Source: Brachyspira intermedia PWS/A
GTDB taxonomy: Bacteria > Spirochaetota > Brachyspiria > Brachyspirales > Brachyspiraceae
Assembly (NCBI RefSeq): GCF_000223215.1
Contig: NC_017243.1
Coordinates: 992,001-1,056,000, forward strand
DNA: 64,000 nt
Reading direction: 5' to 3'
Position numbers and translations under genes: made by a program. Below the pieces are notes generated by a model. That model did not search any database. It was not told the DNA's origin and worked only from the letters and a program-made list of their open reading frames with translations. Every line of letters starts with the position of its first letter. Within the stretch, counting starts at the first letter, position 1. This document shows, piece after piece, positions 1-64,000 of the stretch.

Positions 1-80
1 ATTTCGGTGATGAGAATCATTGGTATATTGAGCATTTCTTACATCTAACATTCCAATTTGGATTTAGATATTGGTTCTAA
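1..80 (+). CDS. C-terminal end of a beta-barrel-like envelope protein (partial)
   Basis: The window opens inside a reading frame that ends with TAA at 78-80. The visible 25 residues end in GFRYWF, the same ending as the neighbouring gene that stops at 775, so the two are probably tandem paralogues. A C-terminal aromatic residue after alternating hydrophobic positions is typical of outer-membrane beta-barrel proteins. The 5' part lies outside the window, so no family can be assigned. Confidence 0.6.
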   Translation, partial: FGDENHWYIEHFLHLTFQFGFRYWF

Positions 81-103
81 TATTATTTATTTAGAATATT
101 TAT

Positions 104-136
104 AGCTCCGTTATTTTATTAGCGGAGCTTTATTTT
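104..136 (+). terminator. Rho-independent terminator
   Basis: AGCTCCG (104-110) pairs with CGGAGCT (123-129) around a T-rich loop, followed by TTATTTTTATT. It ends the partial gene that stops at position 80 and separates it from its paralogue. Confidence 0.75.
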
Positions 137-206
137 TATTATAATTTTTCACTTTTTTATATTATTTTTTATATTTATTATAAAGTAATAATTAGGTTTT
201 GTTTAT

Positions 207-775
207 ATGTTAAAAAGAGTAATAACTTATAGTTTTTGTTTTATAATTTTTCTTTCTTTTTCTCTATGTCTAAATTGTATGCTGATTATCCCAATGGTGC
301 AGCGGCAGGATTTTTTTTGAGGTTTAGTTTTCCAAGTCAGGCTTCTTTAGGTGTAACAGGAAAGATTGATAATTTTCCATTGGTTTTTAGCGGTATATTG
401 AATATAGGTATATCAACTAAAGGTTGGGCTTGGTTCGGACTTAGTGCCAATGCTGATTGGTGGGGCTTAAAATATAGAATAGGAAAAGCGGGTGATTCTG
501 ATGCATGGCTTTATTTTGGCCCTGGGGCAGAGGCAGTTGCAGAATTTGGAAATAATTATTGGAATTTAGGTTTAGGTTTCAGGCTTCCTTTAGGAGTTTC
601 TTTTATAGTTGATAGAGATTGGGAAATATTTTTACAGATTTCTCCTGGACTTAATGTTATAGCTGTTGGCAGTGATGGTTTTGGAACTTTCGGTTGGTAT
701 CCTAGTCATACAGGCTGGACTTTTGCTAAATTCTTTAGATTCTCGGGAGATTTCGGATTTAGATATTGGTTCTAA
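207..775 (+). pseudogene. Beta-barrel-like exported protein with a frameshifted signal peptide
   Basis: The mature part (from about 266) encodes about 170 residues rich in Gly, Phe, Trp and Tyr in an alternating pattern ending in GFRYWF, which suggests a small outer-membrane or surface beta-barrel. I do not recognise a named family. In its own frame the ORF has no good start: a stop lies at 230-232 and only TTG 236 or ATG 266 are available, neither with a ribosome site. An ATG at 207 in another frame encodes a classic signal-peptide start (MLKRVITYSFCFIIFLSF). One extra T in the T-runs near 247-261 would join the two frames and give a cleavable signal peptide ending near KLYA. It is either a true frameshift, a phase switch or an assembly error. 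If intact from ATG 266, the protein would lack a signal peptide. Confidence 0.5.
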
Positions 776-786
776 TAATATAATTA

Positions 787-826
787 AAAAGGGCTATTCT
801 AATATAAGAATAACCCTTTTATTTTT
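787..826. terminator. Bidirectional terminator
   Basis: AAGGGCTATTCT and AGAATAACCCTT form a stem (with one G-U pair) around a short loop, with A-rich and T-rich flanks. It lies between two convergent genes and probably serves both the barrel-like gene and pgsA. Confidence 0.75.
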
Positions 827-841
827 ATATATTTTTATTTC

Positions 842-1399
842 TTATTTTTTGTTTGATTTTCCTGTTATTAAAGGCATATAATCAAAGAATGAATATATAG
901 TTATTATTGTAACAACTAATAAACTATAATATGTTATTTGCTCATAAGGAAGCGATATTTCTGTATATTTCAATATTTTTAAAAGGAATATTATCACTAC
1001 AGCAGCCGCTCTTGATGCAGTTTTTAATTTACCGCTAAATTTGGCAGCAACAGCAAAACCTCTAAGTCCTCCTAATATTCTTATGAACATTGAAAACATA
1101 TCTCTGTAAAGCGAGATTATATACATCCATATAGGCATAGAACCTTCATAAAGAAATATTGTAAACATTGTTATATGAAATACAGTATCAGCAAAAGGAT
1201 CAAGTACCTTTCCTAAATCACTTACAAGATTAAATTTTCTAGCCATAGCACCGTCTAAAGCATCTGTTATTTCTAGTATAATAAGAAATATTAATGCTAA
1301 TACTGCACTTATCATAGAGTTATAAAAGTACAGAAATATCACTAGAGGTGATAAAACTATTCTGCTTATACTTAGTAAATTAGGTATTTGCTGTTTCAT
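842..1399 (-). CDS. pgsA: CDP-diacylglycerol-glycerol-3-phosphate 3-phosphatidyltransferase
   Basis: Makes phosphatidylglycerol phosphate from CDP-diacylglycerol and glycerol-3-phosphate, the committed step to phosphatidylglycerol, in the inner membrane. The CDP-alcohol phosphotransferase signature D-G-x2-A-R-x8-G-x3-D-x3-D is complete (DALDGAMARKF ... LGKVLDPFAD, about residues 46-72). Several hydrophobic segments follow, and 185 aa is normal for the family. A ribosome site AAGGAAG precedes the ATG. It starts 39 bases after the DUF4340 gene and is probably the last gene of the ABC-exporter operon. Another CDP-alcohol transferase is possible but less likely at this length. Confidence 0.85.
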   Translation of the reverse strand: MKQQIPNLLSISRIVLSPLVIFLYFYNSMISAVLALIFLIILEITDALDGAMARKFNLVSDLGKVLDPFADTVFHITMFTIFLYEGSMPIWMYIISLYRDMFSMFIRILGGLRGFAVAAKFSGKLKTASRAAAVVIIFLLKILKYTEISLPYEQITYYSLLVVTIITIYSFFDYMPLITGKSNKK

Positions 1400-1438
1400 A
1401 AATTACTTCCTTAAAAAATATATTAAATTTTTATTAAT

Positions 1439-2461
1439 TTATTGTTGCAAATTTTCATCTAATCTCATACTCTCTTCTGCCATATCCATATAAGGATCAT
1501 TTTCATTATTCATTTCTTTATCATCATCTTCAGTTTTTATATAATAACTTCTATCACGCATAGCTGCAGAATATATATTATAATCAACTTCATATATTAT
1601 ACCGCTTTTAGGTTTTACATATACTCTATTGTCATTATTATCATATACTAATTGATATTCTATTTTAGTGTTATCTTCCATATATATAGTGACAGTAGCA
1701 TCAGGTATTCTGAATAATCTGTTTAAATATTTTAACATATTCTCATCATATACAAAACCTGTAGCTTTAACTAAAGATAATGCCTCAAAATCTCTGTATG
1801 CCTTATTTAAATTGATTTCTTCATCTACTCCATCAACAACCCAATTAGTTCTATTTTCTTTTCTTATAGTATTTGTATAATCTCTTATATTGCTTTCTGT
1901 TTTAACTACTGAATCTACATAAATAGTTTTATCAAATATCTGCTTATCTCTAAGCATATCGATAGTTTTCTTTAATGCTTCTATATAAATAAGCTCTACA
2001 CTGAAATATTCATCATTATATTTAACATAGTATTTTTCTTCATCAGCAGTTTTATTTCCAACAAATATTTTATATTCTTTATTACCTTCCCAAACAGTGA
2101 ATTCATTGCTAGGATTTTCTAAACCGAATGAATCTAATTCAGCAAGATTTGTTATAATAGTGTCAATATTCAAAGTATTGAAGTTTTTAACATTTGCAAA
2201 TGCCTCTAACTGATCTATTTTATAATTATTAGAAGGTGCTATTACTTTCCAAGTTTCATCTATTTTTTCCACTATTATTGGTTCTTCAGCATATTTTAAT
2301 TCATATTTTGTAACATTTGTTTCATTAAGTTCAAAAAGCTGCTTTCTAGGTTTATTTGCCTCTATTTTTTCACGGCTTTTTTTAGTTGTCAGAAATGCAG
2401 CAACGCTTATTACCGCTAAAGCTATGAGTAAAAGTATAATTTTAGTAACATTTTTATTCAT
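1439..2461 (-). CDS. DUF4340 domain protein of an ABC-2/Gld-like exporter cluster
   Basis: One N-terminal membrane segment (about residues 8-26) is followed by a large non-cytoplasmic region. Residues about 45-200 show the DUF4340 pattern: a LELN-like strand, then repeated Trp-Lys-Val and 'FGLENPS...' segments. DUF4340 proteins normally sit next to an ABC-2 ATPase, an ABC-2 permease and a GldG-like protein, and the first two are directly upstream here. The substrate is unknown. The acidic tail (about 315-340) is low complexity. TAGGAT precedes the ATG, and the gap to the permease gene is 43 bases. Confidence 0.75.
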   Translation of the reverse strand: MNKNVTKIILLLIALAVISVAAFLTTKKSREKIEANKPRKQLFELNETNVTKYELKYAEEPIIVEKIDETWKVIAPSNNYKIDQLEAFANVKNFNTLNIDTIITNLAELDSFGLENPSNEFTVWEGNKEYKIFVGNKTADEEKYYVKYNDEYFSVELIYIEALKKTIDMLRDKQIFDKTIYVDSVVKTESNIRDYTNTIRKENRTNWVVDGVDEEINLNKAYRDFEALSLVKATGFVYDENMLKYLNRLFRIPDATVTIYMEDNTKIEYQLVYDNNDNRVYVKPKSGIIYEVDYNIYSAAMRDRSYYIKTEDDDKEMNNENDPYMDMAEESMRLDENLQQ

Positions 2462-2504
2462 TTTATTTATCCTATAAGTTTATAATTTCTTTTAATATCG
2501 TAAA

Positions 2505-3230
2505 TTATTTTCTGTTTTCAAGCATAATATTTGCCAAATAAAGGAATATTACTGTAACTGATAAAAAGTATATAATATCTCTTAAATCTAATACTCCTCT
2601 AGCAATATTAGCGAAATGATAATCACCGCTTATTACTTCTATGAAATTAACAGAAGCAGGGAAAAGAAGAGTTAAATATCTCAAAAACATATTTAAAGAT
2701 ATCATAATTGCAAGCCCTACAATTAAAGCTACTATTTGATTCTTTGTTGTAGATGAAGCAAATATACCTATAGCACATAAAGCCATGATAAGAAATACGC
2801 TTCCTATATATCCTGCAATTATAGGCCCCATATCTAATCTGCCTAAAAAACTTAATGTAATAGGGTAGAGTATAGTAGGTATTAAGGCAAAAAGCATAAA
2901 TATTACAGCTGAAAAGAATTTACCTAGTATAATTTCTAAAGTAGAAACGGATTGAGTGCTTATAAGCTCATAAGAACCGCTTGAAAACTCACTTGATAAT
3001 AGTCCCATAGTGATAGGCGGAATTATAAGCGATAGTATTAAAGGCAGAATACTGAAAAAATCCTGCATATCATTCTGCTGAAGTATAAAGAATCTTGAGA
3101 AGAAATATACTCCGCTTACAATTAAAAATATTGCTGAAAATATATATGCTATAGGCGAAAAGAAAATATGTCTTAATTCTTTTTTTAATATAACATTAGA
3201 TTTATTTATAGTATAACTTATTGACTGCAC
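2505..3230 (-). CDS. ABC-2 type transporter permease (GldF-like)
   Basis: A 241-aa integral membrane protein with about six hydrophobic segments (near residues 23-50, 60-80, 103-130, 137-160, 167-195 and 222-238). The pattern of an 'FFSPIAYIF' start and the 'SSEFSSGSYELI' element before the third helix is that of ABC-2 permeases, related to GldF/NosY. It starts with GTG immediately after the ATPase gene's TAA, with a strong AAAGGAG ribosome site inside the end of that gene, so the two are translationally coupled. It should pair with the ATPase as a homodimeric exporter channel; the substrate is not visible. Confidence 0.82.
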   Translation of the reverse strand: MQSISYTINKSNVILKKELRHIFFSPIAYIFSAIFLIVSGVYFFSRFFILQQNDMQDFFSILPLILSLIIPPITMGLLSSEFSSGSYELISTQSVSTLEIILGKFFSAVIFMLFALIPTILYPITLSFLGRLDMGPIIAGYIGSVFLIMALCAIGIFASSTTKNQIVALIVGLAIMISLNMFLRYLTLLFPASVNFIEVISGDYHFANIARGVLDLRDIIYFLSVTVIFLYLANIMLENRK

Positions 3231-4178
3231 TTATTTATCTCCTTTTGTTAATGTATGGAATACTTCTTCTAGATTTTCCCTTTCTCTGAACATTTCATAT
3301 ATTATCCAATCTGTACTCTTAATAACTGTATAAATTTTTTCTCTAGGCTCTTCTTCATTAGAATATATTGTGATGTCTTTTAAATCTCCATTATCTTCTG
3401 CTTTGACATCATAAATATTTTCTATTTTCTTTAATTTTTCTATTATTTTATTTTTATCATCATTAGTTTTGATGGATAATTTTATTCTTACAGATGTTTT
3501 ATTGTTTTCTTTGTTATTTAAAGTTAAATGTTTAGGGTCAGCATCTGCAATAACATTACCTTGATTAATGATTATAGCTCTTGAACAAGTAGCCTCAACT
3601 TCGCTTAATATATGTGTGGATATAAGAACAGTTTTTTCTTTGCCTAATTCTTTTATAAGCTCTCTAATCTCTACTATTTGGTTAGGGTCAAGTCCGTTAG
3701 TAGGTTCATCTAATATAAGTATTTTAGGGTCATGTATAATAGCCCCAGCAATACCTACACGCTGTTTATAACCTTTTGAAAGCTCTCCTATTGATTTTGA
3801 TATAACATCTTTAAGACTGCAGGCATCAACAACATAATGAAGTCTTTCGCTTAATCTGTTTCTTTCAAGTTCCTGAATCTCCGCCATATAAACAAGATAA
3901 TCAAATACGCTCATATCATCATAAAGAGGTGCTGATTCAGGTAAATATCCTATAACCTTTTTTACTTCTCTTTCATTATTTAATATGCTTTTTCCATCAA
4001 TAATTGCATTTCCGCTAGTAGGCGAAAGGTAGCAAGTTAATATTCTTAAAGTAGTGGATTTTCCTGCTCCGTTTGGCCCTAATATCCCTACAATTTCACC
4101 TGATTTTATCTCAAAACTTACGCCTTTTAAAGCATGAAAATCACCGTAGTATTTGTTTAAATTCTCTACTGATATCAT
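3231..4178 (-). CDS. ABC-2 transporter ATP-binding protein (GldA-like)
   Basis: Energises the adjacent permease. Walker A is GPNGAGKST (about residues 35-43), the signature is LSKGYKQR (about 134-141), and Walker B is ILILDEPTNGLDP (about 154-166), followed by an H-loop in LISTHILSE. After the roughly 215-residue nucleotide-binding domain comes a 100-residue C-terminal domain like that of GldA/CcmA-type ATPases ('EEVFHTLT' ending). It is the first gene of a minus-strand operon (ATPase, permease, DUF4340, pgsA). The usual fourth partner, a GldG-like protein, is encoded at 22.7-24.8 kb. Confidence 0.88.
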   Translation of the reverse strand: MISVENLNKYYGDFHALKGVSFEIKSGEIVGILGPNGAGKSTTLRILTCYLSPTSGNAIIDGKSILNNEREVKKVIGYLPESAPLYDDMSVFDYLVYMAEIQELERNRLSERLHYVVDACSLKDVISKSIGELSKGYKQRVGIAGAIIHDPKILILDEPTNGLDPNQIVEIRELIKELGKEKTVLISTHILSEVEATCSRAIIINQGNVIADADPKHLTLNNKENNKTSVRIKLSIKTNDDKNKIIEKLKKIENIYDVKAEDNGDLKDITIYSNEEEPREKIYTVIKSTDWIIYEMFRERENLEEVFHTLTKGDK

Positions 4179-4404
4179 TTTATTCCTTTTTATTTTGCAA
4201 AAAATTAAATCATTATTTAAAAGTTAAAATCTAAAAATATATTAATAATAAGTAGAAAAACATTATAATATATATAAAGTAAAAAACAATTATAAAAATT
4301 ATAAAAGATATATGTTTGAAATGTGTGATTGTATGTTAGGTGTCATATTGTAAATAACTATTTAATAATTATAATATTGTAATTAAATATTAAAGGCATT
4401 AAAT

Positions 4405-6072
4405 ATGGAATTAAGTAAAGAAAAAATAAATTACATTATAGAAAAACTTTCAGAAGGACTTTATGAAAAAGAAGATGTTATATCATTTACTTTTTTATGT
4501 GCTTTAGCTAGAAAGTCAGTGTTTTTATACGGTCCTCCCGGTACTGCCAAAAGTTTAATTGTAAGAAGAATAGCATCCGCTTTTAAAGATTCTAAATATT
4601 TCGGTCAGCTTATGAATAGATTTACAACCCCTGAAGATGTATTCGGTCCTGTGAGCTTATCAAAATTAAAAGAGGATAAATTTGAAAGACAAACTGAGGG
4701 TTATTTGCCTAAAGCAGATTTTGTATTTTTAGATGAAATTTGGAAAAGCAGTCCTGCCATATTAAATACATTATTAACTATAATAAATGAAAAAGTATAC
4801 AGAAATGGAAGCATTGAAGAAAAAGTGCCTTTAAAAATATTGGTTGCGGCAAGTAATGAAACTCCTCCAAAAGGTCAGGGACTTGATGCTATGTATGACA
4901 GATTTATAATGCGTTTATTAGTTAATCCTGCTCAAGATATAGATAATTTTAAATCATTGATAGTTGATAAAGATATTGATTTTAATGCTGATCTAAATGA
5001 AGAAGATAAAATATCAGCGGAAGATTTGGAAAGTTTAAAAAGCAATATAGAAGAAGTGGAAGTTCCTTCTAATATTCTTAATATTATAATTTCAATAAAA
5101 AATGAAATAGATGAATATAATAAAGGAAATAATGAATCTATTTATATTTCGGATAGAAGATGGAAGAATATTGTTTATATATTGAAGGCTTCTGCATATT
5201 TTTCAGATAGAAAAGAAATACTTCCTTCAGACTGTTTTTTAATTTCTCATTGTATTTGGACATTAGAAGAAAATATTAATGCTGTTAATAATATAGTAAA
5301 AAAATCTATAATGCGTTTTTTTAATAATAGTAATGAAGAATTTGATTATGATAAAATATATGATGAGGCAGAAGAACTTAGAACAAATATAGATAAGGAT
5401 TCTGTAAGTGATAGAGATGAGTATGAAAATGAAATTAATATAAAAGGTAAAAGGTATTTTCCTATAGATGTATTTTATGAATATAAAAATACACATGGAA
5501 ATAATAGAGTTAGCATTGTAAAACTATATATTGAAATTGATAAAATAAATAATAATACTCAATTTAATCCTTTAATGAATATATATGATAATGATGCTTT
5601 TAATAATGCAAATAATAGAAACCCAAAATATAATGATTATTATGATAATTATAGTAATTTAAAAAATTCTACTGATTATGTTGTGGCTGACAATGTATTT
5701 TGTTCATTTACAAATTCAAATACTATTCATATAAAAACTAATAATTATTACAACCGTTTTGTTAATAAAAATGGAGATATAGCATCTTCATTAAATATGT
5801 CTATTCCTATTAAGTTTAGAAAAGGAGATATAAAACCTATAGAATACAATAAAAGAGATAGTTATATGCATGTTTGTTCTGATTTGCTTAATACAGTAAA
5901 TAATAAAATAGAGTCTTATGAAAGTGATTTAAAATCTATGATTGAGAGATGCGACTCTGTTTTTATAAATAAAAGATATATACAAAAATTTATTTATAAT
6001 AATGATTATTTATCCAGCTTGAAATCTCTTAAAATCAATATTGAGCATTGTATAGATAAAATTAAAGGGTAA
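4405..6072 (+). CDS. MoxR-family AAA+ ATPase, RavA-like
   Basis: Residues about 1-290 form a MoxR/RavA AAA+ module: Walker A GPPGTAKS (about 43-50), Walker B FVFLDEIW (about 109-116), sensor 1 AASNE (about 151), and the MYDRFIMR arginine-finger region. The rest (about 300-555) is Asn/Tyr/Asp-rich and does not look like the LARA domain of E. coli RavA, so it is probably lineage-specific. The next gene is a VWA protein of ViaA size, as in ravA-viaA operons. In E. coli this pair acts as a chaperone-like system on respiratory complexes and membranes; the role here is inferred. A weak TTGTAA / TATAAT pair lies at 4348-4375. Confidence 0.8.
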   Translation: MELSKEKINYIIEKLSEGLYEKEDVISFTFLCALARKSVFLYGPPGTAKSLIVRRIASAFKDSKYFGQLMNRFTTPEDVFGPVSLSKLKEDKFERQTEGYLPKADFVFLDEIWKSSPAILNTLLTIINEKVYRNGSIEEKVPLKILVAASNETPPKGQGLDAMYDRFIMRLLVNPAQDIDNFKSLIVDKDIDFNADLNEEDKISAEDLESLKSNIEEVEVPSNILNIIISIKNEIDEYNKGNNESIYISDRRWKNIVYILKASAYFSDRKEILPSDCFLISHCIWTLEENINAVNNIVKKSIMRFFNNSNEEFDYDKIYDEAEELRTNIDKDSVSDRDEYENEINIKGKRYFPIDVFYEYKNTHGNNRVSIVKLYIEIDKINNNTQFNPLMNIYDNDAFNNANNRNPKYNDYYDNYSNLKNSTDYVVADNVFCSFTNSNTIHIKTNNYYNRFVNKNGDIASSLNMSIPIKFRKGDIKPIEYNKRDSYMHVCSDLLNTVNNKIESYESDLKSMIERCDSVFINKRYIQKFIYNNDYLSSLKSLKINIEHCIDKIKG

Positions 6073-6087
6073 TTATTAAGGTTTTGT

Positions 6088-7551
6088 ATGAGTATTCATG
6101 ATATTAACAATATATTAAAAGAAACTAAATATAAATTAAAAGAAAGATTTTCTAAGTATGATATTTTTATGAGCAATAATGATATGCAAAAAGAAATTAC
6201 TAAGAAAATAAATGATTTTAATTATAATTTAGAAAAACATTTGAAAGATGATAATCCATTTAAAGATTCATATTTTATTTATGAAGAAGCTAAAAACAGT
6301 TTTAAAGAAAATGAAGCCGATAAGGAAGCACTTTTAAAAGATATTGAAAATTATAGATTAATTGCAGGTGATGATAATGCTGAATTTTTTTATTCAAAAA
6401 TAAATTCCTTAGAAAAAGATGAATATAATAATGAAATAATAGCTATTAGAAAATCAGTTTTAAATAGTTGGAAAGATGAACTTGATAAACAATATATGAA
6501 TTGGGTATTAAATGAAATAGATCAATACAGAAAAAAATTTTTTAAAGATATGGAAAATTTTTTTGACTATTTGAATAATTTGAAATATATACAAGATGCA
6601 TTAGGAGAAGATACAGGATTATTATTTGATTTGAGTATAGGAAAATTATTAAAAAAGGATATTGAATATATAAAAAGACTTTTAAATTTATTAAAAGAAA
6701 ATTCGGATATAAAAAGATTATGCGATATGCTCGGCAGGTTTATAAAGTCTGAAGAAACTATAAAAACAGAAAAAATTTTAAGAAAAGAAACATTCAGCAC
6801 AAAAATAAGAGATATTAATTCAGAAGAGGAGATTGTAGGAATAACTTATTCTAGAGATATACATAATATACTTCCTCAGGAGAAACTGCTTTTAGCTGAA
6901 GGCGTACTTGAAACTTTATTCGGAATTAAATATTTTGAGAATAGGGTTTTAACTTTCAAAAAAGAAGGATATATTGACTCTTATTATGACAGATATATTG
7001 AAGAAGAAATTCAAGTAAAAGAAGAAGATAAAAAAGGTCCTATTATAATATGCATTGATACAAGCGGTTCTATGAGAGGGGTTCCTGAAACTATTTCAAA
7101 GGCTCTTACATTATATTTGGCTACTCGAGCAATGAAGCAGAAAAGAAATTGTTATCTTATAAATTTTAGTACACAAATAGAAACTATGGATTTAACATAT
7201 CCTAATACTATGGATAATTTAATTGACTTTTTAAGATTAAGTTTTAATGGAGGAACTGACGCTATACCTGCATTGAGGCATGCAATAAAAGTTATGAATA
7301 CTGAGAATTATAAAAAATCTGATTTGCTTTTTATTTCTGATTTTGTATTTAATGGTTTTACAGATGAAGATTGTAAATTGTCTGAAAATCAAAAGAAAAA
7401 TGAAAATAAGTTTTATTCTCTTATAATAGGAAGTACTCCTATGTTTAATGTGGAAAACAGCATATTTGATTATAATTGGTGTTATGATTCTTCAAGAGGT
7501 TCAATTAAAGAGCTTACAGGAAATATGTATTCAAGTATATTCGGACATTAA
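6088..7551 (+). CDS. VWA-domain protein, ViaA-like
   Basis: 487 aa, close to E. coli ViaA (483). The first 300 residues are helical and highly charged. The C-terminal von Willebrand A domain carries the MIDAS metal site DTSGSMRG (about residues 324-331) and the threonine in GGTDA (about 389), so metal-dependent adhesion to a partner should be intact. It begins 15 bases after the RavA-like ATPase and is almost certainly co-transcribed; MoxR ATPases normally act on their neighbouring VWA protein. A repeat element begins directly after the stop, with its end pointing a promoter-like sequence back into this gene. Confidence 0.8.
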   Translation: MSIHDINNILKETKYKLKERFSKYDIFMSNNDMQKEITKKINDFNYNLEKHLKDDNPFKDSYFIYEEAKNSFKENEADKEALLKDIENYRLIAGDDNAEFFYSKINSLEKDEYNNEIIAIRKSVLNSWKDELDKQYMNWVLNEIDQYRKKFFKDMENFFDYLNNLKYIQDALGEDTGLLFDLSIGKLLKKDIEYIKRLLNLLKENSDIKRLCDMLGRFIKSEETIKTEKILRKETFSTKIRDINSEEEIVGITYSRDIHNILPQEKLLLAEGVLETLFGIKYFENRVLTFKKEGYIDSYYDRYIEEEIQVKEEDKKGPIIICIDTSGSMRGVPETISKALTLYLATRAMKQKRNCYLINFSTQIETMDLTYPNTMDNLIDFLRLSFNGGTDAIPALRHAIKVMNTENYKKSDLLFISDFVFNGFTDEDCKLSENQKKNENKFYSLIIGSTPMFNVENSIFDYNWCYDSSRGSIKELTGNMYSSIFGH

Positions 7552-7562
7552 TAATATATTAA

Positions 7563-7950
7563 TATACATAAACCGCTACATTTTGTCAGAAATATTTTTT
7601 TGAATTTTAATATCTGCATGGCTTTGCCCACCGCTCTGCGTGCCTACGCAGCACCACAGTTATTTTACCGACGCTCTGCGTGCCGTAGGCAAGGTACCTT
7701 TCGGTATTGGTATAAGGCACAGCCCGCCTTCGGAGAGAACCTATATCCTCGATAAACTCGGATACGCTTTGCGAAGAACTGCATTTTTAAGTTATATCCT
7801 ATATTTAATAGGCATGTTTTTAATATAAAGTTATAGCAATTGCGTTTTTTGGTACTTTGACGAAGTCCGTAGAGCGTGTGCGGCAAAAAAGTAGATAAAA
7901 TTTATATAAAGTGGATCAGTTGACAAACTTAAAAATTTTCAGTATATAAT
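7563..7950. repeat. Dispersed promoter-ended repeat, copy 1
   Basis: Intergenic element with a GC-richer core full of short inverted motifs (TGCGTGCC, CCTTCGG, GACGAAGTCC) unlike the flanking DNA. The right end (7920-7948) reads TTGACA-17-TATATA toward rnc. The left end, on the minus strand, reads CTGACA-17-TATATT toward viaA. The right 125 bases match the reverse complement of copy 2 (9787-9911) almost base for base. No intact gene is supported inside. Confidence 0.75.
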
Positions 7951-7987
7951 AAAATCACAAAAAATATTAAAATTTTATATTATTTTC

Positions 7988-8015
7988 TTGACTGTTATTT
8001 TATTCATTGTATTAT
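7988..8015 (+). promoter_or_regulatory. Putative sigma70 promoter of rnc
   Basis: TTGACT (7988-7993), 16 bases, then TATTAT (8010-8015), with TATAAA overlapping at 8013-8018. It lies about 30 bases before the rnc start and downstream of the promoter-like end of repeat copy 1, so rnc may have two promoters. Confidence 0.5.
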
Positions 8016-8044
8016 AAATACAATATTTTTGGGCAGACTTGATT

Positions 8045-8779
8045 ATGAATATAGATAGAATCTTAAATAATTGTCAAACAGCTATAAAATATGAGTTTAG
8101 AAATAAAGATCATTTGTTAGAGGCTATAACTCATAGAACTTATGCTAATGAATCTAAAAAGAAAATGAAATATAATCAGAGATTAGAGTTTTTAGGTGAC
8201 TCTGTACTATCTCTTATTATTTCAGATTATCTATTTAAAAAATATAATAGCAGTAAAGAAGGTTTATTGTCTAAAGTAAAATCCTCTTTAGTATCGCAGA
8301 AGAGTTTGGCAGATATTTCAAAAGAGCTTAAACTTGGTGATTTTTTACTTTTAGGACATGGTGAAGAAGCTTCAGGCGGAAGATATAGAGATAATATGCT
8401 TGAAGATTTATTCGAGGCTATAGTAGGTGCTATATATTTAGATTCAGGGATTACAAGTGCATCCAAATTTGTTATGCGAGCCTATAGAGAAAGACTTAAG
8501 AATTTGGATATTGAAAACTTTGATAAAGATTATAAAACTATATTCCAAGAGCTTATACAGAAAAAACATAAAACTAGTCCTATTTATAAATCCTATGAAT
8601 ATTATGATGATAATAATCATGAGATGTTCAAAGCTGAAGTTTATGTTAATGACAAAAATTTTGCTTTGGGAGTAGGTAAAAGTAAGAAAGAAGCGGAAAC
8701 TAATGCTGCCAAAAAAGCATTGGATAAAATAGAAATGGCTAGTATGGCAATAAAGAAAAATAAAAAAATTAATAAGTAA
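8045..8779 (+). CDS. rnc: Ribonuclease III
   Basis: Double-strand-specific endoribonuclease for rRNA and mRNA processing. The catalytic domain has the signature RLEFLGDSVL (about residues 46-55) and the second metal-binding helix NMLEDLFEAIVGAIYLD (about 117-133). The C-terminal double-stranded-RNA-binding domain (about 155-228) ends in KSKKEAETNAAKKAL. At 244 aa it has normal length. ATG 8045 is taken as the start; an in-frame TTG lies two codons upstream and neither has a clear ribosome site. It is flanked by inverted copies of the promoter-ended repeat together with rpe. Confidence 0.95.
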   Translation: MNIDRILNNCQTAIKYEFRNKDHLLEAITHRTYANESKKKMKYNQRLEFLGDSVLSLIISDYLFKKYNSSKEGLLSKVKSSLVSQKSLADISKELKLGDFLLLGHGEEASGGRYRDNMLEDLFEAIVGAIYLDSGITSASKFVMRAYRERLKNLDIENFDKDYKTIFQELIQKKHKTSPIYKSYEYYDDNNHEMFKAEVYVNDKNFALGVGKSKKEAETNAAKKALDKIEMASMAIKKNKKINK

Positions 8780-8868
8780 TAATTTAAATTTTTAAAATGC
8801 TAAGATATGTAAATTTAGTATTTTATTAAGGTTAACATAATAACAAATAAGTGATCCAAAATATATGG

Positions 8869-9125
8869 TAATTTTATTTGTTAGTTTATTATCGGTGTAG
8901 GCGAATATAGCAATAAAATAAGTGAGCCGCAGCAGATGACAACTTTAGTTGCATTTATTAATAACGAAGGCGAACATAATAATAAATAAATTAGCTGAAA
9001 CAGTTGATAATTTTATTTGTTAGTTTATTATCGGTGTAGGCGAACATAGCAATAAAATAAGTGAGCCGCAGCAGATGACAACTTTAGTTGGCATCTATTA
9101 ATGGCGTAGGCGAACATAGTAATAA
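8869..9125 (+). repeat. Two tandem copies of a ~118-bp intergenic repeat
   Basis: A block starting TAATTTTATTTGTTAG occurs at 8869 and again at 9008 (offset 139). Both share TTATCGGTGTAGGCGAA, AGTGAGCCGCAGCAGATGAC and AACTTTAGTTG, and each ends in a 'GGCGAACATARTAATAAA' motif. The second copy runs to within 11 bases of the rpe ATG and supplies part of its ribosome site. No coding sense is visible. It accounts for the whole gap between rnc and rpe. Confidence 0.8.
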
Positions 9126-9135
9126 AGGAAAGATT

Positions 9136-9783
9136 ATGGGTAAAATTAATATAGCACCATCAATACTTACAGCATCATTTACAAATTTAGAAGGAACTAT
9201 AAGAGAGCTTGAAGAAGCAGGCAGCGATTATTTGCATTTAGATATAATGGATGGAGTATTTGTTCCACAGATTACATTCGGAGCTAAAGTTGTTTCGGAT
9301 ATAAAAAAAATAAGTAAAATACCTTTAGATGCTCATCTTATGATAGTTAATCCTGAAAAGCATATTGATGATTTTGCTAAGGCTGGATGCGATATTATAA
9401 GCGTTCATTTTGAAGGCAATATACATATACATAGATTAATTTATCAGATAAAAGCACATAATATTAAAGCCGGTATTGTACTCAATCCTCATACTAGAGT
9501 TGATGTAATAGAGCCTATTATTGATGATATTGATTATTTGCTTATAATGAGTGTTAATCCTGGATTCGGCGGACAGAAATTCATTGAGTCGTCTATAAAA
9601 AAGATAGAAGAAGCTAAAAAGTTGATAGGAAATAGGGATATAATTTTGGCAGTTGACGGAGGAGTTAATTTAAAAACTTGCGGTAAAGTGTTAGAAGCAG
9701 GAGCTAATTTCCTTGTGGCAGGAAGTGCAATAATTGACAGCGATAATAAAAAAGATACTATTAATAAACTAAGAGGAAATTAA
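9136..9783 (+). CDS. rpe: Ribulose-phosphate 3-epimerase
   Basis: Interconverts ribulose-5-phosphate and xylulose-5-phosphate in the pentose phosphate pathway. It is a TIM barrel with the family markers INIAPSILTASF at the N-terminus, HLDIMDGVFVPQITFG (about residues 34-49), HLMIVNPE, MSVNPGFGGQKF (about 138-149) and a phosphate-binding VDGGVN / VAGSAI pair near the end. The reading frame is open upstream to TTG 9088, but that part is the intergenic repeat. ATG 9136 with AAAGGA seven bases upstream fits the family N-terminus, giving 215 aa. Downstream lies inverted repeat copy 2. Confidence 0.95.
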   Translation: MGKINIAPSILTASFTNLEGTIRELEEAGSDYLHLDIMDGVFVPQITFGAKVVSDIKKISKIPLDAHLMIVNPEKHIDDFAKAGCDIISVHFEGNIHIHRLIYQIKAHNIKAGIVLNPHTRVDVIEPIIDDIDYLLIMSVNPGFGGQKFIESSIKKIEEAKKLIGNRDIILAVDGGVNLKTCGKVLEAGANFLVAGSAIIDSDNKKDTINKLRGN

Positions 9784-9786
9784 TTT

Positions 9787-10117
9787 TATATATACTAAAA
9801 ATTTTTAAGTTTATCAACCGATGCACTTTATATGAAATTATCTACTTTTTTGACGCACACGCTCTGCGGACTTCGTCAAAGTAGCAAAAAACGCAATTGC
9901 TATAACTTTATATTTGAAAAATATTCATTAAATATAGGATATATCCTATATTGAGACTAAAAATGCAGTATTTTTGGTTCTCGCCGTAGGCGTACTTCGT
10001 ATGTGCCAACAAAAGAACTGGGGTTACCCTTCGGGTACGCTTCGCGGGGGCAAAGCCCTGCAGATATCTAAAATTTAAAAAAATTATTTTTGACAAAATA
10101 TAATTGTTTAGTATAAT
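9787..10117. repeat. Dispersed promoter-ended repeat, copy 2 (inverted relative to copy 1)
   Basis: The left end (9787-9817, read on the minus strand) is TTGATA-17-TATATA pointing into the 3' end of rpe. The right end (10090-10117) is TTGACA-16-TATAAT pointing at the TPR gene that starts at 10189. The core holds GGGGTTACCCTTCGGGTACGC and related motifs shared with copy 3. Copies 1 and 2 form an inverted pair around rnc-rpe. Confidence 0.75.
10090..10117 (+). promoter_or_regulatory. Promoter formed by the end of repeat copy 2
   Basis: TTGACA (10090-10095), 16 bases, TATAAT (10112-10117), both hexamers exact consensus. It is the only obvious promoter for the TPR gene that starts 71 bases downstream, so this gene may owe its transcription to the repeat. 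Confidence 0.6.
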
Positions 10118-10188
10118 CATAATACATATGCCATAAATATTTATTAATTTAGTTTTGATATAAGTTTTATACATATAAAAAGGAAAAA

Positions 10189-12201
10189 ATGGAAGAATTA
10201 TATAATAGTAATAACGATGAAAAAGAAGAAGAAAATTCAGATTCTCCAAAAGTATTTATAAATAATGCTCAAATCCTTGAATCAGGACAAATATTAATAA
10301 CTCCTCCAAAACCAGATGAAAAAACTTTTGAAGATTGGAAAAGAACATCAGATGAATATGCTAATAAAGGCGAATATGAAAAAGCTATAGAAGCATATCT
10401 TAGAATACTTTGGACTGATCCTAATAATACAGAATATTGGGAGCATTTAAGTTCTTTATATTTAAATGGAGGTCAATATAAGGATGCCATATATGCTATA
10501 TCAGAATGTATAAAATTAGATCCTAATAATCATAAGTATTTATATAAGCTTGGCGGATTGTATATATTAAATGAAAATTATAAAGAAGCAGAAGATTATT
10601 TATTAAATGCTATAAGATTAGATGTTAATAATTATAAATATTTTCAAAGGCTTGGAATACTTTATTATTGTATTAATCAATATGATAATGCTTTAAGTTT
10701 AGTTTTAAAATCTATAGAATTACAAAATGATGATTATAATAATTTGCTTTTATTAGCTTATATTTATGATGCTAAGAGCGAATACGATGAATCTATAAAA
10801 TCTATATTAAAATATTTAGAGCATACAGAAAAAACATCGTATAATAAATGTTTCGGATATCAATATCTTTCTATACTATATATGAAAAATAAGCAGTATG
10901 ATGCAGCAATAGAAACATTATCAAAAAATTTAGATTTGTTTCCTAATGATGATTTTAATTATTACTTGCTTGCAAATATTTATATATTAATAAATCAATA
11001 TAAAGAAGCTATAGATGCAGCGTCAAAAGCTATTGATTTAAATAAAGATAATTTTTGTAATTCATATATATTAGCTAATGCATTTTATAGAAATAAAGAT
11101 TATGATAAATCTATAGAAATATTATTTAATATATTAAAATTATTAAAAGAAAATCACAAAGAAGAAAAATTACCAAATATTAAAGCTATAAGACTAAAAA
11201 ATAGAATACTGGAATTGAATGATAGAGCTATAGAAGAGCTTTGTAAAAATTTAGATTTAGATGAAAAAAATTATGATTATTATTATTTGTTGGGAAAAGC
11301 ATATAACAGGATTGGAGAGTATAATAAATCAATATGTTTTTTCTTACTGGCTTATGAATTAGATAATGAGAATATTTATAATCTTCATTGGATTGGTTCT
11401 ACATACAATCAAAATAAAAATTATAATGCATCAATAAATTTTTTATTAAAAAATATAGATTTAAGCAGCGATATTATAGATAGTTATTATTGGCTTGCTG
11501 ATTCATATTATAATATAGGAAAATATGAGAAAGTTATAAATAATTCATTAAAAATAGATAATTTAAAAATAGAAGATGATAATATAAAGTACTTATCAAT
11601 ATTAGGAAAATCTTACTATAAATCAGAAAACTATAAAAAGTCTGCTTCTGTTTTATCTAAAGTATTAGAAAAAGATGAAGACAATTTGGAGATTTTAACT
11701 TTATTAGGAAAATCATATAGTGCTATTAACAATCATAAAAAAGCAATAGAAATGTTTGTTAAATATGATAGTTTAAATCATAATGATACGGATAATTTAA
11801 AATCTTTATCAAAGTTGTATTATGATAATGAAGAATATAATAATGCAATAAATATTTTTTTGAAATTAACAGAATCACATCCAGATGAGTCAGAATATTG
11901 GTATTATTTAGGTAATTCATTAAAAAACACTAATCAATATAAAGAAGCTAAAGAAGCATATAAAAAAGCTTTGAAAATAAATCCTTATAATCAAACATAT
12001 AAAGAAGGTTTAAAAAGCGTAAGACCAAATTTTTTAAAATCTGCATCTAGTCTAGTAACAATTTTTTTCATTTTGGTTATTATTGTATGCGGTATATTTT
12101 TGTTCAAAGCAAAAGCTAATTTTGGCATGGTAATACCTTTATTTACGGTGATTATCATTCTAATGTTTAAGACAATTTCATTATTAAAAAATAGTAAGTA
12201 A
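10189..12201 (+). CDS. Large TPR protein with two C-terminal membrane segments
   Basis: 670 aa. After an acidic N-terminus (residues 1-40), about 16 tetratricopeptide-like units fill residues 45-610 (repeated A-x2-Y...L-x4-Y pattern, e.g. EYEKAIEAYLRIL and QYKEAKEAYKKALKINP). Two hydrophobic helices at about 623-645 and 648-665 anchor the C-terminus. There is no signal peptide, so the TPR part is probably cytoplasmic, held on the inner membrane as a protein-protein scaffold. An AAGGAAAAA ribosome site precedes the ATG. It stands alone between repeat copies 2 and 3. The partner is unknown. Confidence 0.75.
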   Translation: MEELYNSNNDEKEEENSDSPKVFINNAQILESGQILITPPKPDEKTFEDWKRTSDEYANKGEYEKAIEAYLRILWTDPNNTEYWEHLSSLYLNGGQYKDAIYAISECIKLDPNNHKYLYKLGGLYILNENYKEAEDYLLNAIRLDVNNYKYFQRLGILYYCINQYDNALSLVLKSIELQNDDYNNLLLLAYIYDAKSEYDESIKSILKYLEHTEKTSYNKCFGYQYLSILYMKNKQYDAAIETLSKNLDLFPNDDFNYYLLANIYILINQYKEAIDAASKAIDLNKDNFCNSYILANAFYRNKDYDKSIEILFNILKLLKENHKEEKLPNIKAIRLKNRILELNDRAIEELCKNLDLDEKNYDYYYLLGKAYNRIGEYNKSICFFLLAYELDNENIYNLHWIGSTYNQNKNYNASINFLLKNIDLSSDIIDSYYWLADSYYNIGKYEKVINNSLKIDNLKIEDDNIKYLSILGKSYYKSENYKKSASVLSKVLEKDEDNLEILTLLGKSYSAINNHKKAIEMFVKYDSLNHNDTDNLKSLSKLYYDNEEYNNAINIFLKLTESHPDESEYWYYLGNSLKNTNQYKEAKEAYKKALKINPYNQTYKEGLKSVRPNFLKSASSLVTIFFILVIIVCGIFLFKAKANFGMVIPLFTVIIILMFKTISLLKNSK

Positions 12202-12212
12202 TATTTGTTATT

Positions 12213-12569
12213 AAAGAACTTAAAAATTTTCAGTATATATCTAAACAACTATATTTTGTCAAAAATAAAACTATAGTTTCTTTTTAATATATGGAGCTTT
12301 GCCCCCGCGAAGCGTACCCGAAGGGTAACCCCAGTTCTTTTATTGGTATAAAAGAACCAAAACAACTGCATTTTTAACCTAAAATTAGGGTATTACACCA
12401 TATTTGATAGATATTCTTAAAATATAAAGTTCTAGCAATTGCATTTTTCGCGTAGCGTATCCAAAGGATAAAAACTTTGGCGAAGCCCACAGAGCGGTGG
12501 GCAAAGCTCTCCAAATATTTTAAATTTAAAAAATTTATTTTTTACAAAATATAGTTATTTAGGTATAAA
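12213..12569. repeat. Dispersed promoter-ended repeat, copy 3
   Basis: Starts with a fragment of the other end type (ACTTAAAAATTTTCAGTATATA, 12216-12237) and then the inverted end CTAAACAACTATATTTTGTC (12241-12260). It ends with TTTACA-17-TATAAA (12541-12569) facing the rarD-like gene. The core shares GCGAAGCGTACCCGAAGGG with copy 2. With the spacer to 12700 it fills the gap between the TPR gene and rarD; nothing else is visible there. Confidence 0.7.
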
Positions 12570-12700
12570 CTCTTTAATCTCATATAAAGAAGTTTCATAA
12601 AGTATAAGATTGAATTTTTTATAAATATTTGAATTTAATATATTGAAAATATTTTTATTAAATTTTATTATTACCGTCAAAAAATATGTGGGATATATTG

Positions 12701-13564
12701 ATGTCAAATAATAATAATAACAATAAATCTATTTTACTAGCTTCGACAGCATATATAATATGGGGGCTTCTTCCTCTTTATTGGAAATCAGTTCAGAATT
12801 TTGATTCGGCTTTTGTTTTGGGTTTAAGGGTTATAACTACTTTTATATTTACTTTAATAATTATTATATATAAAAAGGCTAATCTTTATAAAGGAATTAA
12901 GCCTTTAATAGCTATAATAATTGCAGGTATTTTTTTAGGACTTAATTGGTATTTGTATATTTACACCGTTAATTCAGGACATGTTCTTGAGGCAGGACTC
13001 GCTTATTACATAGCACCTATTTTAAGTATCTTAGTAGGTATTATAGTTTTTAGAGAGAAGAAAACTCCATTGGAATATGCAGCAATTATTTTAATGTTTA
13101 TAGGAATGATTTATCAAACTATCACATTAGGCAGACCTCCTATAATGGCATTTTTTATAGGTCTTACTTTTTCAATATATGGCTTATTCAAAAAACTTAC
13201 AATATATTCAAGCTGGGAGAGTTTATTTTTAGAAACTACTGCTATATTAATTCCATCAATAATTTTAAGTGCAATATATTTTCCTAAAACTCCTCAGCCT
13301 ATTCATACTTGGGTGTCATTGATGTTTGCAGGAGTTGCTACAGGAATACCATTGTATTTATATGCCAAAGCAGCTAAAGGGCTTCAAGTTTCTACTCTTG
13401 GATTTCTTCAATTTTTACTTCCATTTTTTGCTACTTTACTTGCAATTTTTGTATATAAAGAAGAAGTTAATTTGAATAGGGCTATTACTTTGGCTATAAT
13501 AATATTAGCGGCAATTCTTTATGCCATATCTATATTTAAAAATTCTGCTAATAAAGATAATTGA
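12701..13564 (+). CDS. RarD-like EamA-family transporter
   Basis: An inner-membrane protein of ten hydrophobic segments with the RarD subfamily hallmarks: STAYIIWGLLPLYWK at the start (about residues 12-26), a 'LNWYLYIYTVNSGHVLEASLGYYI'-type stretch (about 85-105) and LYLYAKAAKGLQVSTLGFLQF (about 218-238) in the second half. RarD proteins are drug/metabolite exporters of uncertain substrate (annotated as chloramphenicol-sensitivity protein). The start is taken as ATG 12701, which has GTGGGA eight bases upstream, rather than ATG 12686. At 287 aa it is normal length. A terminator follows. Confidence 0.85.
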   Translation: MSNNNNNNKSILLASTAYIIWGLLPLYWKSVQNFDSAFVLGLRVITTFIFTLIIIIYKKANLYKGIKPLIAIIIAGIFLGLNWYLYIYTVNSGHVLEAGLAYYIAPILSILVGIIVFREKKTPLEYAAIILMFIGMIYQTITLGRPPIMAFFIGLTFSIYGLFKKLTIYSSWESLFLETTAILIPSIILSAIYFPKTPQPIHTWVSLMFAGVATGIPLYLYAKAAKGLQVSTLGFLQFLLPFFATLLAIFVYKEEVNLNRAITLAIIILAAILYAISIFKNSANKDN

Positions 13565-13584
13565 TATTATTATAAAAATATAAA

Positions 13585-13634
13585 AAAGCCTTAGTAATTT
13601 TATTAATGATATTACTAAGGCTTTAATTTTTTAT
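13585..13634. terminator. Bidirectional terminator
   Basis: AAAGCCTTAGTAAT (13585-13598) pairs with ATTACTAAGGCTTT (13611-13624), followed by AATTTTTT and preceded by an A-run. It serves the convergent rarD-like gene and the gene ending at 13653. Confidence 0.85.
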
Positions 13635-13652
13635 AACTATTTTATATATTAA

Positions 13653-14399
13653 TTATTTTTGTATTCTCTTTCTAAAATATCCTGATAAATCCACAGGAGT
13701 TTCTTCTAGCCATGATGACATAATGCATTCATATTTACCTTTGCTTTTGCTTAATTTGTAAATTTGATATTCAACTCTGTCATTTCCTCCGCCAATAGTT
13801 TCTCTTGATTCAACCAGCATTTCATATATTCCGTCTCCGTCAATATCTTCAAATATATTATCCATTTGAGTGATAACAGAAGTTTTCATAGAATTAATTT
13901 CTTTATAAAAAACTACATCGGCAATAAATTTTACACTAGCACCATCTATTCTAAACATATACATGTATATATCTCTATCAGTACCGTCATCATTTATGAT
14001 GTAGTACTTTATTATTCCTATTTCATTTTTTTTATCATAAAAATTTTCTAAATCAATAGCGGCATTTTTTCCTAATTTGTCTGTTTTATAAGAAAATTCT
14101 TCATTGTCTTTATTGTATATGTATATTTTATCTCCCTGAGTAGAAGATACTAAAGCTATAAATTCATTACCTTCTTTAGGAAGAACATCAGCAATAACTA
14201 TAGAATATACTTTATATCCTTTGTCTTGTAAATCTGATTTTAATTTTTCAGCCTGACTATATTCAGCATTGTTTATATTGTCACTTTTATAATAAACAAT
14301 TTCTCCATTGTTTGAAAGATTAAATAAACTTTGCACATCAATAGAGTAAAGAGGTATAGTTAATGTTAAAGAGATTATAATTGATAATATTTTTTTCAT
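13653..14399 (-). CDS. Exported protein with a calcium-loop-like motif
   Basis: 248 aa with a signal peptide (MKKILSIIISLTLTIPLYS, cleavage near residue 19). The body is beta-rich. A segment EDIDGDGIYEML (about residues 196-207) looks like the DxDxDG loop of FG-GAP/VCBS or dockerin-like repeats, which is often seen in secreted proteins reporting 'document-like' values. No enzyme motif is visible. It follows the 14423-15082 gene by 23 bases on the same strand, so the two may be an operon of periplasmic or surface proteins. Confidence 0.6.
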   Translation of the reverse strand: MKKILSIIISLTLTIPLYSIDVQSLFNLSNNGEIVYYKSDNINNAEYSQAEKLKSDLQDKGYKVYSIVIADVLPKEGNEFIALVSSTQGDKIYIYNKDNEEFSYKTDKLGKNAAIDLENFYDKKNEIGIIKYYIINDDGTDRDIYMYMFRIDGASVKFIADVVFYKEINSMKTSVITQMDNIFEDIDGDGIYEMLVESRETIGGGNDRVEYQIYKLSKSKGKYECIMSSWLEETPVDLSGYFRKRIQK

Positions 14400-14422
14400 A
14401 ATTTATCTTCCATTTTATTTTA

Positions 14423-15082
14423 TTATTTGTAAGTTTTTATATCAACAAATTCTATTTCAGAATTCACTTTTCCGTCAGAACTTTTATATTTTATTATTTT
14501 AGGTAAAGTATAATCATCTACTTCTTCGTATGAAATATTAACATCATATATTTTAGATTTTTTATTATAATATTCTGCTCTTTCTATTATGTAGGTTTCT
14601 TTATTTACTGTGTAAGTTACACTATAATTTTCATTTTCTCCTTTTGCTCTCAAAGTGATTTTGTATTCATCTTTTTTATCTTCTATATTTTCAAAAGTGA
14701 TTTTTTTTGATAGAGAACTATAAGTGTTGTTATTTCCAACTAAAACATAAAATCCAACAGTTTCTAAAGCTCCTTCAAATACAGAAAACATATTTCTATA
14801 AAAAGTGTCCACATTTTCAAGTATTAAGGTAGGCTTATATCCTTTTTCAAAAGTGAATCTTAATTTTATATCTTCTTTAGTTTTTGTATAACTTTTTGCA
14901 GGAATAGTATCTATTTGTCTTTGTACTATTTTTCCGTCTATATAGGCTTCAAATTTTCTTGGATACATTGCAGAATATTTTTCTTTCATTTTTTCGTATA
15001 TATTCTGAAAATTTGCATCCTGAGAATATGCATAAATATATGCAATACATATTGTTATTATTATTAATACTATTTTTCTCAT
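14423..15082 (-). CDS. Exported LolA/LolB-fold-like protein
   Basis: 219 aa with a signal peptide (MRKIVLIIITICIAYIYA). The mature chain is a run of alternating strands: YIDGKI, KLRFTFEKGYKPTLILENV, YKITLRAKGEN, YSVTYTVNKETYIIERAEYY, DVNISYEEVDDYTLPKIIKY. This matches the layout of 'outer membrane lipoprotein sorting' (LolA-like) proteins, including a late 'dy.lP..i' motif. The assignment is by pattern only. It would be a periplasmic lipid or lipoprotein carrier. It is the likely first gene of a two-gene unit. Confidence 0.5.
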   Translation of the reverse strand: MRKIVLIIITICIAYIYAYSQDANFQNIYEKMKEKYSAMYPRKFEAYIDGKIVQRQIDTIPAKSYTKTKEDIKLRFTFEKGYKPTLILENVDTFYRNMFSVFEGALETVGFYVLVGNNNTYSSLSKKITFENIEDKKDEYKITLRAKGENENYSVTYTVNKETYIIERAEYYNKKSKIYDVNISYEEVDDYTLPKIIKYKSSDGKVNSEIEFVDIKTYK

Positions 15083-15231
15083 ACTCTTACTATTCTCGTA
15101 ATATTTTTAATTAGCAATAATAAAAAATAATTATATGTTTTTTGTAAATTTTATATAGAAAAATAAAATTTAAATGTTATTATTATTAAATTAACACTAT
15201 TTTATACTAAAACTATTCATACATTAAAATC

Positions 15232-15260
15232 TTGACTTTAATTTTAAAGTTTGTTATACT
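15232..15260 (+). promoter_or_regulatory. Sigma70-type promoter
   Basis: TTGACT (15232-15237), 17 bases, TATACT (15255-15260), 36 bases before the ATG at 15296. It should drive the Cys-rich protein and the genes after it. Confidence 0.7.
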
Positions 15261-15295
15261 TGCAGTATAAAAAATATAATTTATGGTAAGTATTT

Positions 15296-15601
15296 ATGAG
15301 CGAAGAACAAAATGAACAATTGTCAGAAACAGGCATATATTGTGCCAATTGCAGATATTGCGTTTTATTCAGAAAAGCTAGCGGTATAGACGGTAATCAA
15401 TATTTGCTAAGGGTAAAATGTGCACAAGAGCAATGGCGCAAGAAACTTGGCGAAGAAAAAATGTACAAGTATTTTACAGTTGCTAGAAGAACTGTAGAAA
15501 AATGCGATGACTATAAGGAAATGGGTGATTTAAGAAGTTTCCTTAAGACTTTGCGTAAGAGTTTGCCTGTACGTGATGAAGTATATACTATAAAGAAATA
15601 A
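15296..15601 (+). CDS. Small cysteine-cluster protein, unknown function
   Basis: 101 aa with Cys16-x2-Cys19-x2-Cys22 followed by Cys42 and Cys70, in a basic, cytoplasmic-looking protein with no signal peptide. The spacing could bind zinc or an iron-sulfur cluster. I do not recognise the family. It has its own promoter and is followed without a gap by an exported TPR protein whose frame opens at its stop codon. Confidence 0.7.
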   Translation: MSEEQNEQLSETGIYCANCRYCVLFRKASGIDGNQYLLRVKCAQEQWRKKLGEEKMYKYFTVARRTVEKCDDYKEMGDLRSFLKTLRKSLPVRDEVYTIKK

Positions 15602-15611
15602 TGGATTTTTA

Positions 15612-16045
15612 GTGAAAAAAGTTTTATTTTTTTAGTTGCGGTTGTTTTTTTATTGATTTCATGTGCTTCAGCTGTTAAAGTTTCTGTAGAGGAAGAGCAG
15701 TATCCTAAAATAATAGCTGAAAAAGGGTATACTGAATTTGGTAATAAAAACTATAAAACTGCTATAGCCTATTATCAGTACATAATAGATAATTTTGATA
15801 GAGAAAATTATGCTAAAGATGTGGCTTGGGCTTACTATGAAATAGGTTTTTGTTATTATTATCAAAAGAAGTATGAGGAAGCTTTAAAATATTTTGATAT
15901 AGTTCTCAATAATTTTACAGTGCTGCCTCCTAAAATTTTAGCCCAAAAGGTTATGCAGGATATTTATGAAGAAAAACCTAAATTAAAACCTATGGAAGTT
16001 ATAGAAGAGGAAATAGAAGTTATTGAAGAAAATATAGACTCATGA
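15612..16045 (+). pseudogene. TPR lipoprotein with a frameshift in its signal peptide
   Basis: The frame from about 15632 encodes LVAVVFLLISC, a hydrophobic core ending in a lipobox (LISC), then two TPR-like units (about NKNYKTAIAYYQYIIDNF and KKYEEALKYFDIVLNNF) and an acidic tail. The only in-frame start is TTG 15653, which would cut off the signal peptide. GTG 15612 in another frame reads MKKVLFF and stops at TAG 15633-15635; adding one T to the seven-T run at 15627-15633 joins it to the lipobox frame. The gene is either frameshifted, phase-variable at the T-tract, or mis-assembled. The last codon overlaps the next gene's ATG (ATGA at 16042). Confidence 0.55.
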
Positions 16046-17769
16046 GAAAAGAAAGTAGCATCACTAAGAGTATTATATTAAGTTTCCTATTGCTTAGTAT
16101 TTTAAGTTTATTTATTATACTTTTTGTATATATTTTGTATAGTAGAGGGGAAGGAGAGGATTATTCTCTTACAACATATATACTATACAGTTTAATATTT
16201 TTTAAAAGTTATATACCTTATGTAATAGCATTATCAGTTTATTTATCATTTTTTAAAGCTAAATATTTATATCAGGAAAGTATATCAAAGGTTATAGCTT
16301 ATCCTATAGGGCTTATAGTATTACTTGTTTGTTTTTATGCTATATATGATTATTCTTTTACTAATTTCTTTATATCTAAGCTTAAAGAGCATAATAGTAT
16401 TAGAGATGCAAAAATATATTATGAATATGAATTAACATTGAAAAATAGAGCTTATGAAGCAGCAAAAGAAGAATTGATGGCTGGTAACTTAGATGCAGCA
16501 TCTACTTTGGCTGAAGAAGCATTATTTTACGATAAAAATGACGGAAATACTCTTTTACTTATCAAATCTATACAAAAAGAAAAAATGATTAGAGAATCTA
16601 AGATTCATGAGGAAAAATTTAATAACATAAATAATTTAATGAGTCTTGGTACAAGAGAGTTTAGCCTGTCTAATTATAATGCTGCCAATAATTATTTTAA
16701 TCAGGTGTTGGAATTGGATAAGAATAATCCCATGGCACTTTACTATATGAATAGAATTAGTATAGCTATGAATAAAAAGCCTCTATATTATGGTAATGCT
16801 ACTCCTCAGGAGGCATCTATATATTCAAGATTATCAGAAACTATCAATCTGTATGAAAGCGGATATTTATGGAAGGCTTATGATAATATTTCTAAGCTTT
16901 ATCTGAATTATCCTAATATAGCTGAAATAAATAATTATTATTCTATTATAAGAGATGCTATAACTAGATATGATTTCTTTATTAAAGAAGCACAAGAGGT
17001 TAGAGAAGCATATATTAATAATCCGGATTTGCTTAAATATTCTTCTGTTTTTAGTCATAATGGTATAAATATAATGTTAAGTAAGAATGTTTTCTTATCT
17101 TCATCTACAAGTGCAATGTTTAAAAATAGTTTGTATATATTTGATGTTTCACTTATGGAATTAGATGATGAATTGAAAATTGTAAGATGCGAGAATTTCT
17201 TATTTGGAAAGATAGCTGATTCTTTCAATTCTACTAATAATACTAAAAATATTATATTAAAAGCGTATTTTGATACTAATAAAAATGAATATATATATAA
17301 TGATGCTATTAGTAAGGTTATTCCTATTAATATATCATATAGTACATTAGATATTATTAAAAATTATACTTCTTTGAATTTAAGATATGTAAATTTATTG
17401 GAATTATTTACTTTAAGAAAAGAAATTCAAAAATTTGGATATTCTAATAAGGATATTAATTTCGAGCTTTTAGTAAAAAATATAGAACCTATAGCTTATT
17501 TATTATTATTTATGATAATAGCATATTATTCATTTAGATTCAGATTAGCAGCATCTACTGATAAGTTCCATTTTTACAATAGAATTACAGGTGTTTTAGG
17601 TACATTATTATTTGTTATCGTTTATAAAGTTTTAATAGATTATCTTGGAATGCTGATGTTAATGGCATCGCATATTACAATAAGCGTTCTCATAGCCGTT
17701 GTGGTATTTGCATTCCTTATACTATATGTTATATTCCAAATGGCTAGAATTCCTAGAGATGTTAGATAA
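16042..17769 (+). CDS. Membrane protein with TPR-like periplasmic or cytoplasmic part
   Basis: 575 aa. Three hydrophobic helices near the N-terminus (about 10-37, 48-73, 84-108) are followed by a helical, TPR-like region (about 130-270, including NYNAANNYFNQVLELDKNNP) and a mixed domain. Three more helices lie at about 478-495, 513-535 and 545-567. No enzyme motif is seen. Its ATG overlaps the TGA of the TPR lipoprotein by four bases, so the two are translated together and may form one envelope complex. The end overlaps rsmA by 11 bases. Confidence 0.65.
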   Translation: MRKESSITKSIILSFLLLSILSLFIILFVYILYSRGEGEDYSLTTYILYSLIFFKSYIPYVIALSVYLSFFKAKYLYQESISKVIAYPIGLIVLLVCFYAIYDYSFTNFFISKLKEHNSIRDAKIYYEYELTLKNRAYEAAKEELMAGNLDAASTLAEEALFYDKNDGNTLLLIKSIQKEKMIRESKIHEEKFNNINNLMSLGTREFSLSNYNAANNYFNQVLELDKNNPMALYYMNRISIAMNKKPLYYGNATPQEASIYSRLSETINLYESGYLWKAYDNISKLYLNYPNIAEINNYYSIIRDAITRYDFFIKEAQEVREAYINNPDLLKYSSVFSHNGINIMLSKNVFLSSSTSAMFKNSLYIFDVSLMELDDELKIVRCENFLFGKIADSFNSTNNTKNIILKAYFDTNKNEYIYNDAISKVIPINISYSTLDIIKNYTSLNLRYVNLLELFTLRKEIQKFGYSNKDINFELLVKNIEPIAYLLLFMIIAYYSFRFRLAASTDKFHFYNRITGVLGTLLFVIVYKVLIDYLGMLMLMASHITISVLIAVVVFAFLILYVIFQMARIPRDVR

Positions 17770-18604
17770 TTTATATTCAAAAAGAGAAGTTACAGAATAT
17801 TTAAAAAGTAAGTCCATATTTCCAAATAAAAACAGAGGACAGAATTTTCTATGCGATAGAAATATAGCGTACAATATTGCAAATATAGTTCCAAATAATT
17901 TATCAAGAGGCAAATATGCCTTAGAGATAGGCGGAGGACTTGGAGCTTTAAGTAATATGCTGTATAATATATATAAAGATAATCTTACAATAGTAGAATA
18001 TGATAATGCTTTATATAATCATTTAATAGAAAAATTTAATAATGTTAACATAATACATAAAGATATATTAACATTTGATATATCTAATTCAGAAAATAAA
18101 TATGATGTATATGGAAACATACCATATAATATAGCAAGTCCTATAATGGAATGGCTTTTACATGAATCTTATAATAAATGGAATTATGCTGTATTTATGG
18201 TTCAAAGTGATTTTGCTCAAAGACTCATAGCTAAAGAAAATACTGAGAATTATTCTTCTTTAACTTTATTTGCTAATTTTATGTCAGATATTAAATTAGA
18301 ATACAATGTTTCAAAAGATGTTTTTTATCCTATTCCAAAGGTTACCTCATCTATCATAAGTATTACACCTAAAGAAGTTGATATTGATATTGTAGAGGTA
18401 TTTAAATCTGTTTCAAAAACTTTATTTCATAATAGAAGAAAGACTATACGTAACAATTTTATTAGTTCACCATATTTGAATATAAATAAAGAGCATATTG
18501 ATGAAATATTAAGTAAAGCAAATATTGACGGCAATATAAGAGGTGAAACCCTGCCTATAGATAAAGTTACAGAACTTTCTAATATAGTAAAGCAATATAT
18601 TTAA
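17759..18604 (+). CDS. rsmA: 16S rRNA (adenine1518/1519-N6,N6)-dimethyltransferase
   Basis: Dimethylates two adjacent adenines in helix 45 of 16S rRNA during ribosome maturation (KsgA). Markers: FPNKNRGQNFLCD (about residues 21-33) leading into the SAM-binding loop ALEIGGGLGAL (about 58-68), catalytic motif NIPYNIASP (about 120-128), and a C-terminal 'FHNRRKTIRNN' helix (about 224-234). ATG 17759 is chosen because the family N-terminus begins here; the open frame upstream lies inside the previous gene. At 281 aa it is normal. It converges on a minus-strand lipoprotein gene with overlapping stop codons (18601-18604). Confidence 0.93.
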   Translation: MLDNLYSKREVTEYLKSKSIFPNKNRGQNFLCDRNIAYNIANIVPNNLSRGKYALEIGGGLGALSNMLYNIYKDNLTIVEYDNALYNHLIEKFNNVNIIHKDILTFDISNSENKYDVYGNIPYNIASPIMEWLLHESYNKWNYAVFMVQSDFAQRLIAKENTENYSSLTLFANFMSDIKLEYNVSKDVFYPIPKVTSSIISITPKEVDIDIVEVFKSVSKTLFHNRRKTIRNNFISSPYLNINKEHIDEILSKANIDGNIRGETLPIDKVTELSNIVKQYI

Positions 18605-19158
18605 TTATTAGTATTATCTAAAATTCTTACAGATTTAATAATATTTTCTATTTCTTTATCATCTTTTTTACTATTAGCATTATACATACACATTATTTGC
18701 AGTATTCCGTTATTATGAAGCATAGTGAAAGATTTATGATAAGTTTCATTAGGTCCGTAATAGAAGCTGCTTAAAATTTTATATGAATTAGGTATATTTT
18801 CAGGTATTTCTTCAGATAATACTTGGAATTCTTTTATAGAAGGATGATTTCTTAAACCATTTATTATCCTATTTTTAGCATTCTCTAAATTTATACTACC
18901 ACTGTATGCTAGTTTATATTTTGTATATACTATAGTATATATACCAGTATTTCTTTCTACTCCATAAGATTCATTAAATTCTACAGAGTTATCTATAGCT
19001 ACTGTTCCATCTAAAAATCCAACTTGAAAATCTTCAGGCACATCTATAGCTATATCTGTTAGAGTTATAGTTTTAGTTCTTTGACTACATGAAGAAAGTA
19101 ATAATGTAACAGAAATTATTATTAGTATAGTAATGAATTTTTTTAATGTTTTACTCAT
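18601..19158 (-). CDS. Small lipoprotein, unknown function
   Basis: About 185 aa from ATG 19158 (an in-frame ATG lies six codons upstream). The signal peptide MSKTLKKFITILIIISVTLL ends in the lipobox LSSC (Cys near residue 24), so it should be a lipid-anchored envelope protein. The mature part begins with a beta-rich segment (TITLTDIAIDVPEDFQVGFL). The layout resembles DUF1795/PsbP-like lipoproteins, but I cannot name it. Its stop overlaps that of the convergent rsmA. Confidence 0.65.
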   Translation of the reverse strand: MSKTLKKFITILIIISVTLLLSSCSQRTKTITLTDIAIDVPEDFQVGFLDGTVAIDNSVEFNESYGVERNTGIYTIVYTKYKLAYSGSINLENAKNRIINGLRNHPSIKEFQVLSEEIPENIPNSYKILSSFYYGPNETYHKSFTMLHNNGILQIMCMYNANSKKDDKEIENIIKSVRILDNTNN

Positions 19159-19324
19159 ATTAATATTATATATCATATTATATATTTTTAAAGTAAAAAT
19201 TTTATATATTTATTTTTTTTATAAAATAAAAATTATTTTTAATTATTAAATTATTTTTTTATATTTAAATATATACTAAAATATATTTAATTTAATTTTG
19301 AATGAATTGAAAGGATATTTTATA

Positions 19325-20758
19325 ATGAGAAAAACAAAAATAATAGCAACTTTAGGCCCAAGATGGTCTAGTGAAGATATGGTAAGAAAGATTATAGAAA
19401 ATGGAGCAGATGTATGCAGGTTAAATTTTTCTTTTGGAACTTATGATGAACATTTAGAAAGAATTAATATAATAAGAAAAGTTTCAAGTGAACTTAAAAA
19501 ACCAGTTGCAATATTAGCAGATTTACAAGGTCCTAAAATAAGAATAGGTAAATTAAAAGAGCCTATTACTGTAAAAGAAGGAGATATAGTAAAACTCAGT
19601 GGATATAAAGAAACTAATGATGATAGTATTATACCAACAACACATTCTAATATAGCTCATGATGTAAAATCAGGTTCTATGCTTTTGATAGCAGATGGTA
19701 CTATACAGCTTATAGTTGAATCCAGTGATGAGGCTTCAAAACTTGTTGTATGTAAGGTTATAACAGGAGGTACCATATTAAGCAGTAAAGGAATTAATCT
19801 TCCTGGAGCACATGTTACAACAGAGGTTCTAACAGAGAAAGATGTAAGTGATGCTTTATTTGCTGCTAAGAATGGTGTTAATTATTTAGGAATGAGCTTT
19901 GTAAGAAAAGCTGAAGATGTTATAAGACTTAGAAAGATATTAGATGATAATAATCTTCAAGATGTAGGTATTGTTTCAAAGATAGAAAATACAGAATCGC
20001 TTGAGAATTTAGAGGAAATTATAAAGCATTCTGATGGTGTAATGGTAGCTAGAGGAGATTTAGGCGTTGAGATACCATTTGGAGAAGTACCTGTTTGGCA
20101 GAAAAAGATACTTAGAATGGCAAATGATATAGGAAAGATTACTATCATAGCTACTCAGATGTTAGAGAGTATGACTAAGAGTCCTGTGCCTTCAAGAGCT
20201 GAGGCCAGCGATGTTGCTAATGCGGTTTTAGACGGTACAGATGTTGTTATGATGTCTGCTGAAACTGCTTCAGGTGATTATCCTATAGAGTCTGTTAAAG
20301 CTATGGTTTCAATAGTAGAGGCAGCTGAAAGATCTGCTATAAGGTATTCACATGACAATATGTCTTATTTAGACAGAGGTGTCAATGATGCTCTTACTGA
20401 CAGTGCTTCTTACTTATCATATTGTTTGGATAATAAAGTGATAATTGCCCTTTCAAGATCAGGTTATACCGTTAAAAACTTATCTAAGAAAAGACCTAAA
20501 ACTCCTATTGTTTTTATGTCTGCTGATACTGATTTATGTAACAGATTAGCTATATGTCATAATGTGTATACTATACTCATGCCTGAAGATTTGAACTTCA
20601 GTGCAGGTATAAGTCATGGAGGTCAGATTGATATACTTGAAGATACATTAATAAAGCATAATTTAGCCAATCATGGTGATAAAGCTATACTTGTCAGCGG
20701 AAGCAAATGGCAGGGTAGATGGCAGGAAAACAGCGTACGTGTAGTTGTTGTGCACTAA
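19325..20758 (+). CDS. pyk: Pyruvate kinase
   Basis: Last step of glycolysis: phosphoenolpyruvate + ADP to pyruvate + ATP. Markers: RKTKIIATLGP at the start, LADLQGPKIRIG (about 63-74), SKIENTESLENLEEI (about 218-232), MVARGDLGVEIPFGEVP (about 240-256), and MLESMTKSPVPSRAEASDVANAVLDGTD. One oddity is NFSFG where most pyruvate kinases have NFSHG, and MMSAETA for the usual MLSGETA. AAAGGA ten bases before ATG 19325 sets the start; the frame is open to TTG 19298. At 477 aa it is normal. A terminator follows. Confidence 0.95.
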   Translation: MRKTKIIATLGPRWSSEDMVRKIIENGADVCRLNFSFGTYDEHLERINIIRKVSSELKKPVAILADLQGPKIRIGKLKEPITVKEGDIVKLSGYKETNDDSIIPTTHSNIAHDVKSGSMLLIADGTIQLIVESSDEASKLVVCKVITGGTILSSKGINLPGAHVTTEVLTEKDVSDALFAAKNGVNYLGMSFVRKAEDVIRLRKILDDNNLQDVGIVSKIENTESLENLEEIIKHSDGVMVARGDLGVEIPFGEVPVWQKKILRMANDIGKITIIATQMLESMTKSPVPSRAEASDVANAVLDGTDVVMMSAETASGDYPIESVKAMVSIVEAAERSAIRYSHDNMSYLDRGVNDALTDSASYLSYCLDNKVIIALSRSGYTVKNLSKKRPKTPIVFMSADTDLCNRLAICHNVYTILMPEDLNFSAGISHGGQIDILEDTLIKHNLANHGDKAILVSGSKWQGRWQENSVRVVVVH

Positions 20759-20781
20759 TTTATATATTATATGGTTTTTTG

Positions 20782-20819
20782 AGGGTTACTATTTAATTAT
20801 AGTAATCCTTTTATTTTTT
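20782..20819 (+). terminator. Terminator of pyk
   Basis: AGGGTTACTAT and ATAGTAATCCTT pair (with one G-U) around TTAATT, followed by TTATTTTTTA. Confidence 0.75.
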
Positions 20820-20840
20820 ATAAAATGAAATTTATTTGTA

Positions 20841-21155
20841 ATCCCGCCCTATAAGTTTTTTAATAATATATGATATTTTTATTTTATATTTTTTTTAATT
20901 TGAATTTGTTTTTATAGATGCCCGCCCAAGTTTTATAAAGAATTATTGCTATTATTTCCGCACGGTGAATAAAATTTATAATATAGTATAATATAAAATT
21001 GCAATTTAAATTATAAATATAGATTTACTTACCGTGCGGTTAAATAAACAAAAAATATAATAAAAATTTGGGTGGGCATGCTTTTATAAATTAAGTAAAA
21101 AATTAATAAAAGCTTTTGTATGTAATTGAAATTAAAAAGCGTAGAGGGTGGGATT
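20841..21155. repeat. Nested palindromic intergenic element, copy A (~315 bp)
   Basis: Three pairs of inverted arms are arranged one inside the other. ATCCCGCCCT (20841-20850) pairs with AGGGTGGGAT (21145-21154). ATGCCCGCCCAA (20918-20929) pairs with TTGGGTGGGCAT (21068-21079). CCGCACGGT (20958-20966) pairs with ACCGTGCGG (21031-21039). The arms are GC-rich islands in AT-rich spacers. The same order, spacing and motifs recur at 62066-62380. No ORF is credible inside. Confidence 0.85.
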
Positions 21156-21183
21156 TCAAAATTAGATTTAAAAATATATTTAC

Positions 21184-21275
21184 ATTCCCTGCCCTTTATT
21201 CTTTATTGATTTTTATTGAAATTCTAATTTAAATAATTTTGTAGTTTAATTAGGAAATAAAGCATCCGCCCAAGC
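21184..21275. repeat. Half copy of the nested palindromic element
   Basis: ATTCCCTGCCCTTTATTC (21184-21201) and GCATCCGCCCAAGCATTTTTTAAATTTA (21262-21289, read as motif plus flank) match the left half of the 62-kb copy. The inner CGCACGG palindrome and the right arms are absent. It ends about 30 bases before the radA stop. Confidence 0.65.
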
Positions 21276-21302
21276 ATTTTTTAAATTTATAATGTAACTT
21301 CA

Positions 21303-22691
21303 TTAATTTCCAATCCCTAGCCTTTTTACAGCTTCTGAAATATGATCTATGCCTATGATTTTTATATCTCCCGGATTTTTAATTTCTTTTACGGCCCTTT
21401 TAGATATGTACACTTCTTTAAGAGAGAATTTCTGCATCTCTTTTATTCTTCTTTCTATGAATCTAACTGGTCTTACTTCTCCAGAAAGCCCTAATTCTCC
21501 AATATAAGCAGTAGTTCTCTGAATTGATATTCCTGACATACTTGAAGCTATTGCCATAGCTATTGCTAAATCGCTTGCAGTTTCTTTAACATTAAGACCA
21601 TTAGCTACGTTTATGTATACATCTTGATTTGAAAGATTTAAATGTGCTCTTTTTTCTAGTATAGCTATTATAATAAGAAGTCTATATTGATCATAACCTA
21701 TAGTAAGCCTTCTAGGATATCCGAATGCACTGCTTCCAACTAATGCTTCCTGCTCAACACAAAATACCCTGCTTCCCTCTATTACAGGAGTTATAACATT
21801 TCCAGCGAATACTGACTCATTAACACCTCTTGTAAATACTCTAGAAGGATCTTTAACTTCCATTAATCCTCTTTCCGCCATCTCAAATATACCAACTTCA
21901 TCAACGGCACCATAACGATTTTTAACAGCTCTTAATATTCTGTATATTCCTTTATCATCACCTTCAAAATATAATACGCAGTCTACAATATGCTCTAATA
22001 TTTTAGGACCTGCTATAGTACCTTCTTTGGTTATATGGCCTACTAAAAATATTGTTATGTTTTTTAATTTAGCAGTTTGCATCAAAGCCCAAGCACAGTT
22101 CTTTATTTGTGCCGGTGATCCTGCTATACTGTTTGTAGACGGACTGTATATAGTTTGTATAGAGTCTATTATAGCAAGCGATGGAGTATCATCTAATAAA
22201 GTATTTATTATATTATCGCAGTTCGATTCTGAAGATATTAAGAAGTCGGAGTCTTCTAATGTGAGTCTGTCCGCTCTTAATTTTATTTGTTCAAGAGATT
22301 CTTCACCTGTGAAATAATAAACTTTTTCATTTTTAGCAATATTAGATGCAGTTTGTAAAAGTAGGGTAGACTTACCGATTCCGGGTTCTCCGCCTATTAA
22401 TATAACGCTTCCCTGAACTATTCCGCCGCCTAATACTCTGTTAAGTTCATCTATATTAGTTGATATTCTAGTTCTATCATTAGTTTTTATTTTTTTTAGC
22501 GGAGTTAATGAAGCTTTATCACTGGCTGAGGTTGAAGTTCTTTCTCTTATGGATTTATTAGTATCCTGAGAAGGTTCTGTGAAAGGTTTCAAACTATTCC
22601 AAGAACCGCATGAAGGACATTTGCCCATCCAATTAATAGTGCTTTCTCCGCAATTATCACATACGAATATAGTATTATTTTTCTTAGCCAT
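21303..22691 (-). CDS. radA: DNA repair protein RadA
   Basis: RecA-like ATPase that promotes branch migration in homologous recombination. Domain order is complete. The N-terminal zinc finger C-x2-C...C-x2-C (CDNCGES ... KCPSCGSW) is at about residues 11-31. Walker A GGEPGIGKST is at about 95-104. The RadA-specific KNRYG motif (usual form KNRFG) is near 255. The Lon-like C-terminal domain begins at about 285 (LNLSNQDVYINVANGLNV ... ELGLSGEVRPV). At 462 aa it is the usual length. It stands alone, with palindromic repeats downstream. Confidence 0.95.
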   Translation of the reverse strand: MAKKNNTIFVCDNCGESTINWMGKCPSCGSWNSLKPFTEPSQDTNKSIRERTSTSASDKASLTPLKKIKTNDRTRISTNIDELNRVLGGGIVQGSVILIGGEPGIGKSTLLLQTASNIAKNEKVYYFTGEESLEQIKLRADRLTLEDSDFLISSESNCDNIINTLLDDTPSLAIIDSIQTIYSPSTNSIAGSPAQIKNCAWALMQTAKLKNITIFLVGHITKEGTIAGPKILEHIVDCVLYFEGDDKGIYRILRAVKNRYGAVDEVGIFEMAERGLMEVKDPSRVFTRGVNESVFAGNVITPVIEGSRVFCVEQEALVGSSAFGYPRRLTIGYDQYRLLIIIAILEKRAHLNLSNQDVYINVANGLNVKETASDLAIAMAIASSMSGISIQRTTAYIGELGLSGEVRPVRFIERRIKEMQKFSLKEVYISKRAVKEIKNPGDIKIIGIDHISEAVKRLGIGN

Positions 22692-22739
22692 ATTTTTATT
22701 ATTCTATACTAATATTAGATTTTTATAAGTAACTTAAAA

Positions 22740-24782
22740 TTATTCTGCCTTTCTGTTAAACTTCTCAAAGATATTCTGTCTTCTTTTCTTGTCGGAACTC
22801 CATAACATAAGTCCGAATACTATAACAGCAACAGGAAGCATAACTATATTTATTACTCTTACAAAAAGCTTAACAGTTTCAGGCACTTGATAAGGAGGAT
22901 TAAATACAGCTCCTTTTCTTCTTATACTCATTAGTCCGCTGTCGCCTGCCATATAATCAACTAAATTCATTAAGAAAATTTTATTTGCAGTATAGGCACT
23001 GTTTTTAGCCATTTCATAAGAACCAAGAACTATCACTCTTCCGCTTGTAGTAGAATTAATTCTGTTTATATCATTATTAATATTGTTCTGAGCATTTGTT
23101 GATGAAGGTATATCTTTTCCTGCAAATGCACTATTCATTTTTCCTTCAAATGAAGCAGCTAAAAGTCTTTTTGATAATCTGTTTGAATCCTGAGGCATTC
23201 CTGTCATAGAAGAAGCAAAGTTTTCTGTTTCAACCCAGCTTTTATCACTTGTATAAATTAAAGGTGTTACTTTTATATCAGTATTATTTGTATTAGTTAT
23301 AATTTCTGATGATATAGGAGTAAGTAAAAGATTAATGCTTTTAGTTATATCATTTTTAGCATTAATATTTTCAGAGGCTATTAAAGGTATATAATACATT
23401 TTCTGTTCCGGCATACCCTGCTGTAATTGAGCCTTATATGCATTATCATCAAATATCATATTTGTGGCTACAGTAAAACCATAATTTGGAAGTATTTCAT
23501 TAAGTCTATTTGTAACAGGTATAAGTTTAGGACCGTACATCTGAGCATTAGGATCATTTTGATTTATCTCTACACCATTAAGCATAAATAATACAGGCTT
23601 TCCGCTCATAATAAACTGATCCAATTTATATAATTCATAGTCGCTGAATGCTGTTTTACTTCCTGCTATTATTAGAGCATCTATACTTGAAGGTATATCA
23701 TTTAATGAAATATCAACAGCTTCAAAATTATAATTGCCTTGTATTTCTGTTACATATTCGCTTACGCTGTCATAAGCATCATTAGGATTTCCTCCGAATT
23801 GAGGAGGTATAGTTATATAATTAGCTTCTTCATGTCCCTGAACATATCCTATAGTTGCTTTAAGTCCAAGCATACTATCTATATTTTTTGATATTTCATT
23901 TTTTATTTCGTCAAAAGCCCCATACAATATATATGATGTTGAAAGCTGTCTTATATCATCTCCATTTTCTAAAACTAATGAAAAATAAGCACTTCCTTTA
24001 TTTGCGACTATATTTCCATTAGGGTCTTTTATATCATCCCATTCAATTTTTTTTACATTAAGCTTTTTTAATAATTCTTCATTTTCAGCAGTAGGGTTAG
24101 ACATATCTACATTTATAAATCTTACTTTATTCATTAAATCCTTATTAGCATCAGCAACAGCCTGCATAATAGAATCAGGTATAAGCTCCATTGCTCCTAT
24201 AGGAAGAAGATCATATATTTCTTTTGATGATACATAATAAACATTCAAATTATTCTCTAATCTTGCAAGTCTGTCATTTTTATCCATCATCTTTCTTATT
24301 ATAGTGTCTATATTATATTCTAAACCTTCAGTTGATTGTACAAATGGTATTGTTTCTATAGAATCACCATATATGAAAGAAAGTCCCATATATGCTACTT
24401 TAGTTTGAGTTTGATCCTTTTCTAATACGCTTATTTGAGTAGGATTTATTCTGTACTGGCTAGCTAAATCCCCATGTTTTGATGCATCTATCACTTCAAA
24501 GCTAATATTCTTTCCGCCAGCTGCTTTATATCCTTCAAATAAATCTTTTATGTATTTTTCGTAAGTAGAAAATGGGGGAGGTAAATTTGGTGTAACGAAA
24601 AATTTTACACTCATAGGTTCTTTTAAATTTTTAACTAAATTCTTGCTTTCTTTACTCAAAGAATAAACTTTATCCTTAGTTAAATCTATCATAGGAGTAA
24701 ATTGATTAGCTATTGCATTTATTAGTATTATAATTACAACTATTAATGAAAATGTTATTATTCTGTCTTTTTTCTTTGTCAT
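22740..24782 (-). CDS. GldG-like auxiliary protein of an ABC-2 exporter
   Basis: 680 aa with one N-terminal helix (about residues 8-28), a large extracytoplasmic region and one C-terminal helix (about 640-662), the layout of GldG/'ABC_transp_aux' proteins. The start of the soluble part (DLTKDKVYSLSKESKNLVKNLKEPMSVKFFVTPNLPPPF region) is the characteristic family opening. A 'QGHEE' segment and 'PVLFMLNGVE' follow in the middle. In most genomes it sits beside the ATPase, permease and DUF4340 gene; here those are 18.5 kb away (1.4-4.2 kb), also on the minus strand, so the complex would be assembled from two loci. The function is inferred. Confidence 0.75.
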   Translation of the reverse strand: MTKKKDRIITFSLIVVIIILINAIANQFTPMIDLTKDKVYSLSKESKNLVKNLKEPMSVKFFVTPNLPPPFSTYEKYIKDLFEGYKAAGGKNISFEVIDASKHGDLASQYRINPTQISVLEKDQTQTKVAYMGLSFIYGDSIETIPFVQSTEGLEYNIDTIIRKMMDKNDRLARLENNLNVYYVSSKEIYDLLPIGAMELIPDSIMQAVADANKDLMNKVRFINVDMSNPTAENEELLKKLNVKKIEWDDIKDPNGNIVANKGSAYFSLVLENGDDIRQLSTSYILYGAFDEIKNEISKNIDSMLGLKATIGYVQGHEEANYITIPPQFGGNPNDAYDSVSEYVTEIQGNYNFEAVDISLNDIPSSIDALIIAGSKTAFSDYELYKLDQFIMSGKPVLFMLNGVEINQNDPNAQMYGPKLIPVTNRLNEILPNYGFTVATNMIFDDNAYKAQLQQGMPEQKMYYIPLIASENINAKNDITKSINLLLTPISSEIITNTNNTDIKVTPLIYTSDKSWVETENFASSMTGMPQDSNRLSKRLLAASFEGKMNSAFAGKDIPSSTNAQNNINNDINRINSTTSGRVIVLGSYEMAKNSAYTANKIFLMNLVDYMAGDSGLMSIRRKGAVFNPPYQVPETVKLFVRVINIVMLPVAVIVFGLMLWSSDKKRRQNIFEKFNRKAE

Positions 24783-24941
24783 ATATTACCTGCATATAAA
24801 GATTGTATAGTATTCTGACTGCATTTATAAATCAGAAATAACGAAAATGTGCTATGTATTATATATTTAATAATGCTATTTGTCAAAATATATAATTTAT
24901 AAACCAAAAAAATATTTTTGTAATAATTTGTATATAAATGC

Positions 24942-24969
24942 TTGACATTTTTTCTTTGTGTGCTATAAT
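24942..24969 (+). promoter_or_regulatory. Promoter of tRNA-Phe
   Basis: TTGACA (24942-24947), 16 bases, TATAAT (24964-24969), both exact consensus, with TG one base before the -10 box. It lies 11 bases before the tRNA. Confidence 0.85.
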
Positions 24970-24979
24970 ATTTTCACTT

Positions 24980-25052
24980 GCCTAGTTAGCTCAGTTGGTA
25001 GAGCAAAGGACTGAAAATCCTTGTGTCTAGGGTTCGATTCCCTGACTAGGCA
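24980..25052 (+). tRNA. tRNA-Phe (anticodon GAA)
   Basis: Acceptor GCCTAGT / ACTAGGC with discriminator A, D-arm AGCTCAGTTGGTAGAGC, anticodon loop CTGAAAA (GAA), and T-loop GGTTCGATTCC. The CCA end is not encoded. Confidence 0.97.
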
Positions 25053-25143
25053 CATCCCCCTTTTTTAATCACAATAAATCTAATTAAGCACTATTATAAA
25101 ATATATAACTTCTTATGAATTAAAATAACAATGGTAAAATAAT

Positions 25144-25860
25144 ATGGATATAGAAAAAGAAATGAGTAATTATATTAATCCTCTTTATGAAGATAATCAT
25201 ATAATAGTAGCTGTAAAGCCGCCTAATATACCTACACAGGGCGATATAACAGGGGATATTTCTTTTTTTGAGAATATTAAAGATTATATAAAAATAAAGT
25301 ACAATAAGAAAGGCAATGTATTTTTAGGGCTTGTACATAGATTAGATAGACCTGTATCAGGAGTTATAGTATTTGCTAAGACTTCGAAGGCTGCTTCAAG
25401 ATTAAGCGAGGCTATAAGAGATAGAAAATTTGAAAAAACTTATTATGCCGTTGTTAATGGTATACTTTTAGAAAAAGAGGGTAAACTTGAAAACTATCTT
25501 ATTAAGAAAACTAACAAATTGGGTAATATAGCTCAGGTTGTTTTTGAAAATACAAAGAATGCAAAAATAGCCAAATTAAAATATAATGTTATAAAAGAAG
25601 ATGTAATAAAAAATCTTAGTTTATTAAAGATAGAATTAGAAACAGGCAGATTCCATCAAATAAGAGTACAGCTTTCTAATATAGGACATGTTATATATGG
25701 GGATAGGAAATACGGAAGTTATATAAAATATGACAGAAATGATGTTCCTTTAGCTTTATTTGCCAAAAGTCTTAAATTTCCACATCCTACAAAAGATGAA
25801 GAAATATATGTTGAAGCAGATTTGCCATCATATAATCCATGGAATATATTTAATAATTAG
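25144..25860 (+). CDS. RluA-family pseudouridine synthase
   Basis: Isomerises uridine to pseudouridine in 23S rRNA or tRNA. The catalytic motif HRLDRPVSG (about residues 65-73, with the aspartate nucleophile) and ETGRFHQIRVQL (about 167-178) are intact, as is the final GDRKYG. There is no N-terminal S4 domain, and at 238 aa it is a short RluA-type enzyme (RluC/RluD/TruC-like); the target base cannot be told from sequence. It lies between tRNA-Phe and the Lys/Glu tRNAs. Confidence 0.88.
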   Translation: MDIEKEMSNYINPLYEDNHIIVAVKPPNIPTQGDITGDISFFENIKDYIKIKYNKKGNVFLGLVHRLDRPVSGVIVFAKTSKAASRLSEAIRDRKFEKTYYAVVNGILLEKEGKLENYLIKKTNKLGNIAQVVFENTKNAKIAKLKYNVIKEDVIKNLSLLKIELETGRFHQIRVQLSNIGHVIYGDRKYGSYIKYDRNDVPLALFAKSLKFPHPTKDEEIYVEADLPSYNPWNIFNN

Positions 25861-25885
25861 TTATGAAAAAAAATTAAATTTGGGC

Positions 25886-25914
25886 TTGACAAAAAATTAA
25901 TAATATTGTATTAT
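25886..25914 (+). promoter_or_regulatory. Promoter of the tRNA-Lys/tRNA-Glu unit
   Basis: TTGACA (25886-25891), 17 bases, TATTAT (25909-25914), 32 bases before tRNA-Lys. Confidence 0.75.
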
Positions 25915-25946
25915 ATACAAACATTTGAATGAATGTGAAAACAAAC

Positions 25947-26019
25947 GGGCCAATAGCTCAGTCGGTAGAGCATCGCCCTTTTAAGGCGGTTGTCGAAGGT
26001 TCGAACCCTTCTTGGCTCA
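25947..26019 (+). tRNA. tRNA-Lys (anticodon TTT)
   Basis: Acceptor GGGCCAA / TTGGCTC with discriminator A, D-arm AGCTCAGTCGGTAGAGC, anticodon loop CTTTTAA (TTT), T-loop GGTTCGAACC. No encoded CCA. Confidence 0.97.
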
Positions 26020-26045
26020 CATCAATCAAAAGTTCTTTAATATAT

Positions 26046-26119
26046 GCCGGTGTGGTGAAGAGGTTTAACACACAGGATTTTCATTCCTGCACTCGCGGGT
26101 TCGAAACCCGTCACCGGTT
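26046..26119 (+). tRNA. tRNA-Glu (anticodon TTC)
   Basis: Acceptor GCCGGTG / CACCGGT, anticodon stem-loop CAGGA-TTTTCAT-TCCTG (anticodon TTC), T-loop GGTTCGAAACC. It is 26 bases after tRNA-Lys, so one transcript is likely. The first acceptor pair is G-U. Confidence 0.93.
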
Positions 26120-26126
26120 CATTGTT

Positions 26127-26156
26127 GCCGTACTGATAATTAGTACGGCTTTTTTA
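26127..26156 (+). terminator. Terminator of the tRNA-Lys/Glu transcript
   Basis: GCCGTACT (26127-26134) pairs with AGTACGGC (26142-26149), loop GATAATT, followed by a T-run. Confidence 0.85.
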
Positions 26157-26389
26157 TTATTGCTAGCTATAAACTTTTTATTTATATGATAAAAAATCTG
26201 TTTTAAAATTTAATAACATAACCAATATTCTTATAATAAAATATTAAAGCAAGTAGTTTATATATAACTTTTTGAAATTTAATTATATACAATTTATTAC
26301 ATTTAAATATATTATATATGTGCTTTTGCAACTTTTGCCACGGGAAAAGTTGATATATTTTATTATTGATATAGTAATAAATCTTTGAA

Positions 26390-26565
26390 ATATATATTAC
26401 AACTAAAGTTATCAGCTATTTTTTATTAAGTTTATCACTAGCGATAATAAAAATGTTATAGAATATAAAATAAATAAAATACAAAAAGCGACAGGTGTGT
26501 AACTTAATAAATTAAGTTAAGCCTTTAGCGAACCAAGTACAGGTGGGCTAGTATAACAATAATAA
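26390..26565. repeat. Intergenic dispersed repeat (related to 34.3-34.55 kb)
   Basis: Contains TTTATCACTAGCGATAATAA, close to the reverse complement of the start of the 34.3-kb spacer, and GTGGGCTAGTATAACAATAATAAA, close to its end (TACTAGCATAACAATAATAAA). No ORF. Together with plain AT-rich DNA at 26157-26389, it fills the gap between the tRNAs and the minus-strand TPR gene. Confidence 0.5.
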
Positions 26566-26602
26566 AAAAAAGCAGAATATTTTTAATATCCTGCTTTTTT
26601 GT
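26566..26602 (-). terminator. Terminator of the TPR/nusB unit
   Basis: AAAAGCAGAATATT and AATATCCTGCTTTT pair (one G-U). Read on the minus strand it ends in a T-run just after the TPR gene stop. Confidence 0.75.
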
Positions 26603-26616
26603 TTATATTCTTAATA

Positions 26617-28512
26617 TTAATTATTATACATAAGCTCTTTCTTTGTAAGTACCTGTCTTAAACCATCTTTAGCCTGTGAATCTCCTCCATCGTAACTTAA
26701 AGCATTTCTATAACTTTCTTCAGCATTATCAAGTTCATTCATTCTATAATAACATTTACCTAAAACTAAATTGATGTCAAATAGTTGTCTTTTTGATGTA
26801 GCCAAATTCAAAGCCTCATTATAAGCATATATAGCTTCATTATATTGAAGTCTTCTATAAGAGAATGCTCCATAAAGCATATAGTTTTCAACACTAGGTG
26901 ACATTTCCACTAATTGTCTGTAGTAAGCAGAAGCATCATTATAAGAACGTATTTCTTCCATCATTGTTGCTAATGTTATCCAAGCATTCTCTCTTACTAA
27001 GATAGTATTATTATCATCATTAGCAGCTATAAGTAGAGATTCTTTTGCTTTTTCATAATTTTTTGTTTTATAATAAAGCATTCCGGCTCTATATATACTT
27101 TCTCTATCTTTAGGATATTTAGAAAGTGTGTAATTATAATAATTTAACGCTTCATTATTATTACCTATGCTTTCATAGTAAACAGCTAATGTTCTGCTAG
27201 GGAAGGCATTTCCTACATCTGCAGCAATAGATTCTTTTAATAATTTTATACCTTTATCTGAATTTCCATAGTATAGTTCTAATTCTCCAAGTCTAGGCAT
27301 AAATATTGCATTATTGGTTTCTATCTTATATATTTCCTGATAGTATCTTAAAGATGCCATAAAATCTTTTTGTCTATATGTTATATCTCCAAGTCTTTCC
27401 AATGCTGTTTTATATAAATCATCTTTATTATTAGCCATTATAATTTTTTTATAATTTGCTTCTGCTTCTTTAAGCATGCTTCCTTTATAGTATGCATTAG
27501 CAAGCAAACCTGTAGCACCATAAGTATTGGTATAATCTTTCATTTTTACCAATCTTAAATAATATTTTACAGATCTGTCATATGCATTTTCTTTTTCATA
27601 CAATTCTCCTAATGCAAGTATTGTATCAACATCATTAGGATTTTGCTCTAATATTTGCTCATATACTTTTTTTATACCGTCATAATCTTCAACCTGCTCA
27701 TATATTTTTACAAGTCTTTTTATAGAGTCAGGTTTCGTATCTGAATTAACTAAACTTTTCAAATACATCTCTATAGCACTATCTGTATCTCCTGATATTA
27801 CATATATGTCGCCTAATATTGTAGCAGCTTTATCAGCATATTCTCCCTTGCTTCTTCTAACTAATTTAGTTAAAGTATCATAAGCAACACTTTGAAAACC
27901 TTCATTAAGTGCTATTAATCCTACATAAAATAAAGCCTCATCATTTTCTTCTAAAGTTAAAACTCTTTCATAATAGCCTTTAGCCAATCGAGGCAAATCT
28001 CTTTCCATATAGAATCTTCCTAATGTGAGAAGGCTAGGTATATAATTACTGTTTATTGATAATGAATTTTCTAATGATACTAAAGCTTCATCATACATTT
28101 CTTTTTTTAGATAGGATATTCCTAAATTATGTTTTAACTGCTCATCTAAATACAATGAATTTGTCATAGTATTAAATATTTTTATTGCATTATCATAATC
28201 TTTTGTTTCATTGTATATTTTTCCTAGAAGTATATTAGCTTCATATTCTTTTTTGGGGTCTATGGTATTTCTTATTTCTTTTTTCAATATTGATTTAGCT
28301 TTATTATAATCTTTATTATTATAATACTCTTTAGCCAAGGTATAATCGTCTACAATTTGAGAATTTAATTTTACTTTACCTTGTATTATTGCTACATTTA
28401 ATGATAATATAGCTATTAAACCTAAGGCTCCTATAGATAATATAAAAACTATCATCTGTATGTTTTTATATTTAGCCAATCTTTTATTGTATGTCTTTTT
28501 CTTGTATACCAT
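26617..28512 (-). CDS. Membrane-anchored TPR protein
   Basis: 631 aa with one N-terminal membrane helix (about residues 19-42), no lipobox, then some 15 TPR units through the rest (e.g. DYNKAKSILKKEI, AYDRSVKYYLRLV, MDNAEESYRNALSYDGGDSQAKDGL near the end). The TPR superhelix is probably periplasmic and serves as a scaffold. The ATG lies inside nusB (29-base overlap), which implies coupled translation. Spirochaetes often pair nusB with such proteins, but the role is unknown. Confidence 0.75.
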   Translation of the reverse strand: MVYKKKTYNKRLAKYKNIQMIVFILSIGALGLIAILSLNVAIIQGKVKLNSQIVDDYTLAKEYYNNKDYNKAKSILKKEIRNTIDPKKEYEANILLGKIYNETKDYDNAIKIFNTMTNSLYLDEQLKHNLGISYLKKEMYDEALVSLENSLSINSNYIPSLLTLGRFYMERDLPRLAKGYYERVLTLEENDEALFYVGLIALNEGFQSVAYDTLTKLVRRSKGEYADKAATILGDIYVISGDTDSAIEMYLKSLVNSDTKPDSIKRLVKIYEQVEDYDGIKKVYEQILEQNPNDVDTILALGELYEKENAYDRSVKYYLRLVKMKDYTNTYGATGLLANAYYKGSMLKEAEANYKKIIMANNKDDLYKTALERLGDITYRQKDFMASLRYYQEIYKIETNNAIFMPRLGELELYYGNSDKGIKLLKESIAADVGNAFPSRTLAVYYESIGNNNEALNYYNYTLSKYPKDRESIYRAGMLYYKTKNYEKAKESLLIAANDDNNTILVRENAWITLATMMEEIRSYNDASAYYRQLVEMSPSVENYMLYGAFSYRRLQYNEAIYAYNEALNLATSKRQLFDINLVLGKCYYRMNELDNAEESYRNALSYDGGDSQAKDGLRQVLTKKELMYNN

Positions 28513-29035
28513 CTAAAATCCCATTTACAAATTTATAAGAATCTTTATCACTAAAAATTTTAGAAATTTCTACTGCTTCATCTATTACTACAGATTTAGG
28601 TATGTCTTTCAAAAATATTAGCGAGTATATTGACATTCTAATAATTGATTTGTCTACATACTGTATTCTTTTTATATCCCAATTATTAGAATATTTTTCT
28701 ATTAAGTTATCTATTCTTTCTAAATTATTTATAGTACCTTCTACCAAATTTCTAGTGAATGCGAATATATTTTCAGGTATTTTTTTATCATAATCGAAAC
28801 TAAGAATTTCATTTACAGTTTCTTTTCTATCATTAATTTCATAAGAATATAAAGACATAACAGCATATATTCTAGCCTGTCTTCTTGCTCCATAAGATGA
28901 TAAATCTAAATCTTTAATATTTTCTTTACTTTTAGATTTTATTATCATTTTTTTCTTAACAGCTTTTCTAGGGGCTGCTTCTGTATTTTCAACTTCATTG
29001 TTACTATTTATATCTATTTCTTCAGACATATACAA
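28484..29035 (-). CDS. nusB: Transcription antitermination factor NusB
   Basis: RNA-binding partner of NusE/S10 in rRNA antitermination. The NusB core begins at about residue 48 (GARRQARIYAVMSLYSYE) and ends with DKSIIRMSIYSLIFLKDIPKSVVIDEAVEISKIF and KFVNGILDGI, all typical. There is an unusual basic, low-complexity N-terminal extension of about 45 residues (KAVKKKMIIKSKSKENIKD), so at 183 aa it is longer than most NusB (about 140). The start could be either of two ATGs two codons apart. A terminator separates it from the upstream adk. Confidence 0.9.
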   Translation of the reverse strand: MYMSEEIDINSNNEVENTEAAPRKAVKKKMIIKSKSKENIKDLDLSSYGARRQARIYAVMSLYSYEINDRKETVNEILSFDYDKKIPENIFAFTRNLVEGTINNLERIDNLIEKYSNNWDIKRIQYVDKSIIRMSIYSLIFLKDIPKSVVIDEAVEISKIFSDKDSYKFVNGILDGIQEKDIQ

Positions 29036-29107
29036 ACCTGTAAATAATAATTTTGATAATATTTTTTTTATATTTTCGGAATATATATCATAAAAATAAT
29101 TTGCATA

Positions 29108-29140
29108 TAAAAAAGGCTATGATTTATAATCATAGCCCCA
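29108..29140 (-). terminator. Terminator of adk
   Basis: GGCTATGATT (29115-29124) pairs with AATCATAGCC (29128-29137). The A-run at 29106-29114 is a T-run on the minus strand, just after the adk stop. Confidence 0.8.
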
Positions 29141-29163
29141 TAAAAAAATATAATAATTATAAA

Positions 29164-29721
29164 TTATAATACATCTAATTCTTTTTTTATTTTAGCGTAT
29201 ACTTCTTCAGGAGTACCAACACTCTCTATTTTTATTATTTTTGCTTTATCACTATAATAATCTAATACAGGCTTACTTTGATTTTCAAATACTTTTAATC
29301 TATTTTTAATAGTTTCTTCATTATCATCAGCACGGCCTCTTTTTAATAATCTATCTATTATTATTTCTTCTGAAGCAAATATATCTATTACAGCACTTAT
29401 TTTATAATTTAGACTATCCAATATGTTTGTTAATTCTTTAGCTTGTTCTATAGTTCTAGGGAAACCATCAAGCATAAATCCGTTTTTACAGTCATCTTTT
29501 TTTATTCTATCTTTTAGCATATCAATAACTAAGCTATCAGGTACCAATTCTCCCTTATCCATATAAGATTTAGCTGTCTTTCCAAGTTCTGTACCATTTG
29601 CAATATTTTCTCTAAGCATATCTCCTGTTGCAATATGAGATATAGAATAATCTTTTTCTATTAAAGCAGATTGAGTTCCCTTTCCAACTCCGGGAGCTCC
29701 TATAAAAATTATATTAAGCAT
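29164..29721 (-). CDS. adk: Adenylate kinase (short form)
   Basis: ATP + AMP to 2 ADP. P-loop [10 protein letters not shown] (residues 7-16), AMP-binding [12 protein letters not shown] and [17 protein letters not shown] (about 83-99). At 185 aa it is the short type: the LID between [19 protein letters not shown] has no insertion and no zinc cysteines. AGGAG precedes the ATG. It is monocistronic, with its own terminator. Confidence 0.95.
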
Positions 29722-29827
29722 ATTATAACTCCTAAAATTATATTATTATTAGTAGTATAGTAAATAATACTGTTTTGTCAAATATAATTGAGAATTTTAT
29801 TAATTATTATTACATATAATATTGCAG

Positions 29828-31426
29828 CTACCACCGCCATGAATACATAAGATTTACACCGCTATAACCGGCATTAAATGAAAGTTCTTCAACAGCAAAA
29901 TTGTTCTCATTTATCCAAAGCATATAATATACACCAGCAGTTAATGCAAAAGCACCTGTTAATACCATTCCAGCTATATATATATTCATAGCAGTATTAT
30001 AATTATTTAAATTTATAGGAGGCCTGTTAGGGTCATTTTTATATTGATTATAATAATTAACCATAGTAGAATCTAATACTTCTCCTGCATATATGTAAGT
30101 TCCAACTGTAAATATAGCACTTGCTATGGTTAATCCTAAAAATATTTTAGTATTTCTTTCATAATTTTTAAATATTTTATCAGCTAAAGTAGGCTCTTGA
30201 AATTTTTTCATATTAGGTGTTAGAACTAAAGAGTTTGTACTGTCTACTGTAAATGTACCATAATAGTCTATATAATTTGTATTTGTTATTTTTATAGAAT
30301 ATGTACCAAAGCCAAAATACCTATTTATTACATTTGTAGGAGTTTCTTTTACACCATTAATTATTACCGTACTTTCTTCTTCTCCAGGTATATTAATTTG
30401 AACTCTTGCACTTTCAGTTAATTCTTTCAATTTAAAATTAAGGAGTATATTTTCATTAGTTTTTTCAAATGCAAGCATAGTATCTATTGTTTCATAGTTT
30501 TCTTTTTTTATCGTAAATCTATGATTATTTGTTGTTAATGCCGGAACATATAAAGTTTGTCCGCTTTTTCCTATAAATACATCATCTACATAAACAAATG
30601 CATCATTTGGAGTTACATCTATTGCTATAACTCCTGTTTTATCAAAATAACTTATTCTATTGGCAATTTCTAAAGCATAGTTCGGTATTTGCTCATCAAT
30701 TTTTGCTTCTGGTATTGTTATAGAATATGAGGTTATTTTTCTATCCTTTATATAGGCTATATATGTTACTATACTTATATTAGGTCTGTCATATTTTACA
30801 GTTCCAAATATCGCTATATCAGACTCTCTTGTAAATATATATTTTTTTATATCATCTCCGGAATATTCATAATAAGTTCTTCCTATATCTACTTTTTGAA
30901 TAAAATCATTGGTGCCTTTTAGTATTACATTGCTTCCATTGTAATCAAATATCATTTCATTAGTTTCTAAGAAAAAGCCCTGTGTTTCTGGTGTAATTAA
31001 CTGTACATTACTTCTTACATCTCCCCAATTAGTATATGTTGTAGTTTCATAATTAGTCACAATAGTTATATTAGTTCCTTCTGTTTTGCTTGTATAAGTT
31101 ATATTAGTAAATTGGAATACTTTATAGTTATATGCTTTTTCAAAATCTACAGGATTAATTACAAAATTCGTTTCAGACTGAAGTCTTAATGTTTTATTAT
31201 ATTCTATTTGATTGGCTACAGCATCAGCAACTGCAAAACATAAATAATTGTAATTTGTATTGTCTCCTAAATTTGTATATATAAATACATCTACTTTTAT
31301 AGTATCATCAGTTGTATAATAAGGTCTTACCTTTTCCATTGTAATAGGCTTGCCGCCGAAAGGATATAGCGGAATATATAATAAGATAGTTGCTATTATT
31401 AATGTTATAATTTTTCTAATATGCAT
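29828..31426 (-). CDS. Exported PEGA-domain protein
   Basis: 532 aa with a signal peptide (MHIRKIITLIIATILLYIPLYPFG). The N-terminal half is a beta-rich region that looks like a CsgG/FlgT-type 'build a path from options' domain. Residues about 268-400 hold two PEGA-like modules: IDVTPNDAFVYVDDVFIGKSG and a second around VIINGVKETPTNV. Two membrane helices follow near residues 430-450 and 470-495, then a strand-rich end. PEGA proteins are surface or periplasmic, often linked to wall or S-layer. Partners are not visible; it stands alone. Confidence 0.65.
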   Translation of the reverse strand: MHIRKIITLIIATILLYIPLYPFGGKPITMEKVRPYYTTDDTIKVDVFIYTNLGDNTNYNYLCFAVADAVANQIEYNKTLRLQSETNFVINPVDFEKAYNYKVFQFTNITYTSKTEGTNITIVTNYETTTYTNWGDVRSNVQLITPETQGFFLETNEMIFDYNGSNVILKGTNDFIQKVDIGRTYYEYSGDDIKKYIFTRESDIAIFGTVKYDRPNISIVTYIAYIKDRKITSYSITIPEAKIDEQIPNYALEIANRISYFDKTGVIAIDVTPNDAFVYVDDVFIGKSGQTLYVPALTTNNHRFTIKKENYETIDTMLAFEKTNENILLNFKLKELTESARVQINIPGEEESTVIINGVKETPTNVINRYFGFGTYSIKITNTNYIDYYGTFTVDSTNSLVLTPNMKKFQEPTLADKIFKNYERNTKIFLGLTIASAIFTVGTYIYAGEVLDSTMVNYYNQYKNDPNRPPINLNNYNTAMNIYIAGMVLTGAFALTAGVYYMLWINENNFAVEELSFNAGYSGVNLMYSWRW

Positions 31427-31738
31427 ATTTAAAATTCATTTTTTATTTTGTTAGTAATTCTATATCAAAAAACATCTTTTATCAATATATTATAATATTT
31501 TATTAGTTAATGATAAAAAATAGTTTATAGTTTTGTGAAAATAATTATAGCACTAATTTTCACTTTATAATATATTTTATATATTTAATGTTAATATTTT
31601 TATTTATAGATAATGTTATATTATGATTTTTTATTTAATTTAATAATAATTAATTAAAACATGTTGACAATTTTTATTGTTTCATATATATTTAATTAGT
31701 TAAAAATTACTGTTTAGAATAATTAATGGAGAATCATT
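31427..31738. other. Divergent promoter region
   Basis: 312 bases of very AT-rich DNA between a minus-strand PEGA-protein gene and the aminotransferase pair. The one clear signal is TTGACA (31664-31669), 17 bases, TATATT (31687-31692), facing the aminotransferase. No ORF or repeat is seen. Confidence 0.5.
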
Positions 31739-32935
31739 ATGGATATATCTAAAAGAATACAGAGATTAAAAGTTTCGCCTGTTAGAAAATTAAATCCTTA
31801 TGCTGAAGATGCTGTTAAAAGAGGTATAAAAATATATCATCTTAATGTTGGTCAGCCTGATATTGAGACACCGAAAATATTTTTTGAAGCAATTTCTAAA
31901 TTTCATGAAAAAACACTTAAATATGAACATTCAAGAGGAATTAAACCTCTTATAAATAAAATTCAAGCATATTATGATAAATTAGGTATTCATTATGAAG
32001 AAGAAGATATTGTAATTACTAGCGGAGGTTCTGAAGCTATATCTTTTGCTATGCTTGCTATATTTGATGAAGAAGATGAAATATTAGTATCTGAACCTTT
32101 GTACGCTAATTATAAAAGTTTCTATGATCTTTACAATATTAAATATAATGCTGTTAGAACTTATGCTGAAGACGGTTTCCATCTTCCTAGCCGTGAAGAG
32201 ATAGAAAAACATATTACTCCTAAAACTAAAGCATTTATGCTTGCAAACCCATCTAACCCTACAGGTGTTGTTTATACTAAAAGAGAATTAGATGATATAG
32301 CTTATATTGCTAAAAAATATGATTTGTTTATTATAAGCGATGAAGTTTATAGAGAATTTGTTTATGGTGATAGAAAAGCAATAAGTTTTGGTACTTATAA
32401 AGATATAGAAGACCATGTTATTATAATTGACTCAATATCAAAAAGGTTCTCTGCATGCGGAGCTAGAGTAGGCTGTCTTATAAGTAAAAATAAAAAATTA
32501 ATGACAGCTGTATTTAGAGAATGTCAGGCTAGATTATCACTTCCTACTTTGGATATGGTTGGTGCTGCTGCTTTATATGATTTACCTGATAACTATTTTG
32601 ATGAAGCTTTAAAAGAATATGATTATAGAAGAAAAATTATATTTGAAGAACTTGCTACTATGGAAGGAGTGGTTGCTAAAGAACCTGAAGGCGCTTTCTA
32701 TGTTCTTGCCAAACTTCCTGTAAAAAATGCCGAAGATTTCATTATATGGCTTTTAAAAGATTTTAATATAAATAATGAAACTGTTATGTTCGCACCCGCG
32801 GAAGGCTTCTACGCCACTGAAGGATTAGGAAAAAATGAAGTGAGAATTTCCTATGCTTTAGATTCTGCGGATTTAAAGAAATCAATGCATATACTTAGAG
32901 AGGCCTTGATTAAATATAGGGAAATAGATAAATAA
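31739..32935 (+). CDS. Class I/II PLP-dependent aminotransferase (aspartate-type), copy 1
   Basis: 398 aa fold-type I aminotransferase. Markers: LNVGQPDIETP (about residues 37-47), ANPSNPTGVVYTKRELDDIA (about 175-194), the ISDEVYREFVY aspartate-tyrosine pair, and the PLP lysine in SISKRFSACGARVG (about 232-245), with the carboxylate-binding Arg in NEVRISYAL near the end. Probably an aspartate, alanine or aromatic aminotransferase; the substrate is not certain. It is followed at 169 bases by a close paralogue. A good promoter lies upstream and a terminator follows. Confidence 0.9.
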   Translation: MDISKRIQRLKVSPVRKLNPYAEDAVKRGIKIYHLNVGQPDIETPKIFFEAISKFHEKTLKYEHSRGIKPLINKIQAYYDKLGIHYEEEDIVITSGGSEAISFAMLAIFDEEDEILVSEPLYANYKSFYDLYNIKYNAVRTYAEDGFHLPSREEIEKHITPKTKAFMLANPSNPTGVVYTKRELDDIAYIAKKYDLFIISDEVYREFVYGDRKAISFGTYKDIEDHVIIIDSISKRFSACGARVGCLISKNKKLMTAVFRECQARLSLPTLDMVGAAALYDLPDNYFDEALKEYDYRRKIIFEELATMEGVVAKEPEGAFYVLAKLPVKNAEDFIIWLLKDFNINNETVMFAPAEGFYATEGLGKNEVRISYALDSADLKKSMHILREALIKYREIDK

Positions 32936-32961
32936 TAGTCTTATAAAGATTAAGAGAATAA

Positions 32962-33001
32962 AAAGGGGCTGTAATTTATCTTATAGCTCCTTTATTTTTT
33001 A
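32962..33001 (+). terminator. Terminator between the aminotransferase genes
   Basis: AAAGGGGCTGTAA and TTATAGCTCCTTT pair (with G-U pairs), followed by ATTTTTTATA. The second copy is therefore probably transcribed separately. Confidence 0.7.
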
Positions 33002-33103
33002 TATAGCATATATTAAAATTTTACTTATTGTCAGTAAATAGTTTTTTATATTATTAAAATTTTATTTATTATATACAATATACATAACAAATTGGAGTTA
33101 ATC

Positions 33104-34306
33104 ATGTATCTATCTAAAAGAGTACAGCAGCTTAAAGCTTCGCCTATAAGAAGATTAAATATTTATGCTGAAGAAGCTGCTAAAAGAGGAATAAAAATAC
33201 ATCACCTTAATATAGGTCAGCCTGATATAGAAACACCTAGAGTATATTTTGATGCCATTGCAAATAGCTGTGATATGAAAACTGTTAAATATGAACATTC
33301 AAGAGGAACAAAAGAGCTCATTAGAAAAATTCAAGCATATTATAAAAGATTGGGTATAGATTATGAAGAAGATGAAATAATAATAACTAATGGAGGAAGT
33401 GAGGCAATACTGCTTAGTTTGATTGCTATATTTGATGAAGGCGATGAAATGTTAGTAGCAGAGCCTTACTATGCTAATTATAATAGTTTTTATGATATAC
33501 TTAATGTTAAAAGAAACATTGTAAGAACTCGTGCTGAAGATGGATTCCATTTGCCTAGCCGTGAAATAATAGAAAAAAGCATTACTAAAAAGACTAAAGG
33601 TTACTTGTTTTCAAACCCTTCCAATCCAACAGGGGTTGTCTCTACAAAAAGGGAATTAGATGATATAGCATATTTGGCAAAAAAACATGATTTTTTTATT
33701 ATAAGCGATGAAGTATATAGAGAATTCGTTTATGGTGATAGAAAGGCTATAAGTTTCGGTACTTATAAAGATATAGCTGATAATGTTGTTATAATAGACT
33801 CTATTTCAAAGAGATTTTCTGCATGCGGAGCTAGAATAGGATGTGTAATAAGTAAGAATAAAGAGTTTATGGAGGCTATTTTTAAAGAATGTCAGGCTAG
33901 ATTATCCGTACCTACACTCGAAATGATAGGGGCATCTGCTTTATATGATTTACCTCCGGATTATTTTGAAGCTTCAAGAAAAGAATATGATAACAGAAGA
34001 AAAATTCTTTTTGAAGAGCTTACAAAGATGGACGGTGTATTTATGAGAGAACCTGAAGGGGCTTTCTATGTTCTTGCTCAGCTTCCTGTTAAAGATGCTG
34101 AAGATTTTGCTATTTGGCTTTTAAAAGATTTTAATATTGATAATGAAACTGTTATGTTTGCTCCAGCAGAAGGTTTTTATGCTACAGAAGGATTGGGTAA
34201 GAATGAAATTAGAATGTGTTATGTACTCGATTCAAAAGATTTGAAAAAGGCTATGAGAATTCTAAAAGAAGGTTTGATTAAGTACAAAAAAGAAGTAGAA
34301 AAGTAA
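33104..34306 (+). CDS. Class I/II PLP-dependent aminotransferase (aspartate-type), copy 2
   Basis: 400 aa and clearly a duplicate of the preceding gene: the same LNIGQPDIETP, SNPSNPTGVVSTKRELDDIA, PLP-lysine SISKRFSACGARIG and a nearly identical C-terminal stretch NETVMFAPAEGFYATEGLG. All catalytic positions are kept. Differences cluster at the N-terminus and around residues 60-110, so substrate preference may have diverged. The start is ATG 33104 with GGAG seven bases upstream; TTG 33092 is less likely. Confidence 0.9.
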   Translation: MYLSKRVQQLKASPIRRLNIYAEEAAKRGIKIHHLNIGQPDIETPRVYFDAIANSCDMKTVKYEHSRGTKELIRKIQAYYKRLGIDYEEDEIIITNGGSEAILLSLIAIFDEGDEMLVAEPYYANYNSFYDILNVKRNIVRTRAEDGFHLPSREIIEKSITKKTKGYLFSNPSNPTGVVSTKRELDDIAYLAKKHDFFIISDEVYREFVYGDRKAISFGTYKDIADNVVIIDSISKRFSACGARIGCVISKNKEFMEAIFKECQARLSVPTLEMIGASALYDLPPDYFEASRKEYDNRRKILFEELTKMDGVFMREPEGAFYVLAQLPVKDAEDFAIWLLKDFNIDNETVMFAPAEGFYATEGLGKNEIRMCYVLDSKDLKKAMRILKEGLIKYKKEVEK

Positions 34307-34316
34307 ATAATAATTT

Positions 34317-34552
34317 ATTATTATTGCTAGTGATAAACTCGCTTAAAAATAGCTTACAACTTCATTTGTCAGTTACCAGCTGCTCGTTTATCAATTTAAA
34401 AAGTTAGTAAATTAATATATAATTTTTGTTACTAACATTAACAACAATAATAAAAAATAATAATTTTGAAATACTATAATAAAAGTATCAAGGTGAGTTG
34501 TGGGTTTACTTACTAGCTATTGTGGGCGTATACTAGCATAACAATAATAAAT
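34317..34552. repeat. Intergenic dispersed repeat (related to 26.4-26.56 kb)
   Basis: The start reads as the reverse complement of part of the 26.4-kb spacer (TTGCTAGTGATAAACT) and the end matches its end (CTAGCATAACAATAATAAA). It holds short inverted motifs such as GTTACCAGCTGCTCG, and no ORF. Confidence 0.5.
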
Positions 34553-34570
34553 AATTTTTATAAAGAATTA

Positions 34571-34604
34571 TGGGCTATAATTAATTTTATAGCCCATTTT
34601 TATA
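34571..34604. terminator. Bidirectional terminator
   Basis: TGGGCTATAA (34571-34580) pairs with TTATAGCCCA (34588-34597), followed by TTTTTATAA. It serves mtnK and, in the other direction, the repeat spacer. Confidence 0.75.
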
Positions 34605-34608
34605 ATTA

Positions 34609-35871
34609 TTAAATTTTATCTACATTAGAATATTTATTTACTATATCAGTAACTTTTTCTATATTATCTATATTATCCTTATTTATTAAGAATTCTCTGC
34701 CTATATTTAAGCATATCCAATCTAGTCTTTCTCTTTCAATTAAATCTTCAATACCTGAAATATCTTTATTTTTTGCAAGTCCCAAAGTTCTTCTTATAAA
34801 TACACATCCGGCAAAGCCTACAGAGTCTTTAAATATTCTGTTTAATACAGTTTTTATATACTCTTTAGAATGTTTTTGTCCATCTGGATAATTCCAATAT
34901 AATGGTTTAGTTTCTTCTAAATGTTTCTTCCATAGTATTTCAAATTTATCTAAAGTTCCTGTGAGCATATATTTGGCAGTATCAAAAAGCCATTTTCTAA
35001 ATTCTTTTGAATTTGTTCCTAATCTTTTTTGATGATGCTCTTGTGATATATATGCTATAAAGAAATTAGCCATAGCTTTTCCTATATCAAAACCAATAGG
35101 GCCGTAAAATGCAAATTCGGGATCTATCACATAAGTTTCTTCTTCATTACCCATAAAACTTCCCAAATGAAAGTCTCCATGTAATAGGGCTTCAGCTTTA
35201 GTCATAAAGGCATATTTCATTTCGGCAGCTGCTATTTTTAATTTTGAATCTCTTTGGAATTTTTTTACTTCATCTAAATTTAATTTTTCATGATAAATAT
35301 TAGTTTCATTTTCCTCAAATGGGTGTGTAAAAACAAAATCTTCAGTTAGACTGCATAATTCAGAATTCATATATTCAGCAACAAGATTTTTTTTTGTTTT
35401 AGTGTCCAAATAATAGTCTGAAGTATAAAATAAAGTCTTTGAAAGAAAATCTGTTAAATGTTCGGCTGCTTTTGGAAATTTTATACCGTTTATTATTTCT
35501 CCTCTAAGAACTTTATGTTTATTTAAATTCTGCATTATAACAACACACATATCTTCTGAAAAATAATGCACTTTAGGAACTAAATTAGGACATAATTTAT
35601 ACTGTTCTTTGAGTGCTTTAATTTCTATTTTCATTCTGTCTTTTTCTAAAGGATAGCTTTCACCAACACATCTTAAAAAAGGTACGGATTGCTTTAATAT
35701 TACAGTTTCTTTATCGTTTTTTTTATTTGTTATACTATAAACATAGTTTAAATTACCATCTCCAATTTCTTTTATTTCTAAATCATCAAAGCTGGAAAAT
35801 ATATTCTTTAATTCATCTATAGTTTTTAAATAATCTATTATAGTATTGATATTTAATTGTTTATAAGCCAT
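34609..35871 (-). CDS. mtnK: S-methyl-5-thioribose kinase
   Basis: Phosphorylates 5-methylthioribose in methionine salvage. It has a kinase-like fold: an EIGDGNLNYVYSI glycine-loop (about residues 34-46), ILKQSVPF lysine, HGDFHLGSF catalytic loop (about 229-237) and VIDPEFAFYGPIGFDIGK metal-binding segment (about 245-262). At 420 aa it fits MtnK. AAGGAG precedes the ATG. It begins 20 bases after mtnA, so they form an operon. Confidence 0.92.
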   Translation of the reverse strand: MAYKQLNINTIIDYLKTIDELKNIFSSFDDLEIKEIGDGNLNYVYSITNKKNDKETVILKQSVPFLRCVGESYPLEKDRMKIEIKALKEQYKLCPNLVPKVHYFSEDMCVVIMQNLNKHKVLRGEIINGIKFPKAAEHLTDFLSKTLFYTSDYYLDTKTKKNLVAEYMNSELCSLTEDFVFTHPFEENETNIYHEKLNLDEVKKFQRDSKLKIAAAEMKYAFMTKAEALLHGDFHLGSFMGNEEETYVIDPEFAFYGPIGFDIGKAMANFFIAYISQEHHQKRLGTNSKEFRKWLFDTAKYMLTGTLDKFEILWKKHLEETKPLYWNYPDGQKHSKEYIKTVLNRIFKDSVGFAGCVFIRRTLGLAKNKDISGIEDLIERERLDWICLNIGREFLINKDNIDNIEKVTDIVNKYSNVDKI

Positions 35872-35891
35872 ATTTTATCTCCTTAAAATTA

Positions 35892-36935
35892 TTAATTAAA
35901 AGCTTTTTTTAAATTTTCTATATAAGGAGCTTTTATTATACCTTTTTCTGTGATGAAACCTGTTATAAGTTCATTAGGTGTAACATCAAAAGCTGGATTT
36001 CTTACTTTCATATCTAAAGGAGCTGTTTGAGTACCTGCAAAATTTATAACTTCTTTTGCATCTCTTTCTTCTATAATTATGTCATTACCTGTTTTTGTAT
36101 TCAAATCAAAAGTAGTAGATGGACATGCTATATAAAAAGGTATACTAAAATGTTTTGCTAAGATTGCCACCCCCATAGTACCTATTTTATTTGCAGCATC
36201 TCCATTTTCAGCAACCCTGTCGCATCCTACTATTACCAAATCAATAAGTCCTTTAGACATTATAAAAGCAGCCATATTGTCGCATATCAAAGTAACATCT
36301 ATTCCAGCTTCCTGTAATTCAAAACTTGTTAATCTAGCCCCTTGAAGCAATGGTCTTGTCTCATCAGCATAAACTCTTATTTTTTTACCTTTTTGATGAG
36401 CTATATACATAGGAGCAAGAGCAGTACCTATTCCGCTTACAGCAAGTCTTCCAGCATTACAATGTGTAAGTATTCCTGAATTTTCTTTTAAAAGTTCATT
36501 TCCATATTCTCCTATTTTTTGGCATATATCCACATCTTCAGAGTTTATTTTTTTAGCTTCTGTTTCTAATATATTGTATAATTCTAATGAAGTTTTATTA
36601 TTTTTATCTTTTATAGTGTTTACCATTCTATTTAAAGCATAGCTTAAATTAACAGCAGTAGGTCTTGATGAGTTTAAATACTCAGCTCTTTTTTGAACAA
36701 ACTTTATAAATTCATCAGCTTTCAAATTAGTTTTACTTTTTAAATCTATAAGTAGAGAATATGCTGCTGCAACACCTATTGCAGGAGCGCCTCTTACTTT
36801 TAATTCTTTTATAGCATTATAGGCATCTTGTTCATTAGATAATTTTATTTCTTTTACAGTGATAGGTATTAATGTTTGGTCAAGTATATACAATTCTTCA
36901 CCAGTCCATCTTACAGTTGCTATATTATTATGCAT
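35892..36935 (-). CDS. mtnA: S-methyl-5-thioribose-1-phosphate isomerase
   Basis: Converts methylthioribose-1-phosphate to methylthioribulose-1-phosphate, the step after MtnK. Markers: KVRGAPAIGVAAAYSL (about residues 48-63), ILTHCNAGRLAVSGIGTAL (about 153-171, catalytic Cys) and the VIVGCDRVAENGDAANKIGT (about 233-252, catalytic Asp). At 347 aa it is normal. CGGAGA precedes the ATG. Later salvage enzymes are not in this window. Confidence 0.94.
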   Translation of the reverse strand: MHNNIATVRWTGEELYILDQTLIPITVKEIKLSNEQDAYNAIKELKVRGAPAIGVAAAYSLLIDLKSKTNLKADEFIKFVQKRAEYLNSSRPTAVNLSYALNRMVNTIKDKNNKTSLELYNILETEAKKINSEDVDICQKIGEYGNELLKENSGILTHCNAGRLAVSGIGTALAPMYIAHQKGKKIRVYADETRPLLQGARLTSFELQEAGIDVTLICDNMAAFIMSKGLIDLVIVGCDRVAENGDAANKIGTMGVAILAKHFSIPFYIACPSTTFDLNTKTGNDIIIEERDAKEVINFAGTQTAPLDMKVRNPAFDVTPNELITGFITEKGIIKAPYIENLKKAFN

Positions 36936-37023
36936 AAAATTCTCCGATTATTTACTAAAATAAGTATAATAAAATGATGATAAAAATTCAATAAATTATT
37001 ATAAAATTAACTACTTTCGGGAA

Positions 37024-37347
37024 TTATATAGCGAAATCTTTAGGGTCATCAAAATATTTTATTAAACTAAACATCATTAAACTTTTTAGAGTAGGTTTAA
37101 TAGATTCGTCTAAATTTGTCATAAATAATTTAACTTTAAGTGACTGAAGATTTTTATAAAGTTTAAGTATTTTAGCTATTCCTGCACTGTTTATCTCTTT
37201 TACATTTTTCATATCAAGAACAACTACTGGCATTCTTATATTACATGCCTCATCAGAGTCTTCTACAAAAGATTTTATTTCTTCTGGAGTAGCTAGGTTA
37301 GCTTCCATAACTATAGATATGTATTCATTATTAAATTCTATAGCCAA
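37024..37347 (-). CDS. STAS-domain anti-sigma-factor-antagonist-like protein
   Basis: About 107 aa, a single STAS domain like SpoIIAA: MPVVVLDMKNVKEINSAGIAKIL (the middle, about residues 48-70) holds the serine at the position phosphorylated by anti-sigma kinases. The open frame extends upstream through tRNA-Tyr to 37464, but that is not coding. TTG 37347 with GAGG seven bases upstream is the likely start. No anti-sigma kinase is nearby. It probably acts in signalling through a partner encoded elsewhere. Confidence 0.75.
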   Translation of the reverse strand: MAIEFNNEYISIVMEANLATPEEIKSFVEDSDEACNIRMPVVVLDMKNVKEINSAGIAKILKLYKNLQSLKVKLFMTNLDESIKPTLKSLMMFSLIKYFDDPKDFAI

Positions 37348-37387
37348 AGCGATACCTCGTTTAAGATAAATATTCGTAAAAAGAATG

Positions 37388-37470
37388 TGGGCAGGGAGGG
37401 ATTCGCACCCCCGTAGACTCACGTCGGCAGATTTACAGTCTGCTGCCATTGACTGCTCGGCCACCTACCC
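37388..37470 (-). tRNA. tRNA-Tyr (anticodon GTA)
   Basis: Read on the minus strand: acceptor GGGTAGG / CCTGCCC with discriminator A, anticodon loop CTGTAAA (GTA), long variable arm as expected for a type II tRNA, T-loop GGTGCGAATCC. No encoded CCA. It lies 40 bases upstream of the STAS gene on the same strand. Confidence 0.95.
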
Positions 37471-37636
37471 ATATTAATTTGAAAACGTAAAAGAATAATA
37501 GCATATATAAATAAAAATGTCAATAGCTGATTTTATTTTTATTATATTTTTTTAAAATATATAAAAATATTAAGTATCTTTTTATTATAGAATGATGTAT
37601 AATTTTATATATTGTTTTTATAGATACGGAGATAAA

Positions 37637-39331
37637 ATGAAAAAAATTGGTTTTATAATAATTATTAATATTGCAATGATTATTTTAGCATCATGTGGTT
37701 CTTCACAATATAAATTAGATAAAAAAGCTGGCGGTAATAATAGCTTTGAAACAGCACAGGAAATTAATAAAGATGGTATAATTGGACAGTTGGAAGGGGA
37801 TAATACTGATTACTATTATTTTACTTTTGACGGTAAGGCAAGCATTATAGACTTTTATGTGTCAAATTCCACTTATTCTCCTGTGATAATGACTTTATAT
37901 GATTATAATAATAATGTTATAAAAGTAATAAATGAACCTGATGAAATAAAAAATATTGAAACCAATTCTACTACAAATGATATTGATACAAATGAAACAG
38001 TAAGCAGTAATAATAATCAAAATAAAAAACAAGAAGAAATAATATATACTACTCAAGTAATGAAGAATATATATTTTGAACCTTCTACAAATAATACTGA
38101 CGAAAATAAGTATTATATATCAATATCTCCAAAAGATACTGTAAAAGAAAATATTGATTATATGTTAATACTTAAAAAAAGAGATTATAAAGAAACTGAT
38201 GAAAAAGAACCTAATGATAAAATTTCTGCTGCTCATATCATAGATGTTAATAGTGACAATAGACTTTATACAATAGAAGGATACTATGGTCAAACATATA
38301 ATCCTACTCTTAAAACAGGCGATTTGAAGGATATGGAAGTAGATGCTTATAAAATAACTAATAGTTCTTTTAATACATATTCTATTTCTATAGAGCTTTC
38401 AGGTGTTCCTGCCATAGATGCAAGTATAAGACTATATGATCAGAAAGGTAATTGGATAACTATGAAGGACATAAATAATGTTGGAGATGGTGAAGTAGTT
38501 GATAAACTTATACTTTATCCTTATATGTCATATTATTTTATATTAGCTTCTACAAATGCAGTTAATAATATACCATATAGAGTAAGCATTATAGCTAAGC
38601 CTTACGATAAATACACAGAACATGAACCTAATAATAAATATTCTGAAGCCCAGACTATAGAGTTTAATCAAACGTATAAAGGTGCTATAGATTATTCTTA
38701 TGATAGAGATTATTACAATTTCAGTATACCTATTAAATCAAGTGTTAAACTTTCTTATTTCTTGATAGATTCCCAAGCTATTAATATAAGTATTTCTAAT
38801 GATGTATTAGGTAAAATTATCACTATGCCTCAAACAGATGATGAATATGAAATAAGTTTATCTCAAGGCAGATATTATCTTATATTTGAAAGAGATTTAA
38901 CTAAAGAAGGCTGGAAGAAAGGAATTTCAAAGGCTAGAAGCTATGAATTTAATATGAGCATATCAAATGAGATAAGCGGTGATTATAATTATGGATATGA
39001 TTTATATAATAATACAAATACTTATGAGGCAGATTATTATAATTACAGCAATAATTATTTAAATGATAATACTATGCCTGAAGAACAGTTTGAAGAGAAT
39101 TTAGAGAGTAACTTCAATAATACAAATAATGTTATCATTATAAGGCCGGAAGATTATAATTCTGATTATTATTATTACAGTAACGAAGAAGAAACAAATG
39201 CTGCTGAAAATAATGATGATTATAATAATCAGGATAATACCTATGAAGATAGTACATATTATAATAATCAAGATAATACCTATGAAGATAGTACTTATGA
39301 GGATGGTACATATAATAATAATGACTTTTAA
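37637..39331 (+). CDS. Lipoprotein with PPC-like beta domains and an Asn/Tyr/Asp-rich tail
   Basis: 564 aa from ATG 37637 (GGAGA five bases upstream); the frame is open to 37592. The signal peptide MKKIGFIIIINIAMIILASC ends in a lipobox Cys at residue 20. Three pre-peptidase C-terminal (PPC)-like beta modules begin with the pattern EPN(D/N)K...A..I (near residues 190 and 330) and 'DTDYYYFTF'-type strands (e.g. DRDYYNFSIPIKSSVKLSY). The last about 80 residues are low complexity, ending in 13-residue tandem repeats (YNNQDNTYEDSTY). It is probably a surface-exposed lipoprotein; no protease domain is present. Confidence 0.75.
   Translation: MKKIGFIIIINIAMIILASCGSSQYKLDKKAGGNNSFETAQEINKDGIIGQLEGDNTDYYYFTFDGKASIIDFYVSNSTYSPVIMTLYDYNNNVIKVINEPDEIKNIETNSTTNDIDTNETVSSNNNQNKKQEEIIYTTQVMKNIYFEPSTNNTDENKYYISISPKDTVKENIDYMLILKKRDYKETDEKEPNDKISAAHIIDVNSDNRLYTIEGYYGQTYNPTLKTGDLKDMEVDAYKITNSSFNTYSISIELSGVPAIDASIRLYDQKGNWITMKDINNVGDGEVVDKLILYPYMSYYFILASTNAVNNIPYRVSIIAKPYDKYTEHEPNNKYSEAQTIEFNQTYKGAIDYSYDRDYYNFSIPIKSSVKLSYFLIDSQAINISISNDVLGKIITMPQTDDEYEISLSQGRYYLIFERDLTKEGWKKGISKARSYEFNMSISNEISGDYNYGYDLYNNTNTYEADYYNYSNNYLNDNTMPEEQFEENLESNFNNTNNVIIIRPEDYNSDYYYYSNEEETNAAENNDDYNNQDNTYEDSTYYNNQDNTYEDSTYEDGTYNNNDF
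39221..39298 (+). repeat. Two tandem 39-bp repeats inside the lipoprotein gene
   Basis: Copies at 39221-39259 and 39260-39298 differ at only a few bases and encode YNNQDNTYEDSTY each. In-frame length, so expansion or loss would change the tail without a frameshift. Confidence 0.8.
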
Positions 39332-39434
39332 TACTTATTTGCTATTGATAAAGAATATGTTTTATAATATACTATCTTTTAAGTGTAAAATTGTTTTATA
39401 AACATGTAAAATATATTTTTATAGAAGATTGATT

Positions 39435-42400
39435 ATGAAGAAATTTTTTAAGAAAAAAGAAAAAACTGAAATATCATCAGAACAGGATAATGCTAATAAG
39501 AAAAAAAGAAGATTCAAAAAGAGATATATACCTTTGATACTTCTTTTTTTGATTGTTGTGGGTATTGCAGGGGCTAGAATATATTTCAATAATGAAAGAA
39601 TGAAAAATCTTATTGAAAATATAGTATATTCTGCTACTAACAGAAAATTGGAAATAGGCGATTTTAAATATGGATTATTATTTCCAAAAATAGAAATGAG
39701 CAATGTTGTGCTTTATAATTCTGATAATTTTAATAATGAAGAGAATATAAAGATAGATAATTTTAGATTAAAATTTTCTCTTTTTTCTTTATTCTTTTTA
39801 AAGCTTCATGTTCAGGATTTAAGTATAGACAATTTATATGTTTACATGTTTACAGATGAGAGCGGGAATTGGAATTTACCGGATATGCCTCCGTCAAAGC
39901 CTAAAGAAGAAGATACTAATAAAGAGCCATTTGATTTCAGCAAACTCGATTTTCTTAAATTAAAAGCTGATGTAGAAAATATTAGAATAAATAATTTGGC
40001 ATTTAAGGCAGACAGTAAATCATTTTTAACTAATGTACCTAATAATGGGCTTATAGCAAGTTTAAGTAATTATAATCTACATTTGGATTTGCATACAAAA
40101 AGATTCTCATTATCTCAAGTGATGGGTATATCTGCTCCTGAAGTTGTGAAAGATATTTATTTAAAAAGTTTTATAAGTAATAGTTTAGCCTACAATGACA
40201 GCAGTATTTTCTTTAATGATAATCCTTTATTTAATTTAGATGTATCCTATCCTAAAAATCCTGATGGTACAGAAAATAAAGATGAAATAGTTATAAGATT
40301 TGATTTTGAGATAGATGAGCCTAATTTTAGTTATAATGGTAAAAAACGCGATGATATGCAGTTTGCGGCACATCTTCTAGCTAGATATAATATAAGAACT
40401 CAAAGCGTATCTATAGAGAATTTATCTTCAGAACTTTTAAATGATGAAATATTAAAAGTGATAGCCTCTGCTAATCAAATATTCAGCGGAAATATAGGCG
40501 TTAATTTAGATACATTATATGCAAGACTTAATTTAAATAAAGTAAATAGTTTAGCTTCTATGTTTGTACCTTCTTTAGGTATAAATATGAGCGGTATGGT
40601 TAATGTGGATGCAGATAAAAGCACAGGTACTATTAATAATTTAACTAATGCAATAACTATAGCATTGGATAAGATAAATTTGTCTATGGGGGATACTATA
40701 GCAGTAAATAATCTTAATTCAAAAACTAAAGTTAATTTTACTTTCAATCCTAATAACATTTCAAAAGAAGATATAAAATTAGAGCATAATACTACTATTG
40801 ATAGAGTAACTGCATTGAAATTATATAGATTCAATAATACAGATGTATCATTAAGAATTTTATCTTCTTTGAATGGGGCATTAGGTGTTGTTCCGGCTAT
40901 TAATGATCCTAATAAGAAAAGCGATACGGTTCTTTATGTTGATAATATATCTACAAAATATATTAATTCAGATATAAAGGTTAATGGAGCGGTAAAATTT
41001 GATGAGCCTACAGATTTGAATGTAAATGTAACATCATTGCCTATTGCTAATTTTTCAGGTGGACTTGCAAGAGGTTCTTTAAATTTAGATGTTCATGTTT
41101 TTGGAAAGATGATAAATGATATTAATACTACAGTAAATGGTATTATAAAAAATTTCTCATATAATTTAAACGGTGAAGTTTCTTCTACAGCTACAGCAAA
41201 ACTTAATGTACTTGCCAATGCTAATTTACTAAGTCAGGATGTAAAAGTTACAGCACTTAATTTAGATTTGGATAATTTCCTTAATTTTAGATCAAATCTT
41301 GATTTAGAAGGTTTGGGATTAAAAAAAGGCTTTGTTAATATATCTACTTTTAGAATAGCTCCTTATGCTATGAAAAATTGGCTTTCTACTAAATTTGCTG
41401 AAATTCTTGATAGTTTGCCTTTTGAAGATGATATAAAAATGACCAGTGCTTTGGGATATAACTTATCATTAGAAGATAAATTTGCAACAGTTACAAATTT
41501 CAGTACTTTCTATGTAACAGAAAAGCAGTATAAACTTCAGGATGTTACTATGAAAGTAGATGCTGATGTTAATTTCGGAGAGAACCTATATGCCAATATT
41601 AGACAATTTAATTTACAGAGTCCGGCTAATAAATTGTTAGTACATGTTGATGGCTACTTCACTCCTGTTATAAAAAATGCCGACTTGAATTATAATGTTG
41701 GTTTGGATACAGAAAGTTTGTATTTGCCTTTTGGTATAGAAATAGGCGGATTATTCAATGTTAATGGTAATTTGAAAAACAATATAGCAGATGGTGTTTT
41801 CAAAACAGATAAATTCTTTGCTAATATGGATTCACCTGATAAAATGTCAATAGTATTGAAAGGATTAACATCAAACATAGATTATCATTTTGATTTGACT
41901 CCTACAGATAACGAAGTAGTTGCTACAGCTACTAGATATACCCCTCTTATAGAGCAGGTTCCTAATATGTTCTTTGAACAGTTAAGAGTATATTTAAAAA
42001 TACCTCCATTTATAGATGACAGTATTAGAATAAGAGATTTTTCTTCTTCTGTAAGAGTTCAGGGACATGGACTTACAATACAAGATTTGAAATCATCTAT
42101 ATATATAGGTGGTGAAAAATTTGATGATAATTTATTCTTGACTTCTATATCAAATAATACAGCACCAAGAAGAGGAGCTATACATTTACCTTGGCTTAAT
42201 GTAGATTTAGGAAGTTTCAATACAAGTACTATTAAATATGATATGCGTGTTTTGGCTAGTGATATAAACTTTAAATATTTGCTTGCTCCTGAAAACAGAG
42301 AAAAAATTAATGATGAAAAATTATTGGTTAATCTTACAGCAGATATTGCCGGAGTAGGTGTAAGTCCTTTGAATAATATAAGACCTACTACATTCTTTGT

Positions 42401-42692
42401 GGGTATAAGTAAGATGTCTACAGAGTTTTCTAAATTCTTAATAGAGATGATAAGACCTATCAACCCTGGTATATCTACTGTTGAAAATATAGTACAATTT
42501 GGTTATGACCCTAATTCAGTAGAGTTTAGTATATCTGCCAATAAGGTATTTACTACATTCTATTTTAGAGATCAAAACTTAGATAAGCCTAATCAGCAGA
42601 AGCAGCAGCTTATAGCATTTGAAGGTGATAAATTTGGACTTGAACCAATGCCTTTCTCTGATGTTATATCATATTTAGAGGGCGGAAATTAA
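39435..42692 (+). CDS. AsmA-like inner-membrane protein (YdbH/TamB-type)
   Basis: 1,085 aa. A basic N-terminus (KKKEKTEISSEQDNANKKKRRFKKR) precedes one membrane helix (about residues 31-52). It then runs almost entirely as alternating strands, with the AsmA-type opening 'RMKNLIENIVYSATNRKLEIGDFKYGLLFPKIEMSNVVLYNS' (positions about 56-97). The rest repeats LxVxLxxIxI strands, the taco-shaped fold of bridge-like lipid transporters. A DUF1318-type lipoprotein follows at 30 bases, as in the E. coli ydbH-ynbE-ydbL operon. Function as an inter-membrane phospholipid carrier is inferred. ATG 39435 is chosen over TTG 39429. Confidence 0.7.
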   Translation: MKKFFKKKEKTEISSEQDNANKKKRRFKKRYIPLILLFLIVVGIAGARIYFNNERMKNLIENIVYSATNRKLEIGDFKYGLLFPKIEMSNVVLYNSDNFNNEENIKIDNFRLKFSLFSLFFLKLHVQDLSIDNLYVYMFTDESGNWNLPDMPPSKPKEEDTNKEPFDFSKLDFLKLKADVENIRINNLAFKADSKSFLTNVPNNGLIASLSNYNLHLDLHTKRFSLSQVMGISAPEVVKDIYLKSFISNSLAYNDSSIFFNDNPLFNLDVSYPKNPDGTENKDEIVIRFDFEIDEPNFSYNGKKRDDMQFAAHLLARYNIRTQSVSIENLSSELLNDEILKVIASANQIFSGNIGVNLDTLYARLNLNKVNSLASMFVPSLGINMSGMVNVDADKSTGTINNLTNAITIALDKINLSMGDTIAVNNLNSKTKVNFTFNPNNISKEDIKLEHNTTIDRVTALKLYRFNNTDVSLRILSSLNGALGVVPAINDPNKKSDTVLYVDNISTKYINSDIKVNGAVKFDEPTDLNVNVTSLPIANFSGGLARGSLNLDVHVFGKMINDINTTVNGIIKNFSYNLNGEVSSTATAKLNVLANANLLSQDVKVTALNLDLDNFLNFRSNLDLEGLGLKKGFVNISTFRIAPYAMKNWLSTKFAEILDSLPFEDDIKMTSALGYNLSLEDKFATVTNFSTFYVTEKQYKLQDVTMKVDADVNFGENLYANIRQFNLQSPANKLLVHVDGYFTPVIKNADLNYNVGLDTESLYLPFGIEIGGLFNVNGNLKNNIADGVFKTDKFFANMDSPDKMSIVLKGLTSNIDYHFDLTPTDNEVVATATRYTPLIEQVPNMFFEQLRVYLKIPPFIDDSIRIRDFSSSVRVQGHGLTIQDLKSSIYIGGEKFDDNLFLTSISNNTAPRRGAIHLPWLNVDLGSFNTSTIKYDMRVLASDINFKYLLAPENREKINDEKLLVNLTADIAGVGVSPLNNIRPTTFFVGISKMSTEFSKFLIEMIRPINPGISTVENIVQFGYDPNSVEFSISANKVFTTFYFRDQNLDKPNQQKQQLIAFEGDKFGLEPMPFSDVISYLEGGN

Positions 42693-42722
42693 TAAAGAAA
42701 ATATATAGGAGATATTTGTTTT

Positions 42723-43337
42723 ATGAGATTGTATAATATGATATTTATTTTACTGATTATGATTTTTATTCCAAGCTGTTCAAAGCTTATATTAGTACAG
42801 GAACCTGAGATGAGGGTTCTTGGTGGAAAAACTTTGATAGAAGCTCAGGTTTTGGGAAGATACAGACAAATAGATGAGAGTGCATATCAAATATCTACTC
42901 TTTCAAGTGAAGAAGATTTAAATCTTATTATGGTGAGTACAAATGTTTCTGATGAATTGGCTCAAGGTTATAAAGAGGCTCTTATAAGAAGCATGTTTAA
43001 TCAAGATGAAATAAACTTGTATAAAACTAATTATTATATAGGTGAAAATAATGGCGGATATTTATCATATATAGCTTTTGATGTTTCAAAACCAAAGACA
43101 ACATACAGTGAAGAGAGAATAAAATATATAAAAGAGATAATGGAAAAAGAAAATACAGACAGAAGAACTATAGCAGAATATTTAATATTATCAGACCCTA
43201 AACTTAGTATGGCTAATATAAAAGAAGTTGAAAGTGCTTTGTATAGAAGAAACGTTCAGAAACTTATAGATAATTCCTATTATCAGCTTCCTGACAGCAG
43301 TTGGACAGTTTACAGCAATGAAAATACTAATAGCTAA
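42723..43337 (+). CDS. DUF1318-type lipoprotein (YdbL-like)
   Basis: 204 aa with signal peptide MRLYNMIFILLIMIFIPSC and lipobox Cys (residue 19). The N-terminal block PEMRVLGGKTLIEAQVLGRY and the ending 'SYYQLPDSSWTVYSNE' resemble DUF1318/YdbL-family proteins, where a 'pGxwYQ...DGsW' ending is common. It follows the AsmA-like gene by 30 bases with an AGGAG ribosome site. In E. coli the small lipoprotein YnbE docks YdbH to the outer membrane and YdbL regulates it; here one lipoprotein may do both. A terminator follows. Confidence 0.6.
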   Translation: MRLYNMIFILLIMIFIPSCSKLILVQEPEMRVLGGKTLIEAQVLGRYRQIDESAYQISTLSSEEDLNLIMVSTNVSDELAQGYKEALIRSMFNQDEINLYKTNYYIGENNGGYLSYIAFDVSKPKTTYSEERIKYIKEIMEKENTDRRTIAEYLILSDPKLSMANIKEVESALYRRNVQKLIDNSYYQLPDSSWTVYSNENTNS

Positions 43338-43362
43338 TAATAAATAATTAATATTGATAAAT

Positions 43363-43401
43363 AAAAGAGCAGGCTTAAAAGTTACCTGCTCTTTTTATTA
43401 T
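43363..43401. terminator. Bidirectional terminator
   Basis: AAAAGAGCAGG (43363-43373) pairs with CCTGCTCTTTT (43385-43395), loop CTTAAAAGTTA, with A- and T-runs on either side. It lies between the convergent DUF1318-type gene and the XRE-GTPase gene. Confidence 0.85.
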
Positions 43402-43414
43402 ATATTATTTTGAT

Positions 43415-44998
43415 TTATTTTTTATTCTTTTCTGCTTTTATATAAGAAGAGAAATTATTCAATATAGATTTTATATTTTTATACATTTTAGCATCTTCTT
43501 GATATTTTAGAGTTTCTTTAACTTTGGTATCTATTTCTTTTAGGTTTGTCAAATAGTTATTAAAATATTCATCTATTGTTTTATTATATTTAGATACCAG
43601 ATTCTCTTCCTCGTATGCTTTAATAACCTTTTTGGAAAGAGTCTTTTTCCAATTTCCAGAGAAAGACATAAATCCAGATAATATAAATACAACACTAGGA
43701 AGGAATGATAAAGATACTCCTACAATGTTTATTATTTTCATTGTGCTACTTTTTAATAAATTAAATGAAGGTAGGATACCTATAGAAAGATTTATTAAAT
43801 TTGTTTTTATTTTATTAGGTTCTTTAGTATCAAAATCTTCTTTTGTAACAGCAAGCATATTGTATAATTGTGTATCAAGATTTACGTTTATGCTATTGCA
43901 TAATACTTTTATATCATCTTTTTTTCTGTATACATTGTTATCATCAATAGATTGAATTATACTGTCTATATTAAGAGTATTTCTGTATATTTCATTAAAT
44001 GCTTCTTTAACCGATATTTTTATTTTATTTAAATTAACTTCTAATTTATCATTTTCTTGGAATTCATTTTTATTGTCTATTATTTCTGTAATGAAATTAA
44101 TATTTGTTAATATTCTGTTATAATAAGCATATTTTATATTTTCAGCAAAATCATCTTTAATCTGCTTAACTAGATTAGTGTTATTTATTGAAAATGGGAA
44201 AAATCTTTTTCTTAATGAAGAATAATCTATTTTTTTTATATTATTAGAAGATTCGATAAAGTTTTTTAATGTTTCAAACTTTTTATCAATAACACTGCCT
44301 AATTCATTTTCATCAAATATATTTGCTTTTGAGAATATTACAGATATATTACTAAAATCATCTATAAAATTAGCTAAGGCATTTATATTTGTAATATCTT
44401 CCTGAGAAAATGCATTTATATCACATAAATAAATAAACATATTTTGATTATTGTATTTTCTAGTATCAAGAAGACTTTCTTTGTACTCAATAATTCTAAA
44501 TAGCTTAGAATCATCATTCAAAAAATATTCATCATTATTCGTTTCTTCAGAATAAGGATTCGTGTCGATATTTTTATCAAATATTGCATTAATGAATGAA
44601 GTTTTTCCTGAGCTGTATCTTCCATATACTACAATATCAAAAGTTTCACTGATTTTATTAAAAATATCAGCGGTCAGTTCAGATATTTTTTCATTATTCT
44701 TTTTGTCTACTGTACTTATTTCTTCATTAATTTTATCTATGATGACTTGTACATTAATAAGATTCTCATAAAGATATGGATTTTCACTTTCAAAAGAATT
44801 CTTTTTATACTTTGTAAGTTCATCAATAGTAAGTCCAGTATTTTCTGCAAGCTTATCCAATAGGTCAAGGGTTATATTATTTGCATTTCTCTCTAATCTT
44901 GAAATATAATCCTGACGCACGCCTAACATCTTAGCAAATTGGCTTTGTGTTAGTTTCAAAATTTTTTCTCTAATATCTTTTAAATTAAAATCAATCAT
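43415..44998 (-). CDS. XRE-type HTH fused to a dynamin-like GTPase
   Basis: 527 aa. Residues about 5-62 are an XRE/Cro helix-turn-helix (TQSQFAKMLGVRQDYISRLE is the recognition unit). A linker follows, then a GTPase domain with P-loop GRYSSGKTS (about 123-131) and a possible G4 element FSKAN (near 220; the usual Asp is replaced by Asn). A coiled region and a membrane hairpin at about 415-445 follow. The architecture is that of bacterial dynamin-like GTPases with an added DNA-binding head, which is unusual. It could couple membrane state to transcription of the divergent operon (a 10-bp palindrome lies at 45247). No ribosome site is obvious. Confidence 0.7.
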   Translation of the reverse strand: MIDFNLKDIREKILKLTQSQFAKMLGVRQDYISRLERNANNITLDLLDKLAENTGLTIDELTKYKKNSFESENPYLYENLINVQVIIDKINEEISTVDKKNNEKISELTADIFNKISETFDIVVYGRYSSGKTSFINAIFDKNIDTNPYSEETNNDEYFLNDDSKLFRIIEYKESLLDTRKYNNQNMFIYLCDINAFSQEDITNINALANFIDDFSNISVIFSKANIFDENELGSVIDKKFETLKNFIESSNNIKKIDYSSLRKRFFPFSINNTNLVKQIKDDFAENIKYAYYNRILTNINFITEIIDNKNEFQENDKLEVNLNKIKISVKEAFNEIYRNTLNIDSIIQSIDDNNVYRKKDDIKVLCNSINVNLDTQLYNMLAVTKEDFDTKEPNKIKTNLINLSIGILPSFNLLKSSTMKIINIVGVSLSFLPSVVFILSGFMSFSGNWKKTLSKKVIKAYEEENLVSKYNKTIDEYFNNYLTNLKEIDTKVKETLKYQEDAKMYKNIKSILNNFSSYIKAEKNKK

Positions 44999-45374
44999 AT
45001 TTTTTCTGTTTTTACTCTGTTATTTTATTTTGTATTATTATAAACAATATTATTTAGAATTTCAAGGGTTTTTATGTATTATTTGTATAACAAAAAGACT
45101 TATATATATATTTAAAATAAATAAAGCATTTTTAATGAAATTTTTAAGTTTAAAAATATTAAAAAATAAAATTGTTTAAAGTTATTTTATTTATGTTGTC
45201 TATAATTAATTAAATTATTCTATTTTTATATAGATATTTTATATATCCTATATAGGTATATATATAGTGATGCTATATAGTTTTTAATATGTTTTTATAC
45301 ATAACTTATTGATTTGTTTGTATATTTGTATATAATTATTTTATAGAAGAAAATAATTATATACAGGATACTAT
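44999..45374. other. Divergent regulatory region
   Basis: 376 bases, very AT-rich. It holds a perfect palindrome CCTATATAGG (45247-45256), a candidate operator, and TTGATT (45309-45314), 16 bases, TATAAT (45331-45336) toward the HPr-like gene. No ORF. Confidence 0.45.
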
Positions 45375-46544
45375 ATGGAGAATAATGATTTTATATCTAA
45401 AGAGTTTGAATGTAGAAATTCTATTGTAACTGATAATAAAACAGTTAATTCCATTGTAGATTTTTTTAGAACTATTGAGGATAAAATAGAAATAGAAAAC
45501 AAGAATGGAAAAAGAGTTAATGCTAAATCTTTTATAAAGATGATGGGGCTTGATATAAAATATGGATATAGATTTACATTATATATTTATGGAACTGATA
45601 GAGAAAATAATTTAAAAAGAATAGAAGAAATATTGGAGAAAAAGGAATTTTATACTTTAGAAAAAATAGCGGAACTAGAAAAAGAACAAGAATCAGAAGA
45701 TAATAAATTTATACAAGAAGAAATATTATATCTTACTCCAGATGATAAAAAAGATATTATAAAAGAAGATATAGAAAATAAAATAAAAATATTGAAAGAA
45801 AAAAGAGATTCACTTCATTTACCTTCTTTAAATTTGAATAATAACATTGTATACATAAAAAATGATGATAAAACAGAAATTTTTGATGTTATTAATAATG
45901 ATATAGCTGATATTATAAAAAATCTATCTTCTCATTACGAGATAAATATAAATGAAAATGATTTAAATGTTTTCTTATCTGAGTTAATAGAGGATGTGAA
46001 AGTTAGAGAGATGAAATATTTTTATATATATACTTTCTTTAGCAATGTAAAAAAATATTTTTATAATCAATTTGATTCATTATTTATCAAAAAAATGATA
46101 GGTATAGAAAATTTAAAAGTTGAATATAGTTTGGAAACTAATAAAACTTTTGTAGATGAATCTATTAAGACTTTGGAGTTTATATTAGATGATAAGAGAA
46201 AATCTTCTGATTATTCTGTAAATATATATATGATTTCAAATTCTTCAAATTTGAGTATGGATCTTTACAGAACAATAAATATAGTTCAGAATATTGGTAA
46301 AATTTATGAGATAGAAGAAAGTATCATTGATAATATTGCATACAAAATAAAAGAAAATTTCGAATACAAAAACAAGATTAACACTTCTCATAATAATGAA
46401 GAGTATTTTGATGCCATAAGAGAGTTTAAAGAATATTTGCAGGAAAAATTCGAAGCTATTTATATAAATAAAGTTCTTGAAAATGACTCTGAAGATTCTG
46501 CTATTGACTATCAGCATATAAATTTAATGGTAAGGAGGCTTTAA
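45375..46544 (+). CDS. HPr/Crh-like domain fused to an unknown helical region
   Basis: 389 aa. Residues about 10-85 align by eye with the PTS phosphocarrier HPr: NKNGKRVNAKSFIKMMGLDI matches the HPr stretch 'NGKxVNAKSIMGxMSL', and RFTLYIYGTDRENNLKRIEEIL its last strand and helix. Ser52 sits at the regulatory Ser46 position. The catalytic His15 is missing: no His occurs in residues 10-30, and the usual GLHARPA is TDNKTV, so PEP-dependent phosphorylation is impossible, as in Crh. Residues 90-389 are charged, partly coiled and unrecognised. AGGA precedes the ATG. It is divergent from the HTH-dynamin gene and directly followed by a phosphoesterase. Confidence 0.6.
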   Translation: MENNDFISKEFECRNSIVTDNKTVNSIVDFFRTIEDKIEIENKNGKRVNAKSFIKMMGLDIKYGYRFTLYIYGTDRENNLKRIEEILEKKEFYTLEKIAELEKEQESEDNKFIQEEILYLTPDDKKDIIKEDIENKIKILKEKRDSLHLPSLNLNNNIVYIKNDDKTEIFDVINNDIADIIKNLSSHYEININENDLNVFLSELIEDVKVREMKYFYIYTFFSNVKKYFYNQFDSLFIKKMIGIENLKVEYSLETNKTFVDESIKTLEFILDDKRKSSDYSVNIYMISNSSNLSMDLYRTINIVQNIGKIYEIEESIIDNIAYKIKENFEYKNKINTSHNNEEYFDAIREFKEYLQEKFEAIYINKVLENDSEDSAIDYQHINLMVRRL

Positions 46545-47240
46545 ATGAAGATTGCTGTTATAGGTGATTTACATGGGAAAAGCTGTTGGAAAAAACTTAT
46601 TGAAGGAAGGTTTGATAAGTTTGATAAAATAGTTTTTATGGGAGATTACAGTGATGACAGCTGGGTTACTTTTACTGATGAAGAGATAGTTAATAATTTA
46701 AAAGATGTAATAGAGTTCAAAAAAAATCATGATGACAAAGTTATTCTGCTTATAGGTAATCATGATTTTCAATATATAGTTGGATATCCTACAGCAAGCA
46801 GATACAGAAAAAGTTATTCTAAAGAAATGCATGAAATATTTAATGATAATACTGATATTTTTAAAACTATACATATAGAAAATAATTATATATTCACTCA
46901 TGCCGGCATTACTAATGGCTGGATTGAATATATAAAACAGAGATATGATATAAAAGATATTAATATTGATAATATTTATGATGTTGTGAATATTATTTAT
47001 AAAAATGATAAAGATGATTGCAATATAGCTTCTTTTAGAAGAGGAGGCAGAAGTAAATTTGCTGGTATATTATGGGCAGATAAGGAAGATTTGTCAGAAG
47101 ATGCATGGACAGGATATAATCAGGTTGTAGGACATAACAGAGTAAAGCCTGGAAGTGTTATAAAAAAAGATAGTTATGCTATTTATATGGCAGATCATTT
47201 CGATACAGAACAAGATAAATTATCGGTATTAGATATTTAA
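46545..47240 (+). CDS. Calcineurin-like metallophosphoesterase (PPP-type)
   Basis: 231 aa with the full set of metal-site motifs in order: GDLHG (residues 8-12), GDYSDD (about 32-37), GNHDF (about 74-78), THAGI (about 119-123) and GHNRV (about 205-209). It is of the PPP/ApaH/PrpE group (protein phosphatase or dinucleoside-tetraphosphate hydrolase). The ATG directly follows the TAA of the HPr-like gene (no gap), so co-expression is tight. A phosphatase beside a protein that carries an HPr-type regulatory serine is suggestive, but the link is inference. Confidence 0.85.
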   Translation: MKIAVIGDLHGKSCWKKLIEGRFDKFDKIVFMGDYSDDSWVTFTDEEIVNNLKDVIEFKKNHDDKVILLIGNHDFQYIVGYPTASRYRKSYSKEMHEIFNDNTDIFKTIHIENNYIFTHAGITNGWIEYIKQRYDIKDINIDNIYDVVNIIYKNDKDDCNIASFRRGGRSKFAGILWADKEDLSEDAWTGYNQVVGHNRVKPGSVIKKDSYAIYMADHFDTEQDKLSVLDI

Positions 47241-47257
47241 AAACAGAGGAATTAACT

Positions 47258-47542
47258 ATGTTTCCAGATAAAGCTCCTTTTCATTATAAATGCAGAAATT
47301 GCGGATATTTTTTCACCACTGATAAAAAATTGAATGCTCATTCAGAACTTTCTTTTGTATCGCTTGATTTTAAAGATGCAGAGGAAAATGAAAAAGATGA
47401 AAACGTAGAGAAAATATTTAAAATTGATTCAGAATCTAAAAAAGAATCTTTTATAGATAAAATTTTTAAAAAACTATCTCCTAAATGTCCTAAATGCAAT
47501 GAACATGCTGTTGTAAGTGTTGACTATATGGTTCATAAGTAA
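47258..47542 (+). CDS. Small zinc-ribbon protein
   Basis: 94 aa with CRNC (residues 10-13) and CPKC (about 78-81) knuckles flanking an acidic, charged middle (about 35-65). The four cysteines probably bind one zinc. No further family is recognised. It lies 17 bases after the phosphoesterase with an AGAGGA ribosome site, so it belongs to the same operon and could be an adaptor or nucleic-acid-binding part. Confidence 0.65.
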   Translation: MFPDKAPFHYKCRNCGYFFTTDKKLNAHSELSFVSLDFKDAEENEKDENVEKIFKIDSESKKESFIDKIFKKLSPKCPKCNEHAVVSVDYMVHK

Positions 47543-47600
47543 TTGACTTTTATTACTATTTAAGATATCATTAATGCATTATTTTTTACATTAATGTTTT

Positions 47601-48509
47601 ATGAAAAATATATTTGTATTTATACTATCAGTTATTATGCTTTGTATATTTGCCTTTACTTTTATAAAGGTTCAAGAGTATTATAATATTAGTTTTGAAT
47701 ATGCAGATAATATTTCTAAACAATCAAATGATAATACAATTCTTCAAAAAAATATAGAAGAAAAGCCTTCAGATGATATGTTTCATTTAGCAGATATAAA
47801 CTCACCTAATACAGCAGAACCTATTTTAAATAAAATAAATGAACATAGTAATTGTATAAGCATTATAATAGATGATAGCGGTAATACTTTAAATAATGCT
47901 GAAAGATATTTTTCTTTAGCTAATAAATATAATATAACTTTTGCTGTACTTCCTGATTCTTATCATAGCATAGATTTTTCTTATGCTGCATATAGCAATA
48001 ATGTTAATGTTATTTTGCATATACCTATGGAAGGCAGTGATTATTTCGGAGAGCAGACTCTAATAAGAAAGGGAATGAATGAAGATGAAGTGTTTAGATT
48101 ATTAGATTATTCATTTTCAAAAGTACCTTATGCTAAAGGAATGAATAATCATACAGGCTCTGTGGCAAGCAGTGATGAGAGTATAGTTTCTCATATGCTT
48201 GATTATGCTAAGAGTAATGATAAATATTTTGTTGATTCTTATACTGTTTCTGACAGTTTGATATATAATATGGCTTTGGAATATGGAGTGAAAACGGCTA
48301 GGAGATCAGTATTTTTAGATAATGAGAGAGATTATTCTTCTATAATGAAGCAATGGAGAGAGTTAATAAAATTATCTAAAGAGTATGGGGTAGCTGTTGG
48401 AATAGGGCATTATCAAAGCGAAGAAACATTAAAAATTTTGGAAGATAATTTACCACTTTTAATAGATGAAGGAATAGCATCTGTAAGTATAACAGAAATA
48501 TTAAATTAA
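47601..48509 (+). CDS. Divergent polysaccharide deacetylase (YibQ-like)
   Basis: 302 aa with an N-terminal membrane anchor (about 4-24). The catalytic-type domain begins at about residue 88 (CISIIIDDSGN, with the family's DDSG) and continues FAVLPDSY, NVILHIPMEGSDYF (about 134-147) and KGMNNHTGS (about 182-190), the hallmarks of the DUF610/YibQ group. It should act on the cell envelope; the true substrate is unknown. It precedes lysA by 43 bases. Confidence 0.8.
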   Translation: MKNIFVFILSVIMLCIFAFTFIKVQEYYNISFEYADNISKQSNDNTILQKNIEEKPSDDMFHLADINSPNTAEPILNKINEHSNCISIIIDDSGNTLNNAERYFSLANKYNITFAVLPDSYHSIDFSYAAYSNNVNVILHIPMEGSDYFGEQTLIRKGMNEDEVFRLLDYSFSKVPYAKGMNNHTGSVASSDESIVSHMLDYAKSNDKYFVDSYTVSDSLIYNMALEYGVKTARRSVFLDNERDYSSIMKQWRELIKLSKEYGVAVGIGHYQSEETLKILEDNLPLLIDEGIASVSITEILN

Positions 48510-48551
48510 AAATTAAATAATTAAACAATAATAATTAGGAGAAAATTAATA

Positions 48552-49790
48552 ATGATTGCTTATAAAAATAATATATTGATGTGCGAAAATATTGATATTA
48601 GAGAAATTGCTGAAGTGTACGGCACACCTTTTTATATTTATTCAAAGAATGATATCTTAACTAAGATAAGATTTTTGAAGGAAGTATTTTTACCTTTAAA
48701 TAATACATTAATAGTTTATGCTGTTAAAGCAGAAAATAATTTATCTATATTAAAAATGATGGCTGAAGAAGGTATAGGTGCTGATGTTGTATCTATAGGA
48801 GAAACTTTGAAATATATTAAGGCAGGCGGAAAAGCTGAAAACATAGTATTTTCTGGTGTTGCTAAAACAGAGGAAGAGATAAGAAAATCAATAGATCTTA
48901 ATATAAAACGTTTCAATATAGAATCTATTCCAGAGGCTGTAAGAATAAATAATATAGCTAAAGAACTTAAAAAGAAAGTAAAATGTTCAATAAGAGTCAA
49001 TCCTAATGTTGATGCTCATACTCATGAGAAGATTACTACAGGCATTACTGGAAATAAATTTGGTATAGGCATAAAAACTATAAAAGATAATTCTGATTTA
49101 TTAAAATCATTATCTAATATAGAAATAGAATCATTATCAATGCATATAGGTTCTCAAATGACAGATGCCGAGCCTTTCTATAAAGCTATTTTAGTAATGA
49201 AAGATTTGATTGCTGAAATTAATAGTATGGGATTCAATATTACTGATATAGATATAGGCGGAGGGTACGGAGTAAGATATAACAGAGATCATTCGGGATT
49301 TGATTTTGATAAATTCAAAGCTGAAAGTATTAATCTATTAAAAGAAATGAATTTAAGAGTCACTACAGAACCCGGAAGATATTTTGTGGCGGAATCTGGT
49401 GCTTTGATAATGAAAGTTGAATATATTAAAGAAGAGCTTGGAAGAAAATATGTTATATTAAATGGCGGTATGAATGATTATATTAGGGTTGCTATGTATG
49501 ATGCTTATAATGAAATATATCCTTTAGTTAAAAAAGACAATGTTTCAAATTATGACTTTGTAGGTCCTATATGCGAAAGTTCAGACTTTTTTGCATATAG
49601 TAGAGAATGCAGTGTATTAGAGCAGGGTGATTATGTGGCTTTACTTGATGCTGGTGCTTATGGATTCAGTATGTCAAGTAATTATAATTCAAGACTTCTT
49701 GTACCTCAGGTTATGATTGATGATAATAAACATTATATCATAAGAAAAAGACAGACTTTCGATGATATGATAAAAGATGAAATAGTATAA
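48552..49790 (+). CDS. lysA: Diaminopimelate decarboxylase
   Basis: Final step of lysine synthesis (meso-diaminopimelate to lysine), a PLP enzyme of the alanine-racemase fold. PLP lysine in YAVKAENN (about residues 56-63), HIGSQ (about 198-202), IGGGYGVRY (about 235-243), EPGRYFVAESG (about 275-285), and the substrate-binding GPICESSDFFA (about 338-348). At 412 aa it is normal. AGGAG precedes the ATG by about ten bases. Terminator downstream. Confidence 0.93.
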   Translation: MIAYKNNILMCENIDIREIAEVYGTPFYIYSKNDILTKIRFLKEVFLPLNNTLIVYAVKAENNLSILKMMAEEGIGADVVSIGETLKYIKAGGKAENIVFSGVAKTEEEIRKSIDLNIKRFNIESIPEAVRINNIAKELKKKVKCSIRVNPNVDAHTHEKITTGITGNKFGIGIKTIKDNSDLLKSLSNIEIESLSMHIGSQMTDAEPFYKAILVMKDLIAEINSMGFNITDIDIGGGYGVRYNRDHSGFDFDKFKAESINLLKEMNLRVTTEPGRYFVAESGALIMKVEYIKEELGRKYVILNGGMNDYIRVAMYDAYNEIYPLVKKDNVSNYDFVGPICESSDFFAYSRECSVLEQGDYVALLDAGAYGFSMSSNYNSRLLVPQVMIDDNKHYIIRKRQTFDDMIKDEIV

Positions 49791-49808
49791 TTAAAGATAG
49801 TAAATAAG

Positions 49809-49850
49809 AAAGACTAAATTGATAAAAATATCTAATTTAGTCTTTTTATA
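49809..49850 (+). terminator. Terminator of lysA
   Basis: AAAGACTAAATT (49809-49820) pairs with AATTTAGTCTTT (49834-49845), followed by a T-run. Confidence 0.8.
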
Positions 49851-49916
49851 AAAAATATTTTTATGCAAAATATAAATTTCTTTTAAATTATAAGAGACTG
49901 ATTATTAACTGCTAAT

Positions 49917-50333
49917 TTAATTGTCTTTATTAAAAATATTTTCTTTTTTGCAGTATCCGCAAAGAAACTCTTTGAATTTATGTACAGTGTCTTTGCTCAT
50001 AGCATGTTCTATTAAGCATGCTTCTTCATCAGCTATTTTTTCATCAACATTTAGTACTTTTGTAAGAAAATAGTAGAATATAGCATGTCTTTCGGCAATA
50101 TCTTTTCCTATAGCTCTGCCGCTTTCAGTAAGCTCTATATCGCCGTAATGCTCATGTTTTATATGTCCTAATTTTGATAATGTTTTAATTGCTGTATTAA
50201 CACTGGCTTTAGAGCGTCCTACTAAATCTGCTATATCTGTTATTCTAATAGCTTCCTTAAAATTTTTCTCTACTTCAAGATTGTAGATAGTTTCTAAATA
50301 ATTTTCTAATATAGGTGTTATTTCTTGTTTCAT
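49917..50333 (-). CDS. DtxR/MntR-family metal-dependent transcriptional regulator
   Basis: 138 aa. Winged HTH at about residues 7-70 (ENYLETIYNLE ... RITDIADLVGRSKASVNTAIKTL, then YGDIELTESG) and a short dimerisation/metal domain with the conserved RHAIFYYFLTKVL and DEEACLIEHAMS (Glu/His ligands). There is no SH3-like third domain, so it is MntR-like in size. It probably represses metal-uptake genes elsewhere; none is adjacent. A C-x2-C (CGYC) near the end is unusual. Confidence 0.85.
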   Translation of the reverse strand: MKQEITPILENYLETIYNLEVEKNFKEAIRITDIADLVGRSKASVNTAIKTLSKLGHIKHEHYGDIELTESGRAIGKDIAERHAIFYYFLTKVLNVDEKIADEEACLIEHAMSKDTVHKFKEFLCGYCKKENIFNKDN

Positions 50334-50458
50334 ATAAATGATTTTAATATAAAAATATTATAAGTCAATATTTAAATGTCTATTTTTTTACATAATGTAA
50401 AATATAGAAGTTATTATATTAAATAATAAATTAGTTATTTTAGTCTGAATAAAATATT

Positions 50459-50487
50459 TTGACAAAATGTATTTTTTATTATATTTA
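50459..50487 (+). promoter_or_regulatory. Putative promoter of the two-component pair
   Basis: TTGACA (50459-50464), 17 bases, TATTTA (50482-50487), with TATGAT overlapping. It lies 56 bases before the response-regulator ATG. Confidence 0.4.
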
Positions 50488-50543
50488 TGATATAAAAAGT
50501 ATTTAATTTGACAATAAAATAATTTTAATTTTGGTAGTATTTT

Positions 50544-51230
50544 ATGAATAAAGAACTTATTTACTCAGTAGAAGATGATGATAATATTAGGGATCTTATC
50601 AAATATACCGTTGAAGAGGCAGGATATACTATAGAATGTTTCTCAAATGGTAATGATATGCTTGAGGCATTAAAAAAACAAACTCCTAATTTGGTATTGC
50701 TTGATATAATGCTTCCAGACATAGAAGGTACAGAAATATTAAAAATTATTAGAACAGATTATGCCCATCTTCCTATTAAAGTAATAATGCTTACAGCTAA
50801 AACTAGCGAGATAAACATTGTTACAGGGCTTAATTTAGGTGCAGATGATTATATGCCTAAACCTTTTTCTGTACTAGAGCTTCTTGCAAGAATCAAAGCA
50901 AATTTAAGAAAGAAAGATGTAAGATTGGATGCAGAAGAGCTTACTTTTGGAGAAATAAAACTTATTGTTAAAAAGAGAAATGTATTTGTAGGAGAAAGGC
51001 AGGTTGTTTTAACTCAGAAAGAATTCGATTTGCTTAAGCTCTTAATGGAAAATGCTAATAATGTAGTTGATAGAGAAACTATGCTTGAAGAGGTATGGGG
51101 TGTTGACCATACTATGGAAACAAGAACTATTGATATGCATATAAAATCAATAAGACAAAAACTTGATTTAACTAAAGAAAACATTATAACCGTTAGAGGT
51201 ATGGGATATAAATTAACAGATGTACAATAA
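50544..51230 (+). CDS. OmpR/PhoB-family response regulator
   Basis: 228 aa. The receiver domain has phospho-acceptor Asp54 (LLDIMLPD), acidic pair at 11-13 (EDDD), Thr in MLTAKTS and Lys in DYMPKPFS. The C-terminal winged-helix DNA-binding domain (about 130-225) ends in TVRGMGYKL. It is paired with a PhoR-like kinase 12 bases downstream, so it is likely a PhoB/PhoR- or ResD-type system; the signal is unknown. Confidence 0.9.
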   Translation: MNKELIYSVEDDDNIRDLIKYTVEEAGYTIECFSNGNDMLEALKKQTPNLVLLDIMLPDIEGTEILKIIRTDYAHLPIKVIMLTAKTSEINIVTGLNLGADDYMPKPFSVLELLARIKANLRKKDVRLDAEELTFGEIKLIVKKRNVFVGERQVVLTQKEFDLLKLLMENANNVVDRETMLEEVWGVDHTMETRTIDMHIKSIRQKLDLTKENIITVRGMGYKLTDVQ

Positions 51231-51242
51231 TTTTAATAAAAG

Positions 51243-53018
51243 ATGATTAAGAACATATTTTATAAATCATTACTCATTTTGATATTGTCAAGTGCTTTAA
51301 TGTTTATAGGAATACTGTTTACTGTGCAGTACAATAATATTGTATACAGCCAGGTTATGATAGTAAATATTATTGAGATGCTTGAAAAAGAGATTGATTT
51401 ATATGATGTTCAAACAGAAGATGCTTTTAGAAAATTTGTACTTCAGTCAGATAAAGAAGAATTAAGAATCAGCATAATATCTACAAATGGTATTGTAATA
51501 GCTGATACTATGACAGATACTTCTAAAAATCCTATGGGAAATCATACCAATAGAAGCGATGTTATAGCTGCATTGCATAGTATAGAAAATAAGCCGGCTT
51601 TTTCTATAAATACTTCTATTAGTCAGAAAACTCCTTATATGTATGTATCCAAAAAAATTAAGGCTGATGATGATAGAGATTATATACTTAGGGTATCAAT
51701 TCCTATAGAGTCAGTCAATAAATATTTGATAAGTTTCTTATTTACAGCCGTTATGGTTATAGGAATAGTTATAGTAATTATGGCTTTGGTTCTTCCTTTG
51801 ATGAGCCGTAATATTATGATTCCTTTCTATATGATAAAAGAAACTTTGGATAATATATATAATAATAAATCGCCCACGCCTAAGAATTTGACGGGATATA
51901 ATGATATTAATACTATCCTCTATGATATAAATGAATTGGCTGTGAGTTTGAATGAAAATATCACAGGCTATCAAACTGAAAGAGAAAAACTCAATTATGT
52001 ACTTGAGAATATAGCACAGGGTATTATTGCTGTTAATAAAAATAAAGAAATATTTTTCATTAATCAATATGCTTTGGATTTGCTTGAAATTTCTGACAGT
52101 AATGTAAGAAAACTTAATGAAATCATAAAAGATAATGATGTTATAGAAAAAATAGATAATGCCATAGAGTTTAGCAGATTTTCAAAATTTGATGTTAAAG
52201 AACATACTATGGATATAGAAATAAGCATCATACCTATAAGAAACAATGAGAATATATCGGCATTAATAAAGTTTGAAGATGTTACAGATATAAGAAAGGT
52301 TGAGATAGAAAAGCAGGACTTCTTTATAAACGCTTCTCATGAATTAAAAACTCCTCTCACTTCTATAATAGGATATTCTGAGCTTCTTATTGCTACAGGA
52401 GGTGGAAAGAATCAGGCGGATTTTATAAAGAGAATTAATAATGAGGCTTTGAGAATGAAAGACCTTGTTATTGATATGCTTACATTGAGCAGAATAGAGG
52501 CTAATTGGAAGGAAACAGTTGATGAGGAAATAGATATTAAAGATATTGTTCTTGATGTATTTGAAAGCAATAGAATAAAAGCCGAACAGAGAAATATTGA
52601 TGTGCAATTAGATATAGAATCTGCTGTTATAATGGCTAATAAAGAAAAAATTACTGAAGTTGTTAATAATTTGGTTGATAATGCTATAAAATATACTGAT
52701 GATGACGGTAAAGTAAAGATATATTTAAAGAAGAACGCTGATAAAGCTATATTTTCAGTGAAAGATACAGGTTGCGGAATAGCTCCTCAATATTTGAATA
52801 GGGTTTTTGAAAGATTTTTCAGAGTTAAAAACAATAAATATTTGAAGGTTCATGGTACAGGTTTAGGACTTACAATAGTAAAAAATATATGTAATTACTA
52901 CAATGCTGACATACATATTAAAAGTGAAGAGAATGTTGGTACAGAAATGACTGTTGTATTTAATTTGTATAAAAAAGAAGAATCTAAAAATATTGAAAAA
53001 ATAGAAAAAAATAATTGA
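51243..53018 (+). CDS. PhoR-like sensor histidine kinase
   Basis: 591 aa: TM1 (about 7-27), an extracytoplasmic sensor, TM2 (about 163-187), a HAMP-like segment, a PAS-like domain (about 255-355), then HisKA with phospho-acceptor His366 (NASHELKTPLTSIIGYSELL) and HATPase_c (N box NLVDNAIKYTDDD about 478, DTGCGIAP about 511, GTGLGLTI about 539). Autophosphorylates and passes phosphate to the regulator encoded immediately upstream. Confidence 0.9.
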   Translation: MIKNIFYKSLLILILSSALMFIGILFTVQYNNIVYSQVMIVNIIEMLEKEIDLYDVQTEDAFRKFVLQSDKEELRISIISTNGIVIADTMTDTSKNPMGNHTNRSDVIAALHSIENKPAFSINTSISQKTPYMYVSKKIKADDDRDYILRVSIPIESVNKYLISFLFTAVMVIGIVIVIMALVLPLMSRNIMIPFYMIKETLDNIYNNKSPTPKNLTGYNDINTILYDINELAVSLNENITGYQTEREKLNYVLENIAQGIIAVNKNKEIFFINQYALDLLEISDSNVRKLNEIIKDNDVIEKIDNAIEFSRFSKFDVKEHTMDIEISIIPIRNNENISALIKFEDVTDIRKVEIEKQDFFINASHELKTPLTSIIGYSELLIATGGGKNQADFIKRINNEALRMKDLVIDMLTLSRIEANWKETVDEEIDIKDIVLDVFESNRIKAEQRNIDVQLDIESAVIMANKEKITEVVNNLVDNAIKYTDDDGKVKIYLKKNADKAIFSVKDTGCGIAPQYLNRVFERFFRVKNNKYLKVHGTGLGLTIVKNICNYYNADIHIKSEENVGTEMTVVFNLYKKEESKNIEKIEKNN

Positions 53019-53074
53019 AAAATACCCTTGTATAGTATATAATTGTTAGATAATTATAACAAAGGAGATATAAA

Positions 53075-53284
53075 ATGAAAAATGTTACTATAAAAATAAA
53101 AGGTATGGGCTGTCAAAATTGTGTTAAAGCAGTTACAGAAGAATTAAGTGCTTTAGACGGTGTAAGCAAAGTGAATGTAAGTTTAGAAAATGCTTGTGCT
53201 GAAGTAGAATACGATGAGTCTAAAGTAAGTACTGATAAAATGCTTGACACTATAAAAGAATTAGAATACGAGCCTAGTTTATAA
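53075..53284 (+). CDS. Heavy-metal-associated (CopZ-like) protein
   Basis: 69 aa, a single HMA ferredoxin-like domain with the metal-binding loop GMGCQNC (Cys residues about 13 and 16; the usual pattern is GMxCxxC). It likely carries copper(I). A strong AAAGGAG ribosome site lies before the ATG. Its stop TAA overlaps the start of ruvA (TAATG), so ruvA is translationally coupled to it. No copper ATPase is adjacent. Confidence 0.85.
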   Translation: MKNVTIKIKGMGCQNCVKAVTEELSALDGVSKVNVSLENACAEVEYDESKVSTDKMLDTIKELEYEPSL

Positions 53285-53862
53285 TGTTTGCTTTTATAGA
53301 AGGTAAAGTTCAAATAATATCAGAAGGTGTCATTGCTCTTCTTTGTAATGGTGTTGGCTATGAGATTATAGTATCAAAAAAATTAGATGTGAAAAATGAT
53401 GATAATATAAGGCTTTATACCAAACTTATACACAGAGAAGATGCTATGATACTTTATGGTTTTTTAACTAGAGAAGAAAAAAATATGTTTACTACTCTGA
53501 TGTCTGCTTCTGGAGTAGGGCCTAAATTAGCTATGGAAGTTCTTTCTACTTATTCCATAAATGATTTGATGCATATACTTTTTAATAAGGATATAAATTT
53601 GCTTAAAAAAGTATCAGGTATGGGAGTAAAAAAGGCTGAAAAACTTTTATTTGAGCTTAGGGACAAGATAGAAAAGATAGATATAAATATTTCACCGTCT
53701 GTTATTAGTAATGATAATGAAAGCGATGTTATAAAAGCTTTGATATCATTAGGTTTTTCAAATAATGAAGCTGTTAAGGCTTTGTCTGCAATAGAAAATA
53801 AAGATAATATGACTACAGAAGATTTGATAAGTAATGCTTTAAGAAATCTCAGCACTTTATAA
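53284..53862 (+). CDS. ruvA: Holliday junction helicase subunit RuvA
   Basis: 192 aa. Binds four-way junctions and recruits RuvB. The N-terminal OB-fold begins MFAFIEGKVQIISEG and has the VGYEIIVS segment. Two helix-hairpin-helix units hold LMSASGVGPKLAMEVL (about 75-90) and VSGMGVKKAEKLLFEL (about 111-126), and domain III is at about 145-190 (VIKALISLGFSNNEAVKAL). It overlaps the preceding CopZ-like gene by one base. ruvB is not in the window. Confidence 0.93.
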   Translation: MFAFIEGKVQIISEGVIALLCNGVGYEIIVSKKLDVKNDDNIRLYTKLIHREDAMILYGFLTREEKNMFTTLMSASGVGPKLAMEVLSTYSINDLMHILFNKDINLLKKVSGMGVKKAEKLLFELRDKIEKIDINISPSVISNDNESDVIKALISLGFSNNEAVKALSAIENKDNMTTEDLISNALRNLSTL

Positions 53863-53966
53863 TTTTTTTATTAAAAATAGAAAATAAATAATTGAAAATA
53901 ACTTATTATAGATATATAATTTATTTAATAGTAATGATTATTATTAAAATGCAGAGGTATAATTAA

Positions 53967-54473
53967 ATGGATATAACTATAAAAAAAGCAGGATTGGAAG
54001 ATGTTTTTGATATAAGCAAACTTCATGCTATATGCTGGAAAGATGCTTATAAAAATATTATACCTGACTCATATCTTAAAAGAATATATTTAGATGATTG
54101 GTGTGATGAGTTTGAGGACGGTATTAATAATAAGACAAGAGAGGCACATTTAGCCTATATTGATGGAAAACCTATAGCTGTTATATCTCATGGAAAAAGC
54201 AGATGCAATATGGAAGGATACGGTGAGATAATATCATTATATGTTCATCCTATATATCAGGGTTCCGGAATAGGTAAGTTATTATTAGAGCAGGCTGTAA
54301 AATATATGAAAGAGTCTGGTTATACTAATATATGTCTTTGCGTTTTTGAGAAAAATGAAGAAGCAAAAAAGTTTTATGAGAAAAATGGATTTAAAGATTC
54401 CGGTACAAAAAATACTTTGAAGATAGATGATGAAGATATAGCAGAAAGCGTATATGTTTATGATATTAATTAA
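53967..54473 (+). CDS. GNAT-family N-acetyltransferase
   Basis: 168 aa. The acetyl-CoA-binding motif A is SLYVHPIYQGSGIGKLLLEQ (about residues 91-110), with the Q-x2-G-x-G loop, and motif B (about 128-145, VFEKNEEAKKFYEKNGF). The substrate cannot be told. Terminator downstream; it stands before repeat copy 4. Confidence 0.88.
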   Translation: MDITIKKAGLEDVFDISKLHAICWKDAYKNIIPDSYLKRIYLDDWCDEFEDGINNKTREAHLAYIDGKPIAVISHGKSRCNMEGYGEIISLYVHPIYQGSGIGKLLLEQAVKYMKESGYTNICLCVFEKNEEAKKFYEKNGFKDSGTKNTLKIDDEDIAESVYVYDIN

Positions 54474-54493
54474 AAAAGTATGTATAAATAAAA

Positions 54494-54527
54494 AGCCGTT
54501 AATATATAAATATTAGCGGCTTTTTTA
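54494..54527 (+). terminator. Terminator of the GNAT gene
   Basis: AGCCGTTAATA (54494-54504) pairs with TATTAGCGGCT (54511-54521), followed by six T. Confidence 0.8.
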
Positions 54528-55012
54528 TATATACTTGAACAACTATATTTTGTCAAAAATAAAATTATGTTTTTTGACTCGCTGTGCGTGCCTTCGGCAG
54601 GCGATAATCAAAAAGGCTATATTTGGGCTTTAATGTAACAAATTATCTTACATATAAGACAATTTTAGTATTATTTAGTATTAATTCTATACTTGCACTT
54701 TTTGGTTCTTTTTGCAGCGGGAAAAAGAACAATAAAAAAATTGACAAACTTAAAAAATTTCAGTATATATACCAAAAATTTTATAGTTTGTCAAAAATAC
54801 AATTGTAAATTTAGGTTATTTGTGGGGACTAGCCCCCACACCCCCAGTTCTTTTATTGGTATAAAAGAACCAAAACAACTGCATTTTTAGTCAAAATATA
54901 GTTTTTATATTATATTTTCAAGAAAACTTAATAATATTTTATGCTATTAATAAATAAAAATTACATTCATAAATAATTCAAAATTGACAAGATGTAGTTG
55001 TTTAGGTATATA
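54525..55012. repeat. Dispersed promoter-ended repeats, copy 4 (two in tandem)
   Basis: Two elements are joined. The first runs from an inverted AACTATATTTTGTC end (54540-54553) to TTGACA-17-TATATA (54741-54769). The second runs from an inverted TTTTATAGTTTGTC end (54779-54792) to TTGACA-17-TATATA (54984-55012). The cores share AGTTCTTTTATTGGTATAAA and ACTGCATTTTTA with copy 3. With short flanks they fill the gap to the oxidoreductase; no gene is supported. Confidence 0.7.
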
Positions 55013-55022
55013 CTAAATAACA

Positions 55023-56003
55023 TTATTTTTCAAAAGGATATTTTATTTTCCAGCTTCTTCTCAAAGTATCCATTATATTCATTACTCTCAAAATATCTTC
55101 ATGAGGCATTTCTTCGCATTCTAATTTTCCGTTATTAATAGCATTGATACATGAAATTATTTGATATTCATAACCGCTTATTTGTTTAGGTACTTTTATT
55201 GTTTTTATAACTTTTCTGTCTAATGAATAAACTGTTATGCTTTCAGGATTATTTATATTTTTTACAACCATATAACCTTTGTCGCCATTTATAACGCCTT
55301 CTCTGTTAGTTAATGCTGACATTGTAGAGTTTAATATAGCCATTTTACCATCTTCAAAAGTTAATGTGATAGAGTTCTGTTCATCTACACCTTTGCTAGT
55401 TTTTACACATGAAGAATCTATTTTTTTTATTTTATTACCGAATACCATTAAAGCGAAATTTATAGTATAAACACCAACATCAAGTAATGCTCCTCCAGCA
55501 AGTTCCGGTTCTATTAATCTAGGTACTTTATTTATAACATAACCTAAATTAGCAGTTAATGATGTAACTTTTCCTATTATTCCGCTTTTTATAGTATCAT
55601 TGATTATTTGTCTGCTAGGCATATATCTAGTCCAAATAGCTTCAGCAAGTAAAAGTTTTTTCTTTTTGGCGAGTATTAAAACTTCTCTAGCTTGTTTAAC
55701 ATTAACGGTAAAAGCCTTTTCACATATAACATGCTTATTATTTTCTAAACATAATTTTATATGTTCATAGTGATGTGAATGAGGAGTGGCTATATATACC
55801 AAATCAACATTTTCATCTTTTAGCATTTCTTCATAAGAGCCGTAAAATTTTTTGAATCCATATTTTTTAGCGAAAGCCTTACTTCTTTTTATATCTCTTG
55901 CACTTACTGCATAAGATTGTGCTTCTTTAATTTTTGAAATAGTTTGTGCCATTTTTTCTGCTATTTTTCCTGCCCCTATAAAACCTATATTTATTTTTTT
56001 CAT
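55023..56003 (-). CDS. Gfo/Idh/MocA-family oxidoreductase
   Basis: 326 aa. The N-terminal Rossmann fold begins INIGFIGAGKIAEKM (GxGxxA near residues 10-15) and has the family ATPHSHHYEH (about 74-83) and CEKAFTVNVKQA (about 94-105; the EK lysine is catalytic). The C-terminal alpha/beta domain has GGALLDVGVYTINFAL (about 173-188). Probably an NAD(P)-dependent sugar or inositol-type dehydrogenase. AGAGGT precedes the ATG. The repeat downstream points a promoter at its 3' end. Confidence 0.88.
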   Translation of the reverse strand: MKKINIGFIGAGKIAEKMAQTISKIKEAQSYAVSARDIKRSKAFAKKYGFKKFYGSYEEMLKDENVDLVYIATPHSHHYEHIKLCLENNKHVICEKAFTVNVKQAREVLILAKKKKLLLAEAIWTRYMPSRQIINDTIKSGIIGKVTSLTANLGYVINKVPRLIEPELAGGALLDVGVYTINFALMVFGNKIKKIDSSCVKTSKGVDEQNSITLTFEDGKMAILNSTMSALTNREGVINGDKGYMVVKNINNPESITVYSLDRKVIKTIKVPKQISGYEYQIISCINAINNGKLECEEMPHEDILRVMNIMDTLRRSWKIKYPFEK

Positions 56004-56125
56004 ATATTACCTCTTATAAATATTTTATTATGTAAATAATATTAGAATTTAATTTATTGTCAATATTATTAATGGAAAATTATATACTTGAATTTTTATA
56101 TTTTTATAATATATTATATTCCATT

Positions 56126-57172
56126 ATGGAAGAGAATATAAACGAAACACAGCAAGAAAATAATAATACTATAAATACAGATGCTTCAGCCAAAGAAGAA
56201 ACAGAAAACAGTAAGCCGGATTATAAAGAGTTTACAGTTTCATTATCCAGTATAGATTATGAAGGGCCATTGTCTATACTTTTTGATATGCTTAAAAGAA
56301 GTGAGAAAAGTATATATGAGGTTTCTATACTTGAAATTATAGATCAGTTTGTAGAATATTTGAAAGCTCAGGCTGCTTTAAATTTGGATTCTACCGGGGA
56401 CTTTTTGGTTGTTGCTTCCGAGTTCCACCTTTATAAATCTAAAATGCTTCTTCCTCATGATATGGACGATGATAAATTTACAGATAAGCTTAAATTTGAA
56501 ATAGTTGAGCAGATGCTTGAATTCCAAAGATATAAAATGGTTTCTGAAGAGCTTGATAAACTTCAGGATACATCAGACACTATATTTGAAAGAAAGGATA
56601 CTGAAAGGGTAAAATTCTTCAAAACTGTAAATACAGATGATAATGAAGTAGCTTGGAAGGATATTACGCTTTATGATTTAGTTTATGCATTCACAAAGGT
56701 GCAGTTTGTTCCGGAAACAGATTTGGCAGTTCTTTCAGGTATGTCTAATTTCCATATAGATAATGCTATTGATATGATAAGAATCAAATTATCTGAAACA
56801 GCCTTCTTTCCTTTTATTACTTTATTTAAAGACGGAGTTACTAAAAGACAGCTTGTTACATTCTTTTTGGCTATGCTTGAACTTGTTAAAGAGAAAGAAA
56901 TTCTTCTTAAACAAGAGATGAAGTTTAGAGAGATTTATGTATTTAAAAGAGATGAAAAGTTTATGCCTAAAGCAGAAGAAGATAAATCAGATGATTACGA
57001 AGAGTCAGCAGAAGAAAGTAATAATAATTCAAAAGAAGCTCCTAATAATGAAGAGGCTATAGCTGAAAATAATGGAAATACTGAAAACAATTTTTCAGAA
57101 AAAAATAATCAAAATAATAGCAATAATGAAAATTCTGAAAATATTTCTAATAATTCAGATAATCAGAATTAA
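56126..57172 (+). CDS. scpA: Segregation and condensation protein A
   Basis: Kleisin subunit of the SMC-ScpAB complex for chromosome condensation. The core begins near residue 27 (KEFTVSLSSIDYEGPLSILFDMLKRSEKSIYEV) and has FLVVASEFHLYKSKMLLP (about 92-109), characteristic of ScpA. The C-terminal winged-helix part follows (about 230-285), then an unusual acidic Asn-rich tail of about 60 residues. ATG 56126 is chosen; upstream in-frame starts would add a hydrophobic stretch unlike ScpA. scpB is not adjacent. Confidence 0.9.
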   Translation: MEENINETQQENNNTINTDASAKEETENSKPDYKEFTVSLSSIDYEGPLSILFDMLKRSEKSIYEVSILEIIDQFVEYLKAQAALNLDSTGDFLVVASEFHLYKSKMLLPHDMDDDKFTDKLKFEIVEQMLEFQRYKMVSEELDKLQDTSDTIFERKDTERVKFFKTVNTDDNEVAWKDITLYDLVYAFTKVQFVPETDLAVLSGMSNFHIDNAIDMIRIKLSETAFFPFITLFKDGVTKRQLVTFFLAMLELVKEKEILLKQEMKFREIYVFKRDEKFMPKAEEDKSDDYEESAEESNNNSKEAPNNEEAIAENNGNTENNFSEKNNQNNSNNENSENISNNSDNQN

Positions 57173-57194
57173 TAACACTTTTAATATTTAAACT

Positions 57195-59783
57195 ATGTGT
57201 AAATATAAACCCAAAGATAAAGAAGAATTAAAAAGATTAGTAGAAGATAATAATATATATTTAGGAGATATTGATACTTCATTAATAACAGATATGTCGA
57301 ATTTATTTTCAAAAACTAATAGAAAAGACTATTCAGGCATAGAAAATTGGAATACAGAAAATGTTATTAATATGGAAGCTGTATTTATGATATTAAAAAA
57401 TTTTAACAGCGATATTAATAATTGGAATGTTTCTAAAGTTGAAAATATGAAAAAAATGTTTTCAGGCTGCAGTAAATTTAATCAGCCTTTAGACAAATGG
57501 GATACTTCAAAAGTAAATGATATGGGGGGAATGTTTTTAGCTTGTAAGGAATTTAATCAGGATATTAATAGTTGGAATGTATCTAATGTTACAGATATGA
57601 GTAATATGTTTTGTTTATGTGAAAAGTTTAATCAGCCTTTGGATAAATGGAATGTTTCTAAAGTTGAAAATATGAAAAGAATATTTTCAGGCTGCAGTAA
57701 ATTTAATCAGCCTTTAGACAAATGGGATATTTCAAAAGTAAATGATATGGGGGGAATGTTTTTAGCTTGTAAGGAATTTAATCAGAATATTAACAGCTGG
57801 AATGTATCTAATGTTAGAAATATGAAAGAGATGTTTTTTAATTGTTATAATTTTAATCAGCCTTTAGATAAATGGAATGTTTCTAATGTTGAAAATATGA
57901 TTTGTATGTTTGCTGGTGCTTATAATTTTAATAAATCTTTAAATGATTGGGATATTTCAAATGTAAAATATATGCTTTCTATGTTTAATGGAGCAGGAAG
58001 TTTTAATAAGCCTTTAAATAAATGGAATACTGCAAAATTAGAAAATATGTATAGTATGTTTTATAATGCTATAATGTTTAATCAGGATTTATCAAATTGG
58101 AATTTGGATAATGTATCAGATTTAGCTTTTGCATTTGAAGAAACTCCATTAAAAAAGAATAATAAAATTCCTATACAATTTATAATTGCTGAATATGTAA
58201 CAGCAAAGAATAAATCATCAAAGATTGAACAGTTTGAAATAATAAAAAATAATGTAAAAGAAGCATATAAAAGTATTATTAATTATAATAATAAAATATA
58301 TACTGATTTTAGAATAATGCTTGAAAATGAATTTTATAGAGAATTATCAGAATTAAAAACGAATAATAATGAAGTATTAAATTTTATCAGTATAGAAGAT
58401 ATAGAGAATTCTATAAATTATGATAAAAAGAATAATCAAAAATTAAATTTTATTGATGATATAATAAAAGAAAAAGAAATAAAAGTTTTAACTAAAGATA
58501 AATCAAAAATTATAGGCATAAAAATAATAAAGTATATTTATTTAGAGTATTATAATTTAAAAAAATATATTTATAAAATACAAACACTTGATAATATAAT
58601 TAATTTTCTTGATGAAGAGAGTTTTAAAAATTGTATAAGAGAAATATATATTAATTCTCAAAAAGATGTTTCTGTTTTAGTTTGCGGTGTATATGCTGAT
58701 GATAATATGTTAATTGAAATGTACAATAGAGAAAATAGTTCATTATTATTTATGAAGATTTTAGCATTGCATACAGACAGTAAATTCGCTTTAAGTTTAT
58801 TATATAATGTTTTTGCTAGGAATAAAAAGGCTTCTATTAAAAAAGAGGCTATTAGTTTATTAAATTTTATTGCTGAAAAAATGAATTTAGAGTTATATGA
58901 ATTAGGTTTTAAAGTAGTATATGATTTTGGATTAGATAAAAGAGGAGAGAAAATTATAGAAGTAAATGATAATAAATATAAAATCTCTCTTAAAAATAAT
59001 AATGCAGTAGAATTGTTTGATATTAACAATAAAAAAGAATTAAAATCAATACCTAAATACTTTCCTGAAAATATAAAAGAAGAAATAAAGCATATTAGAA
59101 AAGAGATTCCTAATATATTGAAAAGTCAGAATTATAATTTAATAAAAATTTTAATAAGCGGTAAGAAATATAATTATAAATTTTGGAAAGAAATTTTTAT
59201 TGATAATCCTATAATGAATAAATATGCATATAGTTTAATTTGGAATTTATATGATGAAAATATGAATTTAAAAACTTCTTTTAGATATTTAGGCGACGGC
59301 AGTTATACTGACTATGATGATAATAATGTTGTTATGGATGAAAATTGTTATATTAATTTATCTAGTGTATTTGACTTAACTAAAGAAGATATTGCAAAAT
59401 GGAAAATGCATTTAAATGATTATGAGATATTTCAGCCTATAAATCAGTTTCCGATTATTAATATAGATACTTCAGATTTTAACAAAGTAATAGAAAAGCT
59501 GAAAAACATAGAAATAGTTTATTCAAGTTTGAAAGCATTTGCAAGCAGATATTCTATGAATGTTATTTATAAATTTTCAGAGAGTATATTTTATTTTGAA
59601 GATTTTAAAAAAGATCAATTTATTATTAAAATAGAGTTTCAAGAATATGTTAATAATGGAGATATTGTAAAAATTAATATATCATTTACTAATAGTGAAA
59701 ATAAAACAGTTGAAAATAGATTCATATATTATTGGCTTGTTTTGATGATAACAGATTTAAAAAAAGAAAAACTTTTTTATTAA
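57195..59783 (+). CDS. BspA-like DUF285 repeats fused to a DUF4132-like domain
   Basis: 862 aa. Residues about 12-310 are some eleven 25-residue BspA/DUF285 units (e.g. FNQPLDKWNVSKVENMKRIF). Residues about 320-862 match the DUF4132 (MolR-like) pattern by eye: YDFGLDKRGEKIIEVNDNKY near 575 and FRYLGDGSYTDYDDN near 695. There is no signal peptide or membrane segment, so it looks cytoplasmic, unlike the usual surface BspA proteins. Repeats 57431-57595 and 57656-57820 are nearly identical (offset 225 = three units), a recent internal duplication. Related genes lie at 59801 and 62446. Confidence 0.8.
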   Translation: MCKYKPKDKEELKRLVEDNNIYLGDIDTSLITDMSNLFSKTNRKDYSGIENWNTENVINMEAVFMILKNFNSDINNWNVSKVENMKKMFSGCSKFNQPLDKWDTSKVNDMGGMFLACKEFNQDINSWNVSNVTDMSNMFCLCEKFNQPLDKWNVSKVENMKRIFSGCSKFNQPLDKWDISKVNDMGGMFLACKEFNQNINSWNVSNVRNMKEMFFNCYNFNQPLDKWNVSNVENMICMFAGAYNFNKSLNDWDISNVKYMLSMFNGAGSFNKPLNKWNTAKLENMYSMFYNAIMFNQDLSNWNLDNVSDLAFAFEETPLKKNNKIPIQFIIAEYVTAKNKSSKIEQFEIIKNNVKEAYKSIINYNNKIYTDFRIMLENEFYRELSELKTNNNEVLNFISIEDIENSINYDKKNNQKLNFIDDIIKEKEIKVLTKDKSKIIGIKIIKYIYLEYYNLKKYIYKIQTLDNIINFLDEESFKNCIREIYINSQKDVSVLVCGVYADDNMLIEMYNRENSSLLFMKILALHTDSKFALSLLYNVFARNKKASIKKEAISLLNFIAEKMNLELYELGFKVVYDFGLDKRGEKIIEVNDNKYKISLKNNNAVELFDINNKKELKSIPKYFPENIKEEIKHIRKEIPNILKSQNYNLIKILISGKKYNYKFWKEIFIDNPIMNKYAYSLIWNLYDENMNLKTSFRYLGDGSYTDYDDNNVVMDENCYINLSSVFDLTKEDIAKWKMHLNDYEIFQPINQFPIINIDTSDFNKVIEKLKNIEIVYSSLKAFASRYSMNVIYKFSESIFYFEDFKKDQFIIKIEFQEYVNNGDIVKINISFTNSENKTVENRFIYYWLVLMITDLKKEKLFY
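57431..57820 (+). repeat. Near-identical 225-bp duplication inside the repeat gene
   Basis: About 165 bases from 57431 recur at 57656 with few differences, in frame (75 residues, three 25-residue units). It marks recent repeat expansion. Confidence 0.8.
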
Positions 59784-59800
59784 ATATTAGGATTTTAATT

Positions 59801-60304
59801 GTGTATACGCCAAAGAATAAAATAGAATTAAGAAGTTTAATAGAAAACAATAATATTTATTTAGGAGACATTGATACTTCATTAATAACCGATATGTCTA
59901 TGCTTTTTGATAAGCCTAATTTTTCATGTTTTGAAGGTTCTTACAATGAATATGAGAATTACAATGTGAGAATAGATTTTTCTGGTATAGAGAAATGGGA
60001 TACTTCCAATGTTGTTAATATGAGGTCTATGTTTCATAATATAAAAAATTTCAATATAAATATAAATGATTGGGATGTTTCCAAAGTTATTGATATGTCT
60101 TATATGTTTTGCGGAGCGGAGAATTTTAATCAGCCTTTGAATAAATGGAATGTATCTAATGTAAAATCTATGACTTGTATGTTTAAAAATGCTTGCAGTT
60201 TTAATCAGGATTTGAATGCTTGGAATATAAATAAAGAGGCTGATATTAAGGATATGTTTTTTAATACGAAAATTGATTCAAAACCTGTTTGGTATATTTT
60301 ATAA
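59801..60304 (+). CDS. Short BspA-like DUF285 repeat protein
   Basis: 167 aa from GTG 59801, with TAGGA eight bases upstream; the frame is open further into the previous gene but without homology. It keeps the shared N-terminus (ENNNIYLGDIDTSLITDMS) and five to six DUF285 units (VVNMRSMFHNIKNFNININDW), then stops: there is no DUF4132 part. It may be a truncated relative of its neighbours or a real short member. Starts 17 bases after the previous stop. No signal peptide. Confidence 0.75.
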   Translation: MYTPKNKIELRSLIENNNIYLGDIDTSLITDMSMLFDKPNFSCFEGSYNEYENYNVRIDFSGIEKWDTSNVVNMRSMFHNIKNFNININDWDVSKVIDMSYMFCGAENFNQPLNKWNVSNVKSMTCMFKNACSFNQDLNAWNINKEADIKDMFFNTKIDSKPVWYIL

Positions 60305-60368
60305 AAATTATTTTTTACAGTTTTATTAATATATTATTTAGAATAAAATTATATTAGAGGTTATTTTA

Positions 60369-61274
60369 ATGATTAAATCTTTTAATGGTGTTTTAAGTAA
60401 AGAGAATGTTTCTTTAAAAAAATTTAATACTTTCAGGGTTAATGCTAAGGCTTTGGAATTTTATATGCCTGAAACTATTAATGGTTTTATAGATTTGATT
60501 AAATATCTTAATGATAATAATAAAAGGTATATGATTTTAGGAGGGGGAAGCAATATATTATTTTTGGATAAGGTAATAGAATTTCCAATTATTTATATGG
60601 GATTTTTCTCACGCATAGAGCATACATCTCATAATATTTTAGCATATTCAGGGGCAAAAGTTTCTGATGTTGTTAAATATGCTTATAAAAATGCCTTTAC
60701 AGGTTTAGAGTTTTTATCAGGGCTTCCTGGTACTATAGGAGGTGCTGCTTATATGAATGCAAGATGCTATGAACATTCAGTATCTGAGTTTATAGATAAA
60801 GTTGGTATAATAGATGATAATATTGAATATATGCATATAAATGTTGAAGATTGTAGTTACGCTTATAAAAGAAGTATTTTTCAGGATAAGAAATATATAA
60901 TTGTAGATGTGAGATTTAAACTAAATAAAGGCTCAAAAAAATTGATTAAGCCTGAAATGAAAAAGTTTTATAAAGACAGAAAGAACAAAAATCAATTTAA
61001 ATATCCTTCTGCCGGAAGTACTTTTTTAAATGATTATGAAACTAATATGATAGCAGGTAAGGTTATAGATTCTATCAATATGAGAGGAACTAGGTTAGGT
61101 GGTGCTATGGTTTCACCTTATCATGCTAATTTTATAGTAAATTATAATAATGCTACAGGAAGAGATATTTTAAATCTTATGAGAAAGGTGAGAGAGGAAG
61201 TTTATAATCAAAAAGGCATCACTTTAAATGCTGAAGTTAGAATCATCTCCAATGATGAAAATGAAAAATTTTAG
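60369..61274 (+). CDS. murB: UDP-N-acetylenolpyruvoylglucosamine reductase
   Basis: FAD-dependent reduction to UDP-N-acetylmuramate for peptidoglycan. Markers: NTFRVNAKA near the start, ILGGGSNILF (about residues 55-64, FAD-binding), GLEFLSGLPGTIGGAAYMNARCYEH (about 113-137), SYAYKRSIFQ (about 164-173) and PSAGSTFLND (about 214-223, catalytic Ser). At 301 aa it is a type IIb enzyme. AGAGG precedes the ATG. It stands alone between two BspA-like genes. Confidence 0.95.
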   Translation: MIKSFNGVLSKENVSLKKFNTFRVNAKALEFYMPETINGFIDLIKYLNDNNKRYMILGGGSNILFLDKVIEFPIIYMGFFSRIEHTSHNILAYSGAKVSDVVKYAYKNAFTGLEFLSGLPGTIGGAAYMNARCYEHSVSEFIDKVGIIDDNIEYMHINVEDCSYAYKRSIFQDKKYIIVDVRFKLNKGSKKLIKPEMKKFYKDRKNKNQFKYPSAGSTFLNDYETNMIAGKVIDSINMRGTRLGGAMVSPYHANFIVNYNNATGRDILNLMRKVREEVYNQKGITLNAEVRIISNDENEKF

Positions 61275-61277
61275 AGT

Positions 61278-61961
61278 TTATGCATTATTTTCTTTATGTA
61301 ATAATTTTTTTATATATGGTATAAATTCTATTTTTTTATCTAGAAGTTTACCTATAAAGGATATAGATTTACCCATTGTAAAAGCGGCAAGTACAGTTCC
61401 TATTCCAAGTCCTTTTATATGTCCTAAAAATACAAATGTAAGTATTGCTGTTGTTAAAAGGCAAGTTACATCAAATGTTATTTTTATTTTGGCATAAGGT
61501 ATTTTTATTATATCTGATAACTCTCTTGGGAATAAATCTGTTGGTATTATAGGAAGTCCGCATCTATTTGATAAAGCTATTCCGAATGCCAATATAAAAT
61601 AACTTATTATGAAATATATTATCCTGTTTGTTATTGTTAATGGCAAATGATTTATCCAAGCAGCATGTATATCCACGAACTTACCAAAACAAAATCCTAC
61701 AACGAAGCTAAATAAATATTCCCATACGAATTTTTTTCTTAGTATCATAAGTACTAATACAAGTAAGGTTTGAAAAATATAGGTAAAAGTTCCAAGAGAT
61801 ATATTTTTTATAACTTCAGAAAAAGCATAAGGCACGCTTGATATAGCTGATATTCCAGAACCTGAATAAAGCATTAATACTACACCAAAACTATTCATAA
61901 CCACAACTAAAACTAATGCTAATTCTCCGCTTATTATTATATGCTTATTTTCTGATGTCAT
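61278..61961 (-). CDS. YczE/YitT-family membrane protein
   Basis: About 227 aa with five to six hydrophobic segments (near residues 10-33, 44-72, 78-103, 117-142, 160-185) and the family's 'GSGISAISSVPYAFS' and CGLPIIPTDLFPRELS segments. The function is unknown; YczE-like proteins are inner-membrane proteins. ATG 61961 with AAGG upstream is the likely start; the frame is open to TTG 62000. Its stop is 4 bases from that of murB, convergent. Confidence 0.65.
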   Translation of the reverse strand: MTSENKHIIISGELALVLVVVMNSFGVVLMLYSGSGISAISSVPYAFSEVIKNISLGTFTYIFQTLLVLVLMILRKKFVWEYLFSFVVGFCFGKFVDIHAAWINHLPLTITNRIIYFIISYFILAFGIALSNRCGLPIIPTDLFPRELSDIIKIPYAKIKITFDVTCLLTTAILTFVFLGHIKGLGIGTVLAAFTMGKSISFIGKLLDKKIEFIPYIKKLLHKENNA

Positions 61962-62065
61962 TTTTGTAACCTTAGTAATATTTTTTAAATTTGATTGCAA
62001 ATATTATATAGATAATTATATATTAATCAAGAAATTTTTATGACTTATATTTTTGATTTATTTAC

Positions 62066-62380
62066 AATTCCCGCCCTTTATTCTTTATAGTTTTTTCTGT
62101 CATTGCAGAGTTATTATATTTATAGCTTTATCAGAAATTTTAACACCCGCCCAAGATTTTTTAAATTTAAAAATTTACTCTACGCACGGTGAACGAAATT
62201 TCAAATATAGTAAATATCAGAATTCAAATTAATATATGTTTTATAGTTTTATTCTCCGTGCGGTGAGGAGATCATATAGCTAAATAAAGTTTTGGATGGG
62301 GGTTATAATTGCAGTATTAGTTTTTAAGAAGTATAAAGTAAAAATCACAGATAAAAGTTGTAAATATAGAGGGTGGGATT
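62066..62380. repeat. Nested palindromic intergenic element, copy B (~315 bp)
   Basis: Same plan as 20841-21155: AATTCCCGCCCT (62066-62077) with AGGGTGGGATT (62370-62380), CACCCGCCCAAG (62144-62155) with a weaker TTTTGGATGGGGG (62290-62302), and GCACGG (62184-62189) with CCGTGC (62256-62261). Total length is equal to copy A within a base or so. It ends about 65 bases before the third BspA-like gene. Confidence 0.8.
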
Positions 62381-62445
62381 TTTTAATAAAATTGCAAAAT
62401 ATAAAAAAGAATATAGAATAATAAAAAAGAATAAGGAACATAATA

Positions 62446-64000
62446 ATGAAATATAAACCTCAAACTAAAGAAGAATTAAAAAAATTGGTAGAAGATGAAA
62501 GTATTTATTTGGGCGATATTGATACAAGTTTAATTACTGATATGAGCAATCTTTTTCATGAAAGTTTGAGGAAAGATTTTAAAGGTATTGAGAAATGGGA
62601 TACTTCAAATGTTAAAGATATGCATAATATGTTTACTGATGCTGTATATTTTAATCATAATATAGAAAAGTGGAATGTTTCTAAAGTTGAAAATATGGGA
62701 GCTATGTTTTTAAGATGCCTTTATTTTAATCAGCCTCTTAATGATTGGAATGTTTCCAATGTAAAGGATATGGGTGCTATGTTTGCTGGAGCTGAAAGTT
62801 TTAATATGCCTCTTAATAAATGGAATACTTGTAATGTTTTTGATATGAGAGCAATGTTTAATATGGCTTTAAATTTCAATCAGGATTTAAATAATTGGGA
62901 TACTTCTAATGTTGAAAATATGAATGGTATGTTTTCGCAAGCAAAGAATTTTAATCAGCCTCTTGATAAATGGGATACTTCAAATGTAAAAACTATGCAG
63001 TTAATGTTTAATGGATGCATAAATTTTAATCAAGATTTAAATAGTTGGAACACTTCTAATGTTGAGAATATGCATGGTATGTTTTATGATGCCAAAAATT
63101 TTAATCAGACTTTGAATAATTGGAAAGTTAATAAAGTTGTAGATATGAGTGAAATGTTTTCAAAAAGCGGTTTTCAGTATTATGATTCTTTAGATGATTG
63201 GAATATTGAATCTCTTGAGTATTTATATGATTGGGCTGATATCATTTATAAGAATATAGATAAATTAACTCTGAAATGGATTTTATATTTATATGTTTTT
63301 GATAATGAGAATAAAATTATAATTAATAAAATAGAGGAGAATATAAAAGAGATTCATAAAATAGCTTCAGAAATAAAAAATAAAAAAGTTCAATTCGCTA
63401 AAAGAAAATTAGAAAATATTTATTATGATGATTTGAAAGAAGTTGTTGATTATGAAATATTTGACAGTATTGAAAAATATGAAGAAACTATTAAATTAAA
63501 TAAAAAAGATGAGAAGAAAGTTTCTTATATAGAAAATTGTAATGTGTTAATAAAAGATAAATCAAGAATAGTTGATATAAAAGTGATGAAATATATATAC
63601 TTAAAATATTTAGAGTTAAAAAGAGATATTTATTATTTGCTTGAAATTAATTCTATAATTGGTTTACTTGACAGAGAAAGTTTTTTGACTTTTGCTAAAA
63701 ATATTTATATAGAAAAACATAAAGAAGCTTCTGCTGTTGTTTATAGTTTGTATGGCGGAGATGAAGCTTTAAAAGAAATATACAAAAAAGAAAAAGACTC
63801 TAACTTATTTTTAATAATTTTATCATCAGTAAAAACAACTGAATACAGTATTAAATTATTATATGATATCTATTCAAAAACTAAAAAATCAGAATTGAGA
63901 GAAAATGCTTTTAATTTAATAAATAAGATCTCAAAAGAAATAGGACTTGATATTGATGATTTAGAATTGAAGTTTAGTTCAAATTTTGGGTTCGATTCAA
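62446..64000 (+). CDS. BspA-like DUF285 / DUF4132-like fusion (3' end outside window)
   Basis: 518 codons are visible, open at the window edge. ATG 62446 has AAGGA eight bases upstream. Its N-terminus (LVEDESIYLGDIDTSLITDMS) and about nine DUF285 units match the 57195 gene. From about residue 285 it follows the DUF4132-like gene through VLIKDKSRIVDIKVMKYIYL and the start of the 'LDIDDLELKFSSNFGFD' segment that matches LELYELGFKVVYDFGLD. So it is a paralogue of the 57195 gene with the same fusion. No signal peptide. Confidence 0.8.
   Translation, partial: MKYKPQTKEELKKLVEDESIYLGDIDTSLITDMSNLFHESLRKDFKGIEKWDTSNVKDMHNMFTDAVYFNHNIEKWNVSKVENMGAMFLRCLYFNQPLNDWNVSNVKDMGAMFAGAESFNMPLNKWNTCNVFDMRAMFNMALNFNQDLNNWDTSNVENMNGMFSQAKNFNQPLDKWDTSNVKTMQLMFNGCINFNQDLNSWNTSNVENMHGMFYDAKNFNQTLNNWKVNKVVDMSEMFSKSGFQYYDSLDDWNIESLEYLYDWADIIYKNIDKLTLKWILYLYVFDNENKIIINKIEENIKEIHKIASEIKNKKVQFAKRKLENIYYDDLKEVVDYEIFDSIEKYEETIKLNKKDEKKVSYIENCNVLIKDKSRIVDIKVMKYIYLKYLELKRDIYYLLEINSIIGLLDRESFLTFAKNIYIEKHKEASAVVYSLYGGDEALKEIYKKEKDSNLFLIILSSVKTTEYSIKLLYDIYSKTKKSELRENAFNLINKISKEIGLDIDDLELKFSSNFGFDS

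Follow-up and report, generated by a model that had tools for sequence, protein, structure and literature searches.

A helix-turn-helix dynamin-fold protein and a Crh-like HPr operon as separable neighbours in Brachyspira

Bacterial dynamins are membrane remodelers, some of which protect against phage, and Crh of Bacillus is phosphorylated by HprK/P and acts with CcpA. In mycobacteria, the regulator IniR is encoded beside iniBAC (PMC5760070), the operon of the dynamin IniA. In Bacillus subtilis, DynA protects against phage, and its protection requires both GTP binding and GTP hydrolysis (PMC8844932).

The window analysed here is a stretch of 64,000 nucleotides from Brachyspira intermedia PWS/A (positions 992001-1056000 of the forward strand of a 3,304,788-bp contig), whose whole genome of 3,308,048 bases comprises a chromosome of 3,304,788 and a plasmid of 3,260 (PMC3163572). 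As in a preliminary description of the same DNA, the open reading frames, strands and coordinates define two divergent units: an HTH-dynamin gene and, facing away from it, an operon of three tightly packed genes (45375-47542, plus strand) separated by 0 and 17 bases (Table 1). We consider it probable, if only just, that these are two neighbouring units, an autoregulated HTH-dynamin of mobile-element kin that is likely a pseudo-GTPase and a separate HprK-responsive module. What is established directly concerns the sequences, predicted folds, motif losses, conservation, separability and relatives of these genes, and chief among the new findings stands the HTH-dynamin family, with its reduced Brachyspira member.

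Table 1. Features of the two divergent units, in window coordinates.
Feature	Position	Strand	Basis
HTH-dynamin-like protein, 527 aa	43415..44998	-	ORF, Pfam-type profile match, predicted fold
HTH-coding part of HTH-dynamin gene	44807..44998	-	residues 1-64, conservation across 17 species
putative sigma-70 promoter of HTH-dynamin gene, TTGAAA-17-TATAAT	45037..45065	-	11/12 matches
AT-rich block, strongly conserved	45111..45180	.	17 genomes compared
palindrome CCTATATAGG, candidate operator	45247..45256	.	conserved position upstream of HTH-dynamin gene
putative sigma-70 promoter of operon, TTGATT-16-TATAAT	45309..45336	+	motif match
Crh-like HPr domain fused to ~300-aa helical domain	45375..46544	+	PF00381, predicted fold
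calcineurin/PPP-like metallophosphatase, 231 aa	46545..47240	+	metal ligands complete
94-aa protein, two invariant CxxC pairs	47258..47542	+	no family above cut-off

Gene order and the intergenic region across Brachyspira

The HTH-dynamin and the operon trio are present in 18 of 26 species, a distribution that a single gain can explain, so that finding both in a genome says little for or against a link. Every one of the 18 genomes with the trio keeps its three genes together, including one where it is partly masked (G024; frameshifts there were ruled out, the stretches being masked as N). In 14 of the 18 genomes the two units sit next to each other in divergent orientation; a contig break divides them in one (G020), and they are apart in three, a B. 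murdochii-type genome, B. innocens and strain G79, with the HTH gene on another contig than the operon or about 0.5 Mb or more away from it. Further, in a B. pilosicoli-type clade the phosphatase occurs without its operon partners, at a different locus. Given this separation in three species and the lone phosphatase in another clade, the earlier proposal of a four-gene system is not supported, nor are the four genes supported as an obligate unit. Similarly, the expected co-occurrence of the four families largely gave way, with plasmid and phage HTH-dynamins also having no HPr-like or phosphatase neighbour annotated.

The palindrome CCTATATAGG has its sole exact copy within the 64-kb window at 45247. 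A regulon of the palindrome was looked for and rejected: the exact 11-mer is found elsewhere in the genome at two places, both within coding ORFs. In 13 of 17 genomes a G+C-bearing palindrome occupies positions -254 to -263 relative to the start codon of the HTH-dynamin gene, compared to an average of 1.1 genomes and a maximum of 5 in shuffled sequences, though kinship among the genomes inflates these counts. Across genomes it reads CCTATATAGG, CCTATAGG or CCCTAAGGG, keeping its place while its letters differ, and it is missing or broken in four (L103, L112, L118 and L107) whose HTH is unchanged. In the separated clade (G016, G017 and G024), the palindrome remains by the HTH-dynamin gene, and none precedes the detached operons (L114, L116 and L121), on which ground an operator common to both units was rejected. 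The preliminary description had the HTH binding the shared intergenic region; DNA binding is very probable, but a shared operator is not supported, as the palindrome accompanies only one of the two units.

The promoter match of the HTH-dynamin gene sits 39-67 bases upstream of its start codon and is kept in most orthologues, those of the separated clade included; promoter-like sites in the region show no enrichment over shuffles, such matches being common in AT-rich DNA. The conserved AT-rich block in Table 1 sits beyond this putative promoter, upstream of the HTH-dynamin gene.

The same locus contains other GTPases in a few genomes. DUF697-type GTPases occur in only two of the 26 genomes (G021 and G022), both of which have copies beside this phosphatase. 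In G021, two other GTPases and a 139-aa protein occupy the same syntenic slot (L098:4155-7836) next to the phosphatase, where neither an HTH-dynamin nor an HPr-like gene is present. In G011, a 26-residue relic of a DUF697-type GTPase lies upstream of the HPr-like gene (L109:9813-9890), while G022 has four clustered GTPase genes (369, 560, 583 and 369 aa) at L171:7100-12792, away from the locus. Because of this second cluster elsewhere in G022, the link of DUF697-type GTPases to the locus is suggestive only.

An integrated four-gene system, where the HTH-dynamin would act from the shared intergenic region to repress or activate an operon whose products are its outputs, is improbable and was rejected as the main reading because the units are separable. 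It would account for the divergent arrangement in 14 of 18 genomes plus the one with a contig break, for a palindrome about 53 bp upstream of the operon's putative -35, and for the other GTPases or their relic at the same locus in G022, G021 and G011; against it, the three species with separated units keep the palindrome beside the HTH gene only, the alvinipulli group has no palindrome although the genes are neighbours, and the plasmid relatives have no operon. Two observations count against the two-unit reading in turn, namely the divergent neighbourhood in 14 genomes and the loss of the palindrome from four genomes with an unchanged HTH.

A dynamin fold with a helix-turn-helix head, and its mobile relatives

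The XRE helix-turn-helix is indeed on the same chain as the P-loop domain (HTH_3, E 4.8e-13, residues 6-61). The chain is ordered as the XRE HTH (1-64), a dynamin-fold G domain (~116-290), a helical trunk, a hydrophobic part (~419-448) and C-terminal helices. A Foldseek search with the AlphaFold model (mean pLDDT 70.8, the HTH part being of low confidence) gives a list headed by LeoA (4aur, 8e-6), BDLP (2j68, 1e-5) and IniA (6j73, 4e-5), plus a DLP pair, and IniA aligns to the model over 362 residues with a Z of 12.8. The predicted fold thus has the G-domain and helical trunk of the dynamin superfamily. The G1 P-loop is present as GRYSSGKT; in contrast, no G3 DxxG is found in the 527-aa protein, residues 132-233 having no glycine at all, and the position of the standard G4 (NKxD) reads SKAN. 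What had been called a P-loop GTPase keeps its P-loop but is not a complete GTPase, and since G3 and the standard G4 are missing, we class the protein by its dynamin fold and do not count it among the active dynamin GTPases. The lack of G3 makes GTP hydrolysis doubtful and, judged by motifs and alignment, the protein is likely a pseudo-GTPase. As to the membrane hairpin claimed earlier, the hydrophobic part is present, but hydropathy shows one hydrophobic stretch, too little to support a hairpin.

In 17 Brachyspira species the head is invariant at residues 1-56 and 58-64, with a T/S alternation at 57. The HTH-coding part has a pN of 0-0.019 versus a pS of 0.18-0.64, while pN in the rest of the gene reaches about 0.1-0.25 in distant species. 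A DNA-level constraint behind the frozen HTH was ruled out, as 17 of its 19 four-fold sites vary. The low pN alongside free synonymous change therefore places the head under strong protein-level selection and, because the HTH is frozen and the palindrome conserved, the head very probably binds DNA. Extreme selection on the head, together with the loss of GTPase motifs, argues that DNA binding is the retained function.

A DNA-binding head and a hydrophobic segment on one chain, and an exact 11-mer that the genome has between genes only once, could also suit a role in chromosome organisation, in which the HTH-dynamin would tether a chromosomal site to the membrane and set the position of DNA, not transcription. 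Such a role is very unlikely: the gene is absent from 8 of 26 species, the literature search found no precedent, and a single site fits autoregulation at least equally.

A search of 345 Spirochaetota genomes with the 527-aa protein gave matches confined to the genus Brachyspira. A plasmid search then revealed a 744-aa HTH-GTPase on a mobilizable plasmid of Carboxydocella. Through it, further members, annotated as 'dynamin family protein', were found on mobilizable plasmids of Lactococcus (five records, each plasmid with two such places), Lactiplantibacillus and Acinetobacter, and in four P2-like phage records of Vibrio. HTH_3 scored in all plasmid members tested, and the head of the Vibrio member is HTH-like by alignment only. 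The Brachyspira and plasmid/phage profiles align over the whole chain (hhalign, 521 columns, E 1.1e-26) and, without the HTH, over 445 columns (4.6e-15), so that an XRE head and a dynamin body homologous along the chain are found in the Brachyspira protein as well. An intact G3 (DxPG) is present in six of six relatives and absent from the 527-aa protein. Neither HPr-like nor phosphatase neighbours are annotated in the regions read around these members, whose plasmid gene tables are incomplete, and no downstream partner common to the Carboxydocella and Vibrio loci was found.

Several relatives have dyads upstream. The Vibrio relative has paired dyads, AGACAAAAATGTCT and AGACAAAAGTGTCT (0 of 500 shuffles), the Carboxydocella and Acinetobacter members have a single dyad, and a 34-bp inverted repeat can be seen in the sequence upstream of a Lactococcus member. 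In the P2-like Vibrio phage records, the HTH-dynamin gene (L183:7608-9905) is flanked by replication/late-control genes on one side and portal genes on the other, and two AGACAAAAnTGTCT dyads precede it. On one lactococcal plasmid (L179:1191-8847), two HTH-dynamin genes flank two hypothetical genes and are possibly a paired system. Among the papers searched, we found none combining dynamin, XRE, phage defense and GTPase, and no description of an HTH-dynamin family on plasmids or prophages.

These relatives raise the explanation of a phage-defence dynamin, whose HTH would hold the protein off until infection and whose dynamin body would then act at the membrane. DynA is a precedent (PMC8844932), and LeoA/LeoBC (Eleos) has been proposed to act likewise; moreover, P2-like phage records of Vibrio contain relatives placed between replication genes and structural genes, others are carried by lactococcal plasmids, where one member adjoins a restriction subunit, and the relatives' C-termini match LeoBC profiles at up to 2e-16. 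For the Brachyspira protein, this explanation is tentative and rather unlikely: its match to LeoA is weak (1.4e-3) and its other matches are HTH models, the gene sits on the chromosome and has been inherited within Brachyspira, and the motifs for the GTP binding and hydrolysis that DynA protection requires (PMC8844932) are partly lost. No close viral or phage copies of the Brachyspira HTH-dynamin or of the HPr-like protein were found.

The Crh-like module

The first operon product is an HPr-like protein, as described initially (PF00381, E 2.4e-9; structure model versus HPr, Z 15.5), with a total of 389 residues that include a helical part of about 300 residues missed at first. Its HPr domain is a paralogue of, and closest to, Brachyspira's own HPr. 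Among 20 HPr-like sequences, the His15-equivalent position is D in 18 and N in 2 (Asp in B. intermedia), whereas the Ser46-equivalent is Ser in all 20 (S52 in the B. intermedia protein). HprK/P and a canonical HPr are encoded elsewhere in the same genome, and HprK/P is found in 18 of 19 Brachyspira genomes searched, the exception (G006) being an incomplete assembly. Since His15 is lost, Ser46 kept and HprK/P encoded elsewhere, the domain is Crh-like, and the same three observations support the serine-phosphorylation logic that had been suggested for the operon. Crh is a single HPr domain of about 85 residues; because of its helical C-terminal part, the 389-residue protein is called Crh-like and not filed as Crh.

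The helical domain occurs only in Brachyspira among the sequences examined, and a fold search with it gave no clear match; an MxA-stalk fold was rejected, as its Z of about 6 is within the noise for helical models. An alignment of the domain with itself is at most suggestive of an internal repeat (hhalign, 2.6e-5). Three species of the alvinipulli group have a second copy of the HPr-like fusion, about 40% identical (L103:7991-9127, L112:9110-10246 and L118:7903-9039).

The phosphoesterase assignment was borne out (Metallophos, 2.3e-13), with ligands D8, H10, D34, N72, H119 and H197 invariant in 22 orthologues. Compared to the PPP motifs GDxHG, GDxVDRG and GNHE, it reads GDLHG, GDYSDDS and GNHD, lacking the Arg of GDxVDRG. 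The four cysteines of the third protein (C12, C15, C77 and C80) are likewise invariant, in 17 orthologues.

Proposed mechanism and comparison with known systems

Under the two-unit reading, the minus-strand gene would be a vertically inherited Brachyspira member of a family whose other members detected in this analysis are carried by plasmids or appear in phage records. The XRE head of its product would most likely bind as a dimer to a dyad operator at its own gene, causing autorepression, while the dynamin body without G3 and G4 could bind nucleotide via its P-loop, with GTP hydrolysis improbable; the HTH-dynamin may then be a membrane- or nucleotide-responsive DNA-binding switch. In the other unit, an HPr paralogue that is barred from the His15 phosphorelay keeps the HprK/P serine and is joined to a putative helical output domain. 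Phosphorylation of Ser52 would mark this Crh-like effector, the phosphatase may remove that mark or have the output as its target, and the CxxC-pair protein would be the third component of the module. A highly improbable extension ties both units together: the dynamin would be its own transcription factor, tied to carbon status by the HprK-phosphorylated Crh-like partner, creating a DNA-to-membrane sugar-signalling switch.

A dynamin subfamily with its own DNA-binding head, found on plasmids and in phage records and with dyads upstream of several of its genes, suggests that a dynamin can control the gene that encodes it. In a spirochaete, the fusion of a Crh-like protein to an output domain would take Ser-HPr signalling further than the partners known for it.

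The HTH-dynamin has the dynamin G-domain and trunk fold of LeoA/LeoBC (Eleos) and BDLP, and the C-terminal halves of its relatives match LeoBC profiles; in contrast to these systems, the Brachyspira protein has an XRE head, has lost G3 and G4, and is encoded by a single gene and not by the LeoA/LeoBC pair of Eleos (LeoA score 1.4e-3). The phosphatase has the GDxHG, GD, GNHD, HAG and VGH motifs of the PPP/calcineurin-like, ApaH and YfcE proteins, but its best family scores are far under the curated cut-offs. Like Crh of Bacillus, the HPr-like protein combines an HPr fold, the absence of His15, a kept Ser46 and HprK/P in the genome; it differs from Crh in being closest to its own HPr, in its Asp at 15, in its ~300-aa helical domain, and in the metallophosphatase gene that adjoins its own. 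Finally, the mycobacterial IniR-iniBAC system also links a DNA-binding regulator to a dynamin gene (IniA), but the regulator there is a separate ATPase, whereas the Brachyspira dynamin-fold protein carries the DNA-binding head on its own chain.
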